Origin: Bifiguratus adelaidae
Taxonomy: Eukaryota > Mucoromycota > Endogonomycetes > Endogonales
Direction of reading: 5' to 3'
Assembly: GCA_002261195.1 (NCBI GenBank)
Contig: MVBO01000015.1
Coordinates: 124,001 to 188,000, forward strand
Length of the DNA: 64,000 nucleotides
Shown here one piece after another: positions 1 to 64,000 of the stretch. Each line of letters opens with the position of its first letter. The first letter of the stretch is position 1. Both the position numbers and the translations under genes were made by a program. The notes below the pieces were generated by a model, which worked only from the letters and a program-made list of their open reading frames with translations, was not told where the DNA came from and ran no database searches.

Positions 1-2
1 CG

Positions 3-257
3 GCCTTCTCAAGAGATCAAGTGTCAAAGATATACGTACAAGACAGATTGCAAGAGAATGGTACGCTGGTGTGGGATATTTTGAGTCGAGAAGGCAGGGT
101 GGTTGTGTCCGGATCCAGTGGCAAGATGCCGGAAGCGGTGCAGTACGCATTGAAGACCATATTCGTGAAAGAAGGCGGTATGAATGCCTCAGAAGCAGAG
201 CAGTACTTTACCAGATTAGAGAAAGAAGGTCGATATCTGCAAGAATGTTGGTCTTAG
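3..257 (+). CDS. TAH18: NADPH-dependent diflavin oxidoreductase (NDOR1/TAH18), 3' end
   Basis: Partial gene cut by the window start; only the last 84 codons are visible, reading AFSRDQVSKIYVQDRLQENG and ending RYLQECWS at a TAG. This is the C-terminal NADP-binding end of the CPR-like diflavin reductases, and YVQDRL, the GGM-x-A-E-A block and the final aromatic-containing tail match the NDOR1/Tah18 branch. The family gives electrons from NADPH to Dre2/anamorsin for cytosolic iron-sulfur cluster assembly. The family assignment rests on the tail only, so a related cytochrome P450 reductase is possible but fits less well. The next gene starts only 49 bp downstream on the same strand. Confidence 0.75.
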   Translation, partial: AFSRDQVSKIYVQDRLQENGTLVWDILSREGRVVVSGSSGKMPEAVQYALKTIFVKEGGMNASEAEQYFTRLEKEGRYLQECWS

Positions 258-306
258 AGAATTGGTATATTATAGAATAGAGAAGGATGCATCTGCGCGA
301 CTCGAA

Positions 307-1329
307 ATGACTTCTCCATTACAACGGGCGCTGGCTGCCTTTCAACCTAGGCGGACGTTTCCATACGATCGGGTGCTGAACTGGTTTCCTGGGCATATGG
401 CAAAAGGTCTACGGGTGATTCAGAGCAAACTTTCGTCCACCGATCTAGTTATAGAAGTACGCGACGCTCGTATACCAGTGACCAGTATCAACCCCCGTTT
501 CGAACGACTCGTTGGCCGCAAGAACCGGATCGTGGTGTACAACAAAGTCGATCTGGCTGATCCAACCTTAACCGATCTCTTCAGGACCGCCCTGCAGAAA
601 AGGCAAAAAGTAAACGTTTCATACCACTTGGCCAGCACGTACGATGCTTCAAACATGCGGAAACTACTTGAACTGGCGGGGAGCAAAGGCGCGGAGCTGC
701 ATTCTTTGACGGCGCTCGTTGTCGGAATGCCGAACGTCGGCAAATCATCGCTTATCAATGCATTACGCAATGTGGGGACCAGACGAGGTAAAGCTGCCAA
801 GACAGGTGCTCAAGCTGGTGTGACTCGGTCCGTTGCAAGCGTCGTCAAGGTTTATGAGGAACCACCCATCTATCTCATCGATACACCGGGCGTCATGCCT
901 CCACATATTCCGTCACCAGAAGCAGGTATCAAGATCGCTCTTACGGGAGGCATGAGGGATCATTTAGCAGATGAACAGGTGATTGCAGATTACTTGCTCT
1001 TTCAGCTCAATTTGCATAGTCGATTTGAGTATGCTTCTTGGGCAAAGACACCAGATCTGATGCCTACCAACGACATCCATATACTGCTTGATTCCATTGC
1101 ACGGCGCATAGGTGCTATACACACTGGTGGTGAACCCGATCACACGGCGGCAGCCAGGTTCTGGATAAAGCAATATCGTGAAGGTAAACTGGGGAGAATG
1201 ACATTGGATGAGGTTCGATTAGCCGACACTCCCGTTGTCGAGACTGAAAGTCGTCGACAGGAGAAGAAGAGATCGAAACTAGAGAAAAGAAAGCAGGCAC
1301 GCAAGGATGGAACTGTTTCCGTGCCATAA
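307..1329 (+). CDS. MTG1: Mitochondrial ribosome-associated GTPase 1 (MTG1, YlqF/RbgA family)
   Basis: Single-exon gene of 340 aa. It is a circularly permuted GTPase: the G4 motif NKVD (about residues 79-82) comes before the P-loop GMPNVGKSS (about 140-148), and DTPG (G3) follows near 195. N-terminal WFPGHMAKGL and VIEVRDARIP are hallmarks of the YlqF/MTG1 family, which assists late assembly of the large mitochondrial ribosomal subunit. The start is the first in-frame ATG; the open frame upstream has only a TTG. The N-terminus is basic and hydrophobic, compatible with mitochondrial import. The C-terminal 30 residues are lysine/arginine rich. It converges with the ADE16/17 gene, 117 bp away. 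Confidence 0.93.
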   Translation: MTSPLQRALAAFQPRRTFPYDRVLNWFPGHMAKGLRVIQSKLSSTDLVIEVRDARIPVTSINPRFERLVGRKNRIVVYNKVDLADPTLTDLFRTALQKRQKVNVSYHLASTYDASNMRKLLELAGSKGAELHSLTALVVGMPNVGKSSLINALRNVGTRRGKAAKTGAQAGVTRSVASVVKVYEEPPIYLIDTPGVMPPHIPSPEAGIKIALTGGMRDHLADEQVIADYLLFQLNLHSRFEYASWAKTPDLMPTNDIHILLDSIARRIGAIHTGGEPDHTAAARFWIKQYREGKLGRMTLDEVRLADTPVVETESRRQEKKRSKLEKRKQARKDGTVSVP

Positions 1330-1446
1330 TTCGGTATATAGATTTTGCACCATCCCATTGTAAAATTAATCATCCTTAGACCTGGACATAGGATGCCATT
1401 TTCTTTTCTGGTGGGACACATCGTATATGCAAACGTTGTAAGTTTT

Positions 1447-3493
1447 CTAATGATGGAACAGTCTCAAGTCGGTATGACAGACCACCATGTTGTAACCGTC
1501 AGCAGCAGCAATGACGACATCATCTTGAACAGAGCCGCTTGGGGCCGCAATGTAGTTGACGCCACTTTGCGAGACACGTTGAACGTTGTCGCTAAAGGGA
1601 AAGAAGGCGTCGGAGGAAACGACGACGTCGTGCAACTGCTGCATCCATTCTTTGCGCTCCTGAGAAGTCAAGGGCTCGGGGACGGTATTGAACAAGCTCT
1701 CCCATTGAGCACGTTCTGCACCTTCGCCAATCTTGTCAATCACGTAAAGATCAATGGCATTGGACTTGTCAGCACGCTTCACCACCTTCTTGAAGTCAAA
1801 TGCCAACACTTTGGGGTGGTGACGCAACCACCAATTGTCTGCCTTGTCACCAGCGAGGCGAGTACAATGGATGCGCGATTGCTGTCCAGCGCCCAAGCCT
1901 ATTACCATACCATTCTTGGCATAGCAGACAGAGTTAGACTGGGTGTACTTGAGGGCGATTGTGGCGACGATGAGATCAATAACAGCGGATTTGGGAAGCT
2001 AAGAATCGAGCGACTTAATTGAGACATCCGAAGACGAGCAAGCAAACTTACCTGCTTGTTCTTTGAAACAATGTTCTTGAACAGATCCTCTGTGATCTGC
2101 ACATTGTTACGCTTTTGCTCGAGGTATAAGCCGTAAACTTGTCTGGTTTCCATGGTGGCAGGTTCGTAGTTGGGATCCATTTTCAGAACGCAATACTTTC
2201 CGCCCTTCTTCTTTCGCAAAATTTCCAAGGCGGCATCTTCGTAATCGGGAGCAATTACACCGTCCGAGACTTCACGGGAAATGATTCGTGCCGTGGCCAC
2301 ATCGCACTTGGTGGAGAGAGCAATCCAGTCACCAAATGAAGACATGCGATCGGCTCCGCGGGCACGAGCATAGGCATTGGCCAGAGGGGTCAGAGGTTCC
2401 TTAAGGTCGTCGACTTGATAGACCTTCTTCTCGATATCGTCTAGCTCCGTACCTACGGCAGCGCCAGCGGGAGATACGTGCTTGAAGGAGGCTGCTGCAG
2501 GCAAGCCAGTCGCCTTGGTAAGCTCCTTGACTAATGGCCAGGAGTTGAGAGCATCGAGGAGGTTAATGTATCCAGGGGATCCTGCCATGACGGTAATTGG
2601 GAGCTCTCCTTCCTGGACATATACTTGTGCGGGCTTCTGGTGCGGGTTAGCTCCATAGCGCAGTGTCATCATCGCCTTGTCTTTAGCATATTGTTGACGG
2701 AAATAGTTAGAGATGGCGTCATCGTAGTCGGCGGTGTGATTGAATGCCTGGAACAATCATGAGCAAACGTCACATATGAGCTTTCCTCCTACTTTAAGCG
2801 CAAGCAAATTGCGGGTCTCTTGAGAAACTTGGCCATTGCGCTTGAGCTCATCAATGACCAAAACGTAATCTTTTGGATCCGAGACAATGGCGACACGAGC
2901 GTGATTCTTGGCTGCGGCGCGAAGCAAGGTTACACCACCTGCAGACGCACGGTACGTGAGCTTTTGTAGAGAAAGATTTGCTGCCGAGGCCCTTACCGAT
3001 ATCAATCTCCTCGACTGCACCTGCAATGGTGACATCTGGTTTAGCCACCGTCTCCTTAAAGGGATACAAGTTGCAGACAACAATGTCGATCTTTTCGATG
3101 CCTTGAGCAGCGAGATCGGCATTGTCAGACTCAATGTCACGAGCCAAGATACCACCGTGTACGGCAGGGTGAAGCGTCTTGACACGACCGCCTAACATCT
3201 CGGGCGCCTTTGTAATCTCGGACACGTCACTATGTAAAGCTGAGTATAAATTACCAAGCATGCTTTTTACCTACCCTATGGGCAGACCGGCTTGACGCAC
3301 AAGCTTGGCTGTGCCGCCCGAGCCCAACAAGCGCACACCGAGGGCATTAAGCTCATTGGCGAACTCGACCAGTCCGGTCTTGTCGTATACCGATAAAATG
3401 GCTATATCAGGCAGTCAGCAACTTCATGTATCTTGGCTGTCGTGCATTCGACCCTTCATCCCTCTCTAACTTACCGATCTTCTGTCGAGCCAT
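1447..3493 (-). CDS. ADE17: Bifunctional AICAR transformylase/IMP cyclohydrolase (ATIC)
   Basis: Six exons on the minus strand: 3493..3475, 3401..3275, 3229..2997, 2938..2793, 2747..2052, 1998..1447, giving 590 aa, the usual ATIC length. The first coding exon is only 19 nt. The N-terminal MGS-like IMP cyclohydrolase domain carries GSGGTAKLV and [14 protein letters not shown]; the C-terminal transformylase domain begins around [12 protein letters not shown] and contains [13 protein letters not shown] and [18 protein letters not shown]. The enzyme performs the last two steps of de novo purine synthesis in the cytosol. A double telomere-like motif lies about 40 bp upstream of the start codon. 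All phases close and all introns are GT-AG. Confidence 0.95.
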
Positions 3494-4547
3494 GGCGTGC
3501 CAACAACAAAAAAGCACAAACTTTGATCTGATCACCCTAACCCTAATTGCAGGACATTGCGTTTTGGAGTTAGACGACGCGTGCGTGAAGAAACCGCGGG
3601 CCTTCACGAGCATTGTACACCAGAGCGTTGGCTACATATTTGCCACTGGAGGCCCCTTTTGGCCATTGGTTCGTTGTGTCCATTGTTCAATATGGGGATT
3701 GTCCAAATGGAGAAGAGATGCGCGTGCGAGGACGTTCATTGGCTGTAAGGCTAATATATGAAATACCTATATTACTCTGGACGGAACAGGTGAGGCCAGT
3801 GACGAAAAACACCCTTGCCACTGCAACAAACAAGGATACGAGTTTCTCAACTTTGCTATAATTTCATTTGTTTGGCAACCAAGCACAATTGAGCTGTGAA
3901 TCGATATTATCAGTGCACCGGCTATGCTTGCTGACAGATTTATTTGCTTTATTTGCACTATATTAAAGCGTTGACTTTTGGCATACAGCATATAAAGGCG
4001 TCAACGTCGTGCGCCCCTGCATCGTCACGTTAGCTGCGTCTTGTCTCTCCCTCTTCCCTTCTTCCTGGGTACCTGCATTTCCCTTGTAGACATTTTTCCC
4101 TTCTATTTTTCAACAAGGCATACACACCTTACCCCTGGAGGCGTCTCCTGGTATTAAGGTCGCAGCCGTCTAGTCCTTTTCTAGGCTCAGGATTGTGTTC
4201 TCGCCAGGAGACACCGCCATACTTGCCACCGTTAGGGAAGTATCCACCGCATTAGGTTTCAATCGCTTGCCAAAATTGGTCATAGCAAGAGCACGGCGCA
4301 CTCCATTCATTGAATATTCGCTCTAGTGCTTGCATTATTCGTCAGGTATATATCACCACAATAGGCATTGTGAAAGCCATCTGGCTTTTTCATGCTTTCG
4401 CGAGGTCCATCAGATACTAAACAACTTTCATCATCTTATTTAAAAGCATTGCATCCTTGAATTGGGCAGAATTGCCATTGATTGCGCATTGAGGAGCATT
4501 TGATAAGTGGCAATTTGTAAGCGACCAGCCACTACTACAACGCCAAG
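3494..4547. other. Intergenic region between divergent ATIC and WOPR genes
   Basis: About 1.05 kb with no supportable coding region. The left part should hold the ATIC promoter. The right part looks like a long promoter or 5' leader for the WOPR gene. It has pyrimidine-rich runs (around 4045-4070), a 9-bp inverted repeat GTCTCCTGG at 4143-4151 against CCAGGAGAC at 4204-4212, and a tight palindrome AAAGCCA-TC-TGGCTTT at 4373-4388. Confidence 0.6.
3534..3548. promoter_or_regulatory. Double CCCTAA (telo-box/Tbf1-like) element upstream of ATIC
   Basis: ACCCTAACCCTAATT lies 41 bp upstream of the ATIC start codon (minus-strand gene). TTAGGG repeats in promoters are bound by Tbf1/TRF-like factors in several fungi; that role here is inference. 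The same 14-mer core recurs upstream of LCP5 near 26549. Confidence 0.4.
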
Positions 4548-5702
4548 ATGGAGACGTACTACGGCCACCTACAGACGCCTCAGGATGCATTGCTCCTTGT
4601 AGAAGCCACGAAGCAGGACATGCTTCCGCGGATCCATCGACGCCTATCTCTCTCTGAGCGTGGCCAGATCCGTTCTGGTGATGTTTTCATATGGGAGGAA
4701 AACGAGGCTGGAATGAGAAGATGGACAGATGGAAGGCGGTGGAGTCCAAGTCGAGTTGGAGGGGTCTTTTTGACTTATCGAGAATTGGAAGGCGACAAGA
4801 GACTGGACAAAGCCCGCTCACAATACCGTGAATTCGCGACAGATTTTTATGCGCAACAATCCAACTATAAGCCGCATGGATTGATCAAGCAATCCTTCAG
4901 TACGACCACTCAGACCAATCAGCGGTATCACATCATTGCTTACTACACCAAGAAGGACATTCTTGGCGGTCGCCTGATCAATCCAGAGAGTGATCCAAGA
5001 TTCAGCGGCATCGTTATCCCACAAGGCATGTACCCCGAATTAATGAGCCTTGCCCTTCCCTCCCAATACATGTCAACTTATGGTCATAATTTTCAATCAC
5101 CGCACTATACGGCTCCACCCAACGATGGGAATATGCGTAAAGAGGTTGTGCCAAGACAACTGACATTTGTTGCTTCGCCAATATCCGATCAGACTCGCAC
5201 AACGCCAGATTTGGTTTCTCCCACGGCACCTTCTCTTAGTCGATCGTCTTCCAATTCCCCATCACCCTCTGACTCCTCCACGACCTCTTCCTCTACCAAA
5301 TACTCCCCCAATACGCAATCGCACTACCATTCACTGCAAGAATATGGAACACGTGGCGACTACACGCCAAAATTGGCTGCTCCTCGCGTACTCCAAATCG
5401 GTGAAATCCTGCCCCCACCTACACGGCCCTGCCGCTTACTCTCCTCCATCTGGTCGCCTCAAAGCGACACCACCGTGTCCATGCCCAGCACACCTTCCAA
5501 TATCTCGGGCTTGCGTTCTCCGCAATTGACGCATGTCGAGCTTCCACTGCCCATCCTATCCCAATTGCCATTTGACCAATTGCCGGCGCGAGATATCCCA
5601 TGGCATAAGATTATCGAGACAAATGGTTCGGGTGGTCACCGATGTGGGATTGAGGAAGATGCACGACAATTAGAAGGCTTGTGGAACGCACTTCGATTTT
5701 GA
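4548..5702 (+). CDS. WOPR (Gti1/Pac2) family transcription factor
   Basis: Single exon, 384 aa. The N-terminal half carries the WOPR fold: GHLQTPQDALLLVEA near residues 6-20, then RRLSLSERGQIRSGDVF, the highly conserved EAGMRRWTDGRRWSPSRV (about 53-70) and FLTYRELE. The second WOPR lobe is GLIKQSFS followed by QRYHIIAYYTKKDI (about 111-140). The C-terminal half is serine/proline/threonine-rich low complexity with no other domain, typical of these regulators. Family members (Wor1, Ryp1, Mit1, Pac2, Gti1) control morphological switching, sporulation or effector expression. Which of the two fungal subfamilies this belongs to cannot be told by eye. The unusually long upstream leader fits a highly regulated gene. 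Confidence 0.9.
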   Translation: METYYGHLQTPQDALLLVEATKQDMLPRIHRRLSLSERGQIRSGDVFIWEENEAGMRRWTDGRRWSPSRVGGVFLTYRELEGDKRLDKARSQYREFATDFYAQQSNYKPHGLIKQSFSTTTQTNQRYHIIAYYTKKDILGGRLINPESDPRFSGIVIPQGMYPELMSLALPSQYMSTYGHNFQSPHYTAPPNDGNMRKEVVPRQLTFVASPISDQTRTTPDLVSPTAPSLSRSSSNSPSPSDSSTTSSSTKYSPNTQSHYHSLQEYGTRGDYTPKLAAPRVLQIGEILPPPTRPCRLLSSIWSPQSDTTVSMPSTPSNISGLRSPQLTHVELPLPILSQLPFDQLPARDIPWHKIIETNGSGGHRCGIEEDARQLEGLWNALRF

Positions 5703-5862
5703 TTAGATTTGAATGTATATTTTAATGGCAAGTCTCATGTAATAATGTCGCGGCGCGACAGCATGGAACAGAGAACGGTAACCTGCTACTAGATTTATTG
5801 TTACATACTACCAAGTGTCAGCATTGGGTATCTTGTACAACTGCTTTAGCGATTGCATCGTT

Positions 5863-7051
5863 CTAAATTAGGGGAGTGAAAGTAGGTTGAACCAGAGGTT
5901 CATGTTCAGGAGGACTCTGGGGGAAGCCGTCAGTCATCACATTGAGCTCATGCATAACGGTATAAACCTCTTCGTCAGACGGCTCTTTGCCTTGTATCAC
6001 TTTTTCAATCCTTAGCCGTCCTGCAGCCTTCAGAATGTAACTAAATTGTGCGTGTATTTGCACGAAAATATCCTAGTAGATTGGCGTCAGTGTATACGCA
6101 AAAACAACGAGCGAGAATAAGGCTACTTGCTTTGATGTCGAGTAGTTTTTCGAGTGAGCGCAAAGGTTTGTAGATTTGCCTCCTCAAGTATGCAGCTATG
6201 TATCGCATGAGTCTTGGATACCAGATCACTGTACGATGTCTTACTTGGATCATCTCGCTCGCGTTGCGCCTCCTTTTCGAGCCGATAAATGTAATTTGCA
6301 CGAGCTTGCAGGTTAATGACCATCGACCGAAATTCCCTTCACAGAGTCACGAAGGGTAACAGAAGAGCAGTTGCTTTTGACGCTTACCTTTCAATGAACG
6401 TCCAGCAACCAGCAAGATAAACTCGATCGGTGGCAAGCATTGTTATGCTATAGTTGCGGATTTCACCGCGTGCTTCCGCATCTCGGATGGTGAAGGTATA
6501 CGATAGCGCATACGCATCGTGCTCATCGCCATGGAGGACTGGTCCATCTTTTCTTGGGTTATATTCGACCGACAGACTGAAAAAATGCACCTTTAGGCAT
6601 CTCCAGAACCGCATCTCCTTATCAAGGACGCTTACCCTCGAATGCAAGCTTTCCGAAGGGCGGCATATACTTCAGGATCGCTCGGTTCTCTCGTACTCAC
6701 GTATTCGCACGTGGCATCATCCGGATCGGTTGTGATCATACCAGCACATTCTCCAGCATTCGAAAGATTCATGCCCGACTCTACGCCATCCATGGCCGGA
6801 AACTCCGCGATGCAAGCCAGACATCGAGTTTTGCGACCCGTTGATAAGATATTGTGTCTAGGAGGTGTGGAAGAAAAGGGAGAAGTTGAGGGCGACAAGG
6901 CCTTGTCTATATCCTTGTCGCTTCTTTCTTGTGAATTCGTACTGGACGGGTTCTTTGGACGTGTATGGCTGGCTCGAGACACCTGAGTACAAAACACAAT
7001 CTGATGACCGTCTGCCTCACAAAAGTGCAGAAAAGCAACAAGTGCGTTCAT
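5863..7051 (-). CDS. LST7: Folliculin/Lst7 homologue (short fungal form)
   Basis: Five exons: 7051..6636, 6576..6388, 6336..6245, 6195..6131, 6072..5863, encoding 323 aa. The N-terminus MNALVAFLHFCEADGHQIVF matches folliculin, and the CxxC-type segment (TRCLACIAEF), the block GPVLHGDEHDAYALSYTFTI and the strand NYSITMLATDRVYLAGCW match the longin domain. The C-terminal DENN part of animal folliculin is missing, as in yeast Lst7. Family members work with FNIP/Lst4 as a GTPase-activating complex for Rag GTPases, controlling TORC1 at the vacuole. Intron 4 is predicted to use a GC donor (GCAAGT at 6130); the nearby GT alternative breaks the frame. Confidence 0.85.
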
Positions 7052-7592
7052 GATGGAAAAGTGTCGTTTTGTGGTTATTTTATGGGTATGGCTGGGCCTC
7101 TAGCCACTACCCTTGGCATCTACACGATGCAAAGCCCTTGGGTTTTGCAGAAAGTTGGCCTTCAACACTTCGTGATTACAACTGGCAAGCTTCCTAGGGT
7201 CACCTGATCTCCCGATTTGGTATCTAAGCGACCAGCGCGTGAAACAATGTGATGTGCGAGGCATATTGAGCGGCGTCAATTTGAGTTCCCTATGCTACTC
7301 AGAAGATAAGGTGTGTACTCTACAACGATGTCTATTCTTTCCGACAAAGCTCTCTGCAATCGATCGAGCTCTGGTTCTGTCTGTTTGTGTTTGAAGTCAA
7401 TTGAATCACCTCGTGAGAGAATTTGCCTCGGTGTATGGCGGGGATGGCATATCGAGCTATCAGAGATCGAAGACACCGACGCAGAGGCACGAGTACTGCA
7501 ATCCTTCCATGCAACGAAGTGTTTGCTGTGCTCAATCCAGTGTCTTGAATCAATTGACCATTCAATATTTCAATGATATGGACTGTGTTCAA
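7052..7592. other. Intergenic region upstream of LST7
   Basis: No gene recognised. The open frames are short and overlapping on both strands and show no family motif. The right edge is the breakpoint of the mannanase relic. Confidence 0.5.
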
Positions 7593-8065
7593 AGTGCGTC
7601 CCTTCGACGGTTACAAAAATTGCTTGGCTTGCCGCGATGAAAATGGGCTGGAACAGCGTAAAAGACGCTTGTGAGAGATCCAAGTGCAGCGATAAACCTC
7701 CTGATCCTCATATTTGCCATAGCATCTCTTCCGGAGCTGAGCTTCCTTCCTTCTTTACACCGTCCGCACTCGGCATGGGAAGTGGGACAAGGTGCGTTGA
7801 GAGCGATGAAAGTCGGGATGATTCAAGGATGGTGCTGGGGAGTTCTGAGGCCCATAACTCGGTGAGCAGCATGACAAAGTTGGTCACCCACATGCTCTCG
7901 CGCGCCTGATTTGGGCAAAGAATTTAGTGGAGAAGCACAAGTTGATCAGATTGGGATTGACCCGTGGATGCCAACATGAAATCTCGGTGCCAAGAGCATG
8001 CGCACACATTGGCGTGGATGAGTGCAACCAGCATAACAGCCGTTGTCTACCGCAAGTCATGCTGT
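7593..8065 (-). pseudogene. Inverted relic of the GH5 mannanase promoter and first codons
   Basis: Read on the minus strand, this segment aligns with plus-strand positions of about 18775-19258: promoter blocks such as ATGTGTGCGCATGCTCT and CCACTAAATTCTTTGCCCAA, then the start ATGAGGAT, a signal-peptide-like stretch, CATCGCGGCAAGCCAAGC and GTCGAAGGGACGCACTTTG. Similarity stops abruptly at 7593, so the catalytic body is absent. A one-base insertion (AATTTTTGTAACC against GACTTTGTAACC) shifts the frame after about 32 codons. The TATA-like sequence of the intact gene is lost. I read this as a truncated, inverted segmental duplicate of the gene at 19131; it is not expected to make an enzyme. Confidence 0.88.
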
Positions 8066-8620
8066 AGGTTTGGTCAACCTGCAATGTTGACCCCTGAAGA
8101 GCCCTTAAGTGTCCGGTAAGTCAGGGATTTGCGATCGGTCAGGGATAATCGGAGGTTTGTCATCCCCGGTCGCATAAGCGCTAAATCACGCTGTTGAGAA
8201 ACTGTGCGGCTAGATAGGCGAAGAAACTCCCGTCGGTTACAATCAAATTCCAGGCAATCCATTTGATAGCCTGCTTTGACTCGCTCCCATGATTGCATCC
8301 ATATCACCAAAAGATTTAACGATGTATTATCTAAGTTATTGGAAACAATATCTGTTTGACCTACCTTGCGCGGTGACACTCCTTTGTCACTCATATTCAA
8401 TGGTAATGCACTCTCTGCATCGCTCCTCGTATCCGACGAAAAGCTCACTGCGCCACTGCCTCCAATGTCTGCGCCACCTGCCAGTATTGGCAAATAAACA
8501 GTCCACTTTTTTTGCTATAAGAGGCTTACTCATCGGGTACAGACAGTCAGTGAAACTTGATCGCACTCTCTCTCTTCACTTCTTATTCGACCTCTACGAG
8601 TACGAATAGCTTGAGTCACC
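8066..8620. other. eIF6 promoter region with an unrecognised minus-strand ORF
   Basis: An open frame of 139 codons runs on the minus strand from 8493 to 8074. It begins MPILAGGADIGGSGAVSFSS and resembles nothing I recognise; it may be chance or a first exon. A TATA-like TATAAG at 8516-8521 lies 100 bp before the eIF6 start. Confidence 0.35.
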
Positions 8621-9436
8621 ATGGCTGTTCGTGCACAATTCGAAAACAGCAACGAGATCGGTGTTTTTTCACGCCTCACCAACTCTTACTGTTTGGTAGC
8701 CATTGGCGGCTCAGAGAACTTTTACAGGTAAGCGTTGTGGTTCATTTTGGCCGTCAAAGAGGTGTCTTGCGCTTTCCATCGCCTTACCTAACGATATGCC
8801 ACTAGCGTTTTTGAAAGTGAACTTAACGACATCATCCCGGTGATTCACACCTCCATCGGCGGCACACGTATCGTAGGACGGTTAACAGCCGGCAACAAAA
8901 ATGGCCTCCTTGTCCCCAATACCACTACCGATCAAGAACTACAACATCTCCGAAACTCCTTGCCCGATAAGGTCCAAATTCAACGTGTGGAGGAGCGTCT
9001 GAGTGCGCTCGGTAATGTCATTGCTTGCAATGATTACGTTGCTCTTGTACATCCCGATATCGACCGGGAAACAGAGGAAATAATTGCGGATGTGCTAGGT
9101 GTGGAAGTATTCCGTCAGACGATTGCCGATAATGTGCTTGTCGGCTCCTTCTGTGCTATCAGCAACCAAGGTGGCATAGTACATCCTCGTACAACCATAC
9201 AAGATCAAGATGAATTGTCCTCCCTTCTCCAAGTCCCCTTGGTTGCAGGAACTGTCAACCGTGGTTCGGATGTCATTGGCGCTGGACTAGTGGTCAATGA
9301 CTGGTGTGCCTTTGCCGGTCTAGATACAACGAGTACCGAATTGAGTGTAGTAGAGAGCATTTTCAAGTTGCAAGAAGCGCAACCTACAGCCATTGTCAAT
9401 GAGATGCGTGATGCTCTGGTAGATACCTACAGTTAA
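8621..9436 (+). CDS. TIF6: Eukaryotic translation initiation factor 6 (eIF6/Tif6)
   Basis: Two exons, 8621..8727 and 8806..9436, giving 245 aa, exactly the usual eIF6 length. The start [20 protein letters not shown] and repeated beta-propeller blocks ([63 protein letters not shown]) are diagnostic. eIF6 binds the 60S subunit at uL14, is needed for its biogenesis and prevents early joining to 40S until released by Efl1/Sdo1. The single intron interrupts codon 36 with a standard GTAAGC donor. Confidence 0.97.
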
Positions 9437-9985
9437 ACAATGAAGACACCTAGGACCACTAATTACCCCACGGCATCAAATGGAGAAGTCTGATTGGTTA
9501 ATCTTAAAAAGCGATCGCCAAGATCACACGTCTGTCCGCGTGAGCAGTGTGCGCCTAGAGACGAGTGCCATTGGTCGAGTGCATGATGGTGAGAAGGTTA
9601 TATAGCCGAGGGCATTCCATCCAGCGGTTTACTCTTTCCTTGCAACGGTGAGTATATGCGCAAATATGCGTTGGGGTTGGAATGGCATTGCCCTTTTATA
9701 GGAAGGGTTGACTTGGTTAGCGGTACCTCGTCTCTTTTTCTCTTTTTCCTCTGCTCTTTCCTCTACTTTGGGGTCGGAGAAAGGCATAGACTTGAGCTGA
9801 CAGTGGTTGCTTCTCTGATTAGGCTCACTGTCCTGACGTTGCCATCTTCCCCTTTTTGATTCCGCAAGTTCATCATCGCGGGTGCTGACATTGCCTCCGC
9901 CTCCGCCATCTGCATTACTCGCATCGACGCTTGACACTCTATTGTATTATCATCATCGTCAGCCATTGTCAACCATCCGCCCACT
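9437..9985. promoter_or_regulatory. Upstream region of the GT4 gene
   Basis: No coding region. A TATA-like TTATATAG lies at 9599-9606, followed by a splice-donor-like CGGTGAGT near 9646 and pyrimidine-rich runs at 9729-9768, so a 5' UTR intron is possible. These are sequence impressions, not proof. Confidence 0.45.
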
Positions 9986-11422
9986 ATGAAGGTCGCCATT
10001 ATCACGGAAAACTTTTTGCCCAAGGTGGACGGAGTGACGCGGACGTTGGCCCGCTTGTTGGAGCACTTGGAAGCCAACGGACATGAGGCTCTTCTTTTAG
10101 GTCCAGAGTCAGGTATGGCCACCTACGCCGGAGCTGAACTCGTTGGTACCTGGGGCATTCCATTTTTGCCGTATCCTGGTCTCAAACTCAACATGTGGAG
10201 ACCCCTTTTTGGTAAAAAGTTGCAAGAGTTTCAACCGGACGTGATCCATGTTGTTGATCCAGTCTGGCTTGGTGCCATGGCAGAGCGCTACCTTGCCATG
10301 TTCTTCCCTCATATTCCCATCGTCTCTTCTTATCATACCAACCTGGCGGCTTATTGCGGACATTTCGGGTGGGGCATTTTCTCCCCGTTCATGTGGGCCT
10401 GGAACCGATCTTGTCACAATGCTACTGCACTCACATTTTGCCCCTCGAACTCTACCGCCAAGATGCTCAAACAACAAGGTTTTCACTCTGCCCGGATATG
10501 GCCCAGAGGTGTAGACGGCACCTTGTTCTCACATGAGAAGCGATCCAACGACGTGCGCCTTCACTGGTTGCAGAGCGCGCAAAATCTGAGCCCAGCCGAT
10601 GCCGATCTGTACAGTAAATGCTCGTCCGCTGCTGCCATCAACAAAACCATACTGCTGTACGTTGGTCGTGTGTCTTACGAGAAGAATCTCAACCTCCTTA
10701 TCGACGCATATCTCGCCATGGATCATACATCTACTCACCTTGTCATCGTCGGCCACGGTCCCGCCATGTCGGATATTCAAGCAAAGATGGCCGCCGCTCA
10801 AGCGCCCATCACGTTTACCGGTTATCTTCAAGGAGAGAACCTTGCGGCTGCCTATGCTTCATCCGATATCTTCGCTTTTCCCTCGCGTACGGAAACGTTC
10901 GGACAAGTGGTACTAGAAAGTCTTTCTTCCGGCCTACCGGTGGTAGGTGTCGTTGCTGAAGGTGTTCAGGATCTCGTCACAGACGGTCGCACTGGCTTGC
11001 TCATTGATGGCGAAGAGTCATGGGACCATCAAGTGGTAGCCTATCGCCAAGCCTTACAACGGCTAGTGGACGATGTAGATGAGCGTCAGAAGTTCTCTCG
11101 GCAGGCCCGACAGGATGCTGGTGCCTACACGTGGTTCGAAGCCATGGAATGTATGGTTCGAGGATACCGGGAAGTCGTGCGAAAGGCACGACGGGAAGCT
11201 AAAGCTTCTGACACCATCAAGATACGTTCCACTGCGCCAGCAGAAGTGCTTGAAGGCGAGTGGAGCGGCGATAGCGGTGTGGGTGAAGACATGGAGGAAG
11301 ATGAGGTACATTCAAGGCCCTCTTCCCCAGCTGGTCTCAAGCACTTGCGCAAGCGCGTGTCTGTCGATAGAGCGACGGTCCAAACGTCTGATGCTTCTGA
11401 TGTATCGGCGATCTTGGCATGA
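9986..11422 (+). CDS. GT4-family glycosyltransferase (SQD2/MgtA-like)
   Basis: Single exon, 478 aa. GT-B fold: the N-terminal domain starts MKVAIITENFLPKVDGVTRT with the glycine-type loop of GT4 enzymes, and PDVIHVVDP plus VSSYHTNLAAY follow. The C-terminal nucleotide-sugar domain has LLYVGRVSYEKNLNLLIDA (about 223-241), LVIVGHGP and the E-x7-E motif E303/E311 in SRTETFGQVVLE. The closest families known to me are plant/bacterial SQD2 sulfoquinovosyltransferase and bacterial alpha-mannosyltransferases. Substrate cannot be read from sequence; a glycolipid or mannosyl transfer is a guess. The C-terminal 80 residues are acidic and serine-rich, an extension not seen in the bacterial enzymes. No signal peptide or membrane helix is visible. 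Confidence 0.85.
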   Translation: MKVAIITENFLPKVDGVTRTLARLLEHLEANGHEALLLGPESGMATYAGAELVGTWGIPFLPYPGLKLNMWRPLFGKKLQEFQPDVIHVVDPVWLGAMAERYLAMFFPHIPIVSSYHTNLAAYCGHFGWGIFSPFMWAWNRSCHNATALTFCPSNSTAKMLKQQGFHSARIWPRGVDGTLFSHEKRSNDVRLHWLQSAQNLSPADADLYSKCSSAAAINKTILLYVGRVSYEKNLNLLIDAYLAMDHTSTHLVIVGHGPAMSDIQAKMAAAQAPITFTGYLQGENLAAAYASSDIFAFPSRTETFGQVVLESLSSGLPVVGVVAEGVQDLVTDGRTGLLIDGEESWDHQVVAYRQALQRLVDDVDERQKFSRQARQDAGAYTWFEAMECMVRGYREVVRKARREAKASDTIKIRSTAPAEVLEGEWSGDSGVGEDMEEDEVHSRPSSPAGLKHLRKRVSVDRATVQTSDASDVSAILA

Positions 11423-11608
11423 TTGCTTCCTGTATCATTGGTCCTGTTGACTACGTCTACTATACCTAGTCATGTATTTTCGTTTACTCCTCTTGTATAA
11501 TTATATTTTGGCTCTTGGCAAGCTACATAGAACATACCGTGATCAATATCAATGAATAACGAAAGGATGAAGGGTATATTTGCAAATGCATTAATGTACA
11601 CAATACGC

Positions 11609-13065
11609 TCACGGCTCAGAAACCACGACTATACCATCCCCATTCTCATAGATATTACCATTCCGCACAAATTGGCTGCTGTTCCGTCCACTCCCGTTGG
11701 TCAGTACAGTAGGTGAACGTCCCGTGGCACGATTGACTTCGAGATCCAATTGATCTTGCGTGAGTCCAATCAGCGTACCATCTTCACCCAGTTTGAAGCC
11801 AAAGAACCCTTTGCTTTGCGTGGGCGACACCACTTCAGATGGGTAATAGGATCCAGCAGAAGCCGTGGATAAGCGATACACGGATGGATCATGCTCTTGT
11901 CCCAACAAGTGTTTATCTTGAGCATAGGTAGAACCGGAGGAAGCGCGGTGTGTCTGTTTGGTCATCTCTGGTTGTTTCTTTTCTTTGACCGGTTTCCGCT
12001 TTGCACCATTCTTCTTCTTGTTCCGACCAGTTAAACTGGCCCAGACGCCACCATCGGAAGGCTTGAGGTTAGAAATCAAGAAGACGTTACCGGCACCGAA
12101 ATTAGGGTCCATCATCCCAGGTGGAGGAAGCATAGGCGGGCCTGGTGGTGGTGGACCAGCGGGTCCGGGACCGCCTACTGCAACTGGGGCTACCGGGTTT
12201 CCAGCTATGAGATCGGCTGCAAGTTCAGCTGCCTTGATAGCGAGAAGTACCTTCTTCTGCGCATATGCCCAAATGCAAGCGGCGAAATAGGGCTAAAGAA
12301 CGGGTGAGCAAAGACGAGACACGCAAGTCGTAAACATACATAGAGAATAAGGATAAGCACGAAGCTGAGAATACCAAATTTGAGTTCCGTACTCCACAAG
12401 GCAGAGCAATGAAAGTAATCGCCATTCGTGTGGAAGACCAAGGACACCTGCGTGCCGTTCTGGTAAGCGATTTGGATACTGTCGTTCATGTTGCTTTGTG
12501 AAAACTCGGTGCACCAGACGAGGTACTCTTGTCGACCGGCAACAAAGACAATGACATTGGCAAAGGTATCTGAAACGATCAAAAACACCATGCACCATAC
12601 GAGTTTGTGAAAGTATTTGAGTTGCATGGGCTCATTCTACGCACCATACGAGGTAGGTAAATGAACGCTTCTCGATCGACGACCATACATACCACAAAAA
12701 AGAGGAAGATGCCCAATAGACCCGTCAGTGCCATGAAGAGGTTAAAGGATGCCCACACCATCCGTGGCGTGTAGTCGAGGAAGGAATAGATGGCTAGAAG
12801 AGGTCGGTTCATCAGTTTGGCTCTTATTCACATGTTGTTGAAACCTACGCGTCACACCGAGAAAACCAAGTACAGCAAAGTAAGAGCTGAGAGCCTATCG
12901 CTACAATGAGCAACCCATAAGCGTAGGTAGCGATCAACGTACCAGCCATATGAAGCAGCTAATCATGCCACCTGCGCGCAAGTGTATGCATCCAAAGTAC
13001 TTCTTTGTGATGGAATAAGGTGTATACACCCTATGGTTCACGTCCTGCGAAACGATGACGGGCAT
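11609..13065 (-). CDS. Four-helix membrane protein of unknown function
   Basis: Five exons: 13065..12943, 12894..12849, 12793..12693, 12636..12340, 12292..11609, giving 416 aa. The cytosolic start leads into CIHLRAGGMISCFIWLALSSY, then helix 2 in the MVWASFNLFMALTGLLGIFLF stretch, helix 3 around LVWCMVFLIVSDTFANVIVF and helix 4 around FGILSFVLILILYPYFAACI. A short lumenal segment with cysteines (LVWCTEF, DYFHCSALW) lies between helices 3 and 4. The C-terminal 200 residues are proline/glycine-rich then basic and serine-rich. The arrangement recalls LAPTM4/tetraspan-like proteins common in early-diverging fungi, but I cannot name a family. All four introns are GT-AG and phase consistent. Confidence 0.65.
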
Positions 13066-13611
13066 GATGTCGAAGAATGATTATGCGAGTTGGGGTGCGG
13101 GAAAGAGCAGCTTGTTCGGCGTTGTGTACTTTTTGGTGTATGAGCAGCAAGCTAACGTCTGAATAACCACTAGGTCGGATGATGAAGATGGGGCCTAAGG
13201 ACTGGTGAGCAACCTGACAAGCTTCCCGCCAGCTCTAGCCAACTCACGTTGCCAACGCCTCAACACAAATGACAAGTTAGAGTTGACTGGGTGTTTGTCA
13301 AAGCTTGAGCGCCTTCTGGACAAGCGTATGAGCGAGCTTCTCTGTTCCCACAAGGATCCTATGCGTTAAGGTGCAAGGAGGAGGAAAAGAGGAAAAAGAA
13401 ACGAGAATCGAGAATACAAGGCACAATGCCTTGATATACAACCATATCCAGCCGGAGCAAAAACAACCCAAATTTGGAAAGTACCATTTTGACGTCTTCT
13501 ACAGTGCGAAGTACAACGTTCGGATGGAAATACACCGCCATGAATCATGGACGATATTGCAAAAGGACATGATGGGTGGGAGGATGAAAGGCAAGGAATA
13601 CGGTAAACATC
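13066..13611. other. Intergenic region
   Basis: Holds the 5' flank of the membrane-protein gene and the 3' flank of the eIF4E gene (both minus strand). Small open frames here overlap each other on both strands and carry no recognisable motif. Confidence 0.5.
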
Positions 13612-14470
13612 TCAAACTACAAGCTTTTCTTTGGGAGCGGATTTGACGGCAGCATCTGAATGAGGTGTAAACTCGAGATTAAGATGAGGGGGTATGCCAA
13701 GGGCTTGCTTCAATTGTCGGCTAAAGGAAGACATAAGCAAGTCACACACACTAGCAGAAAAGAATGAACCGAACTTACCCAACAGCTTCACACTTTTCTC
13801 TGTCATCGCACGTCTTGGTCCACAGACTGATACGGTAAAAGATCTTTCGTACACTCACGACTGCTCCGCAAATCTCGTCTTCGTAAGGGAAGGCCTCGCC
13901 AATGCAAGCGAGAACGGTATAGAGCCATATGTTGTTGATTTCTTCTCCAGTCTTGCCTCGTGGGAATTGAATGACCCACTTTCCACCATTTGTATTCTCC
14001 GGATCTTCCCATTCAGGTCGTACGCCTTTCTTGAACAAGTGATAGTTTGAGGAAATGGCAAGATCAGAGACTTTGACGACATTGTTGTATACGCTGGAGT
14101 ATCAGATGAGTGCCTATCTCATTTTCCCATGCGTACAGACAACATACCCCCAAAACTCCTCGACCGAATTGAAAGTGATGAGCTCCTTCAGATTTTGCGA
14201 CCAAGATTGAGCATTGGCTTTTTTTCCAGGGTTGTCGAACCATAGCGTCCATTGATTCTGAAGTGGATGAATGACATTGTAGTTGACGGGATCTTGGAAA
14301 ACTGTCGTGATGGCGTCGTTGCCGTTAGCGTTTGAACCATTTTCCTGAGTGTCTGCGCTGGTATTCTCCGGCTTGGTAGAACCATCCTCGGTCGTTGTAA
14401 ATGGTGTAGATTCTATGGGAGCGCTTTGTACTTGTTCGGCGACACCATTCGTGGCTTCTTGCTCTGCCAT
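13612..14470 (-). CDS. Eukaryotic translation initiation factor 4E (cap-binding protein)
   Basis: Three exons: 14470..14148, 14093..13779, 13720..13612, 248 aa. After a charged, threonine/asparagine-rich N-terminal tail comes HPLQNQWTLWFDNPGKK, then SVEEFWGVYNN, the first cap-binding region GVRPEWEDPENTNGGKW and the conserved NNIWLYTVLACIGEAF. Tryptophans that sandwich the m7G cap (in WTLWF, PEWED, GGKW) are present. The C-terminus has LKQALGIPPH. It recruits mRNA to eIF4F. The start chosen is the ATG giving MAEQEAT; an in-frame extension of 20 codons upstream is less likely to be translated. Confidence 0.95.
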
Positions 14471-14864
14471 ATTGTGAATGTGCTCTTTAGTAAATGTGCC
14501 GTTAAGTTCACAGTCGAGTTTCTTTGGCAAGGTATCGGCGATCTTGTCGATAATGAGGCCGATATGCGTTCGAGCTGGTTACAAGTGCCTTTGAGGATGA
14601 GCTAGAGGTGATGCTTCTTGATTGCAGCGTTCTCACCCAACCGTCCCTTCGCGATGTTCGCAAAACCTTGAACTGAGAGAGCGAAAAATTTGGACTTGAA
14701 ATGTCCTACGTCACTCTCTTTTATTACCTAACCCTCGCGAGAACAATGGTAACGAAATAGCTATGATCACTAAATACCTATCGTCGTCATATGAATCATA
14801 AGAGTCCATTGAAGTTTTCTCGGCCTCGTATGACTCAAGACCCTTGGTATACAAAGGCAAGGAC

Positions 14865-15035
14865 ACCTTACATTTCTCGGAAATTCCAATATGACATTGA
14901 AAATCGAGCTATGGCACTTTCGGAAGGATTGGAGGAATCCGAAGACCACAAAGATGCCGCCGTATGTGCTTGAGGAAAGCAATTGCCGAGGCAGTACATA
15001 TCGGTTCCGTCTGTATTCCGACAATACAGTCCGGC
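14865..15035 (+). pseudogene. F-box gene relic B (C-terminal part, inverted)
   Basis: Plus-strand frame ENRAMALSEGLEESEDHKD followed by AAVCA and a stop corresponds to EERAMELLEETEKSDAYK plus NSPLCA near the C-terminus of the intact F-box protein at 16904-18010 (which is on the minus strand). At DNA level CGAGCTATGG, GAATCCGA, TATGTGCTTG and ACATATCGGTTCC align in order. The stop codon falls where the intact gene has a cysteine codon. It is a short, mutated and inverted fragment. Confidence 0.7.
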
Positions 15036-15064
15036 GAGAAGCGTCCAGTAATGCCTCGTGGTGT

Positions 15065-15300
15065 CTATGTGCATATAGATGGTGCATTCGAAGCACTCTT
15101 CTGACAACCTTCATCCAGAGTTCTCCATGGACCCGTGAAATCTCTCCAATTGTTCTCGATGTAAGCAGCACAAAGCCTAGAGTCTGGCGTATCTCTAGTC
15201 CATATTTGCCCAATGCTTGCCATTTCCGCTAGACGCTCTTCTTTGCTCTTCAATCTTGCGTCTCTCTTCGGTCGGTTACATTTAGGATGATGTTTTACAG
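15065..15300 (-). pseudogene. F-box gene relic C (middle part)
   Basis: Minus-strand frame contains KSKEERLAEMASIGQIWTRD then SRLCAAYIENN, which aligns with ARRQLLAAKLAKYGLVIPEA and SDLCAAYIRDD of the intact F-box protein. It starts within 10 bp of the end of the DIB1 relic and faces relic B tail to tail. No start codon or complete domain is left. Confidence 0.65.
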
Positions 15301-15307
15301 TGCATGT

Positions 15308-15937
15308 CTAGTACTTGTACTGTGTAGGATACGTTGGGTGATGCAACGAGACCACGACTTTGCGAGCCTCGCAATAGACTACCATGAGAATGAAGGTAAG
15401 TGAGACGTTTGGTCGACGATGCACAAAGGTGGCCTTACCTCAATGATATCAATCAACTCCTGCTTGTCCACTAATGCCCAGTTGATCTTGTTGTTGTTTC
15501 GTGTTCCCAGATCCACCATCATGTGTTTGTTGCGAAAGAAAAACATGACGGTGCACTCATCGTACAATTCGTACATCTACAAGTCAGGTTATACTCTTGC
15601 CAAGCGGGGCGCAAGTGATTATAGGTGACGCTTACCTTGTTAAAATCCGGTACTTCGGTAATGTCCATCTAAAGTGCATGCGTATGCGTGAGCAGAGATC
15701 CATATCAATGCCATGTCCAAGCGACTTACAAGATATATCACGGCAAACTCCTGGACCTTCACCTATACCGTAAGGCGTTTCGTCCATCTTCATGCATTCG
15801 GCGGTCTACAAGAGCATAACCTATTGGCGCGTGCTCAAGGGATGGTTGTTTGCAGACTTACATAGTCGTGACGGAACCGAATGACGACGACCCGATCTTT
15901 CTTGGCCTGGATCGCTTGTGAGGCAGAAAGCACTAGA
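15308..15937 (-). pseudogene. DIB1: DIB1/TXNL4A (U5 snRNP thioredoxin-like) pseudogene with introns
   Basis: Decayed copy of the U4/U6.U5 snRNP protein Dib1. Exon-like blocks on the minus strand: 15937..15862 (AKKDRVVVIRFRHDY), 15805..15730 (ECMKMDETPYGI, then VQEFAVIYL in another frame), 15668..15636 (MDITEVPDFNK), 15576..15439 (MYELYDECTVMFFFRNKHMM through KQELIDIIE) and 15378..15308 (ends QYKY). Splice sites between blocks are still recognisable, so this is a DNA duplicate, not a retrocopy. Defects: the N-terminal coding sequence is missing, about two bases are deleted in the second block (GAAGGTC where GAAAAGGTC is expected), the codon joining blocks 4 and 5 is lost, and block 5 has further small indels. 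An intact DIB1 should exist elsewhere in the genome. Confidence 0.85.
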
Positions 15938-16162
15938 AGGTACAAGTCACTCTCTTCTTCAATACATTCAGAACACATGACAAAGGGGGAAAAAGACACT
16001 TGAACAAGACCAGTTCTCGGCGAAGTAATATTAAGTTGTCCGAAGTCAAATCCAACAATGGAATTGTGCTATTCTACCCGTCACATTCAATAAGCCTATT
16101 GTTGCTTGAACATGGTTATGGCGACGTAAATTTGATGCATCGATAGGGTTGTTTTGATGGGG

Positions 16163-16650
16163 TCAAAATTCTGTGGCTTGATAACAGCTGCGGAAAGATG
16201 TGTTTGGAATGCTGACTGTCCTGTAGGGGTATGGTGCCATGTATTCTTTGAGCATCCCTTTTCCGCATCCACACAAAGGGACGCCCTTGTACGCTTCAGA
16301 TCTGTCCAGCTCTTCCAACAGCTCGATGGTTCGCTCCTCCATGTCCCGACCATTGTAAGCCGGAGATCGAGATCGGTAATATTCAACGTCCGAGTCCCCT
16401 TCAGATTCGTACACACCTAATAGGGGCTTCGAAGGTTCATACAATAGCGACCTCCTTCCTCCACTGTATACCGTCTCTAAATCCATAAGCGAGGATCTCA
16501 CACGGTCTGAGCACCATACGTTTCACAACGGCGTCGTTGAGTTGTTCAAAACTTGCGACAGGTGAGTGGAAACATGAAACGTGAGCGCTGTGATAATCAG
16601 GCATAGATTAGCTGTCGTAACTTGACGGGCTAAGCTAGTAGAGTGACCAT
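16163..16650 (-). pseudogene. F-box gene relic A (premature stop, internal deletion)
   Basis: Aligns with the intact F-box gene just upstream. ATGGTCACTCTACTAGCTTAG at 16650-16630 matches the intact start ATGGGTGCTCTACTCGCGTTG but replaces the seventh codon TTG with TAG. Further similarity: TTACGACA, CTCACCTGTCGC, then TTTGAACAACTCAACG (intact TTTGAAGAGCTGAACG), and after a large internal deletion DMEERTIELLEELDRSEAYK and VPLCGCGKGMLKEY against MEERAMELLEETEKSDAYK and SPLCACGRRILQAY. The zinc-binding and coiled-coil regions are absent. A 113-codon open frame survives at 16501-16163 but has lost most of the protein. Confidence 0.85.
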
Positions 16651-16903
16651 GACGGAGTGAGAGACAAAGAGCCCGAAGGCGAGTCAAGTATTCAAGAGTC
16701 AAAGTCAAGTTGCACGTCAAATGACTGAAACAAATCAAGTACAGACAGGTGATTCCATCACGTTTAGACATGGTCATTCTAAGCTCAACCAGGTTGAAGT
16801 AAATAGGATGGATGCAGACATGTCTTGCAACAGCTACATTTGTGAACACGCGAAAGACGACAGTAAGGAGAACAAAGCAAAAGAGAATTAAAATTTATAC
16901 CCA

Positions 16904-18010
16904 TCAGAGCTGTCCTCCGTATCGAGAGGCGATGATCTTATGGCGGCGGGTGTATCTCTCCGGCAGAGGCGGCAAAGCTAGAGCTGCATTGGATGACCTT
17001 GGAGTGCCTTGCATCCTGTATGGCTGGACCGGTATATACGCTTGCAATATCCTCCTTCCGCAAGCACATAGGGGGGAGTTTTTGTAGGCATCGGATTTCT
17101 CCGTTTCTTCCAACAACTCCATAGCTCGCTCTTCCATTGCCTCCTCATTTTCAATTAAGCGATGAGCGAAAACTCTAGAGAATGCCCAAATTTCCCTGCC
17201 TCCAATTTCGTAGACTTCAATTTCATCTTCGAATTCGTCCCAAAATCGCTCATAAGAAGCCCCCAATAGTGCCAGATAGTTTGTATGATCAAACAGAAGG
17301 TGGTCTTGGCGTGTTTCCTGAATGACGTACTCCAAAGTCATGCTGCCGCATTGGCAATCATCGCGAATGTAGGCCGCACATAGATCCGACGCCTCCGGAA
17401 TCACTAGCCCGTATTTGGCCAATTTGGCTGCGAGTAACTGCCGACGGGCTTCTTGTCGTTTAGCCCTGCGTCTCTTTCGTTCTTTGAATGCCTCGGCCGC
17501 CTTTCGCCGCTCTTCTTCCAAAGTTGTTCCGAGCCGATCCAACTTCTCTTCGCTTGCAGCTTGAACATCCTTCAACAAGTAATAGCGTTTCGCCAGGCCT
17601 TTAGCATCGGTCTTGGTGATATGACGCAAACGCGAGACATCTCGATTATCGAGCATATATCTGCTCTTGGCTTTGCCCATCCCAATCACGGTGAATTGTG
17701 GTAATCCTTGACAAGGCTTGCATAGCCTCAAGCTATCGAACTGTTGATATTTGGGGCTGAAACGGTAGCCGCAAGATTCGCATAGCGTATCAAGTATTGA
17801 TATCACGTATTGGCGGCCCTCTTTCTTCTTGCTGTGCTTCTTTGGGGGCATGTAGGGGAGCCGCTTGGCCATACGCTTCCAAAACTCCTCGTTCAGCTCT
17901 TCAAAGTAGAACACACGGCAAGTGAGGGAGAGAATGAGGAGGTCGCGTGGATGCAAATAAACGTAGATATCATGTCGTAGCTCGATGGGCAACGCGAGTA
18001 GAGCACCCAT
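16904..18010 (-). CDS. F-box protein with a cysteine pair zinc-binding module
   Basis: Single exon, 368 aa. Residues 5-50 form an F-box: LALPIELRHDIYVYLHPRDL then SLTCRVFYFEELNEEFWKRM. Next comes CESCGYRF...LRLCKPC (about 77-100), a C2-C2 arrangement able to bind zinc, then a long charged helix rich in R, K and E (about 150-205, likely coiled coil) and a C-terminal region with LCAAYIRDDCQCG and PLCACGRRIL. F-box proteins select substrates for SCF ubiquitin ligases; the target is unknown. Multi-copy F-box families of this architecture expand and decay fast in fungi, and three broken relatives lie directly downstream. Confidence 0.75.
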   Translation of the reverse strand: MGALLALPIELRHDIYVYLHPRDLLILSLTCRVFYFEELNEEFWKRMAKRLPYMPPKKHSKKKEGRQYVISILDTLCESCGYRFSPKYQQFDSLRLCKPCQGLPQFTVIGMGKAKSRYMLDNRDVSRLRHITKTDAKGLAKRYYLLKDVQAASEEKLDRLGTTLEEERRKAAEAFKERKRRRAKRQEARRQLLAAKLAKYGLVIPEASDLCAAYIRDDCQCGSMTLEYVIQETRQDHLLFDHTNYLALLGASYERFWDEFEDEIEVYEIGGREIWAFSRVFAHRLIENEEAMEERAMELLEETEKSDAYKNSPLCACGRRILQAYIPVQPYRMQGTPRSSNAALALPPLPERYTRRHKIIASRYGGQL

Positions 18011-19130
18011 CGGTGAAAGGAGAACAAAGAAGCAAGAAGAAAGAGAAATATGGAGTAAACCTCAATTCTCATACAAAGGCTCAGATGGACGCGTCATGGT
18101 ATGTCAGCGGATGTATCAGCAACTTAAGCTAGATGCGAACAGTATAAAACGTTGCCTTTGTTTGCCAGGCCTCAACTGTCGGCACGGACGTTGCGGATTC
18201 CGAGCCAGAGGATGGTCGTACAAGTTGTCCGATTTCTTTGTCTGTGCCATTGTAACGCTTCGCTGGTCTTTTTGGCAGCACATCGTCAGGCAAAAGCGAA
18301 ACGAGACAAGTCTCTCTGTCTGCAATGTAGGCTTTATTTCAAGGATACGTAACAATTGATCTGATCGATTGCGTCTGCGACGTTTGGTAAATGTGCCTCG
18401 GATGTGCTCAGGAGCATGGGCGTACCGTACGGTTGGTCCGCCGTGTATTATTTCAGCATCCGCCTCCATATGCGCACAATGGATGCCGCATCCACTACGG
18501 ATGAAGAGCACCACAGAGAGCGCTTGTCGCCGATCGTCGTTGCCTGGCCCAAAATCACGTTGAACCGGAAATGATGGGAAACTCTGGAACATTGGCTTGA
18601 ATGCATTTCGCGGGACAAGCCGTCACAGTGAGAGATAAACGATCATTCAGGGCCGGCACATACTTCTGGAAGGTAACTGGAAACATCCCCCCGATCGTCA
18701 GTCTCATGACTAAACAATTAGACGTTCCGTATCCGTACAGATTAACTTTGCGCGTTAGCCATATCTATAGCAAGACTTGGGACGGACCGATCCCTGCTAT
18801 ACTGATTATACCCATCCATGCCGATGTGTGCGCATGCTCTCGGCACCGAGATCTCCTGTTGGCATCCACGGGTCAATCCCAATCTGGTCACTTGTGCTTC
18901 TCCACTAAATTCTTTGCCCAAATCAGGCGCGGGAGAGTATGTGCCTTGCCCACTTTGATCGTGCAACTTACTAGGTCATTGGCCAGTATCCCTCGGGACA
19001 GGTTTCCCCAACGCCATCTGTGAGTACATCCCGACGGCTCCCCCTCCCTCCGCATCTTGTCCTACTTCCCACGCTGGAAGCACAACATATAAGACATCAG
19101 TTTAGCTCAGGGAGAAATGTAACTACTACT
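18011..19130. other. Intergenic region upstream of the mannanase gene
   Basis: Right part (about 18775-19130) is the mannanase promoter and is the source or sister of the relic at 7593-8065; a TATA-like ATATAAG lies at 19087-19093, 38 bp before the ATG. The left part holds a 158-codon minus-strand open frame (18592-18116, starting MFQSFPSFPVQRDFGPGND) with no recognisable domain, which I do not call a gene. Confidence 0.5.
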
Positions 19131-20372
19131 ATGAGGATAACAGATATTGTCGCTGCCCTCGGAGCTCTCGCAAGCGTCGTTAACGCTTCTCCAGCTCATC
19201 ATCGTCGCGGCAAGCCAAGCGACTTTGTAACCGTCGAAGGGACGCACTTTGCTCTCCACGGAAAGCCTTTCTACTTTGCCGGCGCAAACACATACTACTT
19301 GTTCTACGCACAACCTTCTGATGTGGATGCCGACTTTGCCGCCCTCAATTCCATTGATGGACTCGTACTTCGAACATGGGCATGGTCTGAAGGAGAGCAA
19401 GGCATGAGTACAGGTGTCTGGTACCAGAACTACAACGCAAGCGCGGGAGGTATCGTATACAATGACAGTCCCCAAAATGGTCTCGGTCGACTAGATTACG
19501 TGATTGATTCGGCTCGCCGACACAATGTCAAGTTGATTCTCACCCTTACTGGCAACTGGGTGGCATTCGGCGGCATTGACTGGTACAATCAAGTCTTCAA
19601 CTCCACATATCATGATGATTTCTACACCAAGCCAGCCATTCAAGAAGCCTACAAGAACTGGATGAGCCATATTCTGAATCACAAATCGTCCATCACTGGC
19701 ATTGTCTTGAAGGACGACCCCACCATCATGGCGTTTGAACTGGCCAATGAGCCGCGTTGCGGCGGCTCCCAAGTCAACAATACGTTGCTAGCGAGCCCAA
19801 GCTGTGGACCAGCCACGATCACCAACTGGGTTAAGATAATGTCGGCCTACTTCAAGAGCATCGACAAGAACCACTTGCTGGCTGTCGGTGACGAAGGCTT
19901 CTTTAATCACCCGAACGGACCCTCCTATACCGGCACCTACTCCAACATTTGGGATGGCACAGCAGGAACCGATTTCGAAGCGTTCACTGCGACTCCTGAC
20001 ATTGATTTTGGATCAGTGCATTCTTACATGGACTCGTGGAACACACCGCACGATCCGCAATGGCTCAACAACACGCTCACATGGATCGCTGAGCACGTCC
20101 AAGTGGCTAACAAGATTGGCAAACCTGTCGTCCTAGGTGAATGGGGCACCACGAATAAGACGATGCGACTCTCGGATATGCCTGTCATCAACAAGGAGAT
20201 TGAGAGCTCTGGCATGGCCGGTGACTTGTACTGGATGTTGGCTGACATGTACAATGGCTCCTTTTACCCCGATTACGACGGTTATACCATCTACGCCAAC
20301 GACACCAATATCAAGACACTGGTCACTGATCATGCCAAGATCATGTCTTCCAGAAACAAGGGCCGACGTTAA
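19131..20372 (+). CDS. Secreted GH5 endo-beta-1,4-mannanase
   Basis: Single exon, 413 aa. A signal peptide covers about residues 1-19 (hydrophobic VAALGALASVVNA, cleavage before SPAHH). The TIM-barrel catalytic domain starts at DFVTVEGTHFALHGKPFYFA. The acid/base glutamate is E207 in FELANEPRC and the nucleophile E337 in VVLGEWGT; RTWAWSEG and GSVHSY are typical of GH5 subfamily 7. The enzyme hydrolyses internal beta-1,4-mannosidic bonds in mannan or glucomannan, so it is probably used on plant cell walls. The ATG chosen gives the signal peptide and lies 38 bp after a TATA-like box; the longer open frame upstream lacks one. A broken inverted copy of its 5' end lies 11 kb away. Confidence 0.92.
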   Translation: MRITDIVAALGALASVVNASPAHHRRGKPSDFVTVEGTHFALHGKPFYFAGANTYYLFYAQPSDVDADFAALNSIDGLVLRTWAWSEGEQGMSTGVWYQNYNASAGGIVYNDSPQNGLGRLDYVIDSARRHNVKLILTLTGNWVAFGGIDWYNQVFNSTYHDDFYTKPAIQEAYKNWMSHILNHKSSITGIVLKDDPTIMAFELANEPRCGGSQVNNTLLASPSCGPATITNWVKIMSAYFKSIDKNHLLAVGDEGFFNHPNGPSYTGTYSNIWDGTAGTDFEAFTATPDIDFGSVHSYMDSWNTPHDPQWLNNTLTWIAEHVQVANKIGKPVVLGEWGTTNKTMRLSDMPVINKEIESSGMAGDLYWMLADMYNGSFYPDYDGYTIYANDTNIKTLVTDHAKIMSSRNKGRR

Positions 20373-20875
20373 GACACATCAAATTACCCTGTAACCAATT
20401 AGCACCACATACCTATGACTGTTATTCAATCTTGAGACTGAGAATAATGGAAATTAACGCTGCATACTTTCTGGATATCGGCCCTTTTACTTGCGCCTGC
20501 ATTCACATCCATTGGTTCTTAAGCCTACTCTACAAATGTATAAACGATAACGCACCATTATTCTCGTCAATTGTCCGTGAACCCAAAAACGTGACCCAAA
20601 AATGTGACGGCGCAAAAAGGCGGGAATGACGTATAATGGCAGGCGAGACAGAAAGGTCTCTCGTCTGACCTTGCACTCTTACTCTCGCTCTCTCTTACAA
20701 GGTAAGCATGCTTGTCGGGACATGGAAAGGGTGTATGGCTGTGTATGGGTGAGGCAAGTCTCAAAGGCAGATATGGATATCGAACCGTCTCCGACAAACC
20801 TTCACACCTCTGTCTTGCTTTGCGTTGCTCTTGTTCAGATCAATAACAAGCCATTATCAATCAACGAATGCCACC
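20373..20875. promoter_or_regulatory. Promoter and probable 5' UTR intron of the PEBP gene
   Basis: No coding region. A donor-like AAG|GTAAGC at 20702 and an acceptor-like TTGTTCAG ending at 20838 frame a probable 137-nt 5' UTR intron, longer than the coding introns of this window. Confidence 0.45.
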
Positions 20876-21800
20876 ATGTCTTCCAACAATATCAATCTCA
20901 CACCTGCTGACAACTCCACGGGACCGAGAATTTCCGGGCCAACGGAGGGGTTTGTGTTTGCCAACCACTTGAACCAGACGACCGGCCAAGTCATCTGTGG
21001 CAAGCCCGCGAACGTGGACTGGAGTGGGACGCACTCCAATATTGTCAAGCTACCGCAGGATTCTTCACAGCCACCCCTCCATCCATCCCTGATCAACGCC
21101 AATGCCAGTATTGGTTCTGACACCTTTCCTGCTTCAACAGATAAACAGACAAGCAACATGCCTCTCGTCACCATGAATGCACACTCCACTCAGCCTCTCA
21201 AAGAAGCAGGTATCATTACTGATGGTAAGTGCTTGGATACATTTTTGTCTGGATTCGGTCGATTGACAAGGGATCTTAGTCATTCAAGACTTTACTCCCG
21301 CAACTCTGATTGGCGGCAAATTTGCCAAGGGTGGTGACATTGCCATGGGCAACACACTCGCCATCAACGGTAAGCTCTCGCGCGCCTCGCTCTTGTTGCG
21401 GCATTCCTGAAACTGGAGATCAGACACCCAGGAACCTCCGCAAATCGAGTTCGCCGGTGATCGTGAAGGAGCCGTCTACACCGTCATCCTAACGGATCCC
21501 GATGCACCTTCCCGTCAAGACCCCAAGTGGAGAGAATTCCGTCACTGGGTCGTCACCAACGTCCCCTCCAATGGTGACGTTTCCAAAGGTACCACAATCC
21601 AAGATTACATGGGTCCTGCTCCTCCCAAAGGCACCGGTCCTCATCGTTATGTCTTGCTTCTTTACCGTCAAAGCGGCGCTTTCACTGAAGTGCCAAAATT
21701 GTCCGAGAAACGCCAAAACTGGAAAGCTTCCACGTTTGCTCAGCAACACGAAATGACTTTGGTAGCAGCCAACTGGTTCGTGGCCGAAAACAAGGAGTAA
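20876..21800 (+). CDS. Phosphatidylethanolamine-binding protein (PEBP/Tfs1 type)
   Basis: Three exons: 20876..21224, 21280..21369, 21424..21800, 271 aa. The PEBP fold occupies the C-terminal two thirds: QDFTPATLIGGKF, then the ligand-site strand YTVILTDPDAPSRQDPKWRE, FRHWVVTNV, DYMGPAPPKGTGPHRYVLLL and the final TFAQQHEMTLVAANWF. DPDAPS and GPHRY are the family signature motifs. Yeast Tfs1 inhibits carboxypeptidase Y and Ira2; others bind phospholipids or kinases. The first 100 residues are a polar, asparagine/serine-rich extension of unknown role, unusual for a family normally near 190-220 aa. Confidence 0.92.
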
Positions 21801-21916
21801 GCTAATGTGCATGGATGTGTACGCTGTTAATGTACAGATGAATGTGACATTGTAAAGAAAACCCTATGCCCCATGTGGTATACAACCCTAAGTCTACATG
21901 TATTGAGCTTATGCCC

Positions 21917-22599
21917 TTAAGCGATACTTTTCACAGCCATCGCGCCTATTACCAAATCCACACGATTATCGGCCGTCAGGTGAGGTATGCCATTAAGTTT
22001 ATAATACTACATATTGTCAGCAGACAATCGTACCCATCCCATGCTACCACTTACCTTATCAATCCTCTTGATGTCTACATGTTGACCCAGCCCACTGAGC
22101 GGCACGAGATGTCCTTTCACCAGCTCTCGCAAGCGCGCCTCAATATCGGGCGTCGGCTCTTGCGATATCTTGACAACCACCATGGCTTTTGTATCCTTGG
22201 AGATCCCAAATCGCCGTAAGGACTCTGAAATCTACCCATCGACAACATCAATATGCGGCCATCCGACGCAATCCCACGCTTAACTTACATTGGTGGTCGG
22301 CGATAAATTAAAGACAATTTCCGAATGAACATTGTGCGTCTTGAGCGTCTGTCTAGCCTCATTATCCAATGCCTTTTGAGCCGCCAAGAGTACTTGAAGC
22401 TTGGAGACCACCTACAACGACAGATCAACATGACGTCCACCATGACCCGTCCACTCACTATAGCTGCATCAATGAATGCAAAAGACAGTGTTGCATCACT
22501 GGCGAGTAGTCGTTGCCGTAATTCATTTGCGTTTTCCAACCCCTCAAACAGCGCAATGTGTATGCGCGTCTCACTCGTAAATGAAGAGCAAGACTCCAT
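21917..22599 (-). CDS. CGI121: KEOPS/EKC complex subunit Cgi121 (TPRKB)
   Basis: Four exons: 22599..22459, 22411..22289, 22231..22055, 22006..21917, encoding 176 aa. Conserved: IHIALFEGLENANELRQRL at the start, then VVSKLQVLLAAQKAL, VHSEIVFNLSPTTNISESL (the invariant E-x-V-x-N-L-S-P-x-x-N-I block), RRFGISKDTKAMVVV and GHLVPLSGL. Cgi121 binds the kinase Bud32 and recruits tRNA to KEOPS, which makes the t6A37 modification with Kae1; KEOPS also affects telomeres in yeast. All introns are GT-AG and phase 0. It shares a 223-bp divergent promoter with the eS31 gene. Confidence 0.93.
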
Positions 22600-22822
22600 T
22601 AGGGTAAGGGTTGAAAATTTTGACGGCGAATAAATAGGCGCTTCTTGCGGCTTCTCTCTTTCTCTCTCTTCTTGCTTTTGGATGGTGATGAAGGTAAAGA
22701 GTGCAGTCCATGGAAGTTGGAAGGGAAGAAAGGTACAAGAGACTGATATGGTTGGATAGATTCCTTTTCACAACTGAAAAATAATCGAGTTATCTGAAAA
22801 GCAAGCCACACAATTTTACATC
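22600..22822. promoter_or_regulatory. Divergent promoter CGI121/eS31
   Basis: 223 bp between the two start codons. It holds a pyrimidine tract (TTCTCTCTTTCTCTCTCTTC, about 22652-22671) typical of ribosomal-protein promoters, and TTACCCTAATGG directly at the CGI121 start codon. Confidence 0.5.
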
Positions 22823-23341
22823 ATGCAAGTCTTCGTCAAGTCTCTCCAGGGCAACACCCTTGCCCTTGATGTTCAAGGTTCTACTCCCGTCTCGGCGGTC
22901 AAATCATTGATCCAGGAGCGTGAAGGTATGGCCACTTACGGCAGGTCATGACAGCTTGCTCATTAGGCGACAGGTTTCCCTAGCCACCTTCAATGCTTGT
23001 CCTACGCCGGAAAGCCTCTTGAGGATACTCAAGCTCTCGAGCTTTATGGCATTACCTCCAACGCCACTCTTCATTTGAATGCCGAACTTCTCGGTGGTGG
23101 TAAGAAGCGTAAGAAGAAGACGTACACTACTCCCAAGAAGATCAAGCACAAGAAGAAGAAGGTCAAGCTCGCCGTCTTGAAATACTACAAGGTGGATGAG
23201 AGCGGCAAGATCACCCGCTTGAGACGAGAGTGCCCCAACAACACTTGTGGTGCTGGTATCTTTATGGCCTGGCACCACGATCGCCAATACTGTGGCAAGT
23301 GTGGATTGACCTATGTCTTCAAGAACGAGGGTAAGGCTTAA
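22823..23341 (+). CDS. RPS31: Ribosomal protein eS31 fused to a divergent ubiquitin-like leader
   Basis: Two exons, 22823..22925 and 22974..23341, 156 aa. Residues 77-156 are a normal eS31 (S27a): [31 protein letters not shown] and a four-cysteine zinc finger (CPNNTC and YCGKC). Residues 1-76 align without gaps to ubiquitin but only about half are identical. MQVFVK, K27, G47-K48, LEDTQAL, TLHL and the terminal GG remain. I44 is Ser, V70 Asn, R42 Cys, R72 Glu, R74 Leu, and K11, K29, K33 and K63 are replaced. The leader is therefore probably a folding/chaperone module cleaved after GG and not functional ubiquitin. The intron (GTATGG donor) lies at the G35 codon. Confidence 0.93.
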
Positions 23342-23512
23342 GTTGACTACTCAATGCAAGGCTACGCCCGCATGTAATGAACGTCTTCTTGATCATGGCT
23401 TCCTTGAGAAGACATTGTGATTTGGATGTGTACTTTTTCTATTGATGCGATAAAAGTACAGATGCAATATCTGCGAACGTGTGTACCCTTCCTGGGCGCA
23501 TCGTCAAGCATC

Positions 23513-25115
23513 TCATTCTGTCTTGGCCCGCCTCACATACTGGATATCGTCTGGCTCAGGGGTATAGGATCCCTTGACTACCTCAAGCTTTTCTTCCAGT
23601 AGCGCCACTCGCCACCATTTGCGCCGACGTGTGTAGGCGCCCTTGGTCTCCTTGTTTCGCCAATTCTCCCACTTGTTACTTCCATAGGCCCATCCTTCTT
23701 TATCGGTCCCGGACTCAATGCCAGCTGGTCGATAATCCACATGCCATTCCGTATCCGACCAAGACCAGGTAAGGCTCTTGACGAGGTGGAAGTCGGCGGG
23801 ATGGGTAGGGTGTGGGAGGTGCGTCGGTGGATGAATGGGCAGTTTGTATTGATTCGGTGGCAGGGCTGGATCGTTTTCATCGTCGGTCCTGCCGTCATCT
23901 CGCAGTCAGTACCTGAGGCTTTTAAACGCCCCACTGATCGGTCACTCACCAAGGGGATCGCTCGGTGGGTAGCAAAGTGGTGGTCCATCCACTGCCCAAC
24001 CACCATCGCTGATTTTCATACACCACGAATTTGTAGGTAATGTCGGAGATTCCCACTTGCCCCACCTTGGGCGGTACCTGACTGTTCGCCGCCATCAGTC
24101 TATCTGCTTCATTCTTCTCCACCTTGATCGCGCCCTTCGCCTTCTTTTCTTTCAATTCCTTGTGTTGCGCCTTGACGGCCCGGTAGACTCGCTTGATGAG
24201 GGATGCCGATGCGTCGGTCGCGTGCTTTCTAGAGACGCCTTGTCCAATCACCGTACCATAACTCACCAGCGTTCTCCACAAAAACGCGGAGATGCCAACG
24301 CTATCAAGGGCCCGTCGAGTGACGATGCCAAAGGGACTATGATAGAGCAATCCAGTCGCTCCAACCACGGCACAGACGACGCTAATGGGTAAAAAGATAG
24401 TGGCAGTGACCCAAAGGACGGCGAGGACGACGCAGATGCCCAGCGTGGTGCGAGTTTTGACAGGATCAGACCAATCGAGGGATGCCTTGAGCTCCAGACC
24501 GAGCGATCGCACTGTGGTATAAGCGTCAATGATGGTCTGTATCTCGTTGAGTGACTTAGAAAAGTCTTCATTGGACGTTGTCGGTCGCGAACTCTGTCGT
24601 CTTGGCGGTGGTGATGATCCATTCGGCGAATGGTCGCCACGTTTCTCGGTTCCCGTGAAGTTGCTCTCTCGACTGGTCCGGTGGACGAACTGTTTACCGC
24701 GAGCTCGTTGCGCCTTTTTGGCTTGTAACCACATCCCTATGGCCGCTCCAAAGATGGCTATGATCCAGCCGAACCGTATGATATGGGTATATAAGAGACA
24801 CCCAACGACCCAAGCCAAGACTAGGCCTGTGGACTGTCGGGACTTGCGCCTCTCTTGGTTGACGTCAACTACTGGAGCCCAAGTAGTTAGCTGTATGAGG
24901 GTATAAGCCATGTGCCATAGCGGCCGCGTTTCCCCAATCTGTCGCACAATGGAAGGTGGAGTGGAGGAAATGAGGTCAAAGGAGAAACTACGCATTGAAG
25001 GAAATGCTCGCGGTTGAGGCTGCGACAAGTTGGCCGGGGCTGTTGGGGCTGCTGTAGCGTCTATAGTGGCGTTTGACTTGAGTGGTGTTCCCGCAGGTAG
25101 GCTGGTAGCAGCCAT
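23513..25115 (-). CDS. PEX24/PEX30-type dysferlin-domain peroxin
   Basis: Two exons, 25115..23950 and 23888..23513, 513 aa. Two hydrophobic zones: GLVLAWVVGCLLYTHIIRFG and WIIAIFGAAIGMW (about 103-137), and LGICVVLAVLWVTATIFLPI with VVCAVVGATGLLYHS (about 235-270). A C-terminal DysF domain follows: ITYKFVVYENQRWWLGSGW and TEWHVDYRP...GWAYGSNKWENW, ending in basic RRRKWWR. This architecture matches fungal Pex23/24/29-32 reticulon-like ER proteins that regulate peroxisome number and lipid droplet contact sites. The intron join restores SPWTDENDPALPPNQY across the two halves. The exact orthologue among the Pex23 family cannot be decided. Confidence 0.87.
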
Positions 25116-25886
25116 GATTTAGGGTAACAAGGCGCACTCTGCGCTCCTGAGCTCCAAAAACGTCACACTTCGCACGTGAGAATGTGGGAAGAGGCTTGAA
25201 GCCAATGTTGGAAAAGCAGACATTTGGTCTAGCGTCCATTGTGCTTAGGCGAGTGCTCTTGACGGATGGAAACGCCTCGTGGCTCACGATGGCTGATGAG
25301 CGGCCAAATTACAATCCTGTTACGCGGACGCATCTTGCGACGCACTCGGGACGCCATTGGACCTTGACGTGGCAAGGTCATATGCCTTGTTTGTTTGGAC
25401 AGAGACAAGCACGACGATCGAGACGCTTTTGAAGCTCAGCTCATCATGTCTTGGCTTGATGAAATCACATCTCTTGGCAATGGCCATCAAAGCATCCCGC
25501 ATCCCGTTCGTGACCATCATCACCTTGGCGTCAATGTCTGGGTGATGACGCCAAGAAGAACGTTGAAGAAGGCAATAAGCATCAGCGGTACGGTATAACA
25601 CGGTGCCTCGACAGACTTGTCACCACTTGAGACACTCTGTCATTTGTGAAAAAGGCAATTGTGCCTGCAGATTGGATGAAATTGAAATGATGTGGAAGTG
25701 TAGGATGACTGTTACCGTAAACAGGGGGCGCGCAATGTCCGCCATACTGCCTATAAAAAGATTGGCGGCAAAGCGACTGCAACGCTGGCTCATTGCCACG
25801 CTACTCTTGGCTAGACGTACACTTCGTCACCTCCTTGGATCCGTTTCTACTTGTATTCATCGCATCAACATATCTGTTGCGCCAAC
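25116..25886. promoter_or_regulatory. Intergenic region with a TATA box at 25752
   Basis: No coding region supported. The sequence next to the PEX gene start reads ACCCTAAATC on its strand. A strong TATA-like CTATAAAAAG spans 25751-25760, positioned for a transcript starting near 25785 and so for the orphan gene at 25887. Confidence 0.45.
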
Positions 25887-26465
25887 ATGATGGTCTCTCA
25901 TGTACAGCCGCATTCAAGTTTGCAAGTAGCAGGAGCTCCAGCTTCTCCTACACGTCGCTTCACATTCCAACATCCGTTAAATCGATATCCTGGTCATGGC
26001 ACTGGCATCCAATGCACTATCCTTCCACCAAAGTACCCAGGTGACCTGTCTTGCAAACAGGCAAAGCTATCTCCAAGCATTCAACACAAACCTTGTCTTC
26101 CAAAATCCAAATCGTTTAACACCATTCATCGCGTCTCATCTCTCTTGAAGCATACCCAACGGACATATCAAGATAACAATACGCTTTCACCACCCGAACC
26201 GATACCCACCCAACCTCAACCTTCCTGGAACATTTACACCGTCGTCGTACTCTCTGAATTTGAACTCTTGAACGATCTAACGAGAACGTTTTCGTCCTAT
26301 ATGCAGGCAACTGTCTACTTTTCTCAAATGGCCGATGAATACTGCGCAGACGATGAAGTCGACGTGGAAGACGAAGACATGAGCTCCGCAGAGAGAACAG
26401 CAGATTTTGCCACAGACGGAAAGTCTTTTATGATGTATATAGTGACTAGTGTAATTGAATCGTAG
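25887..26465 (+). CDS. Orphan protein, unknown function
   Basis: Open frame of 192 codons from a double ATG, 130 bp after a good TATA-like box. The product is proline, serine and threonine-rich in its first 120 residues and acidic near the end (DDEVDVEDEDMSS). I recognise no domain. A segment at 26247-26306 looks like a 60-nt intron (GTACTC donor, CTAAC branch-like site, ATGCAG acceptor); it is a multiple of three and has no stop, so the gene would read 172 aa if spliced or 192 aa if retained. Support comes only from the TATA box and frame length, so this may be a non-conserved or false gene. Confidence 0.35.
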   Translation: MMVSHVQPHSSLQVAGAPASPTRRFTFQHPLNRYPGHGTGIQCTILPPKYPGDLSCKQAKLSPSIQHKPCLPKSKSFNTIHRVSSLLKHTQRTYQDNNTLSPPEPIPTQPQPSWNIYTVVVLSEFELLNDLTRTFSSYMQATVYFSQMADEYCADDEVDVEDEDMSSAERTADFATDGKSFMMYIVTSVIES

Positions 26466-26545
26466 AACGCTATGCCACGGCTGGTCCATTGTTCCTCGAC
26501 ACTCTCACTCTCTGCCTTTTCACGGCCAAGGCCATTGTTCTCGCC

Positions 26546-26562
26546 ACCCCTAACCCTAATTT
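26546..26562. promoter_or_regulatory. Double CCCTAA element upstream of LCP5
   Basis: ACCCCTAACCCTAATTT lies 56 bp before the LCP5 start codon and shares CCCTAACCCTAATT with the element upstream of ATIC at 3535. Confidence 0.4.
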
Positions 26563-26617
26563 GACAAGTGTGGCTTTAACTGCCCTGAATTCTTTTTGCA
26601 GCATTCCACTCAAAGCA

Positions 26618-27842
26618 ATGGCGGTAGAGGTGAATGGAGGCACTATGATGGCCGACACACCGCCAATAGACATTGACTTGGGTAGATATTAAGCACCAGT
26701 TGGAAAGCATTTTGTTGACTGGTGACTAATGTCTGTTCGTAGACATTTTGCAAGACGAGTTGCCCGATTACGCCAAGGTAGTGTCAGACTTGGCTGCAAA
26801 AGTCGACGAAGTCCACCGACAAATCACCTCCTTGGCCAAAAGGTACTCGAGCGTCAACGGTCTTCCCACCAACAAAGGCGTCTCCTTTCTGGAGGTCAAA
26901 TACAAAACAATGTTGCAATATATCCACAACCTTAGCTATGTCGTTTACCTCAAACTTTGTGGCAAATCGCCTGAAAATCACCCCGTTGTCAACTCTCTCA
27001 TCCGCCTACGTCTCCTACTTGAAAAGATGAAGCCGGTCGAACACAAGCTAAAGTATCAGATTGACAAACTAGTACGCGCTGCCGTAGTGGCTGGCACAGA
27101 AGGCATGGAAGACGCCACGAAAAGCAAGGCCAAGTCAAATGCATTGACCAGTGCAGCCACCATCGCCAACGATCCACTGGCATTCCGACCTAATCCAGCC
27201 AATCTTGTCTCCAAGGCGACCGAGGACGATGAGGAAGACGGCAGCGTCGAGGCAGGTGATAAAGCATATCGACCACCTCGTCTGGCACCGGTATCCTATG
27301 ATGATGATGTCAAGACCAAGTCCAAAAAAGAACGTGATCAGATCCGACTGTTACAAAAGGCTTCCAAGTCGCGTATTATGCGTGACTTGATTGCCGAAAT
27401 GGATGATCGTCCTGAAGAGATTGATGCGCTCGGAGGTGTCAATGAAGGCATTGGTTTCGGAGAACGAAGAGACAGAGAACTCCAGGAACGTGACAAGTTT
27501 GAAGAGGACAATTTCGTCCGTCTTATGCTCAACAAGAAGGACAAGCGAAGGCTGGAAGGCAATGGCCGAATGCGGTTTGAGGATGAATTCGATAACCTGA
27601 ACGATTTCAGCAATCTTGTAGGTATGAATGACGTTGCGGAGGACGCGGGAGCCCGTATGCGAAATGCCAATGAGCGACGGAAACGACGACACGATACGGG
27701 CGATGATCTGGATGGTGAGGAACCTACCAGCGGCAAGCGCAACAGAATCACGGACGATTTGGATGAGATGGAAGGCAAAGGTCGCAACAAGTTTCAGCAA
27801 GCGAAGCGTAACCTTAAGCGTCGCAATAAGGGACGAAAGTAG
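26618..27842 (+). CDS. LCP5: Lcp5/neuroguidin (Sas10/C1D domain), SSU processome factor
   Basis: Two exons, 26618..26681 and 26743..27842, 387 aa. A Sas10/Utp3/C1D domain covers about residues 28-115 (EVHRQITSLAKRYSSVNGLP, GVSFLEVKYKTMLQYIHNLS, YVVYLKLCGKSPENHPVVNS, LIRLRLLLEKMKPVEHKLKY, QIDKLV). The middle and C-terminus are charged: PLAFRPNPANL, YRPPRLAPVSY and a final basic run KRNLKRRNKGRK are shared with neuroguidin/Lcp5. The protein belongs to the U3 snoRNP and is needed for 18S rRNA maturation in the nucleolus. The intron join completes DIDLGDILQDELPDYAKV. An acceptor-like TTTTTGCAG upstream of the ATG suggests an additional 5' UTR intron. Confidence 0.9.
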
Positions 27843-27970
27843 CGTTGCCTTTTACATGTATCAACAGTGTACCATAGAATTTACCAAGATAAGTCATAGT
27901 ACAACTATCTGAGCAAGTCTCGAAGCAAGTTTGTCGCAGAAGTATTCCCATTAAGGCAATCCATTGTTGC

Positions 27971-29397
27971 ATGTCTCGACCACCTCCGGAACCCGTGTAT
28001 GTTCTACGAGGTCATGAGGCTGAGATTCACTGCGTAAAGTTCCTTTGGAACAATGAATACCTTGCAACAGGGTGAGCTGTGGGCGTGTTGATATGAAGAC
28101 CGATAGGTTTATACGAATGTCCACACAGTGATTTGAGCGGACGTCTATGTCTATGGAATCTGTCTACCAAACGTGCCCGCGCGTCGTGGAAAGCACATTC
28201 AGAGAGTATTCTAGCCATTGAAAGCTGGCAAGAGGACACATTACTCAGGTAAGATGCAAGACGGCAGGTGTTGTCGCTCCAAACTCTTACGCTGCCCTGT
28301 AATAGTCAAGCTCGAGACAACAAGACAATATTATGGCGTCTGCCTCAAGACTTTCGCGTACAGAGCACAGAAGTAGGACCTGAACCAGAACAAATCGCGG
28401 TTCTAGATGTCGGATCAATGACCTTCTGTCGTATGGCTCTTTTATCAACAGGTATGAATCAAGACGCGCTTTGCTGAGTAATCTGACATGGAAACAGAGG
28501 AAGGCACAGGATTTATAGCTGCTCCCAACGTCGCAGAGCCGTACATGGTAAGAGTCCGGGCAAACGGACAACGGTCTGATACCCAATTGCCTAGGTTGAC
28601 TTATTTGCACTGCCCTCTGGTAAACGGCTCTTGAGCCGAATCGGATCCTCCAAGCCTGCTAGCAAGGGTATACCGTCAAATGACATGTGCATGGCCATCA
28701 AGCTCTTTTATGCACAATCCACCACGAATATCATGATGTTGGCTGGCTACGAAAGCGGCACTGTCCGACTATGGGCACTGAGATCTGGTAGGGCTTCAGG
28801 AGAGGTCGAGATGCTTTGGGAGGTCAAGCAGCATATCGAAACAGGCAAGCATTTGTGTGCTTACAACCTCGAGGATATCTATTAGACATCCTTTCCTAGT
28901 CCTCTCGTTGGACCTTTCAAGTGATTCTAGTTTTGCGTTATCTTCATCAGCGGACAATTTGATTGTCAAGTATGCGCTTGTGTCCGACAATATTGTTGGC
29001 AATGCGGAACAAGTTGTTCTAGCTTCCTTCAAGACCAAACGGACGGGAAATTCGATGGTGAGGATACGCGATGACGGAAAGATCATTGGCACTGTAGGAT
29101 GGGACGGCAAGTAAGTGGCACAAGCGGCTTTCAATTGTCGCTCATCAGCCTAGGGCACGCATCTTTTCGGCAAAAACGTTCAAACCATTGGCAGTGCTTG
29201 ACTATCATCGAGACAGTTTATACACTCTGGACATTGCGCCTGTCATGACAAGGTCTGTTGGCCAAACAGATGCCTCTTCCCAACCCACTTCATCGACAGC
29301 TTTGACCATCGGATCTCGATCCGTGGAACGAAAAGCACAGCATTTACTTGCTTGCGCAGGGAAGGACGAGAGAATCAGTTTGTGGGATATCTATTAG
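27971..29397 (+). CDS. ASA1: ASTRA-associated WD-repeat protein Asa1 (GNB1L-like)
   Basis: Seven exons: 27971..28071, 28129..28248, 28306..28451, 28498..28547, 28595..28844, 28900..29110, 29154..29397, giving 373 aa. It begins PPPEPVYVLRGHEAEIHCVK and contains WD-like blades ending GRLCLWNLSTK, NKTILWRLP, GTVRLWALRSG, KIIGTVGWDGKARIFSAKTF and ERISLWDIY. The order and the opening PxPVYVLRGH motif match yeast Asa1 and human GNB1L, subunits tied to the TTT/ASTRA co-chaperone that stabilises PIKK kinases such as Tor and Tra1. Intron 5 must use a GC donor (ACAG|GCAAGC at 28845) to join HIET to VLSLDLSSD in frame. Confidence 0.88.
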
Positions 29398-29473
29398 ACG
29401 ACTGGCGTGTTACATTACTCTGACAGTAGCCTATCTGTCATTAGCAACTGTTCATTATACCCAAACTTTACAC

Positions 29474-30313
29474 TCAATCCTGTTTTGCAGGACCAAGTTC
29501 TCCCGTCACTTGCTTGCGATGAAGCTCTAGCTTCTTGCCACTCGGCATTCCGAAAACCAAGGTGCTAAGCGTCCACTTTGCAATGGTTATTGGACTATAC
29601 CAGCCACGCTTGATCGTTTTAGCCAATGCAATGGCTGCCTCCAAAGTATGAATGCCAACAAGCACCTTGAGCACCCACCGAGCACTCGCGGGTGGAAACT
29701 TTGTCCATCCAGAATTATAGGGCGAGGCGGCATAGGCTAGGATGCCGTAGTAGATAACCGCAATGGCCACATCCCGCTTGTCAACCGAATAAAAGATATC
29801 GGTAGGGTATTGATTGCTTGTGGGAATCGGGGTTGGCGTGGTAGCCTGAGCGGCCACGGCCCTTGCTATGGCGGTAAACGGTGGCGGTCCTTCCAAAGTC
29901 GAAGGCTAGATGGATCGTCAACGTACATCCAAGGCGAGATCATTCTTCAACCTACCAATCCAAGCGCCGTCTCGGCTTCCTTGGCCATATCTTGCAATAC
30001 CGGCCTAATTTCCTCACGCTTTGTCAGCGGTGTCTTGAAGTGTGCTCTTACTTGTCCCGTCTGACCATGAGAATCCGTAAAGGAAAGTGTAAACCCCTTG
30101 GAGTCGATGCTTTGGAACTGAGCAGAGACAGCGTCCGGCCTTTTGCCGAAATACTTCACATAGGCCAGGTTGGTCGCTAAAGCGTGAGGAAAAGAGAGAG
30201 CTGGTCAATGACAAACACTCGGACCAATACAAGAGAGCAACTCCACCTGGATGACCAGACATATAAGCACTAATACCCGCAGAATGCGGCACAATGGGAT
30301 CGTCCGTAATCAT
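29474..30313 (-). CDS. DUF2470 domain integral membrane protein
   Basis: Three exons: 30313..30247, 30176..29956, 29905..29474, 239 aa. The N-terminal half is a DUF2470 domain (ISAYMSGHPATNLAYVKYFG, FQSIDSKGFTLSFTDSHGQ, VRAHFKTPLTKREEIRPVLQ), a fold related to heme-utilisation/FMN-binding split-barrel proteins. The C-terminal half has hydrophobic segments (RDVAIAVIYYGILAYAAS, RWVLKVLVGIHTLEAAIALA, TIAKWTLSTLVFG), similar to the TMEM254/DUF4499 region found with DUF2470 in fungi. The function is unknown. It is divergent from the ChAPs gene with only 72 bp between start codons. Confidence 0.8.
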
Positions 30314-30385
30314 GGTGCGTGAAAGTGTTCAACCTGAATGTGACTGGCATCTCCTTAGCTTCCCCTTGACCATCTCCTACCAGCG

Positions 30386-33300
30386 ATGGGTGACACGCTC
30401 AAGGATATCCCAGAGTTCTTTGAGAACGACATTGGGGAGTCCATTGCTGCCAGAACGAATGCTTTGGGTATGTATCTGAGTAGATGAGGGAGATGAAGAG
30501 CACTCATTGACTTGTTACAGCATCCTTTCGCGAACTTGGACCACCAGATCTTTGTCATATTACAAAGGCCAACAACAAGCCAGGCGTGAAGGAGGTAAGA
30601 CTCTATGCTATCGAAAGAGTCTCGTGCTAACGGGCTCGATAAAGCTTGGTTCCTACCACTACATCTCTGGGGTGGATGCATCGACTTCCGCATCTCTTGC
30701 TGCCTATCTGAACTCTATCACGTACTCCGTTGACGAGTCGCATGCTTGGTTTGGTAAAGGAAGCAATTGGAGAATCAGAAGCGGTATCTACTGGTAAGTG
30801 TCATGCAGCTCGGTGAGCCATTGGCCAAGTATTGAGGGCTTTGGGATTAGTTGCTTCAATGCCTTCTCGCGTGTCGATATTCGCGTAGAGGTCAAAATTC
30901 CAGGTGGTGTAGAAAGCTATGTTGTAGATCTCAGAGGCGAGAGGTAAGGGAATCTGCGGTGATATGTACCTCAATCGCCCAAATTGACTGACGCGTCCAT
31001 GATTGAGCAGGCACGAGACCACGCCGGAAATTTGGCAAGAGACCTATCTTTCCGCAGCACTTCGCGCTATTCTCTATTCGGACGATCCCAACTATCGCTT
31101 GGCAGGATATCGCAAACTGGATCCCATTCCGAACACCGAATCTGAGAAGCGTTTCCTCGAAGTGGTCGAGTATTTGTTTTTTAAGGGCTGGCAACTTGGA
31201 TCAGCCCCCGAAATTCAAGTTGCCACCTCGGTCCAGAACCATTTGACAGCCGCAGTGTACAAGTACTTTTCGGAAGCCTTCAGATTCGCTCCTGCCGTCG
31301 AACTCTTTGAAAAGATGTACAAGAAGGATCCCGAGATTGCCAGTCTTCTTGCCCAGGCATATATCGGACGAGACGAGGAGACAAAGGCGGTAAAGGTTCT
31401 TTACGAAGGACTCAAGGCAGCACCTATGAGCTATCCTCTCCTGCACACTCAAGTGGACTTTCTGCGCTCCAAGGTAGGAAGAGTATGGAGTGGGTTGAAG
31501 CGTTTTACGGATCCTTACATGTCATTAGGGTCGTCACGATATTGCCTTGAAACTAGCTAAGCATGCAGTCAACAACACGCCCTCAGAGTTCCTTACCTGG
31601 GCGAAGCTCACTGATTGCTACATTGATCTCGGCGATTTTGAATCGGTGAGTATCCTAGGAGCATCTATATTTGGCAAGCGGACTTACTGGACGTGGTTTT
31701 AGGCTTTGCTTACGTTGAATTCATGCCCAATGTTTACGTACAGCGAACGCGACCTTCATAGGATGCCGGCGCCTGCTAGAACACATCTCCCAATCAAACC
31801 CGATGTCGCTTCATCAGGCATTATGGAGGAAGATCAAGGACGCGATGGAGAGGTAAGCATGGAGCACACCTTGTATACGTTAACATGCTCATACAACTAC
31901 CTTATGACAGACGGATCCTACCCTTTTCCGTCTTCCAGCACCAGCCTTGCACGGAACATTTGCCAAAGCGTACTTTTTGCTCACGCTTCTCGTCAAGCGC
32001 ATTGGCTGGGATGAGCTGTTGAAGTGCCGATCATCTGTTTTTGTCATGGAAGAGGAATACCGCATTCAAAAGGCTGCCGAGGAGGAACGAAAGGGCAGTG
32101 TAGCAAAGGAAAGCTTCGAAGCCGCTAAAGTTCGGCGAGAGAGCCTCGCGGAGACCGGTAGTTCAGAGGCTTCAAAACAGGATGCCAACGAGCCTTCACA
32201 AATTCCCGTTGCTCATACCCACTCTGATGAAACTGAAACAGCTACCGTTGTGCAACTGCAGGAAGAAGACAACGAAGTGAAGGACGAGAAGGATGCCAAC
32301 GGTGTCGCCAAGGACGAGGAAGGCACAAAAGAAAACGGTGATGGTGTCGAAAAGGAGGATGGAAAGGAAGCTCCCGCGACTGAGAAAGAAGTTGACGCAG
32401 CTGAAGCGCAATTGGAGGAGAAAATGGACGACATCAAACTTGATGATGAGGCCGAGACTACACCTGCCCAGGAAGCCGCTGAACCTACCAACTCGTCATC
32501 CGACCCGAATCACGATATCAAGGAGAATGGAAACGATGCCGAAACATTATCATTTAAGCCCGTGGAACAGATGGACTTGGAGAGGCCGCACAAGGCAGCA
32601 GAGAAGTCTGGCGATGAGGATGCTGAATCCAAGGTAAGGCCAGCTTGCTGATCGATGATCGGGTACCCAACGGTATGAATTTTGTAGACAAAATCCTGCA
32701 AGCAAGAATACTCCTTCTCGTTCCAAAACAAGCGTCTTTGCGAGCGTTGGCTGGATAATTTGTTTATGGTGCTCTATGAGGTGAGTCGCCAGTACGTACA
32801 ACATGAACATCTATTAAGATTGCCGCCGCAGGACCTTCGTGTGTACACGGTATGGCGCACAGAGTCGGCTCATTACAAGGCACAGCAAATGCCCTACCGA
32901 AAATCCGGCATAGAATGGGAAATACTGGGAGATTTGGCATTCAGATTGCATCACAAGGTGAGTTGTTCTTTCAAGTTTCTTACACCTATGCTAACGTGTT
33001 TTGCAGGAGGAAGCGAAGGAGGCCTACCAAAATTGCCTTGACCAAAAATTCTCGGCAAAGGCTTGGATGCGATTGTTGGAGATTTACGCTGACGAAGGCA
33101 ATATGCAAAAAGCATTGGTAGCAGCAGTGAAGTTGACTGTGTATCACGAGCGATGGTACCATGAGATTGTGGTGAGTTGCTAGGAAGCAAACAATGATCT
33201 CGGCCTGTGCTCAATTGCTTTACAGTACCCGTCCCAGATTGCATTTAACCTCAACAAACTGATAAGACGAGAAGGCCTGGGCAAGTTACAAAACATGCTC

Positions 33301-33393
33301 ATCTCCATGAACCTACCGCCGCCCGTCTTCAAACTGGTCGTACGCCATTTTACCTGGGCAGAAACATTCGCAATTGAGGGAGCCGACTTTTAG
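30386..33393 (+). CDS. ChAPs family exomer cargo adaptor (Bch1/Bud7/Chs6)
   Basis: Twelve exons: 30386..30467, 30521..30594, 30645..30793, 30851..30943, 31011..31473, 31529..31645, 31703..31852, 31911..32633, 32688..32780, 32832..32957, 33007..33171, 33226..33393; 800 aa. Family blocks: ELGPPDLCHITK, GSYHYISGVDASTSASLAAY, KGSNWRIRSGIYCCFNAFSR, TWAKLTDCYIDLGDFESALL, GTFAKAYFLLTLLVKRIGWD and ERWLDNLFMVLYEDLRVYT. A TPR-like solenoid fills the middle and the end (KEEAKEAYQNCLDQKFS). Residues of about 440-610 form an acidic, E/D/A/T-rich insertion (LEEKMDDIKLDDEAE) absent from yeast proteins. Exomer sorts chitin synthase and other cargo from the trans-Golgi to the plasma membrane with Arf1 and Chs5. 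Confidence 0.93.
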
Positions 33394-33535
33394 AATTTCT
33401 TTTTGGTTTGTCATCGTTCTCACCTATGGTTTAGAATTGTTCAATAAGCAATTCATACAAAAATAAGCCAGATTTTATTTTCCATTGAACATGAGAGAGC
33501 ATTTGCTATATGGTATATGTATGTACAAGTGCTAT

Positions 33536-33859
33536 TTACTGAGGCGCATTGGCATCCATCTTGGACTTCGCAATGTTGTGCTTTACATCAGCCTCAGCCT
33601 TAGCTTCAGGATCATTGACCAAATTAGAAACAACGCCTTCCACCTTGGTCTTTGCGGCGGTACCAGCGTTATCGAGGTACACTTGAGCCTTGGCAGCTTC
33701 ATATTCTCGATTACCTTCGGCGCGTTGCTTTGCTCCGGTATCAGATAGGGATTGAACGCCAATGGCATCACCAATGGTTTCCTTGGCGGCCCCGAGGACA
33801 GAGTTGAGGTTGCCGTTGAGCTTGGAGGGTTGAGTAGATTGAGTATTATTGTCAGACAT
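33536..33859 (-). CDS. CsbD-like small protein (Hmp1 type)
   Basis: Single exon, 107 aa. SKLNGNLNSVLGAAKETIGD and KQRAEGNREYEAAKAQVYLD fit the CsbD-like fungal family annotated as mismatched-base-pair and cruciform DNA recognition proteins (Ustilago Hmp1). It is hydrophilic, alanine-rich and predicted mostly helical. In bacteria CsbD is a stress protein; the fungal role is poorly known. A TATA-like TTATATAG lies at 33897-33904, about 40 bp before the start. Confidence 0.7.
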   Translation of the reverse strand: MSDNNTQSTQPSKLNGNLNSVLGAAKETIGDAIGVQSLSDTGAKQRAEGNREYEAAKAQVYLDNAGTAAKTKVEGVVSNLVNDPEAKAEADVKHNIAKSKMDANAPQ

Positions 33860-34176
33860 GTTTAAACGATGTAGATGTCTGGCATCACGCGGTCCTTATA
33901 TAGCTTTAAGGTTTTTGTCGATGAAACAATGTCGTTTCCTTTTTTGGGAATTGGATAGGTAAATGACCACTTCCATCATCATGATGTCATGGCATTTTCC
34001 TTGGATTTTCTTCTGTACGGAAGCCATTGTCTGTGGCGCGTGATCGTTGAAGGTGAAGTTTATGGACAATCTAAGCAATATTACAGTTGTAAGGCAACAG
34101 CCTCTAGATATGCAGTCTACGGGTAAATCAGTGGTATACAGGGTCTGTACAGGAGATAAATTACTGTTGACAACGA
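33860..34176. promoter_or_regulatory. CsbD promoter and AUR1 3' flank
   Basis: Besides the TATA-like box at 33897-33904 I see nothing coding. The right part should be the 3' untranslated region of AUR1 (both genes read leftwards). Confidence 0.5.
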
Positions 34177-35617
34177 TTACTTGCGATCAGATGCAGATGC
34201 TGATAACGAGGTGGCAGATGAGGCTGTGACAGGACCAGAGGTGGATGCGCCGGACAGTGATGAAGAGGAGGAGGAGGAGGGCAGGACATAGGACAGGCTT
34301 GCGTCGACGTCGTCGACTTCTTGGTCGCCGAGATCGACATCCATCATCAATCCTTTGGATTCGTCGCCTTTGTGCTGGAATTGGTACATGGGGAGGATAT
34401 TGGCATCCGGTTTGGGTTCAATGTAGACTTGACCAACCAATTCACCGTCTTCGCCGCGAGTGTTGGTCGGCAGGAAATGTGCAACATCTACGTCGAGCCA
34501 AAGACCGAGAAGGCCACCTTTGCGGACACCTCGACCTACGACTTCATCCTGTCTCTCCAACCATCCCTTTGACATTTCGAAAGAATTGAGGAAGTTGCGC
34601 CAGGTAAGTCGATCAATGCCAAGGTAATGCCATCGCGTCGGGAAATCGCGGTCAATCTTGGGAGCGTATCGCATCGCCCAGCCAAAAGCAACTAGGGCGT
34701 AAATTGATCCTCCAACCAAATCAATCATGTAGTGATGGGTGAGATACATGGTTGACCACCATATCCACATGACGTAGAGGAGAAACAAGGGCGCAAATCG
34801 AGGTCGAAGCCAGCACAAGAACAATGCCTGGATGGTAGCACAACCTGAATGAAGACTGGGAAAGGCACCAAATACCATGGGTGACGCTCCAAAGGTTGCC
34901 GTGTATGTTTTTGTCCCAAAGAGTAGGTCGATACGAGCTAAACCACCGGGGCTACCGGGAATCGAATATGTCGCAGGCTCTGAGCCATACGTTGCCTCAT
35001 ACCCTAGTATATGGTTAGGCAAGATTCCAGCTAATTGTCCTAATGTACTTACATGGTGGCGCCGTAGGAAAGAAAAACTGCGTAATCACGCCCATGATGT
35101 TCATCCACCCGAATGCTCGCGCAAAAGTCGGCAACGCCATGGGCGGTCCAAACCAGAATATGATGGCGGAAACTGCAAAAGGAATCGAGTAATGAAGTAC
35201 TCCGTATGGTATCCACGCCAAGACATCCTTGACAGCGTTTGGATTCCGTGCAAGAAGTTCTGACAAGTTTGCACCATATAGAATACGCTCCATGGTCGGT
35301 AACACGTTTACAAATATGTGCGATGTCCGATGTTCCGCATCAATAAATTGACAGGCGTAAAATCCAAACAACCATGCGAAGATGGGAATGGTGGGTCGCA
35401 AGAAGTGCTTAATGTGAGGGAGATAGCATCCAATGGTCAATGCTACGGCGATGGCGAGTCGAAGGTACCATGGCGGTGTCTCAATCACTCGGAACGCTTT
35501 CTGAAAGATGTAGGCGAGCGGTAAATGCCACCACCGTACGTGGTCGAAGAAGGCCCGTATGGGCTTCGGTGTATTTGCTGGTAATGTTGGCCACCGTAGC
35601 TCTAAGATTGGCCACAT
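34177..35617 (-). CDS. AUR1: Inositol phosphorylceramide synthase catalytic subunit Aur1
   Basis: Two exons, 35617..35053 and 35003..34177, 463 aa. Multi-span membrane protein with the PAP2/IPCS catalytic motifs: FPSLHSGCA (motif with the catalytic His) and THHYMIDLVGG, preceded by FPTAPPWYE typical of Aur1. N-terminal RWWHLPLAYIFQ and the hydrophobic segments that follow match fungal Aur1. The C-terminal 90 residues are cytosolic-type, ending in a long serine tract. It transfers phosphoinositol to ceramide in the Golgi, an essential sphingolipid step and the target of aureobasidin A. I chose the ATG giving MWPILELRW because the upstream frame has no ATG. A TATA-like TATATA near 35708 lies about 90 bp upstream. 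Confidence 0.93.
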
Positions 35618-35857
35618 CTCGAGCTGTATTCTAGGGGTATGAAGGTTAGGGATACACAACCGGTGTACCCTCGGGGTGACGGTTAAGATACGGTAAGAGG
35701 GTCAATACTATATAATGCGCAAACAGAGCCTATGACCCTTCTCTCAAGGTGAAGTAAGTGCGCGCAAGTGTGAGAGGGAGAGAAGCACAAGAGGGTAGGC
35801 AGACAAAGCAAAGAAGCAAACAAATGTTCCTTTAACAAACAGAGTTTGTCCATTCAT

Positions 35858-35870
35858 GGGTTAGGGTTTA
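35858..35870. promoter_or_regulatory. CCCTAACCC-type element at the NDUFB8 stop / AUR1 5' flank
   Basis: GGGTTAGGGTTTA overlaps the NDUFB8 stop codon and lies 240 bp upstream of AUR1. It shares CCCTAACCC with the elements at 3534 and 26546, but its position in a coding end makes a regulatory role uncertain. Confidence 0.25.
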
Positions 35871-36670
35871 TTCGGTTTCTGGTTCTTCCGTCCTGGCCTA
35901 TAAACGCCGACGATGAGAGACAGTCTTGTTTTGGGGTGACCGATGAGATACTTACCACTCTAGAGTTGACATCTTCGTCGCGTTCACCGAGTTCTTGTTT
36001 TAGTCCTTCATAAGGATAGGTTCTCCGCACCTATGGCATGGCAAGAGTGGTAATTTTGAGTTAGACTAGACATACGTTGCGGGAGTGAGGGATGTCACTT
36101 ACAAAGGGGGCAGGTCCGGTAGATGCTTTGACAACGTACGCAAAGCCAGCAATGATGCCAGCAGCGGCAATGAATTGAGCGAGCGCTTTGTAGGGGTTGT
36201 AGGAGTGGAGATCAGGAGACCATACCGAAAGTATCTCCTCTTCTTCGTGTACCTACATGACGATATCACGTTAGTCATTGTCGTTATAGATAAGCCCGAT
36301 AATGTTATTGGATTAAGGTGCCGAAACTATGATTCACGTCGACAACGTCGACTGTTTTCGCATTCCGAATGAAGCGGTTTCGTTGCCATCTCAAACATTT
36401 GTGCATCGACGTGCATCGAACTGTCCCCTCCGCAAAACGCGCCTATTGAAACCGTCAACTCACCTTCTCGCCAAAGTTTCGACGATCTTGCTGGTCGTCC
36501 CATCCCTTGGGAGCCCGTGTCTGGGCATTGATCCACGGCAAATTGGGGTAGTCACCAATCTGAGGGTCAGGATCCCTTACTCTAGGTGCTGTGGTTGAGG
36601 CATAGCGAGTCGACAAGAGAACGGGGCTCGTTAGTCGTCGCTGTACTAGGCTCTGACCGACTCGATACAT
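35868..36670 (-). CDS. Complex I subunit NDUFB8 (ASHI)
   Basis: Four exons: 36670..36464, 36252..36103, 36030..35956, 35897..35868, 153 aa. A basic, serine/threonine-rich N-terminus (MYRVGQSLVQRRLTSPVLL) suits a mitochondrial presequence. Then DPDPQIGDYPNLPWINAQTR and GWDDQQDRRNFGE, the conserved NDUFB8 motif, and a single transmembrane helix around ALAQFIAAAGIIAGFAYVVK, then VRRTYPYEGL. It is an accessory subunit of the membrane arm of NADH:ubiquinone oxidoreductase, so this fungus keeps respiratory complex I. The last coding exon is just 30 nt (ARTEEPETE and stop). It is divergent from VPS37, 174 bp between starts. Confidence 0.88.
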
Positions 36671-36844
36671 GCTGCAGGTCAAAGGTGCTCGTCCGCAAGG
36701 ACAATGTTAGGGTCACAAGGATGACGTCAGCAAAAGGGTGATTGCCTATTTGGGAAGCGAGCGGCTCCAAGGACGAGATGCTTCCAGCCATGACCGCACG
36801 TTGAGAGGCTCATACCAGGCAAAATTGTAGTGAAAAGGGTCGGA

Positions 36845-38140
36845 ATGACATCAATGCCTTGGCGCAAATCGTCATCAGTGTCTGGCACACAGCCGACTAG
36901 TGAAGAGGCGTACGTAATGAGCAGCAGCATTGCAAGCCTTAGGCACGGGCTGACAGAAGTTTATAGGAAGCGCAAACAGATTACGTCGATATACGATCAC
37001 AACAGTGGAGTCGCTGAAGTTATCAAGGGCTCTCAGTTTGAAATACCCGCCAAACTACCGACTGGCTGGACTGTATCTTTGCTCGTTAACCTTCCTCCAC
37101 AGTTTCCCGAACAAGCACCTATCATCACTGTCAGTCCAGCATGTACGCACTCATGGATCGATAGAGGGGTCATGACTCCTCTCGATGCTCAAGGCCATCC
37201 AACCGGCTGGGCTACCTCTTCAAACCTTGGCAAATTGATCAAGGAAATTCGGGAGGAATTCAATGCTCATCCTCCCACAAAAGGTACAAGCGAAAGTAGC
37301 TACGACCGACCTACAAGCGGTGAGCCCACAAAGTAAGCCTAATATAATAAATTTGTTGAACGCGGTTTTAAATGAATGCCTTCCATAGCTATGACAAGCG
37401 CCCTCCACCACCTCTACCATCAACCGTTAGTGAACCGGCCTTACAAACAATGACTGCGTCCAACAAGTACGCTCTTCATGCCTCCATGTCGCCAGCAACT
37501 TTGCTCAATGCTCCGGCTGCAACGAAACACGCAGTTATGACAAAAGAATTTCCAAGTATTTTGAACATGAGGTAGGGTGTCTAAGGCGGGGTACTCGTTC
37601 TTCTGTCTCACCTTTTTCTCTTCGGTAGCCAACAACAATTGGAGGAAATGCTCAAGGATGATTACCCATTCGAGGAGTTCGTCATGTCCCTGGATCAAAT
37701 ACAACATTCTAGAGCAGTACAAAGCGACCTGCTTAATGCAAACGAAGCAATTGCTCGCAAGTATTCCCGCCGTACTGTCCTGTCAAATGCTTGCTAATAT
37801 ATCTTCAGGCAAAAATCTCTCACGACAAGAGGAGCTTACATCATTACAACAAGCCATTGCGCCATTAAACAATCAATATTTACAACTAAGACAAGAGTTT
37901 GATGCGAAATTCAAAAAGCAGCAAGAGACACTTCGACGATTCCAGACACCGACGCTTCTTTCGCAAGTGAGAGACAGCATAGCCGAATCGGATGAACTTT
38001 CGGAACAGATAGCACAGAGTTTTCTGGATGGCGGCATCAGCATTGAGGCTTTCATCAAGCAGTATAGAGATGTGCGCAAAGTGTATCATTTACGATCTAG
38101 CAAGATAGAAAGGGCGGAGAGAACGGGCTTCAAGGAATAG
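36845..38140 (+). CDS. VPS37: ESCRT-I subunit Vps37 with N-terminal UEV-like domain
   Basis: Four exons: 36845..37332, 37389..37571, 37629..37756, 37809..38140, 376 aa. The N-terminal half is a UEV-like domain as in VPS37A (FEIPAKLPTGWTVSLLVNLP, PQFPEQAPIITVSPACTHSW, GWATSSNLGKLIKEIREEF). A proline-rich linker (DKRPPPPLPSTV) leads to the Mod(r)/Vps37 coiled-coil domain (QQQLEEMLKDDYPFEEFVMS, NEAIARKNLSRQEELTSLQQ, FQTPTLLSQVRDSIAESDEL, SEQIAQSFLDGGISIEAFIK). ESCRT-I sorts ubiquitinated cargo at endosomes. Intron 3 needs a GC donor (GCAAGT at 37757) to give NEAIARKNLS. An alternative start 25 codons downstream is possible. Confidence 0.9.
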
Positions 38141-38592
38141 ACTCGTGTCCGAATTTCATTGTTGATAGTGTATAATACTGTCCCTTACCGCTCGTGCTTT
38201 GCAATCTGACGAAGGTATAACTAGACCTTGACAAAGCACCTTTGCATATCAGGCATCAACCCACTTGAAGTATTGGCGTGCCTTTATGTTTTAGAAGTCT
38301 AAATGCAACTTGTTACAATGAAACATAGGTGCGTAATTTCGCTCTGTGCTCTGAATAAATTCGTCATTGAGCATCACCTGAAAAAGGTAACCCACTGCTA
38401 TGTGGGCGACCTGATCAATTACAGATGACTGAGTGCTATATTACAGGCATGCCACATCTGTTCTAAATGGCAATGGACGATCACCGGCGTCATTCGCTCA
38501 TCCGGTACATTGGTCTCGGAATTTAATTCATTATAATGGTACGACATGGGTGTGTTGAACAATAGCCTCATTCGACCTTCTTTTACTTCGAC
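38141..38592. other. Intergenic region
   Basis: Promoter region of the exo-glucanase gene; no coding sequence or clear element recognised. Confidence 0.5.
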
Positions 38593-40290
38593 ATGTCTGA
38601 CGCAAAGTATCAGGGTCTGGATGTGCCGATAGACTCATCGTCTGTTGACTTGCCCTCGACGGCAACCACCTCTCAAGAAAATGTGGGTATGATGAGTGAG
38701 AAACCAAGCCATTCCTTTGGACAATGTCACAAATGGTGGATAATTGGTGCTGTCATTGCGGTCGTGGTCATTCTAGGAGTTGTTCTCGGCACAGTATTTG
38801 GACTCAGGAGTCGTTATGGAGAAACGGGCGAAGGTTCTGGCTCGAATTCCGCCACTCCGGAACCATCAGGCATGTTAACTGATATACCCAACGGCAACAT
38901 GACTCTATCGCAAATTCTCGGAGATATAAACTATGATAGCTCAGCGCAGGCTAATGCCAACGTACCACCGTTATCTCAATCCTTTCCATATGGCCAGAAA
39001 CCCATCAGAGGCGTCAATCTGGGTGGTTGGCTTGTTCTCGAACCGTACATTAAGCCGTCACTGTTCGAACCCTACAATTCCGGAGTCGTCAATTCCAATG
39101 CCATCGTGGTTGATGAATGGACACTATGTGCTGCGCTTGGACCAACGCAAGCCAACGAAACCATGATCAATCATTACAAGACCTGGGTGACTGAAGATAC
39201 CTTCAAAACTCTACAGCAAGCAGGTATTGATCACGTTCGGATCCCCATCGGCTATTGGGCTGTACAAACCTATGAAGGTGATCCTTACGTACCTCAAATC
39301 TCGCTCCTGTACTTTTTACAAGCTCTCGAATGGGCACGAAAGTATGGTATCCGTGTCAATATTGACGTTCACGCTCTACCTGGATCCCAAAATGGCTGGA
39401 ATCATTCTGGTCGAGCTGGCGTCATTGGCTGGCTCAACGGAACCGACGGTGATTTGAACGCCTACAATCGCTCTCAGCCAATTCTCGAAACGCTTGCACA
39501 GGTCGCTTCCGCTCCTCGCTACCGTGATGTCGTGACCATGTTTGGATTGGTCAATGAACCCAACATGATGGTTCTCGATGCCAATAGAGTGGAAGCATGG
39601 ACCGAAGCCGCCTACGGATGGGTTCGTAGCAACAATTACACGGGTCAAATCATTTTTGGCGATGGCTTTAAAGGTCTCACCGCATGGACTGGTTTCATGC
39701 AACCGCCGGATTACCAAAACGTCATTGTCGATCTCCACAATTATCAAATCTTCGATCGGAATCAACTCAGCACAACCCATTACACTAAGGTTGTCATCAA
39801 CTGCAATGGCACCCGCTCTTACGTTGATAATTCCATGAATCGAAGCCCAGGATTCGGACCCACACTAATTGGTGAATGGTCAGTAGCCGAAACCGATTGC
39901 GCCTTGTACCTCAATGGTGTAGGTATTGGCGCTCGGTACGACGGAACATTAAATGACAATCTACCACCAACATGTCCAAATTGTACCTGTACGGGCTTGA
40001 ACGATACCAGTCAATGGTCATCAGAATACCGTTCCTATTTGACCGATTACATGCAATCTCAGATTGATACCTATGAGACATCCTTTGGATGGTTTTTTTG
40101 GAATTTCAAGACGGAAAACCAACCTCATTGGAGTTACCTTGATCTGATGGTGAGTGGAATGTAGAATTTACATGGTGCAATGAGCTAAATGCGTCTGTAG
40201 GAGGAGAGAGTAGCACCGTCCTATGCGACTAACCTCTCCTTTACATGCGCCAACAATTTGTCTTCGGTGCCACAAAATCTGCTTCAATGA
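38593..40290 (+). CDS. Membrane-anchored exo-beta-1,3-glucanase (GH5 subfamily 9)
   Basis: Two exons, 38593..40149 and 40201..40290, 548 aa. A cytosolic N-terminus (about 1-47) precedes one membrane helix (WWIIGAVIAVVVILGVVLGT, about 48-70), so this is a type II membrane protein with an extracellular catalytic domain. The domain starts PIRGVNLGGWLVLEPYIKPS; HVRIPIGYWA and NIDVHALPGSQNGWNHSG are typical. The acid/base is E322 (VNEPN) and the nucleophile E428 (LIGEWSVAETDC). It resembles Aspergillus glucan 1,3-beta-glucosidase D and acts on wall glucan. Without splicing the frame ends four residues after the donor; the second exon adds a short tail with one cysteine. Confidence 0.9.
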
Positions 40291-40411
40291 AACGTGAGAA
40301 ACTAATCATGTTAGAGGTCAATTGTATTAAAGCTAGAGCATCAATAACAAGAAGTACTCTAATAAGGCGAGGTATATAAAGAAAACGATTTAACTGTACA
40401 ATTTCCGCCAA

Positions 40412-41659
40412 TTATTCCTTGTCGAAAGCGAATTCTAGGCTTGTGCGAATGTCTTCCACCAAATCGTTGCCATCCTCAATTCCTACGCTCATTCGGACCA
40501 AAGTATCTGTGATGCCAAGTTTGGCCAGTTCTTCAGGGGCGACGGAACCATGCGTCATGATGGCAGGTACTTCGACCAGCGATTCTACGCCACCGAGAGA
40601 CTCAGCAAGAGTAATGTATTGGAGATGCGATAGGAATTTGTTGACGTTTTCGAGATCGCCTTTGAGGTAAAATGAGAGCATACCGCCGTAACCAGTTTGT
40701 TGCTTGGTGGCAAGGGCATGTTGAGGATGAGAGGGAAGTCCAGGATAAATGACCTTTTCAACATAGGGGCTTGCTTCGAGGAACTCGGCAATCTTTTGCG
40801 CATTGGAAGCATGCCGTTGCATGCGAAGTTCCAAGGTGTAAAGACCACGGCGTGCAAGATAAGAATCAAAAGCCGATGGAACAGCTCCGAAAGCATTTTG
40901 CATGAACTTGAGCTTGGTGTAAAGTTCCTCATTGTTTGTCGCCAGTACACCCATGACAACGTCCGAATGACCATTGATGTACTTTGTGACGGAGTGAACA
41001 ACGATATCGGCGCCAAGGAGAAGAGGGTTTTGGAAGTAGGGAGAGAGGAATGTGTTGTCCACAACAAGTGTGACACCGGCTTGCTTTGCGTATTTTGAAA
41101 CAGCTTGAATATCGACCAGGCGAAGAGTAGGGTTGGTTGGCGTTTCTACCCAAATGACCTTGGTATTGGGCCGAATAGCAGAAGCTACGGCGGCGGGATC
41201 GAGCAGATCGACAAATGTGGTCTCAATGTTGAACTGATTTGCAACCTTGGTAAAGTAACGATAAGTACCGCCGTAGACATCGTTGACCGAAACAACATGT
41301 CCTCCTGCAGCCAAAGCTTGAAGAATCGAAGCAGTGACTGACGATCCAGAAGCGAAAGCCAATCCATACTTTCCGTGTTCCAAAGATGCAACTGCTTCCT
41401 CAAACACGTTACGAGTGGGGTTGCCAGAGCGAGAGTACTCGTACCCGGTATGTTTGCCAGCAGTAGACTGCTTGAACGTTGTTGACAGGGAGATTGGTGG
41501 AATGACGGCGCCAGTCACTGGATCCGGACGAATACCAGCATGAACTGCTCGAGTGCCGAAACTTGGTGTGGTGGCAGTTGCATGACCGTTCGTATGACCG
41601 TTGGCCGGTGTTCCGTGATAGCTTGAAGCACCGGCATGCATTGAGTTGGTGTAAATCAT
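40412..41659 (-). CDS. CYS3: Cystathionine gamma-lyase
   Basis: Single exon, 415 aa. PLP-dependent Cys/Met metabolism enzyme: FGTRAVHAGIRPDPVTGAVI near residues 34-52, GYEYSRSGNPTRNVFE, and the Schiff-base lysine K226 in HSVTKYINGHSDV. The C-terminal SLGGVESLVEVPAIMTHGSV is conserved. The TTFKQ and GYEYSRSGNPTR blocks favour gamma-lyase (reverse transsulfuration, cystathionine to cysteine) over gamma-synthase, though these enzymes are hard to separate by eye. The first 30 residues (glycine, histidine and threonine-rich) are an extra tail; M7 is an alternative start. Confidence 0.9.
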   Translation of the reverse strand: MIYTNSMHAGASSYHGTPANGHTNGHATATTPSFGTRAVHAGIRPDPVTGAVIPPISLSTTFKQSTAGKHTGYEYSRSGNPTRNVFEEAVASLEHGKYGLAFASGSSVTASILQALAAGGHVVSVNDVYGGTYRYFTKVANQFNIETTFVDLLDPAAVASAIRPNTKVIWVETPTNPTLRLVDIQAVSKYAKQAGVTLVVDNTFLSPYFQNPLLLGADIVVHSVTKYINGHSDVVMGVLATNNEELYTKLKFMQNAFGAVPSAFDSYLARRGLYTLELRMQRHASNAQKIAEFLEASPYVEKVIYPGLPSHPQHALATKQQTGYGGMLSFYLKGDLENVNKFLSHLQYITLAESLGGVESLVEVPAIMTHGSVAPEELAKLGITDTLVRMSVGIEDGNDLVEDIRTSLEFAFDKE

Positions 41660-43408
41660 GGCGATAGCGTCTATAGAAGAAAGAGAGAGAGGTGTATGCG
41701 TTCCAACCGCTTAGAGAACAGCCTTTTATCCATGTCAAAAAATTGCGTGCTCGCCGAAATAAATGAATTAAAAAGCAAAAAATTCTCACCAATCAGATTG
41801 CAGGAACTGCGCAACTTACTAAGCAGTGAAGCGAATTGGTCCAACTGGAATCGACGAGAGAAAAAGAAAGATGTGTTGAGAAATGGCTTCAGAGGAGGGC
41901 TACCAAGGGAAGTGAGCACGACTTCGACAATGGTATGCCATTGAGTGAAATATAGACGACCGTATCACCGATGTGTGGATCACTGGATCAGTTGGCCTGT
42001 GCGTGGGAGTATTGCGCTCTGTGATCACACAAAGTGGTGACATGCCTGTATTATTGGTGAACGCTTATTGGGGCTAAAAAAGACGTCTCGTGGTGATGAG
42101 ATCATGATAGCATCATCAATATATGAGCTCACCAGGCAAAGTATAAGTCGGTGGGCACTTGTAGCCTCTTCCTGTCTGCTTTTGGCTTCCACCAACAACA
42201 TTTCTCTCGAGCGTGTCTGTGAAAATGTATGGAGCGCCATGGATCGCCAATATTCTGCACTGCTGCCTCGGCAGCTCCTAGTCGTCTTCCCAGACTGGCT
42301 ATGGATACCTTTGCAGAACGAAGGCCACGTCCACGCATCTCGACTCTGAATACAGGTATAAGATGTATCATTGCCTACAGGATCAGCGAAAACTACCACG
42401 CGGCAATGCTACAATTCTCCATGAAAGAAATATTTCCCTTCACATTTGCACCAGTCGCCCTGGAACCGGTGGATATGATCAAGGGTACAAACAAGACTGC
42501 GACATGAAGGCAACAATAAGTTGTCACACGCTGAGTACTGCTATGATGGTCTGACAAACTCTTTAGCTTTCCACTGTATTCGTTCTCCCGCGTCACTCGG
42601 CGTACTTGACTGGCCGCTTCCCGCCTTAAGTGATGCCGATATTCCCTGTTTGGCAAATCGCTCGTTTGTTTGTAGGTTCTGTTTTGGGAAGCGATCAGCA
42701 GAGGACACCGAGGCTAGAGCAAAGAGCTTCTCATCACGTCAATATAGCTGTCGCTGATTGCTTGCAAGATTGTGGTCGACATTTTATCATCACGCGAATG
42801 ATAGAGGCTATCGCTCGGCAGATTGGCATATCTCGTAAATGTCGGTTCCATGGACGCCGGCAGACTAACCATTTTGTTAATCCACTGGATGGGTGGGCCA
42901 GGCAAAACTTTCAAACCCACGCCGTTCATTTGCACTCCTGAAACCAAACAATCGCGCGCGAAAACATTTCACTGCTTCAAAATGTCGGGTAGCCGTAAGA
43001 ACCTCTTGCGCTCCGTCCTTATCACATTACTAGCCACACACGGGATCGCACGGCATTCGCCGCATATAAGGACGCCTACATTTGTCGTATCTTGGTGCTC
43101 TAAATCAAATGCCACATGTGCCAGGCACGTTATCGATCTCCCGCGTTTTCCATCCCTGATACAATTCGCACAAGATATCCTATTGTGCCGCCCGCCAATG
43201 GCACACGCTTTACCTCTAATGGCAAACCTTAGAGACCTCAAGCGAGAATCTTAACTTCTCCGTGAGACGAGCGCTGCCGGTGTTTTTGCCGGAGGTTGCC
43301 TTATCGGGTAAGCCACCGACCCCGAGGTGGACAATTTGAGAACGCCAACGACGGTCGTCCGAGGTACTTAAGGGCGAATCTGCAGAATATCATTCTTTGC
43401 TTCGTATC
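41660..43408. other. Gene-poor region between CYS3 and the phosphatase gene
   Basis: About 1.75 kb without a supportable gene. Several open frames of 70-140 codons overlap on both strands (for example 42068-42349 plus, 42025-42399 minus, 42714-42947 minus, 42981-43254 plus, the last with a hydrophobic start MSGSRKNLLRSVLITLLATH) but none shows a known family motif or convincing splice chain. It may be decayed duplicate sequence like that at 14.8-16.6 kb. The left part includes the CYS3 promoter. Confidence 0.4.
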
Positions 43409-44867
43409 ATGCGTCTCGCACTGTCGGCTGCTATTGCCGCAAGCATGCTTACTAGCGCGCACGCGCAACAGGTTGTCGCTACATTTACTCTTGTCCGTCA
43501 CGGTGACCGAACGTCAAATTATGGGAACCCTTGGAACTTCACCGAAGCAGCGGATATCCTCACGCCGCTCGGCAAGACCATGCTCTTCAATCAAGGTGAC
43601 TTCATACGGTCTCAATACATTATCAGCAACTCTTCTACGGCAATCCAAGGCATGTCGCCTATCTGGTCACCGGCTCTTGTTTCGGCCTCCGCCTCAAGCA
43701 ACAATGTTATCCTGGACTCGGCGCAGGCTTTTCTTCAAGGCGCCTTCCCTCCGACCTTAAATTCATCTGATCCGACCATGAGTGTCACTCTGGCCAACGG
43801 TACGACCTATTACGCACCTCTCAACGGCTATCAATATGTCCCGGTCTCGACAATGCCAGACTCGAGCGACCTCGCTTTTGATGGTTGGCTTAATTGTCCT
43901 ACCATGACCAACGCTTTTAGAAGCTTCCAGAGCACTCAGGCATACATGGATATGGCAAATGCCGCACAGCCGTGGTTGAATGAAGTTGCCGGTCCCTTGG
44001 TGGATGGGCGCCCGACTGATTTTGCCGAAGTTTATGACATGTAAGTTGTCCACCGTCCAAACCAACTTAAGCTGACCTTTGACCAGTTGGGACTTGCTCA
44101 ATTACGAATACACATACAACATTAATAACATGACATCGAGACTGGGGCAAGGCAACTATCTCTATCTTAAGTCACTCGCCAACTGGATGCAATACCAAAC
44201 GTATGCAGGCAAGTACAGCAGCATCACGACGATTGCAGGCGCCACGTTTGCCAATCAATTGTACACCGACATCAACACCACGATCTCCAGTGCAACAAAG
44301 TCACCCAAGTTTGTTTTTTACGCCGATGGTTTCCAAACCTTCATCTCCTTCTTTGGTCTCTACAACTTGACCGATTCGAACCCTGAATTCCAATCCATCA
44401 CCGAGTTCGGATCCGCGCTGGTATTCGAGGTATCTACCAAGTCAACCGGCATCAACAGCACTCAATTTTCGGATTACAACATTCGTATGCTTTACCGGAA
44501 TGGTACCGATGCCGGAGCTCCCTTGACACCCTATGCGCTCTTCAATCAACCTTCCGACACCCTATCGTTGGACTTATTTTTGAGCAACCTCAGCGCTCGG
44601 GCCTTGACCAACTTGACGACATGGTGCTCTCTCTGCGGCAACACAAATTCTCGGGGATGCCAATACCTCGCTTCATCCTCCTCTTCCTCCTCCTCTTGCT
44701 CTTCGGGCCCTGTCTCCCCGGTTGGAGCTGGTTTCATTGGTGCCGCCGTAGCTCTCGTCATTGGAGGTGCTGCAGCGGCTGCTTTCCTCTTCTTCCGCCG
44801 TCGCAGCCATTACCCGCGACGCGGTGACTCTGACAGTGTCCTCAAGATGAATGATGTAAGCCATTGA
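43409..44867 (+). CDS. Histidine-acid-phosphatase-like cell-surface protein
   Basis: Two exons, 43409..44040 and 44087..44867, 470 aa. A signal peptide covers residues 1-19 (MRLALSAAIAASMLTSAHAQ). The branch-2 histidine phosphatase motif TLVRHGDRT is at 28-36. Many N-glycosylation sites follow. The segment FVFYADGFQTFISFFGLYNL sits where acid phosphatases have the HD proton-donor motif; here it is Ala290-Asp291. A serine tract with cysteines precedes a membrane helix (GFIGAAVALVIGGAAAAAFL) and a short basic cytosolic tail, so it is a type I membrane protein. A phosphate-scavenging or phytase role is typical of the family; loss of HD makes activity uncertain. Confidence 0.85.
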
Positions 44868-44942
44868 GCACGCAATGGCAAGATACAAAAGTGTAGAATA
44901 TCAGTCCTTAAACAATGCAAATTTCCACACGTCATCTCTGTC

Positions 44943-47765
44943 ATGGCGGACTACCTCAACAAAGCCATTTCATTTGCAGAGAATGCAGCCAAGCTCTCGC
45001 AAAAGGTCTCTGCAGGCCTGGTGGAGAATGCACGAGAGCTGGGTCTCGAGTCTGGAAGCAACTACTTTGACACCAGCGAAGAGCGCATGTCGGATATTCG
45101 GCGCCAGCTAGAGAGCGGGAACAATCGCGAAAAGTTGGAAGGCATGAAACGACTTATCGCTGTAAGTGTTCAATGCGCGAGCTTAGGAGGCTACTGAACC
45201 CTTGTCTAGATGATATCCAAGGGGCGAGACGTTTCAGAGTTCTTTCCGTCAGTAGTCAAGAACGTCGCTTCACAATCGCACTCTCTCCGAAAACTCGTAT
45301 ATATTTATCTCTTACGATATGCGGAACAAGAGCCGGACCTTGCTCTTCTGTCCATCAACACATTTCAAAAAGACTTGTCAGACCAGAATGCCATCATAAG
45401 AGCCATGGCCTTGCGTGTTATGAGTGGTATCCGCGTCCCGGTGATTGCTCCGATCGTCGTGCTTGGCATCAAAAAGTGCGTGACCGATATGAGTCCGTAT
45501 GTACGGAAAACCGCAGCTACAGCCATACCCAAGTGTTGGAGGTGAGGAATAATCGGTTAGTGACCATCCGGCCAAGTAAGCTGAATGCTTTGGTAGCCTT
45601 GACCCTGCGCAAGAATCCGAGCTTCTAGACATCTTGATAACGCTACTCAACGACACCTCGACCATCACTATTGGCTCAGTACTCATGGCATTTAGTGAAG
45701 TATGTCCTGATCGATGGGACCTTATCCATCCGCATTATCGAAAGTTATGCCGAATGCTCGGAGACGCAGATGAGTGGGATCAAATGGCCATTCTGGATGT
45801 TCTGACAAGATATGCACGCACACAATTCTTGAATCCAAATTCAAAGACGATCAAAACAACGCGGCGAAAGACAAAGAATGGAGACGCTTTCTACTCGGAC
45901 GAGGAGCAAGACTCAGATGCTACTAGTGGGGAAGAAGACGTGGTATATGAGTCTGCTGCATTGGATGAAGACCATCAATTACTATTGACGTGCTGTGCAC
46001 CTTTGCTTCAAAGCCGAAACAGTGGGGTATGCTATACGAGTAGGATAGGGGGTGAGCTTTATTAACTGTTATTTAGGTTGTTTTGGTGGTCGCAAAGGTC
46101 TTCTTTCAACTCGCACCGGAGGCCGAGGCAACCAAGATTGGCAAACCACTTGTTCGCGTGCTTCGTTCACGGAATGAGACTCAGTATGGCATACTCACCA
46201 ACGTCGCAGTGATGGCATACAAACGACCGGTGAGCATCGGTATGACTTAGAGAGCGACCAGGTACTGATGGACTTTAGGATATCTTTGAACCTCATCTCA
46301 ACCAATTTTTCGTTTCACCAAGCGATCCTAGTTTCATTCGGTCGCAAAAGCTCGAAATTCTTGTATTACTAGCCAACCCCATCAATATCTCCATCTTACT
46401 GCGAGAGCTTCAAGAGTACGTCAAATCGTCCCATCAAGATCTCGTGGTGCAGACTATCGAGGCCATAGGTGCTTGTGCCATGCGGGTACCTGAGGTTGCC
46501 GATCGATGCTTGGCGGGTTTAATGAAACTGTTGACTAGTCGGGATGGTAAGTCCATGCGACCGATGACTTTTCGCTGAAGCTAATCCACATGGCAGATAT
46601 TGTTGTTGCCGAGTCTGTCATTACTATTAAGCGACTATTGCAACTTCGCCCTACCGATAACGAATCATCCATCATCTCGCTAGCCAAGACTTTCGACGCC
46701 ATTAAAGTACCTATGGCGAGAGCAAGCATTTTGTGGTTGATCGGACAGTATAGCGCGCAATTGGAGAAGGTAGCCCCGGACGTCCTCCGGAAAGCAGTCA
46801 TGACTTTTGCCGAAGAAGTGAGTAGTGATCACAAAGTTACGATCAGATAAACTCACGCCTTTTCTTGTAGACGGCGGTGACCAAATTGCAAATCCTAAAT
46901 CTTGCTGCCAAACTTCATGTCACTCAATCACAACACCAGACCATTACCCTTCTTCTGCGTTACGTGCTTGACCTCGCTCGGTACGACCTTGATTATGATG
47001 TGCGGGATCGTGCGCGGTTTCTGAGGGGACTAATGATGCACTTTGACAATGCTAATGAAGAGGCAACGGAAGCCGCTGACAGTCAGCAGCAAGACGAAGG
47101 TTTGCGAGAGCACGTCAAGGATATCTTGCTTCGTGACAAGGATGTACCTATCCTCGAAACGCCTGCAGCAGGTGAGTTGACGTTTTGGGTGGATACTTGC
47201 GAAAGCTTATTCACACCTCATGGCAGGCCGAGAAGAATATACCATTGGTTCTCTGTCTCTTCTCCTGAGCCATCCTTTACCTGGCTACGAGCCGCTGCCA
47301 GACTATCCTCTGGAGCAACCGGATCCATCCGTTCGCATTCCACCAACACCACCTGCCTCGCAATACCATTCAAGAACTAAGCTCGGCCTTAATGTTGAAA
47401 AAGGCTTTGGCAGTGATTCGTTTGAGGCTCGATATCGTGGCATGGGCGGCGGTGCGATGACGGGAGAACTAGCGCGACACGGAATTGAGCAAGCCTTGAG
47501 TAGCATACCGAGAGCCAAAAAGAAGGGTGACGAGTACGATTTGGATGCCTTTTATAACGAAAGCTCAGAAGAGAGTGAGGAGGAAACGGAAGAAGAGGAG
47601 GATGAGGATGAGGATGAGGATGAGGACGAGGACGAGGAAGGTGAGGATGAGGAGGAAGACAGCGAGGAAGAGTCTGAGGAAGATGAAGATGAGGAGGAGG
47701 AGACGTCTTCGGATGAAGAGGGCGTGCCAATTACGGAGAATAGCCGCATGATGCGCCCTTATTGA
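44943..47765 (+). CDS. APL6: AP-3 adaptor complex subunit beta
   Basis: Eight exons: 44943..45161, 45210..45541, 45597..46026, 46077..46229, 46279..46546, 46597..46817, 46871..47171, 47227..47765; 820 aa. The adaptin N-terminal trunk has [60 protein letters not shown] and [20 protein letters not shown], all typical of beta-adaptins. GDAFYSDEE and the late block [18 protein letters not shown] favour AP-3 beta. The C-terminus is a very acidic hinge without an ear domain, as in yeast Apl6. AP-3 carries cargo from endosome/Golgi to the vacuole. Confidence 0.93.
47597..47640 (+). repeat. GATGAG/GACGAG hexamer tandem repeat inside AP-3 beta
   Basis: About seven imperfect copies of a GA(T/C)GAG hexamer encode the Asp-Glu run of the hinge. 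The surrounding 150 bp are almost purely purine on the plus strand. Such simple repeats usually vary in copy number between strains. Confidence 0.85.
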
Positions 47766-47901
47766 TACAGAACGTGGCCTATGCAGTCTTGTTTATACCA
47801 AAATACATTGAAAAGGCGCAGGCAATACAAGCCAAAGGTCAAATTCGGGAGCAATGAATTTCAAAGAATGGGACTTTATTATCTGTACAAGAGTCTATGC
47901 A

Positions 47902-49209
47902 CTACTTCTTTCGTCGGGTACTTTTTCGCTTTCGTGTACTTTTTTTATCCCCGTCGTCCGCGTCAGCGTTGACGGCCACAAAGTCATCGTCTTCAATGTC
48001 CGCTTCTGCACCGTGATCGATGCTGATACTTGGTTGAGGTAAGGGTGCCTCCTCCTTGCCTTTTGACTCCTCTTCTTTCTCCTTTTCTTTCTTTTCCTTT
48101 TCGTCTTCGTCACTACTATAGGCGAAAAACTCCTTCACTTCACCGCGGTATACCGCCAATGCTAAGGCACTGAGACTACAGGCTGGAGAAAGGTACAAGA
48201 GAGCCGGTTGAGCAGCTTGAAAGACATGCATGACGACCATGGTAGTGACAAGGCCAAGGAAATAGAAGGTCAAGTTGGTCTTGAAGTACGGCTTGGGGAA
48301 ATCGAGCGAGCGAAAGGCTGCTGATGGAACGTTTGGAGTGGCTTTTTGTGCTATTTGTCGGCGCCAGAACTGATGATGATCGAAACGCAGACATAAAGCC
48401 ACAAAAATACCTGGAATGACGATATCCCCAAGGCCAAGCATCGTGAAACCAGGCACACCGCCAGTCGCATAGTCGACAATGTCTTTAGGAAACACTACCT
48501 TGATGGGCGCATCAAAGTTCTTGGCGACACTGACCATGACCTCTGTTCCAAATACCCAAAAGATGTCGTAAAAGAAGAGGCCGGCTAAGAGTATCATACC
48601 GGTTTTGAACGAGTCGAGCGACAGCAGCTGAATCGCATTGATAGAGAAGGCAAATCCCAAGAGATTTGATGCGATCCAATTCTTGGTCAAGGTATAGTAA
48701 ACCGTCACCAGAGCGGAGACGAGGAGCAGAAGAAGATGAATGTAGGTAAAGGCTGCTCCATACTGTTGCTTGCCGGACTTGTAGAGCGCAATCTTGTACT
48801 TCTCCACGCGAAGTTTTCTGAGCGTATCTGCACTTACGCCAGCCTTGACTGCCAACAGACCTGATTTGGCAAGTGCAAAGACACCTAGCACCGCAAAGTA
48901 ACCACTGAGAAGTAGATTAACCCATTCCTTGTCCAAGAAGCGAAAGACAAGATACAGTCCAAAGAGAGCACAGCTTCCCATGACAGGAAACATGTAAGCA
49001 TCCGACGATGACAGGGACTCGGTCACGCTAGATTCCGAATCAGAGTCCACATCAGAATCCTCCAAGGGGTGTGATGTCTTTGTGCGTATCTTGGGAGGCC
49101 GTGGAATGTCCTTGGGTCTCTTGACAGAAGCAATCGAAGCGAGCGATCCCATGTAAATTGGCACCACAGCCATGCTCAACAAGGCCCCATAGGCCACCCA
49201 GAGACTCAT
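47902..49209 (-). CDS. YPF1: Signal peptide peptidase (presenilin-type aspartyl protease)
   Basis: Single exon, 435 aa. Intramembrane aspartyl protease with catalytic D215 in LFFYDIFWVFG and D262 in GLGDIVIPGIF, and the substrate-binding motif QPALLYLSP. About nine hydrophobic helices are visible. An acidic, serine-rich loop (residues 48-70) follows the first helix. The C-terminus is long, charged and lysine-rich, ending KKSTRKRKSTRRKK, which could act as an ER-retention signal (KKxx-like). SPP cleaves remnant signal peptides and tail-anchored proteins in the ER. The D-to-D spacing and motifs are complete, so activity is expected. Confidence 0.95.
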   Translation of the reverse strand: MSLWVAYGALLSMAVVPIYMGSLASIASVKRPKDIPRPPKIRTKTSHPLEDSDVDSDSESSVTESLSSSDAYMFPVMGSCALFGLYLVFRFLDKEWVNLLLSGYFAVLGVFALAKSGLLAVKAGVSADTLRKLRVEKYKIALYKSGKQQYGAAFTYIHLLLLLVSALVTVYYTLTKNWIASNLLGFAFSINAIQLLSLDSFKTGMILLAGLFFYDIFWVFGTEVMVSVAKNFDAPIKVVFPKDIVDYATGGVPGFTMLGLGDIVIPGIFVALCLRFDHHQFWRRQIAQKATPNVPSAAFRSLDFPKPYFKTNLTFYFLGLVTTMVVMHVFQAAQPALLYLSPACSLSALALAVYRGEVKEFFAYSSDEDEKEKKEKEKEEESKGKEEAPLPQPSISIDHGAEADIEDDDFVAVNADADDGDKKSTRKRKSTRRKK

Positions 49210-49697
49210 GGTTCAAGTGTAAAGCTCTGAACAATGGCCACGTTGGTCCTTCCATAGATGGCCCAAAACCATTTTGCTTACGTCACTCTTTGTCGACGTC
49301 ACCCTTGTCACAAAAAGCGACGTCAACGTTGCCTTGTTGCGCGTTAATCTCGCCACATGCAACAGGACATGAACGGCAATTATTATCAGAGTACGTGCGC
49401 AGCGTGCCGACAGTGCTTGCTGTGTAAGACACGGAGGAACTGTAATTGTACGCCGTTACTTCAACTGGAGTGGAGCAAGGACCATACCAAAGATGGTGCA
49501 CTCGATTTCAGAAAGAAGAAGATGTAAGTGAGCGGTTGAGGTGTTGGCGGGCTGCAGGGAGTGAGCGCATGGTTGTGCGCCTCGGCGACCTCTAAAACCT
49601 TATCAAAGGGTGGTTTCCGCATGGAACGAGCATCTTGGCTTCGCTCCATAGTCTCCATGTCTTACTCCACCTTCAATGGCATTCTTGTGCTCACCAC
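49210..49697. other. Intergenic region between SPP and the UPF0303 gene
   Basis: No gene confirmed. Contains splice-donor-like GTAAGTG near 49526 preceded by ATGGTGCACTCG (49494), which could be an upstream exon of the plus-strand gene, but no phase-consistent join was found. Repeated GACGTC/TGACGTC-like sequences near 49290-49320 resemble CRE/bZIP sites. Confidence 0.35.
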
Positions 49698-50837
49698 ATG
49701 AATCTTGTCACATCCAGGATACCGCGTCTCAATCCCGGCGATCTTCCCGCGTTTCGAACCTTCCTTACAAGAGAGAATTCAAGTGTAAACTGGGAAGCCA
49801 AGCAAGAAATCGTGGTCAATCTCTGCATGAATTGCGATCGGAAATGGCGCAAATTTCGAGATGCCCTTAACGGCAACGACAATGGTTCCTTGAGTGCCAA
49901 TGATTTAACGCAACATGACAGTATGGACGGTAATCCAGGCGATGCGTTTCATACCGTAGGAGGCCACGGTCTCGATGACTTGGACGACGGTACACGAGTA
50001 GGTTCTCCAGGACTGTTAGGCACCGGATTGCGCGGTAAGCGCAAACGCGATGCAAACTCGCTCGTTCAAACGCTGAGTAAGTTACCTGACCGTGTCTGAA
50101 CGAGCATACGCTGAATAGCAAGGACGCATTAGATTACCAACCTCTACTATCCACACTACTTGAACAAGAGCAACGTTTGCAATTTCCCTCCTTCACAGCA
50201 GAGCATGCGCTGCGATTGGGTCTAGCCTTGGTGGATGCGGCACGCACCAAACCCCACCCGGTCACCATTGACATTTCCATGAATTCCCATCAACTCTTTG
50301 GATTTGCGATGCAAGGTGCTGGTCCGGATACGGCTGAATGGATAAGACGCAAGAATAATGTGACAAAGCGGTTCTTGCATAGTAGTTTTTACATGGTACG
50401 TCGGATAGTGTGGCGAGATAACTGTGCTGACGGTTGCAATCTCTGTAGGGTGTCTTTCTGGCCAGTCTAGGCATGACGCTAGAGGATAAGTACTATGTAA
50501 TTGACCCGTTGCCCAAGTCGCCGTGACAAGCGTATCTAATGCATCGCTCATTTTCAGATAAGTTCAGCGGAATTTGCGCCGCAGGGAGGCTCATTTCCTC
50601 TTATTGTCAAGAATGTGGGCGTCGTTGGCACCATTAGTGTCTCTGGCTTGGCGCATCAGGTAGGATGTTGGACACGTAGTCGCTTCGATATCGATCACTG
50701 ATCCGGCAATTTTACGCACATAGGAGGATCACGAGATCGTGGTGAGCACCATCGAAAAGTATCTGGAAGGCTATATCGGTGGTCCGCCGTTGGGACCTGG
50801 GATGGGCGCCACACCCATGGGCCATTACATAATGTAA
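49698..50837 (+). CDS. UPF0303 (GlcG/HbpS-like) domain protein with unknown N-terminal module
   Basis: Five exons: 49698..50076, 50133..50395, 50449..50496, 50558..50659, 50724..50837; 301 aa. From about residue 127 the protein is a UPF0303 domain: NYQPLLSTLLEQEQRLQFPS, ALRLGLALVDAA, PVTIDISMNSHQLFGFAMQG, DTAEWIRRKNNVTKRFLHSS, then GGSFPLIVKNVGVVGTISVS and EDHEIVVSTIEKYL. The first 126 residues are unlike UPF0303 proteins, which normally stand alone near 160 aa: a possible helix (FLTRENSSVNWEAKQEIVVN, then CDRKWRKFRDAL) plus an Asp/Gly-rich linker and a KRKR patch. The phase-1 intron join is clean. The start codon is uncertain, and an unspliced read of the first exon would end as a separate small protein. 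Confidence 0.65.
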
Positions 50838-50917
50838 TGGATCGTTACTGTTGATAGTGAAGGTTTTGAACTCGTATAGCAAGTGTTAATTATTTGTTCA
50901 TATACACAGGTCGTACT

Positions 50918-53167
50918 CTACACATTAGACCCTTGTGGGTTTATCTCGGTTGCTGAAGAAGGCTCGACGGTGTCTGGCTGCACCTGCGCCGGCTCGTCTG
51001 CAGGGGTATCCGTTGTGGGTGAAGCCGTCAATGGCTGCTCACGGGTGATCTGCGCAGAGGTCTCAGAGTTCAATGGCCCGTGCTCCAGTTGTGGTTCCGC
51101 GCCAACGTCCCGCTGCACAGGCGCATGTCGCGGATTCGGTGTACCAGGACCAGAAGACTGGGTCTCGGCCTCCCGCTTCATCATCTCATCCCGAACGAGG
51201 CGCGAGCTGTCCGGTGATTGGCCAATACTTGTTATTTGGGCATACCGACGCAAAGTGAGGGATTTTGGATCCCTGACTTCGTAAAACTCTCCGTCGCACA
51301 TGAAGCATATCGTGCCTTCATCGCCTGAATCCAGCTTGTCGTCTTTGCGATATCGGCGCTTGAATTTGCCGCCAAACACCCCAGATCCATTATCTCGGTT
51401 GGCTTCTCGGAATCGCAATTCGAACGGACTTTCGAACTGTCCAATACGACTGACATGATCTCGATAATTGGCAAGCTTCTTGAGGTATGAGGCGATGTTG
51501 CCGATGCAAAAGACCTCAAGACGGCCGTCATTTGCCGCTTGAGGTTGCCAATTTGCAGGATCTGTTGGACCTTGTCTGTTGGATACCGCCTCTTCACCTG
51601 ACTTGGCGTCACCCCACATATCAACCTCGCGTCCCCAAATATGAGGCACGTTCTGAATGACGAAATCTATGGGATGTTTTTGAAATGTGGGCACATTCTG
51701 CTCGTCTGGTCCCTGGCCTTTCTCTTGCTCGTTTGCTTTTTTGTCCTTGGCCAACTTCTTCTTGTATCTGCGAGTCATGGGCGTAGGTGGGGGAGGGCAA
51801 TAGAGGGCGGTTTCGTTGTTGATGACGATTCTCTCAATGACTCTTGTTACGGGAGGGAAGCCCTTGAATAACATCCATTTGAGACTTTCGTGTACATAGA
51901 CCATGGCATTGAAGGCTCGTGTTCCGGTCCGCTGATTCTCAAAACCAGAGCCGACCCATCCTTGAACACCAATAGAGATGTAATTGCACATCTTTCGCTT
52001 GAGTTCTTTTTGATCTGTTTCATCCTTGTGGGATTTGCCGGCTTTGCGAATGTATCCAGTGTCGTAGCAGTGTACTTCAAGTTCCCAGATGTCGAGTCGA
52101 GCTGGGTAACCGTTTAATCTGGACTTTGCAACCTCGTTGAACTCTTCCATACGATCTCCGAGAATATCCTTGTGTTTGATGGTTCGGCCCCATCCCAAGA
52201 CTTGAGAAAAGTCATTGCCGGTGCCGAAGGGTATACAAGAGAAGAAGATTTTTTCGAGGTCAACTTTGTGCATCACTAGCTCATCAAATACGGTCATGAC
52301 GGTGCCATCACCTCCGGCGGACCATACATGGATCTGGCGTTGTCGAGCAGCATCGCCGATAACGTCACTCTTACTGAACGGAGGGCGATGTTTTTCAAGC
52401 ATCTTCTCTACCACTTTGAGTGCCGAAAATCCCTTCTCGCGTTCGGCCTCATCGAGAATATTGTAGATTTGCACTTCGACCTCGGGGGCATCCTTGAGAC
52501 GAAAGTTTTGAACCTTGAGATCCGTCAAGTCAGCGCCTTTCTGGTCGCCTGAGAGTGGATTGGCGAAGATAAAGATGTAGAGGTAGGGTCTGTCTTCCAA
52601 ATCGTCGTCGCGACCCGCATAGAATTTGGATTGTAAAGATTTGAGAGAGTACATGGGTACTTCTCCGACCATGTTCTGGCGAACTTCTTCCGGAAGATCA
52701 CCGGCCCTGTTTTCGTCCATGCTCACCATCATAGGCTGCCCTTCTTTTGGTTCTTGTTCCTCATCCAAAGGTACCGGATCTTGGGAAAGTGGGACCGCGT
52801 AGTTGGAATCGATGCGGCGGTAGTTGGGTACATTAGCGTCTCTGCCGACAAAGGTATCTGGCTCGGGAGCAGGATGCAATTGTGAACTCTCGCATTGTTG
52901 AGGTGCCTTCAAAGATTGAACTCTTTCTCGCATCTGAGGTGACACTTGATAATTCTTATCCTTGGCCAACTTGTCCGCCTGTGTCTTGCCGATGGTCGCT
53001 TTGGGTTGTCGTTCTGCATCAGATCGAACATTTAGATCCTCAACATGTTGATCAGTGGAGCCGTTGGGAAAAGGGCTCGTTAGCAGAGGGGTCTTGCTCT
53101 GCCCCTCGCTAGAAGTTTTATCACTGGTGGCTGGCATAGGGAATGGTGCCACTTGAGTATTTGGCAT
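50918..53167 (-). CDS. Diacylglycerol kinase (DAGK catalytic and accessory domains)
   Basis: Single exon, 749 aa. The catalytic domain starts near residue 195 (YLYIFIFANPLSGDQKG), with the ATP-site GGDGT at 285-289 (VWSAGGDGTVMTVFDELV) and CIPFGTGNDFSQVLGWG. The accessory domain is recognisable in NYISIGVQGWVGSGFENQRT and in GRLEVFCIGNIASYLKKLAN. No C1 domain is present before the kinase, so recruitment must differ from animal DGKs. The N-terminal 190 residues and the C-terminal 120 are low-complexity, polar and proline-rich. It would convert diacylglycerol to phosphatidic acid with ATP; yeast Dgk1 is unrelated and uses CTP. Confidence 0.92.
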   Translation of the reverse strand: MPNTQVAPFPMPATSDKTSSEGQSKTPLLTSPFPNGSTDQHVEDLNVRSDAERQPKATIGKTQADKLAKDKNYQVSPQMRERVQSLKAPQQCESSQLHPAPEPDTFVGRDANVPNYRRIDSNYAVPLSQDPVPLDEEQEPKEGQPMMVSMDENRAGDLPEEVRQNMVGEVPMYSLKSLQSKFYAGRDDDLEDRPYLYIFIFANPLSGDQKGADLTDLKVQNFRLKDAPEVEVQIYNILDEAEREKGFSALKVVEKMLEKHRPPFSKSDVIGDAARQRQIHVWSAGGDGTVMTVFDELVMHKVDLEKIFFSCIPFGTGNDFSQVLGWGRTIKHKDILGDRMEEFNEVAKSRLNGYPARLDIWELEVHCYDTGYIRKAGKSHKDETDQKELKRKMCNYISIGVQGWVGSGFENQRTGTRAFNAMVYVHESLKWMLFKGFPPVTRVIERIVINNETALYCPPPPTPMTRRYKKKLAKDKKANEQEKGQGPDEQNVPTFQKHPIDFVIQNVPHIWGREVDMWGDAKSGEEAVSNRQGPTDPANWQPQAANDGRLEVFCIGNIASYLKKLANYRDHVSRIGQFESPFELRFREANRDNGSGVFGGKFKRRYRKDDKLDSGDEGTICFMCDGEFYEVRDPKSLTLRRYAQITSIGQSPDSSRLVRDEMMKREAETQSSGPGTPNPRHAPVQRDVGAEPQLEHGPLNSETSAQITREQPLTASPTTDTPADEPAQVQPDTVEPSSATEINPQGSNV

Positions 53168-53424
53168 AATAGGGTATACCAGTCAATGCAATGGTGTGTC
53201 TCTGAGCGTGCGCTAGGTGATAAGGAGATAAGAAGGAGTGGATAATAGGCTATTATACTCTTCGCAATGAGGTAATCTAGCCTTCAAGGTACTTGTTGCT
53301 CAATGACGTCAATGACTTGCAGACCGATGGAACGAAATTTCCTTTTATGGATTTGCAGCTTTTTGCGCACTCCTGGCCAGGTTTGACGCAGTGAGGTCAT
53401 CCCAGGGTTCTGGAGCTTTCTATG

Positions 53425-54187
53425 TTACAATACACCCTTGGTGGACGGGACATCATTGCCTCCGGTACGCTCGGTGGCTTGTTTAATGGCAACAGCCAAC
53501 GCTTTAAAAGAAGCTTCCGCTCTATAATAGGTGAGACATTGATGCTTAAAGGCACAAAATGACTCACCGATGATGATCATTTTTACCCTTGAGTACATCC
53601 ACATGAAGCGTAATGCCAGCCGACGTGGCAAACGACATGAGAACATGCGGGATCATTTCACATGACAAGGCCCCAACCTTTTCCCGTTTAAGGTCAAGGT
53701 TGATGTCAGCAAAGGGGCGTCCAGAAATATCCACGACGGCACGCGATAAGGCCTGGAAGCATATCAATCCATTTGTAATCAATATCCAAGCCGATCCTAC
53801 CTCATCCAATGGACAGTAAGCGGTGCCAAACCGTCGGATGCCTTTGGGCGTTCCGAGCGCTTGTTTGAACGCCATGCCTAAGGCAATGGCGGTGTCTTCG
53901 GCAGTATGATGGTCATCAATATGCAAATCTCCCTTGCAGCTGAGTGTCAATGACCATCCAGCATGTTTTGATAGAGCATGGTACATCTACAAGGTGGCAT
54001 GAGCTGGAGTTGCGGTAACTTCCTGTTCGCGGACACTTGCGTGATCAAGGAAGCCAATGCCAGTGTCAATCTCAATGACTTGGCTTTCACCCTTGTAGAC
54101 AGCATCCATATCCAAGCGGCACTTGATATCTGTCTCATTAGTCTTTCTGTCGGCCGTAGCCACTCTGTAAGCTTGATCCTTAGTCAT
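53425..54187 (-). CDS. HIS3: Imidazoleglycerol-phosphate dehydratase
   Basis: Four exons: 54187..54041, 53986..53801, 53752..53568, 53521..53425, 204 aa. Motifs: [47 protein letters not shown] (metal-binding histidines HHTAED), [26 protein letters not shown] and [20 protein letters not shown]. It catalyses the sixth step of histidine synthesis in the cytosol. Intron 1 needs a GC donor: the exon ends at CAC (His of FLDH) and the intron begins GCAAGT at 54040; using the nearby GTGTCC would break the frame. Confidence 0.95.
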
Positions 54188-54595
54188 TGTCGGAAAAGAG
54201 ATGAAATGACCAAATTTGGAAGCACGCTCTGGGACTCGTGGCAGGAAACAATGGAAGGGCTCTTGACTAGTAGCAGAGTCATTTGTGCCGAGAGAACAAT
54301 GCTCATGATAATCGGTATTTGAGCGTGGATATGCTATGGTGTGGTAGTCTATGCGATATGGTTCACAATTGTGCGCTTGCAGAGATAGCGTAGTGTCATC
54401 CGCAAAAGACCAACCGAGGCACTGGCTTCCATGGGGATTACTTGTTGTTATTGGATTTTGCGTGCGTACCATGTATGTCAGTATCTCCCTCTCTCCGTAT
54501 CCCTCACTCCCCACTCTTCCCTTTCCCAGCACACGAATCCAAACTGAATTTTTTGACTCACGCAATTCCGAATCATGGTTACTCTTGTTTAAGCC
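54188..54595. promoter_or_regulatory. Divergent promoter HIS3/ERV1
   Basis: 408 bp between start codons, including a pyrimidine-rich stretch (about 54480-54535) next to ERV1. No other element is clear. Confidence 0.45.
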
Positions 54596-55216
54596 ATGGC
54601 CCAGGAACAAACACAACATGCTACCACTGTCGATCCAGTCACTGGCAAGACAGTGATACTCAAAGACGGCAAACCATGTCGGACATGTATGGACATGAAG
54701 ACCTGGTCTCGATTGACAAAGTCTGCGAAGAAGTCCAAGACGTCGCAAAAAGACGAGCAACCGCAACCTACCTCGGATACCAAGACTGAAAGCACTTCAT
54801 CAACTCTGGTAACGGCCAAGACCGCGGCCGGATTAACGGCAGCCGCGTCCGTGTTGACGTCGGCATCGGGTCCCAATGACTGCCCGGTAGATTCAGAACA
54901 ACTCGGTCAGGCTACCTGGACCTTCCTTCATACCATGGCAGCCTATTATCCTGAACGACCCTCACCATCCCAAATGGAGTCTATGCGCACCTTCTTGTCC
55001 ACCTTTTCTCAATTTTACCCGTGCTGGTACTGTGCCGATGCTTTTCGAGAGGATATGGAGATCAATCCTCCTCAGGTGGCCAGTCGGCGCAAGCTATCGC
55101 AATGGCTTTGTGAGCGACATAATGTGGTTAATGTGCGCTTGGGCAAGGGGGTGTTTGATTGCGCCAAGGTGGATGAACGATGGAGAGATGGGCCAGCCGA
55201 TGGCCGTTGCGATTAA
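54596..55216 (+). CDS. ERV1: FAD-linked sulfhydryl oxidase Erv1
   Basis: Single exon, 206 aa. The shuttle disulfide CRTC is at C28/C31 in the flexible N-terminal arm. The ERV/ALR domain has LGQATWTFLHTMAAYYPERP, the active-site C143-x-x-C146 in YPCWYCADAFRE and the structural pair C172/C189 spaced by 16 residues (LCERHNVVNVRLGKGVFDC). It reoxidises Mia40 in the mitochondrial intermembrane space and passes electrons to cytochrome c. An alanine/threonine-rich linker separates arm and domain. Confidence 0.95.
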   Translation: MAQEQTQHATTVDPVTGKTVILKDGKPCRTCMDMKTWSRLTKSAKKSKTSQKDEQPQPTSDTKTESTSSTLVTAKTAAGLTAAASVLTSASGPNDCPVDSEQLGQATWTFLHTMAAYYPERPSPSQMESMRTFLSTFSQFYPCWYCADAFREDMEINPPQVASRRKLSQWLCERHNVVNVRLGKGVFDCAKVDERWRDGPADGRCD

Positions 55217-55301
55217 AAGCTCTATATAGAACCGACGTACTTTTTGCGCCGAATTTTTACTTGTACACTGAACCCAGTGATGCTTGCATCTCTATTGTAC
55301 C

Positions 55302-56472
55302 TTACAGACTAGATACACCGGCCATGCCATCCACAGCACAGGATTTCCCTGTGCTAATAAACATGCCATGTCTCTTGTACAGCTCCTTCACGATCCGCTC
55401 TTCAATCTCGACCTCGTCCCGGAGTTCCTGATCCGTCAAGTGGATTTCAACGTCGTCTTCCTTGGTGATCAGTGTCACATCACGCTTTCGCGTGGTAAGC
55501 ATATTGCCGATAACAATCTGATGGCCGTATCGGGTTAATGCCGCGCGAGCTTTGGGTACAAGTAATCTGCTATCGGTTTCCAACTGCGCAAAGAGGTGAG
55601 TACCTGAAGGACATGTGATGTAGGATGCATGACTTGCCTTGAAGGAGACAATAAAGCTTTCGGAGGCCCATTGACTGACCAGCGGTTTCAAAAACTTGGG
55701 TACTTGATCCAGATGAAGAGTTAATGCGCCCTCACTGGATTGAATCTTGTGTTCGGCCTGATGGACAATGAGTATGTGTGGCGCATAAGCATTCACTGGC
55801 ATAGAGGCAAGACTTACCATCTTGGGAGCCGGAATGAAAAAGTCGCTGACCGCAGCTGCAAGGTAATACATGGCCTTGCTCTTCATAGGTGCCATAATGA
55901 GTGTAATCGATCGCAGAAGAAAGAGATAATCCGTCAAGGTGGTGAACTCGACGAACAAGAGCATATTACGTTGTTTTACCGATTGATACTTTTTGAAGGT
56001 TGGAATAAGTTTAGGGCCAATGGCTTGAGAGACACCCATGCTATCATCGGGCTTTAGTTCTAGATAATCCAGAAAGCAGTTGGTAGAATGTGTATAGTTT
56101 CGACTGTATGGTTGGAGAGAGTGTTGCCGGTGCATGAATATCACGGCGTATCCGTATTCCAAAAAGTATTCTGCTGATGTTGCTCCGCGTGTCCCAGCCG
56201 AGAAGTTGTCAATGAATCGAACTGTTTGATTCTCGAGAGGTACTTGGGTGCCTCCACTCTACACGTTATCTGATGAATACAAGCACAAGAGCTGACGTGC
56301 ATCGCCTTACCGTTACCAAAACCAGTCGATTGTTTTTGGCGAGGTTATACTTCACAAAGTCCCGAACTTTAGCCTCATCTTGAGCCAAGTTTGGTGGAGG
56401 TGTCTGTATCTCAAAGTACGTGTCCGGGTCAATGACCCCTTGTCCGTTATCCAGCAGATGCTGCGCTGCCAT
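55302..56472 (-). CDS. CAB2: Phosphopantothenate-cysteine ligase
   Basis: Four exons: 56472..56311, 56258..55818, 55757..55638, 55583..55302, 334 aa. Motifs: [84 protein letters not shown] and [12 protein letters not shown]. It adds cysteine to 4'-phosphopantothenate in coenzyme A synthesis. The third intron (55637..55584) begins GCAAGT, is 54 nt, and lacks an in-frame stop, so an unspliced reading frame continues; removing it restores the conserved SFK-LETD junction. It lies 88 bp downstream of the MOCOS gene on the same strand. Confidence 0.94.
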
Positions 56473-56560
56473 GGGGACAAACAAGTCCACAATTTTCTAA
56501 TGACTGATTGAGAACTCTCTTTTGGCTGACCGCAATGTTGGATGATTTACATGGAATAGC

Positions 56561-59380
56561 TCAACGTTGGTTTTGGACGACCACAGGGTCGCCAATGCGG
56601 AGGGTATAAGGGAATTGAGATAGGGAAGGGACATGCACCATGTGCTGACCAAACAAGACTTGACCCTAAATGCGGAAAATTAGCAGAGACGAGCAAAGGA
56701 CAACGTGTTGATATAGTTTTACCTGGATGCGTCGATAAAGCGCCAAGGTGACAAACGGCTCCTTGGTCTTTTCAGCAGTCTCTTGGTTGATGCAGACCAT
56801 GTGGCAACGTCGACAAGGACCAAGCAACTAGGGGCATCATGATCAACGTCTGTGATCTACCGACCAACAATTGCGACCGGTCAACCTACCTCGAACTGCT
56901 GCGAGCCAATGGAGATGCGCTTCCATTGATCCTCTTCAAAGGCGGTCAATGCTTGACCGCCAATGACAATGTTGCCGCGGAATGATGTCACATTGACCTG
57001 TTCTCTCGTGTCGGAAAACTCGTCTATTTTGGTTTGTACGTCATCGGCTGAAGCAGCTGAAACGAGAAGGAAAGGAGATTCATTGGACAGGGATATAGAT
57101 GTCGGTTCCTTTGTATCGCCACTAGGACTATTGGCTTGTAAGTGTGGCTTGAGAAACCGCGAGTGCGCCGACGCTGAGATGGGATGGCGAGCCAGAGACA
57201 CCTCCACCCCCAAGACTTCGCTGAACCAATTGTTAATAGCAGAGTCATTGTATCGGTGTACACCAATGCTGTGACGACATCCTTGTCAGTCAACCCCGAT
57301 TGTAAAGTGCTTTGCGACCTACCTCTCTCCGCAGACTCGAGACTCACAGATGGGGATAGAGGATAATTCATCTTGTGTAGGCTCAAGCGAAATAATCAAT
57401 GCAGGCATACCAGGCGCATTCACGGTCATGGTGTTGTTAGATACACTCAGCTCGGGCCGAATAGCGCACATTTTTGTGTATCTATGGAAACTTGCTTAGC
57501 GTCCAATGGGTTCTGGCATCTCACGGCTCACCTTTTCTGACTGAGTGCAAGGCCCGTCTCGGCACTGACCAGCATCCATTCGCGATCGTATAGCAAACCT
57601 TGAGGTGTGACTGTCCAGGAAGTCGATGCAGGTATATGGTATCCATGGCAGGATTTGATGGGATCTAGAACAAGTGAGGTAAGCCAACATCATCAGCTAT
57701 GATCGTTGACTTACATATAATAAGATCTTGTATATGTGCATTCGAGCTATCGTTTGTAGTCGTGTGTTCAGTATGTACAATAGGCGGCATCGAGGCAGGT
57801 TCGGTCTCGATAAAGTATTTCCGGAGGAAGGCGACAAATTTTTCGATGTCTTGAAGCGAGGACATGGCACCAAACGAAATGCGTAGCGACCCCGTCGGTA
57901 CATCGTTCAGCAGATCTACATCGTCTCCACAAACATGGCCAGCAGCGTAATTGTCCTTGACAACATCTGGCGTGAGATGTAGCCAATACTGGTTGCTCCT
58001 GCATGGTGTTATCAGCAAAGAGCACCTATAAGGCGACAAACTTATGCTGTACCTACCCTGGGTTACAGAAACCACCGCTTCGAATGTGAATGTTTGTAAG
58101 GGAAGCAATCTTCTCCACCTCCGCGCCGCCAATCCAGCTGCCGTTGGCTCGTCTCAAATTGAAGTTTAGGATCGGTCCTTGTCTAGTTGGATCACTTAAA
58201 CGTCGTTCGCTCGCCGATATATTGTAAAATGTACAGAGAGGTTTGCCATTATAGTGCGCCAAAGCTTGAAGCGTGTCGTAAGCCATGGTGGTGAGGATAT
58301 TAACATGGTTAGAGATATTGCGAAAGGATAAAAAGAGCTTTGACCAGGTGTCCATGGCGTGATCGAGAGAAATGATATCCAGAAAATTGACCGTGCCATC
58401 TTCGTAAATATCGTGCAATTCCGTCGCATGGAATCGTTGCCATGGCTCGGAAGCAACAATGGCAGCAATCGTACCACCACCGAAATACGACTTCTTGAGG
58501 ATAGACTTGTTACACTTTTTGATCAAGAGACCACCCAAACCAGTGGGCGAGCCAAACATTTTGTAGAAGGAGAAAGTGATAAAATCGGGTGAGTTTGCGG
58601 TGTCGGAGAGGTCGAGGAGAGTAGAAGTACAGTAGGACGCGGCATCCAATAGAACCTTGACATTGGGATTCTGGCGTTTAACATCCTGACCCAATGCCAA
58701 CGGAAATCGTGTACCAGAGAAGTTGCATTGCGCTGGATAGGCAAACAGCGAAGGTGCATCATGATTGCACAAACGATAATTGTTCTGCACAATGTCTTGC
58801 TCGCTTGTCATTGACGCACTCGTGCCTTCAATGCCATTGACGATACCACGAATCCCAAGGATACTTGTGTGCGATTCTTGTAGGCATACAAAATGGCTAC
58901 CTTGCTGCCAGGGAAATATTTCCGCTACAAGCTTGATCGACGCCGTGGCATTTGCAGTAAATACAAGATCATAATCTCCCGGAGTGACATTGAAATGCTC
59001 CAAAACGCGCGATCGCACAGCGTCAATTTTACGGGTAGACAATGCAGAAGAAGGCGATCTCGAATGCGGGTTGCCATACAGATGCGTCGTGAGATCTAGC
59101 TGGAAATTGCGAATTTGTTCCGTAGAGTAAATCGTGGTCCCTGCATGGTCAAGGTAAACTTGATCTGCAATAAATCACCACAAGGTCAATTAATCATCAA
59201 ATCAACATGTTCTTGGCAGCAATCCCACGTACCTGCAAGATGAGTAAAGTATCGTGCCCGAATATCCTCTACGGGAAGCGGATAGAATTGTGGCACCTCT
59301 GCCTTCTTCAGCGCCGGCATATCCGTTTTTTGGTCAAAGTCCACAAAGCGTTCCACCGTAGGTTTAGCATGAGGACTCAT
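56561..59380 (-). CDS. hxB: Molybdenum cofactor sulfurase
   Basis: Eight exons: 59380..59233, 59164..58057, 57998..57715, 57664..57532, 57481..57323, 57268..56890, 56827..56723, 56665..56561; 806 aa. The N-terminal NifS-like PLP domain has VYLDHAGTTIYSTEQIRNFQ, NPHSRSPSS, FTANATASIKLVAEIFPW and the PLP-lysine region FYKMFGSPTGLGGLL. A MOSC N-terminal beta-barrel (YPIKSCHGYHIP, WTVTPQGLLYDREWMLV) and C-terminal MOSC domain (LGPCRRCHMVCIN and GQVLFGQHM) follow. It adds the terminal sulfur to Moco for xanthine dehydrogenase/aldehyde oxidase, so this fungus probably has a molybdo-hydroxylase. Confidence 0.95.
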
Positions 59381-59609
59381 TGGTAATAATAGCACCCGGA
59401 CGTTCAGTCTACAAGGTCAAGGGATAGGAATGAACACGCCATGAACTTAAGCACCTTATGCAACAAGATTCTGAGTTGGTCGGTACGCCATAAAAGGCAA
59501 ACTGATCACGTGATACTGACGAAAGTTTGATTCCCTGCCGGATGGAACACCGTGCGGGGAAAGGTCTTACTCGCGAAAAGGACAGCAAGGAGAAGCAAAA
59601 TAAGCGCAT
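59381..59609. promoter_or_regulatory. Divergent promoter MOCOS/FAH-family gene
   Basis: 229 bp between start codons. No clear TATA box is seen. Confidence 0.4.
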
Positions 59610-60851
59610 ATGGCAAAGGTGAGATGAATTCATCAGTTGGCTTTGGATGATGGTTTATCTATCTGGTCCTGGACTGACGAGTTCTCCTTCTTGGTATGCA
59701 GTGGACACAATTGATCAGGTAGTCTCCCGACACCTTTTCTTTAAGGTCAACCGCATCCGTTGTGACTGACAGCTCCATAATAGGTTTGAATCGACGACTG
59801 GCAAGGTCTTGAATGGCGAGCCCATCTTGAAAGCTGGCCAAACCATCTCGCGACAAAATGTGCAGGGATTGAAGGCGCGGGTCATCCAGGGCGATATTTT
59901 CAGTCACTGTGAAGTGACCGAGGAGGTGGCCGAGGTCAAAAAGGTATGTACGAGTCATGCAAATGTCGACAATATGCCTAGCTGACTTGGGATATTGTAG
60001 CTCCTGGCTCCGATCGTCCCGAGGAGCTTTCGCGGAATTGGTCTCAATTATCGGCAACACGCGGAGGAGACCAATTCCAAGATTCCCAAGAACCCCATTG
60101 TGTTTTTGAAGCCGCCCCAAGCTGGACAAAACCCTTTCGATCCCATCATCGTACCGAGCATTTGCCAAGACGATCAGACGGACTATGAAGTGGAACTGGC
60201 CATTGTGATTGGTAAACCATGCCGCAACGTGACCAAGGAGGATGCTCTGAACTACGTTGCAGGTAGGGAGATATATCAATTGCCATTGATTGCAGCAGTG
60301 AGGTTAACAAGACCTCAAACAGGCTATACCATCTGTAACGATGTGTCTGCAAGAAAATGGCAGCAATTTGCTGATCTCTCATCGGGACAATGGTGTTTCG
60401 GCAAGAGCTTTGACACTTTTGCTCCTCTTGGCCCAGCGATTGTATCCAGCAAAGTCATTCAGGATCCCAACAACCTTGTGCTGGGGGCGAAGTTGAACGG
60501 TAAACAAGTTCAGCACTCCAATACAGCTGATATGAGTAGGTCCTCTGCGCGGTCATTCGGAGTTTTACTAATCTTCAATCAGTCTTCAATTGCAAGCACC
60601 TGATCAGCTTCTTGTCTCAGGGCAGCACTCTACTTCCTGGAGACGTGATTATCACGGGTACTCCACAAGGTAAGTCAATGCGACACAAAGAAAACCTTAT
60701 CTCACGTTCCACATCTTCTTTCTTCCTAGGTGTCGGCGCATCTCGTCAGCCTCCCATGTTTCTCAAGGACAATGATAGAATCGAGTGCTATATTGAAAAG
60801 ATTGGCTCCATCGATAATCCAGTGATCTATGAAGCTCACGCCAAGCTGTAA
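59610..60851 (+). CDS. Fumarylacetoacetate hydrolase family protein (FAHD type)
   Basis: Seven exons: 59610..59618, 59702..59718, 59784..59943, 60001..60262, 60323..60535, 60583..60669, 60730..60851, 289 aa. The start reads MAKWTQLIRFESTTGKVLNG, typical of FAHD proteins, but needs coding exons of 9 and 17 nt. Core motifs: FRGIGLNYRQHAEETNSKIP, PIVFLKPPQAG, the metal-site block DYEVELAIVIGKPCRNV, GYTICNDVSARKWQQ, KSFDTFAPLGP and GDVIITGTPQGVGA. Enzymes of this family act as acylpyruvases or oxaloacetate decarboxylases; a precise substrate is not evident. It is divergent from the MOCOS gene. Confidence 0.92.
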
Positions 60852-61222
60852 ACGAGCCAAGGCTTTGTTTGTCTCACTGTCAAATTTCAACAAATTGGAT
60901 AAATGTCACTTCTGTTCCGTGTTCTGCGTATTCCTCTCCACTTATACGCGGGCTTACTTCAAAGAGAAAAAGCAAGGTGAGATAGCATGCTGGGTTTCCA
61001 GTAAACCTCTCTCGCTGGGACAAAATGTACTTTGTCGGCATGGCCGCCCCGTGATCAACAATTCACAAGAAATGTCAAACATTTCCTTTTTGGGAATCAA
61101 ATATTTCGAGCCCTCATGATCCGCCATCCTTATCGTGGATTGGATTGGAGAACGAACTGTTGGTTGCGTTGTAGACGCGCAGCTTCTTATTCGCATTCCC
61201 TTGAGCCGAGAGATTAACTCGA
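60852..61222. other. Intergenic region upstream of Rab32
   Basis: No gene recognised; small open frames lack motifs. Contains the 3' flank of the FAH-family gene and the Rab promoter. Confidence 0.5.
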
Positions 61223-62158
61223 ATGGCCATCTCAACGCTAGCTCCAAACACGCCCGACCCCCCGCCAGTTGTGATACCTGAGGTCAATTCGTTCAAGGTA
61301 CTGGTCATAGGAGACTTGGGCGCAGGCAAAACGTCGCTTATCGGTCGATACGTTCATGGCGTCTTTTCCTCAAACTACAAGAGCACGGTAAGTGGTGAGG
61401 GATCTAGACGGCCCCACGCCGACGCAACGGCGTTGGTCCTGGGTCCGGAGGAACGGGTCGCGTCGGCTTCTGACTTCATCTTTGCAAACTGAAAGCTGAC
61501 GTTTCTAACTTTTGTGCTTGTCGCTATATTCTAGATTGGTGTCGATTTTGCTTTGAAATCCGTCCATCACTCTCCTTGGCAGAATGTCCGAATACAACTA
61601 TGGGACATTGCCGGCCAGGAGAGGTTCTCCTCAATGACAAGAGTGTACTACAAGGGTGCGCAAGGCGCGTTCGTTGTCTTTGATGTCACCCGACCGGCCA
61701 CATTGGAAGATGCCAAAGTCTGGAAAGCGGATTTGGATGCCAAAGTGGGCAGTATACCCGTCATACTAATTGGAAACAAGGTACAGTGTACCAAAAAGAC
61801 AATTGGATCCGAACGATGTACCGGGTTGACACTTTTTCATGTTACAGGCTGATGCTTTGAACGACCCACATTCAGCACCGCCACCCACCTTACACGAGAT
61901 GGAAACCATTTGTCACGAATGTGGCTTCATTGGCTGGTACGTCACAAACCGTAGGTCCATATTGCCACTCACAACGCGCTCAGGTATTTCACTTCCGCAA
62001 AGGAAAACACCAACGTTCAGGAAGCCGCTCACCATCTTGTCGAGAACCTACTCAACCAAAATTCCGCATTTCCTCACCATCAATCCATGAGTGAATTCAG
62101 CACTTCCGAGACTGTTCGGTTACAACCCACGGAAAAGTCCCGATCTAGTTGCTGTTGA
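61223..62158 (+). CDS. Rab32-family small GTPase
   Basis: Four exons: 61223..61387, 61535..61780, 61848..61936, 61984..62158, 224 aa. P-loop GDLGAGKTS (about 29-37), switch I STIGVDFALKSVHHS, switch II LWDIAGQERFSSMTRVYYKG, base-binding GNKAD and FTSAKEN, and a C-terminal CC for double geranylgeranylation. Ile in WDIAGQERF (most Rabs have WDTAGQE) and the following MTRVYYKGA are signatures of the Rab32/38/Rab7L1 group, linked to lysosome-related organelles, autophagy and mitochondria. This group is missing from the standard yeasts. The intron between ex3 and ex4 splits a Trp codon (TG|G). A proline-rich N-terminal tail precedes the G domain. Confidence 0.92.
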
Positions 62159-62240
62159 CTGTAAAGTAAGCCCTATATCCCAGTGTATGTATATACAAAT
62201 GTCGTCAATGTACAGCGAGCCATGTAGACAACAATAGATC

Positions 62241-62507
62241 CTATGCTCCTATTGCCCATTCCATGACCTCTTCAAAGATCATCCTCCTTTTCCTTTCTTC
62301 CTCGTTATAATCTTTCTCCGCGCGTTTGACCGGTTCAACGTGCACTGGACCAGGCGATAGGCACCATGGGTTTCGAGCTACGTCAAATCGATCGATGCAT
62401 AAAACAGCCGCTGGCATGTCGTTGTCGTTGTCAGGTATAGGTGCACAAGTAGCAAGCGTGACTAACGCCAAAATCACGCATGTTAGCATTAATAGTAGCC
62501 GATTCAT
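62241..62507 (-). CDS. Small secreted protein, 88 aa
   Basis: Single exon. A strong signal peptide (MNRLLLMLTCVILALVTLAT, cleavage near CAP) is followed by a short mature part with two cysteines (VLCIDRF and NPWCLSPG), a dibasic KR site (PVKRAEKDY) that Kex2 could cut, and a charged helix (EEERKRRMIFEEVMEW). A TATA-like TATAAA lies at 62554-62559, 47 bp before the ATG. No family recognised. It could be a processed peptide precursor, an effector-like protein or a lineage-specific wall protein; the longer upstream open frame is ignored because only this start gives a signal peptide. Confidence 0.6.
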   Translation of the reverse strand: MNRLLLMLTCVILALVTLATCAPIPDNDNDMPAAVLCIDRFDVARNPWCLSPGPVHVEPVKRAEKDYNEEERKRRMIFEEVMEWAIGA

Positions 62508-62798
62508 GACGATTGTAGAGGCAAACAGTGGTAGGGAGAAGAACCACCGAGACTTTATAGCGCGCCCGTTGCGTCTGCATGATAGATGTCTCACTCGCCG
62601 CACAAAATTTTCTAGTGGAGAGATTCCTAAAAAGGAAGCATCGGGATGCTTAGAGAGTCGGAGTCGTTGACATTTCCTGTTCTATTCCTGGACAATGGTG
62701 ATGCGGATACGGATCTGACAGGTACAATATTTTCCCTCACCAGGGAGGAGAGAATGCACGGATAAATGGGTCTGCTACTAGAACAAATGCTAACACTA

Positions 62799-64000
<1,202 letters not shown>

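Follow-up and report, generated by a model that had tools for sequence, protein, structure and literature searches.

The purpose of the fusion of ubiquitin to the ribosomal proteins eS31 and eL40 has been termed enigmatic (PMC8122580), the question being whether it serves the supply of ubiquitin or provides a chaperone. As reported in the same paper, ubiquitin fused to eS31 raises eS31 output in cis in yeast, and a precursor that escapes cleavage is unstable and incorporated far less efficiently. Leaders that have departed from ubiquitin are on record. PMC10457151 reports a diverged Ub-S27a from Caenorhabditis (Jones and Candido 1993) and, in a later study, from another 12 species, nine of which are protists (Catic and Ploegh 2005), describes the same condition across Plasmodium, and relates the suggestion that the Giardia leader has kept the chaperone role alone (Catic et al. 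2007). Diverged eS31 leaders as such are therefore established for protists and nematodes; the broad fungal case described here is new.

The window (the whole stretch of DNA analysed, 64,000 nucleotides) contains at positions 22823-23341, on the + strand, a two-exon gene, gene A, for an eS31 precursor of 156 amino acids, in which a leader of the ubiquitin fold is fused at the N-terminus to eS31. Its features, some of which are shared with paralogue B, the other eS31 gene of the genome, are as follows.

22823..22925, + strand: exon 1, encoding leader residues 1-34 and ending after one base of codon 35 (from the translation of the spliced reading)
22926..22973, + strand: 48-nt GT-AG intron within the leader, in codon 35 (phase 1), at the same place as the intron of paralogue B
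22974..23341, + strand: exon 2, including the stop codon
22974..23098, + strand: portion of exon 2 for leader residues 35-76, with the tail N70-A71-E72-L73-L74-G75-G76 (from the translation)
23099..23338, + strand: ribosomal part, eS31 (RPS31/RPS27A), 80 amino acids (Pfam PF01599, E = 6.3e-26; 79/80 identical to paralogue B)
23339..23341, + strand: stop codon TAA

Among the acceptors tried, only that ending at 22973 gives an open frame, and two other splice readings, with out-of-frame leaders of 20 and 21 identities, were discarded in its favour. With Pfam E-values of 1.6e-19 for ubiquitin and 6.3e-26 for Ribosomal_S27, the assignment of the leader and of the eS31 part is not a matter of chance; the protein is also matched by a solved chain, 9bh5_Af, entitled 'Ubiquitin-like protein 1-ribosomal protein eS31 fusion protein'. 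An earlier note on this DNA had described a gapless alignment of 76 residues with about 36 identities to ubiquitin, and the alignment with human ubiquitin gives precisely 36/76 (47%). The substitutions that it listed are all present (R42C, I44S, V70N, R72E, R74L, K11N, K29L, K33R and K63S), K27 and K48 are retained along with K6, H68, L8 and F4, and the GG and the normal eS31 said to follow the leader are both found in the translation. With respect to functional ubiquitin, the C-terminal GG is present, the E1 contacts R42 and R72 are absent (C42 and E72), and the I44 patch (L8, I44, H68 and V70) is incomplete, with L8 and H68 present and Ser and Asn at positions 44 and 70.

A six-frame search of the 18.6-Mb assembly (286 contigs, completeness not given) returned two eS31 matches, gene A and paralogue B, the latter on a different contig (C35). 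The leader of B is only 33/76 identical to ubiquitin and also has C42, S44, N70, E72 and L74. Divergence in this pair is much greater in the leader than in eS31: the two leaders share 50/76 residues (dN 0.27; dS 3.7, saturated; Nei-Gojobori), the two eS31 parts 79/80 (dN 0.03, dS 0.74). A comparison of 22 kb from the window with 7 kb surrounding paralogue B (E 1e-4) gave no shared open frame apart from the eS31 gene. The same six-frame search found no canonical Ub-eS31 in the assembly, both eS31 matches carrying a diverged leader. The expectation of the earlier note that normal ubiquitin is encoded elsewhere was borne out in the same assembly, where the remaining ubiquitin genes are near-canonical by eye: both eL40 matches follow a ubiquitin ending in LRLRGG (read across an intron), and the end of contig C23 carries two tandem ubiquitin units. 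The genome also contains a NEDD8/Rub1-like gene (L018, G000:C23:15460-15579, - strand), apparently split by an intron and with two stops inside the match of the family search, whose tail, LHLVLALRGG, has A72 and keeps R74. This combination is a feature of NEDD8/Rub1 and is absent from the leader of gene A (E72 and L74). The contig of the eS30 gene (L011, G000:C60:19361-19528) holds no ubiquitin-family match, and no FUBI-type leader was seen there.

Two eS31 copies in an assembly of 286 contigs with completeness not given could be taken to mean that gene A is a pseudogene or an assembly artefact and that a normal Ub-eS31 lies elsewhere. This reading is scarcely worth entertaining: both copies have an open frame and a diverged leader, 79 of the 80 residues of eS31 are the same in the two, and 29 named genera agree among the matches listed. 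Pseudogene, assembly error and hidden canonical Ub-eS31 were rejected on these two diverged open copies and the agreeing relatives. An error of assembly in the leader, the outcome against which the earlier note had warned, is likewise very unlikely, given a paralogue on another contig and the same kind of leader in those genera.

The distribution of such leaders was followed with a search by the leader only, which gave 42 proteins, every organism-labelled one from Mucorales, Umbelopsis or Calcarisporiella, and with searches by the eS31 part, free of bias towards any leader, from which the best 120 of 2662 and the best 120 of 1574 matches were taken, so that a canonical Mucorales Ub-eS31 ranking lower is formally possible. 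Together with A and B, the 146 proteins found in this way make a set of 148. The 146-row table takes in partial rows; outside it, with no junction match, stand P0012, a named 88-residue fragment from Mucor ambiguus with a diverged leader, omitted from the full-length counts, and P0128, with a canonical leader. Among the matches listed, and with genera placed in fungal groups as we take them to belong, diverged full-length leaders are found in 39/39 rows of Mucorales (19 genera), 3/3 of Umbelopsis, 3/3 of Calcarisporiella and 14/14 of Mortierella relatives (8 genera), making 61 with A and B, a set that takes in some odd gene models. All 61 full-length leaders tabulated, from 29 named genera and from this genome, are 41-55% identical to ubiquitin, and the divergence is wider than one fungus. 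In contrast, four chytrid and two full-length Zoopagomycota leaders among the matches listed are 95-100% identical, and five full-length Glomeromycotina leaders span 64 to 95%. The statement of the earlier note that a perfect ubiquitin is the normal leader of RPS31 in fungi holds for the chytrids and Zoopagomycota tabulated and fails for the fungal group to which gene A belongs.

Counts over these rows are not independent because of shared ancestry. Among the matches listed, GG, F4 and L43 are each found in 61/61 leaders and L8 in 57/61, and position 36 is I in 44, L in 13, V in three and F in one. Position 74 is L in all 61, position 72 is E in 44, D in 14 and A in three, position 44 is S in 58 and T in three, and position 70 is N in 59 and S in two; R42 is retained in 18/61, and L71 in 3/61. 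Several residues foreign to ubiquitin are nearly fixed (S7 in 60, R33 in 61, S44 in 58, N70 in 59). In four rows (P0023, P0027, P0028 and P0029, from Rhizopus, Gilbertella, Choanephora and Blakeslea) the leader appears by eye to be a composite that begins as one Mucorales paralogue and continues as the other, reflecting either gene-model errors or exchange between paralogues. Half-eroded leaders of 64-78% identity (P0061, P0063, P0064, P0066 and P0068) come from the Glomeromycotina Acaulospora, Paraglomus (two rows) and Diversispora and from a row grouping with Acaulospora, apparently apart from the main group, and five rows outside the main tree group (P0121, P0124, P0127, P0137 and P0142) have also lost R72 and R74, with tails such as LDGG, LPGG and LLGG.

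What appears to be retained is the fold and much of the cleavage handle (the core, F4, Q2, T12, L8, L73 and GG), and what appears to be lost is entry into, and reading by, the ubiquitin system (R72, often R42, I44, V70, K63, K11 and K29). On this basis, and on that of a predicted model, the leader of the eS31 precursor is probably no longer ubiquitin: it would be folded, cleaved and kept for the sake of eS31 output, outside the ubiquitin pathway, and the loss of ubiquitin character probably took place in an ancestor of this fungal group. The proposed sequence of events comprises five steps. First, the leader, that of gene A included, would fold as the ubiquitin beta-grasp, as suggested by conservation of the core and by the structure predicted for a close relative. 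Second, a USP-type protease would cut after GG, gripping F4, L8, L73 and GG, since these positions are kept. Third, the leader would help eS31 folding and output in cis, as is known for yeast Ubi3. Fourth, the freed leader would escape both charging by Uba1 and recognition by ubiquitin receptors, by comparison with published mutants, because R72 (often with R42) and I44 and V70 are gone. Fifth, the ubiquitin of the cell would be supplied by the near-canonical Ub-eL40 and polyubiquitin genes, as read from the genes alone. Furthermore, the acidic or small residue at position 72 together with Leu at position 74 suggests that the inert state is held by selection and not by passive drift alone, which is the weakest step of the scheme.

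The proposal of the earlier note that the leader became a pure chaperone, which matches the suggestion made for Giardia, has partial support. Cleavage, failure of E1 charging and cis-chaperoning are argued for in these fungi from sequence and from what has been published for yeast, human cells and Giardia. The block of wild-type Uba1 by ubiquitin R42E and R72E, with activation almost 1,500-fold lower, is reported for the two substitutions together (PMC5290280), whereas gene A combines C42 with E72, which speaks against the absence of charging. With respect to cleavage, USP36 contacts L71 of ubiquitin and places glutamates against R72 and R74 (PMC10611586), so that processing by a USP36-like enzyme is not assured where L71 is lost in 58/61 leaders and both arginines in 61/61, among the matches listed. 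The retention, among the same matches, of K48 (59/61) and K27 (56/61) is at odds with a pure spacer, though both may be structural, and the near fixation of S7, R33, S44 and N70 exceeds what a mere folding aid seems to require.

The junction bears on two other readings. The leader might never be removed and so form a lasting extension of eS31, as in Giardia lamblia, whose Ub-eS31 is reported uncleaved (PMC8122580). However, according to that report the Giardia case is ascribed to an altered GG junction, and GG is intact in gene A and in all 61 leaders among the matches listed; the poor incorporation and instability of the uncleaved yeast precursor weigh in the same direction, and such an extension is very improbable. 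In the wider table GG is retained in 145/146 rows among the matches listed, the sole row with GA being P0126, a 103-residue fragment with the tail NEDLLGA. Alternatively, the freed leader, with its LLGG end, might be a new ubiquitin-like modifier, conjugated by an E1 of its own or a borrowed one, in line with the invariant GG, the nearly fixed residues foreign to ubiquitin (both among the matches listed) and the loss of R72 from the NEDD8-like gene of the genome (LALRGG). Retention of GG is nevertheless required for cleavage in any case, and a modifier is hardly expected to differ at 26/76 residues between two leaders of one genome, so that we regard a new modifier as improbable. It may be added that, with R72 and R74 gone, no standard tryptic diGly remnant would be formed and any conjugates would be missed by routine proteomics.

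The evolutionary path was explored with trees of 84 rows, from which 13 named rows were omitted (partial, duplicate or odd) and to which 17 rows without organism name were added by choice. In the tree of the whole precursor, a branch with support 99/92 separates 59 diverged rows (54 of this fungal group, including that of the window, and five others) from 25 rows that are canonical, from Glomeromycotina and others. This tree, in which the leader columns are included, fits one loss if the root lies opposite the diverged rows. Against a single origin, the poorly resolved tree of the eS31 part (84 rows, 81 columns) does not recover one diverged clade, six changes being needed, though a single clade of diverged rows is not rejected on these columns (p-AU 0.30). 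On the same weak tree the state at position 74 needs nine changes and that at position 72 needs ten. Among the 146 rows of matches listed, both arginines are kept in 58 and both are lost in 82; R74 alone is lost in six rows and R72 alone in none. The six rows are two of Paraglomus, two grouping with Acaulospora and two nearly canonical (72 and 71 of 76). The pattern, which comes from four or five lineages at most, is suggestive, not conclusive, of a loss of R74 before R72 in eS31 leaders; outside such leaders the order does not hold, for R72 is absent and R74 present in the NEDD8-like gene described above.

These data also bear on whether selection must be invoked at all. By passive decay, a Ub-eS31 gene that had ceased to exchange sequence with polyubiquitin would have drifted under the constraints of fold and cleavage, and the tail would go back to a single ancestor. 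Nematode and protist leaders have been interpreted in this way (Catic and Ploegh 2005, via PMC10457151). Passive decay is compatible with all five steps set out above, conflicting only with selection for inertness, and we consider it quite possible, if short of an even chance. The position of the diverged rows on one side of the 99/92 branch would allow the tail to have arisen once, the spread of 64-95% identity among full-length Glomeromycotina leaders (among the matches listed) is in keeping with such a course, and loss of R74 alone in so few lineages could be due to chance. On the other hand, tail columns 70-76 are less variable (0.40 bits; about 0.56 bits on average for columns 70-74, GG being invariant) than non-core columns (1.31 bits), the core being the set of positions that we take as such. 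Moreover, position 72 switches among E, D and A and never returns to R in the 61 rows, and R72 alone is lost in none of the 146, both among the matches listed. A bolder reading takes the leader as a dedicated, conjugation-proof ubiquitin-like domain, in which L74, and at position 72 a residue that is acidic or small, became established through selection, with loss of R74 as a general and recurrent first step in fungi and other eukaryotes; it is conceivable, but we rather doubt it. If true, the leader, a by-product released at the pace of 40S production, would be barred from the ubiquitin cascade.

The retention of the eS31 fusion with a leader that has ceased to resemble ubiquitin amounts to a natural separation of the supply and chaperone roles, seen in 29 named genera, among the matches listed, and in A and B alike. 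Diverged leaders may therefore help to part the role of ubiquitin as a helper of eS31 from its role as a tag. Furthermore, loss of R74 first, if upheld in a wider sample, would provide a simple means of recognising, from sequence, ubiquitin fusions that are leaving the ubiquitin pool. In the literature consulted no account was found of these fungal leaders, though a fungus may be among the three non-protist species of Catic and Ploegh (2005), nor of a nearly fixed non-ubiquitin tail or of the loss of R74 before R72. The survey of PMC8122580, as reported there, required 80% identity or more to yeast ubiquitin, a threshold that leaves leaders of 41-55% outside it.

In comparison with known systems the case is ordinary in kind, and notable for its breadth, for the nearly fixed tail and for the possible R74-first order. 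Gene A shares architecture, GG junction and eS31 with canonical Ub-eS31 (yeast UBI3, human RPS27A) but differs from it in a leader that is 47% identical to human ubiquitin and has lost the E1 and receptor contacts. FUBI-eS30 (FAU) is similar in that a diverged leader on a 40S protein is cut at GG, and Leu 72 of FUBI replaces Arg 74 of ubiquitin, as L74 does in gene A, an exchange that USP36 tolerates in FUBI (PMC10611586); it differs, according to the same source, in the fusion to eS30, its hallmark, absent from gene A, in a two-residue deletion around Leu 8 and in a Gly in place of L71. A further close parallel is with the Ub-S27a of Plasmodium, other protists and Caenorhabditis (UBL-1), the nematode likeness having been drawn in the earlier note as well: there, as here, the N-terminal ubiquitin-like leader is strongly diverged and eS31 is more conserved, the P. 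falciparum leader being 24/76 identical to its own polyubiquitin (PMC10457151) and that of gene A 36/76 to human ubiquitin. Unlike those leaders, the present ones are fungal and occur in every named row of the four groups tabulated and in two paralogues of one genome, and their nearly fixed N-x-[E/D/A]-L-L-G-G tail may set them further apart.
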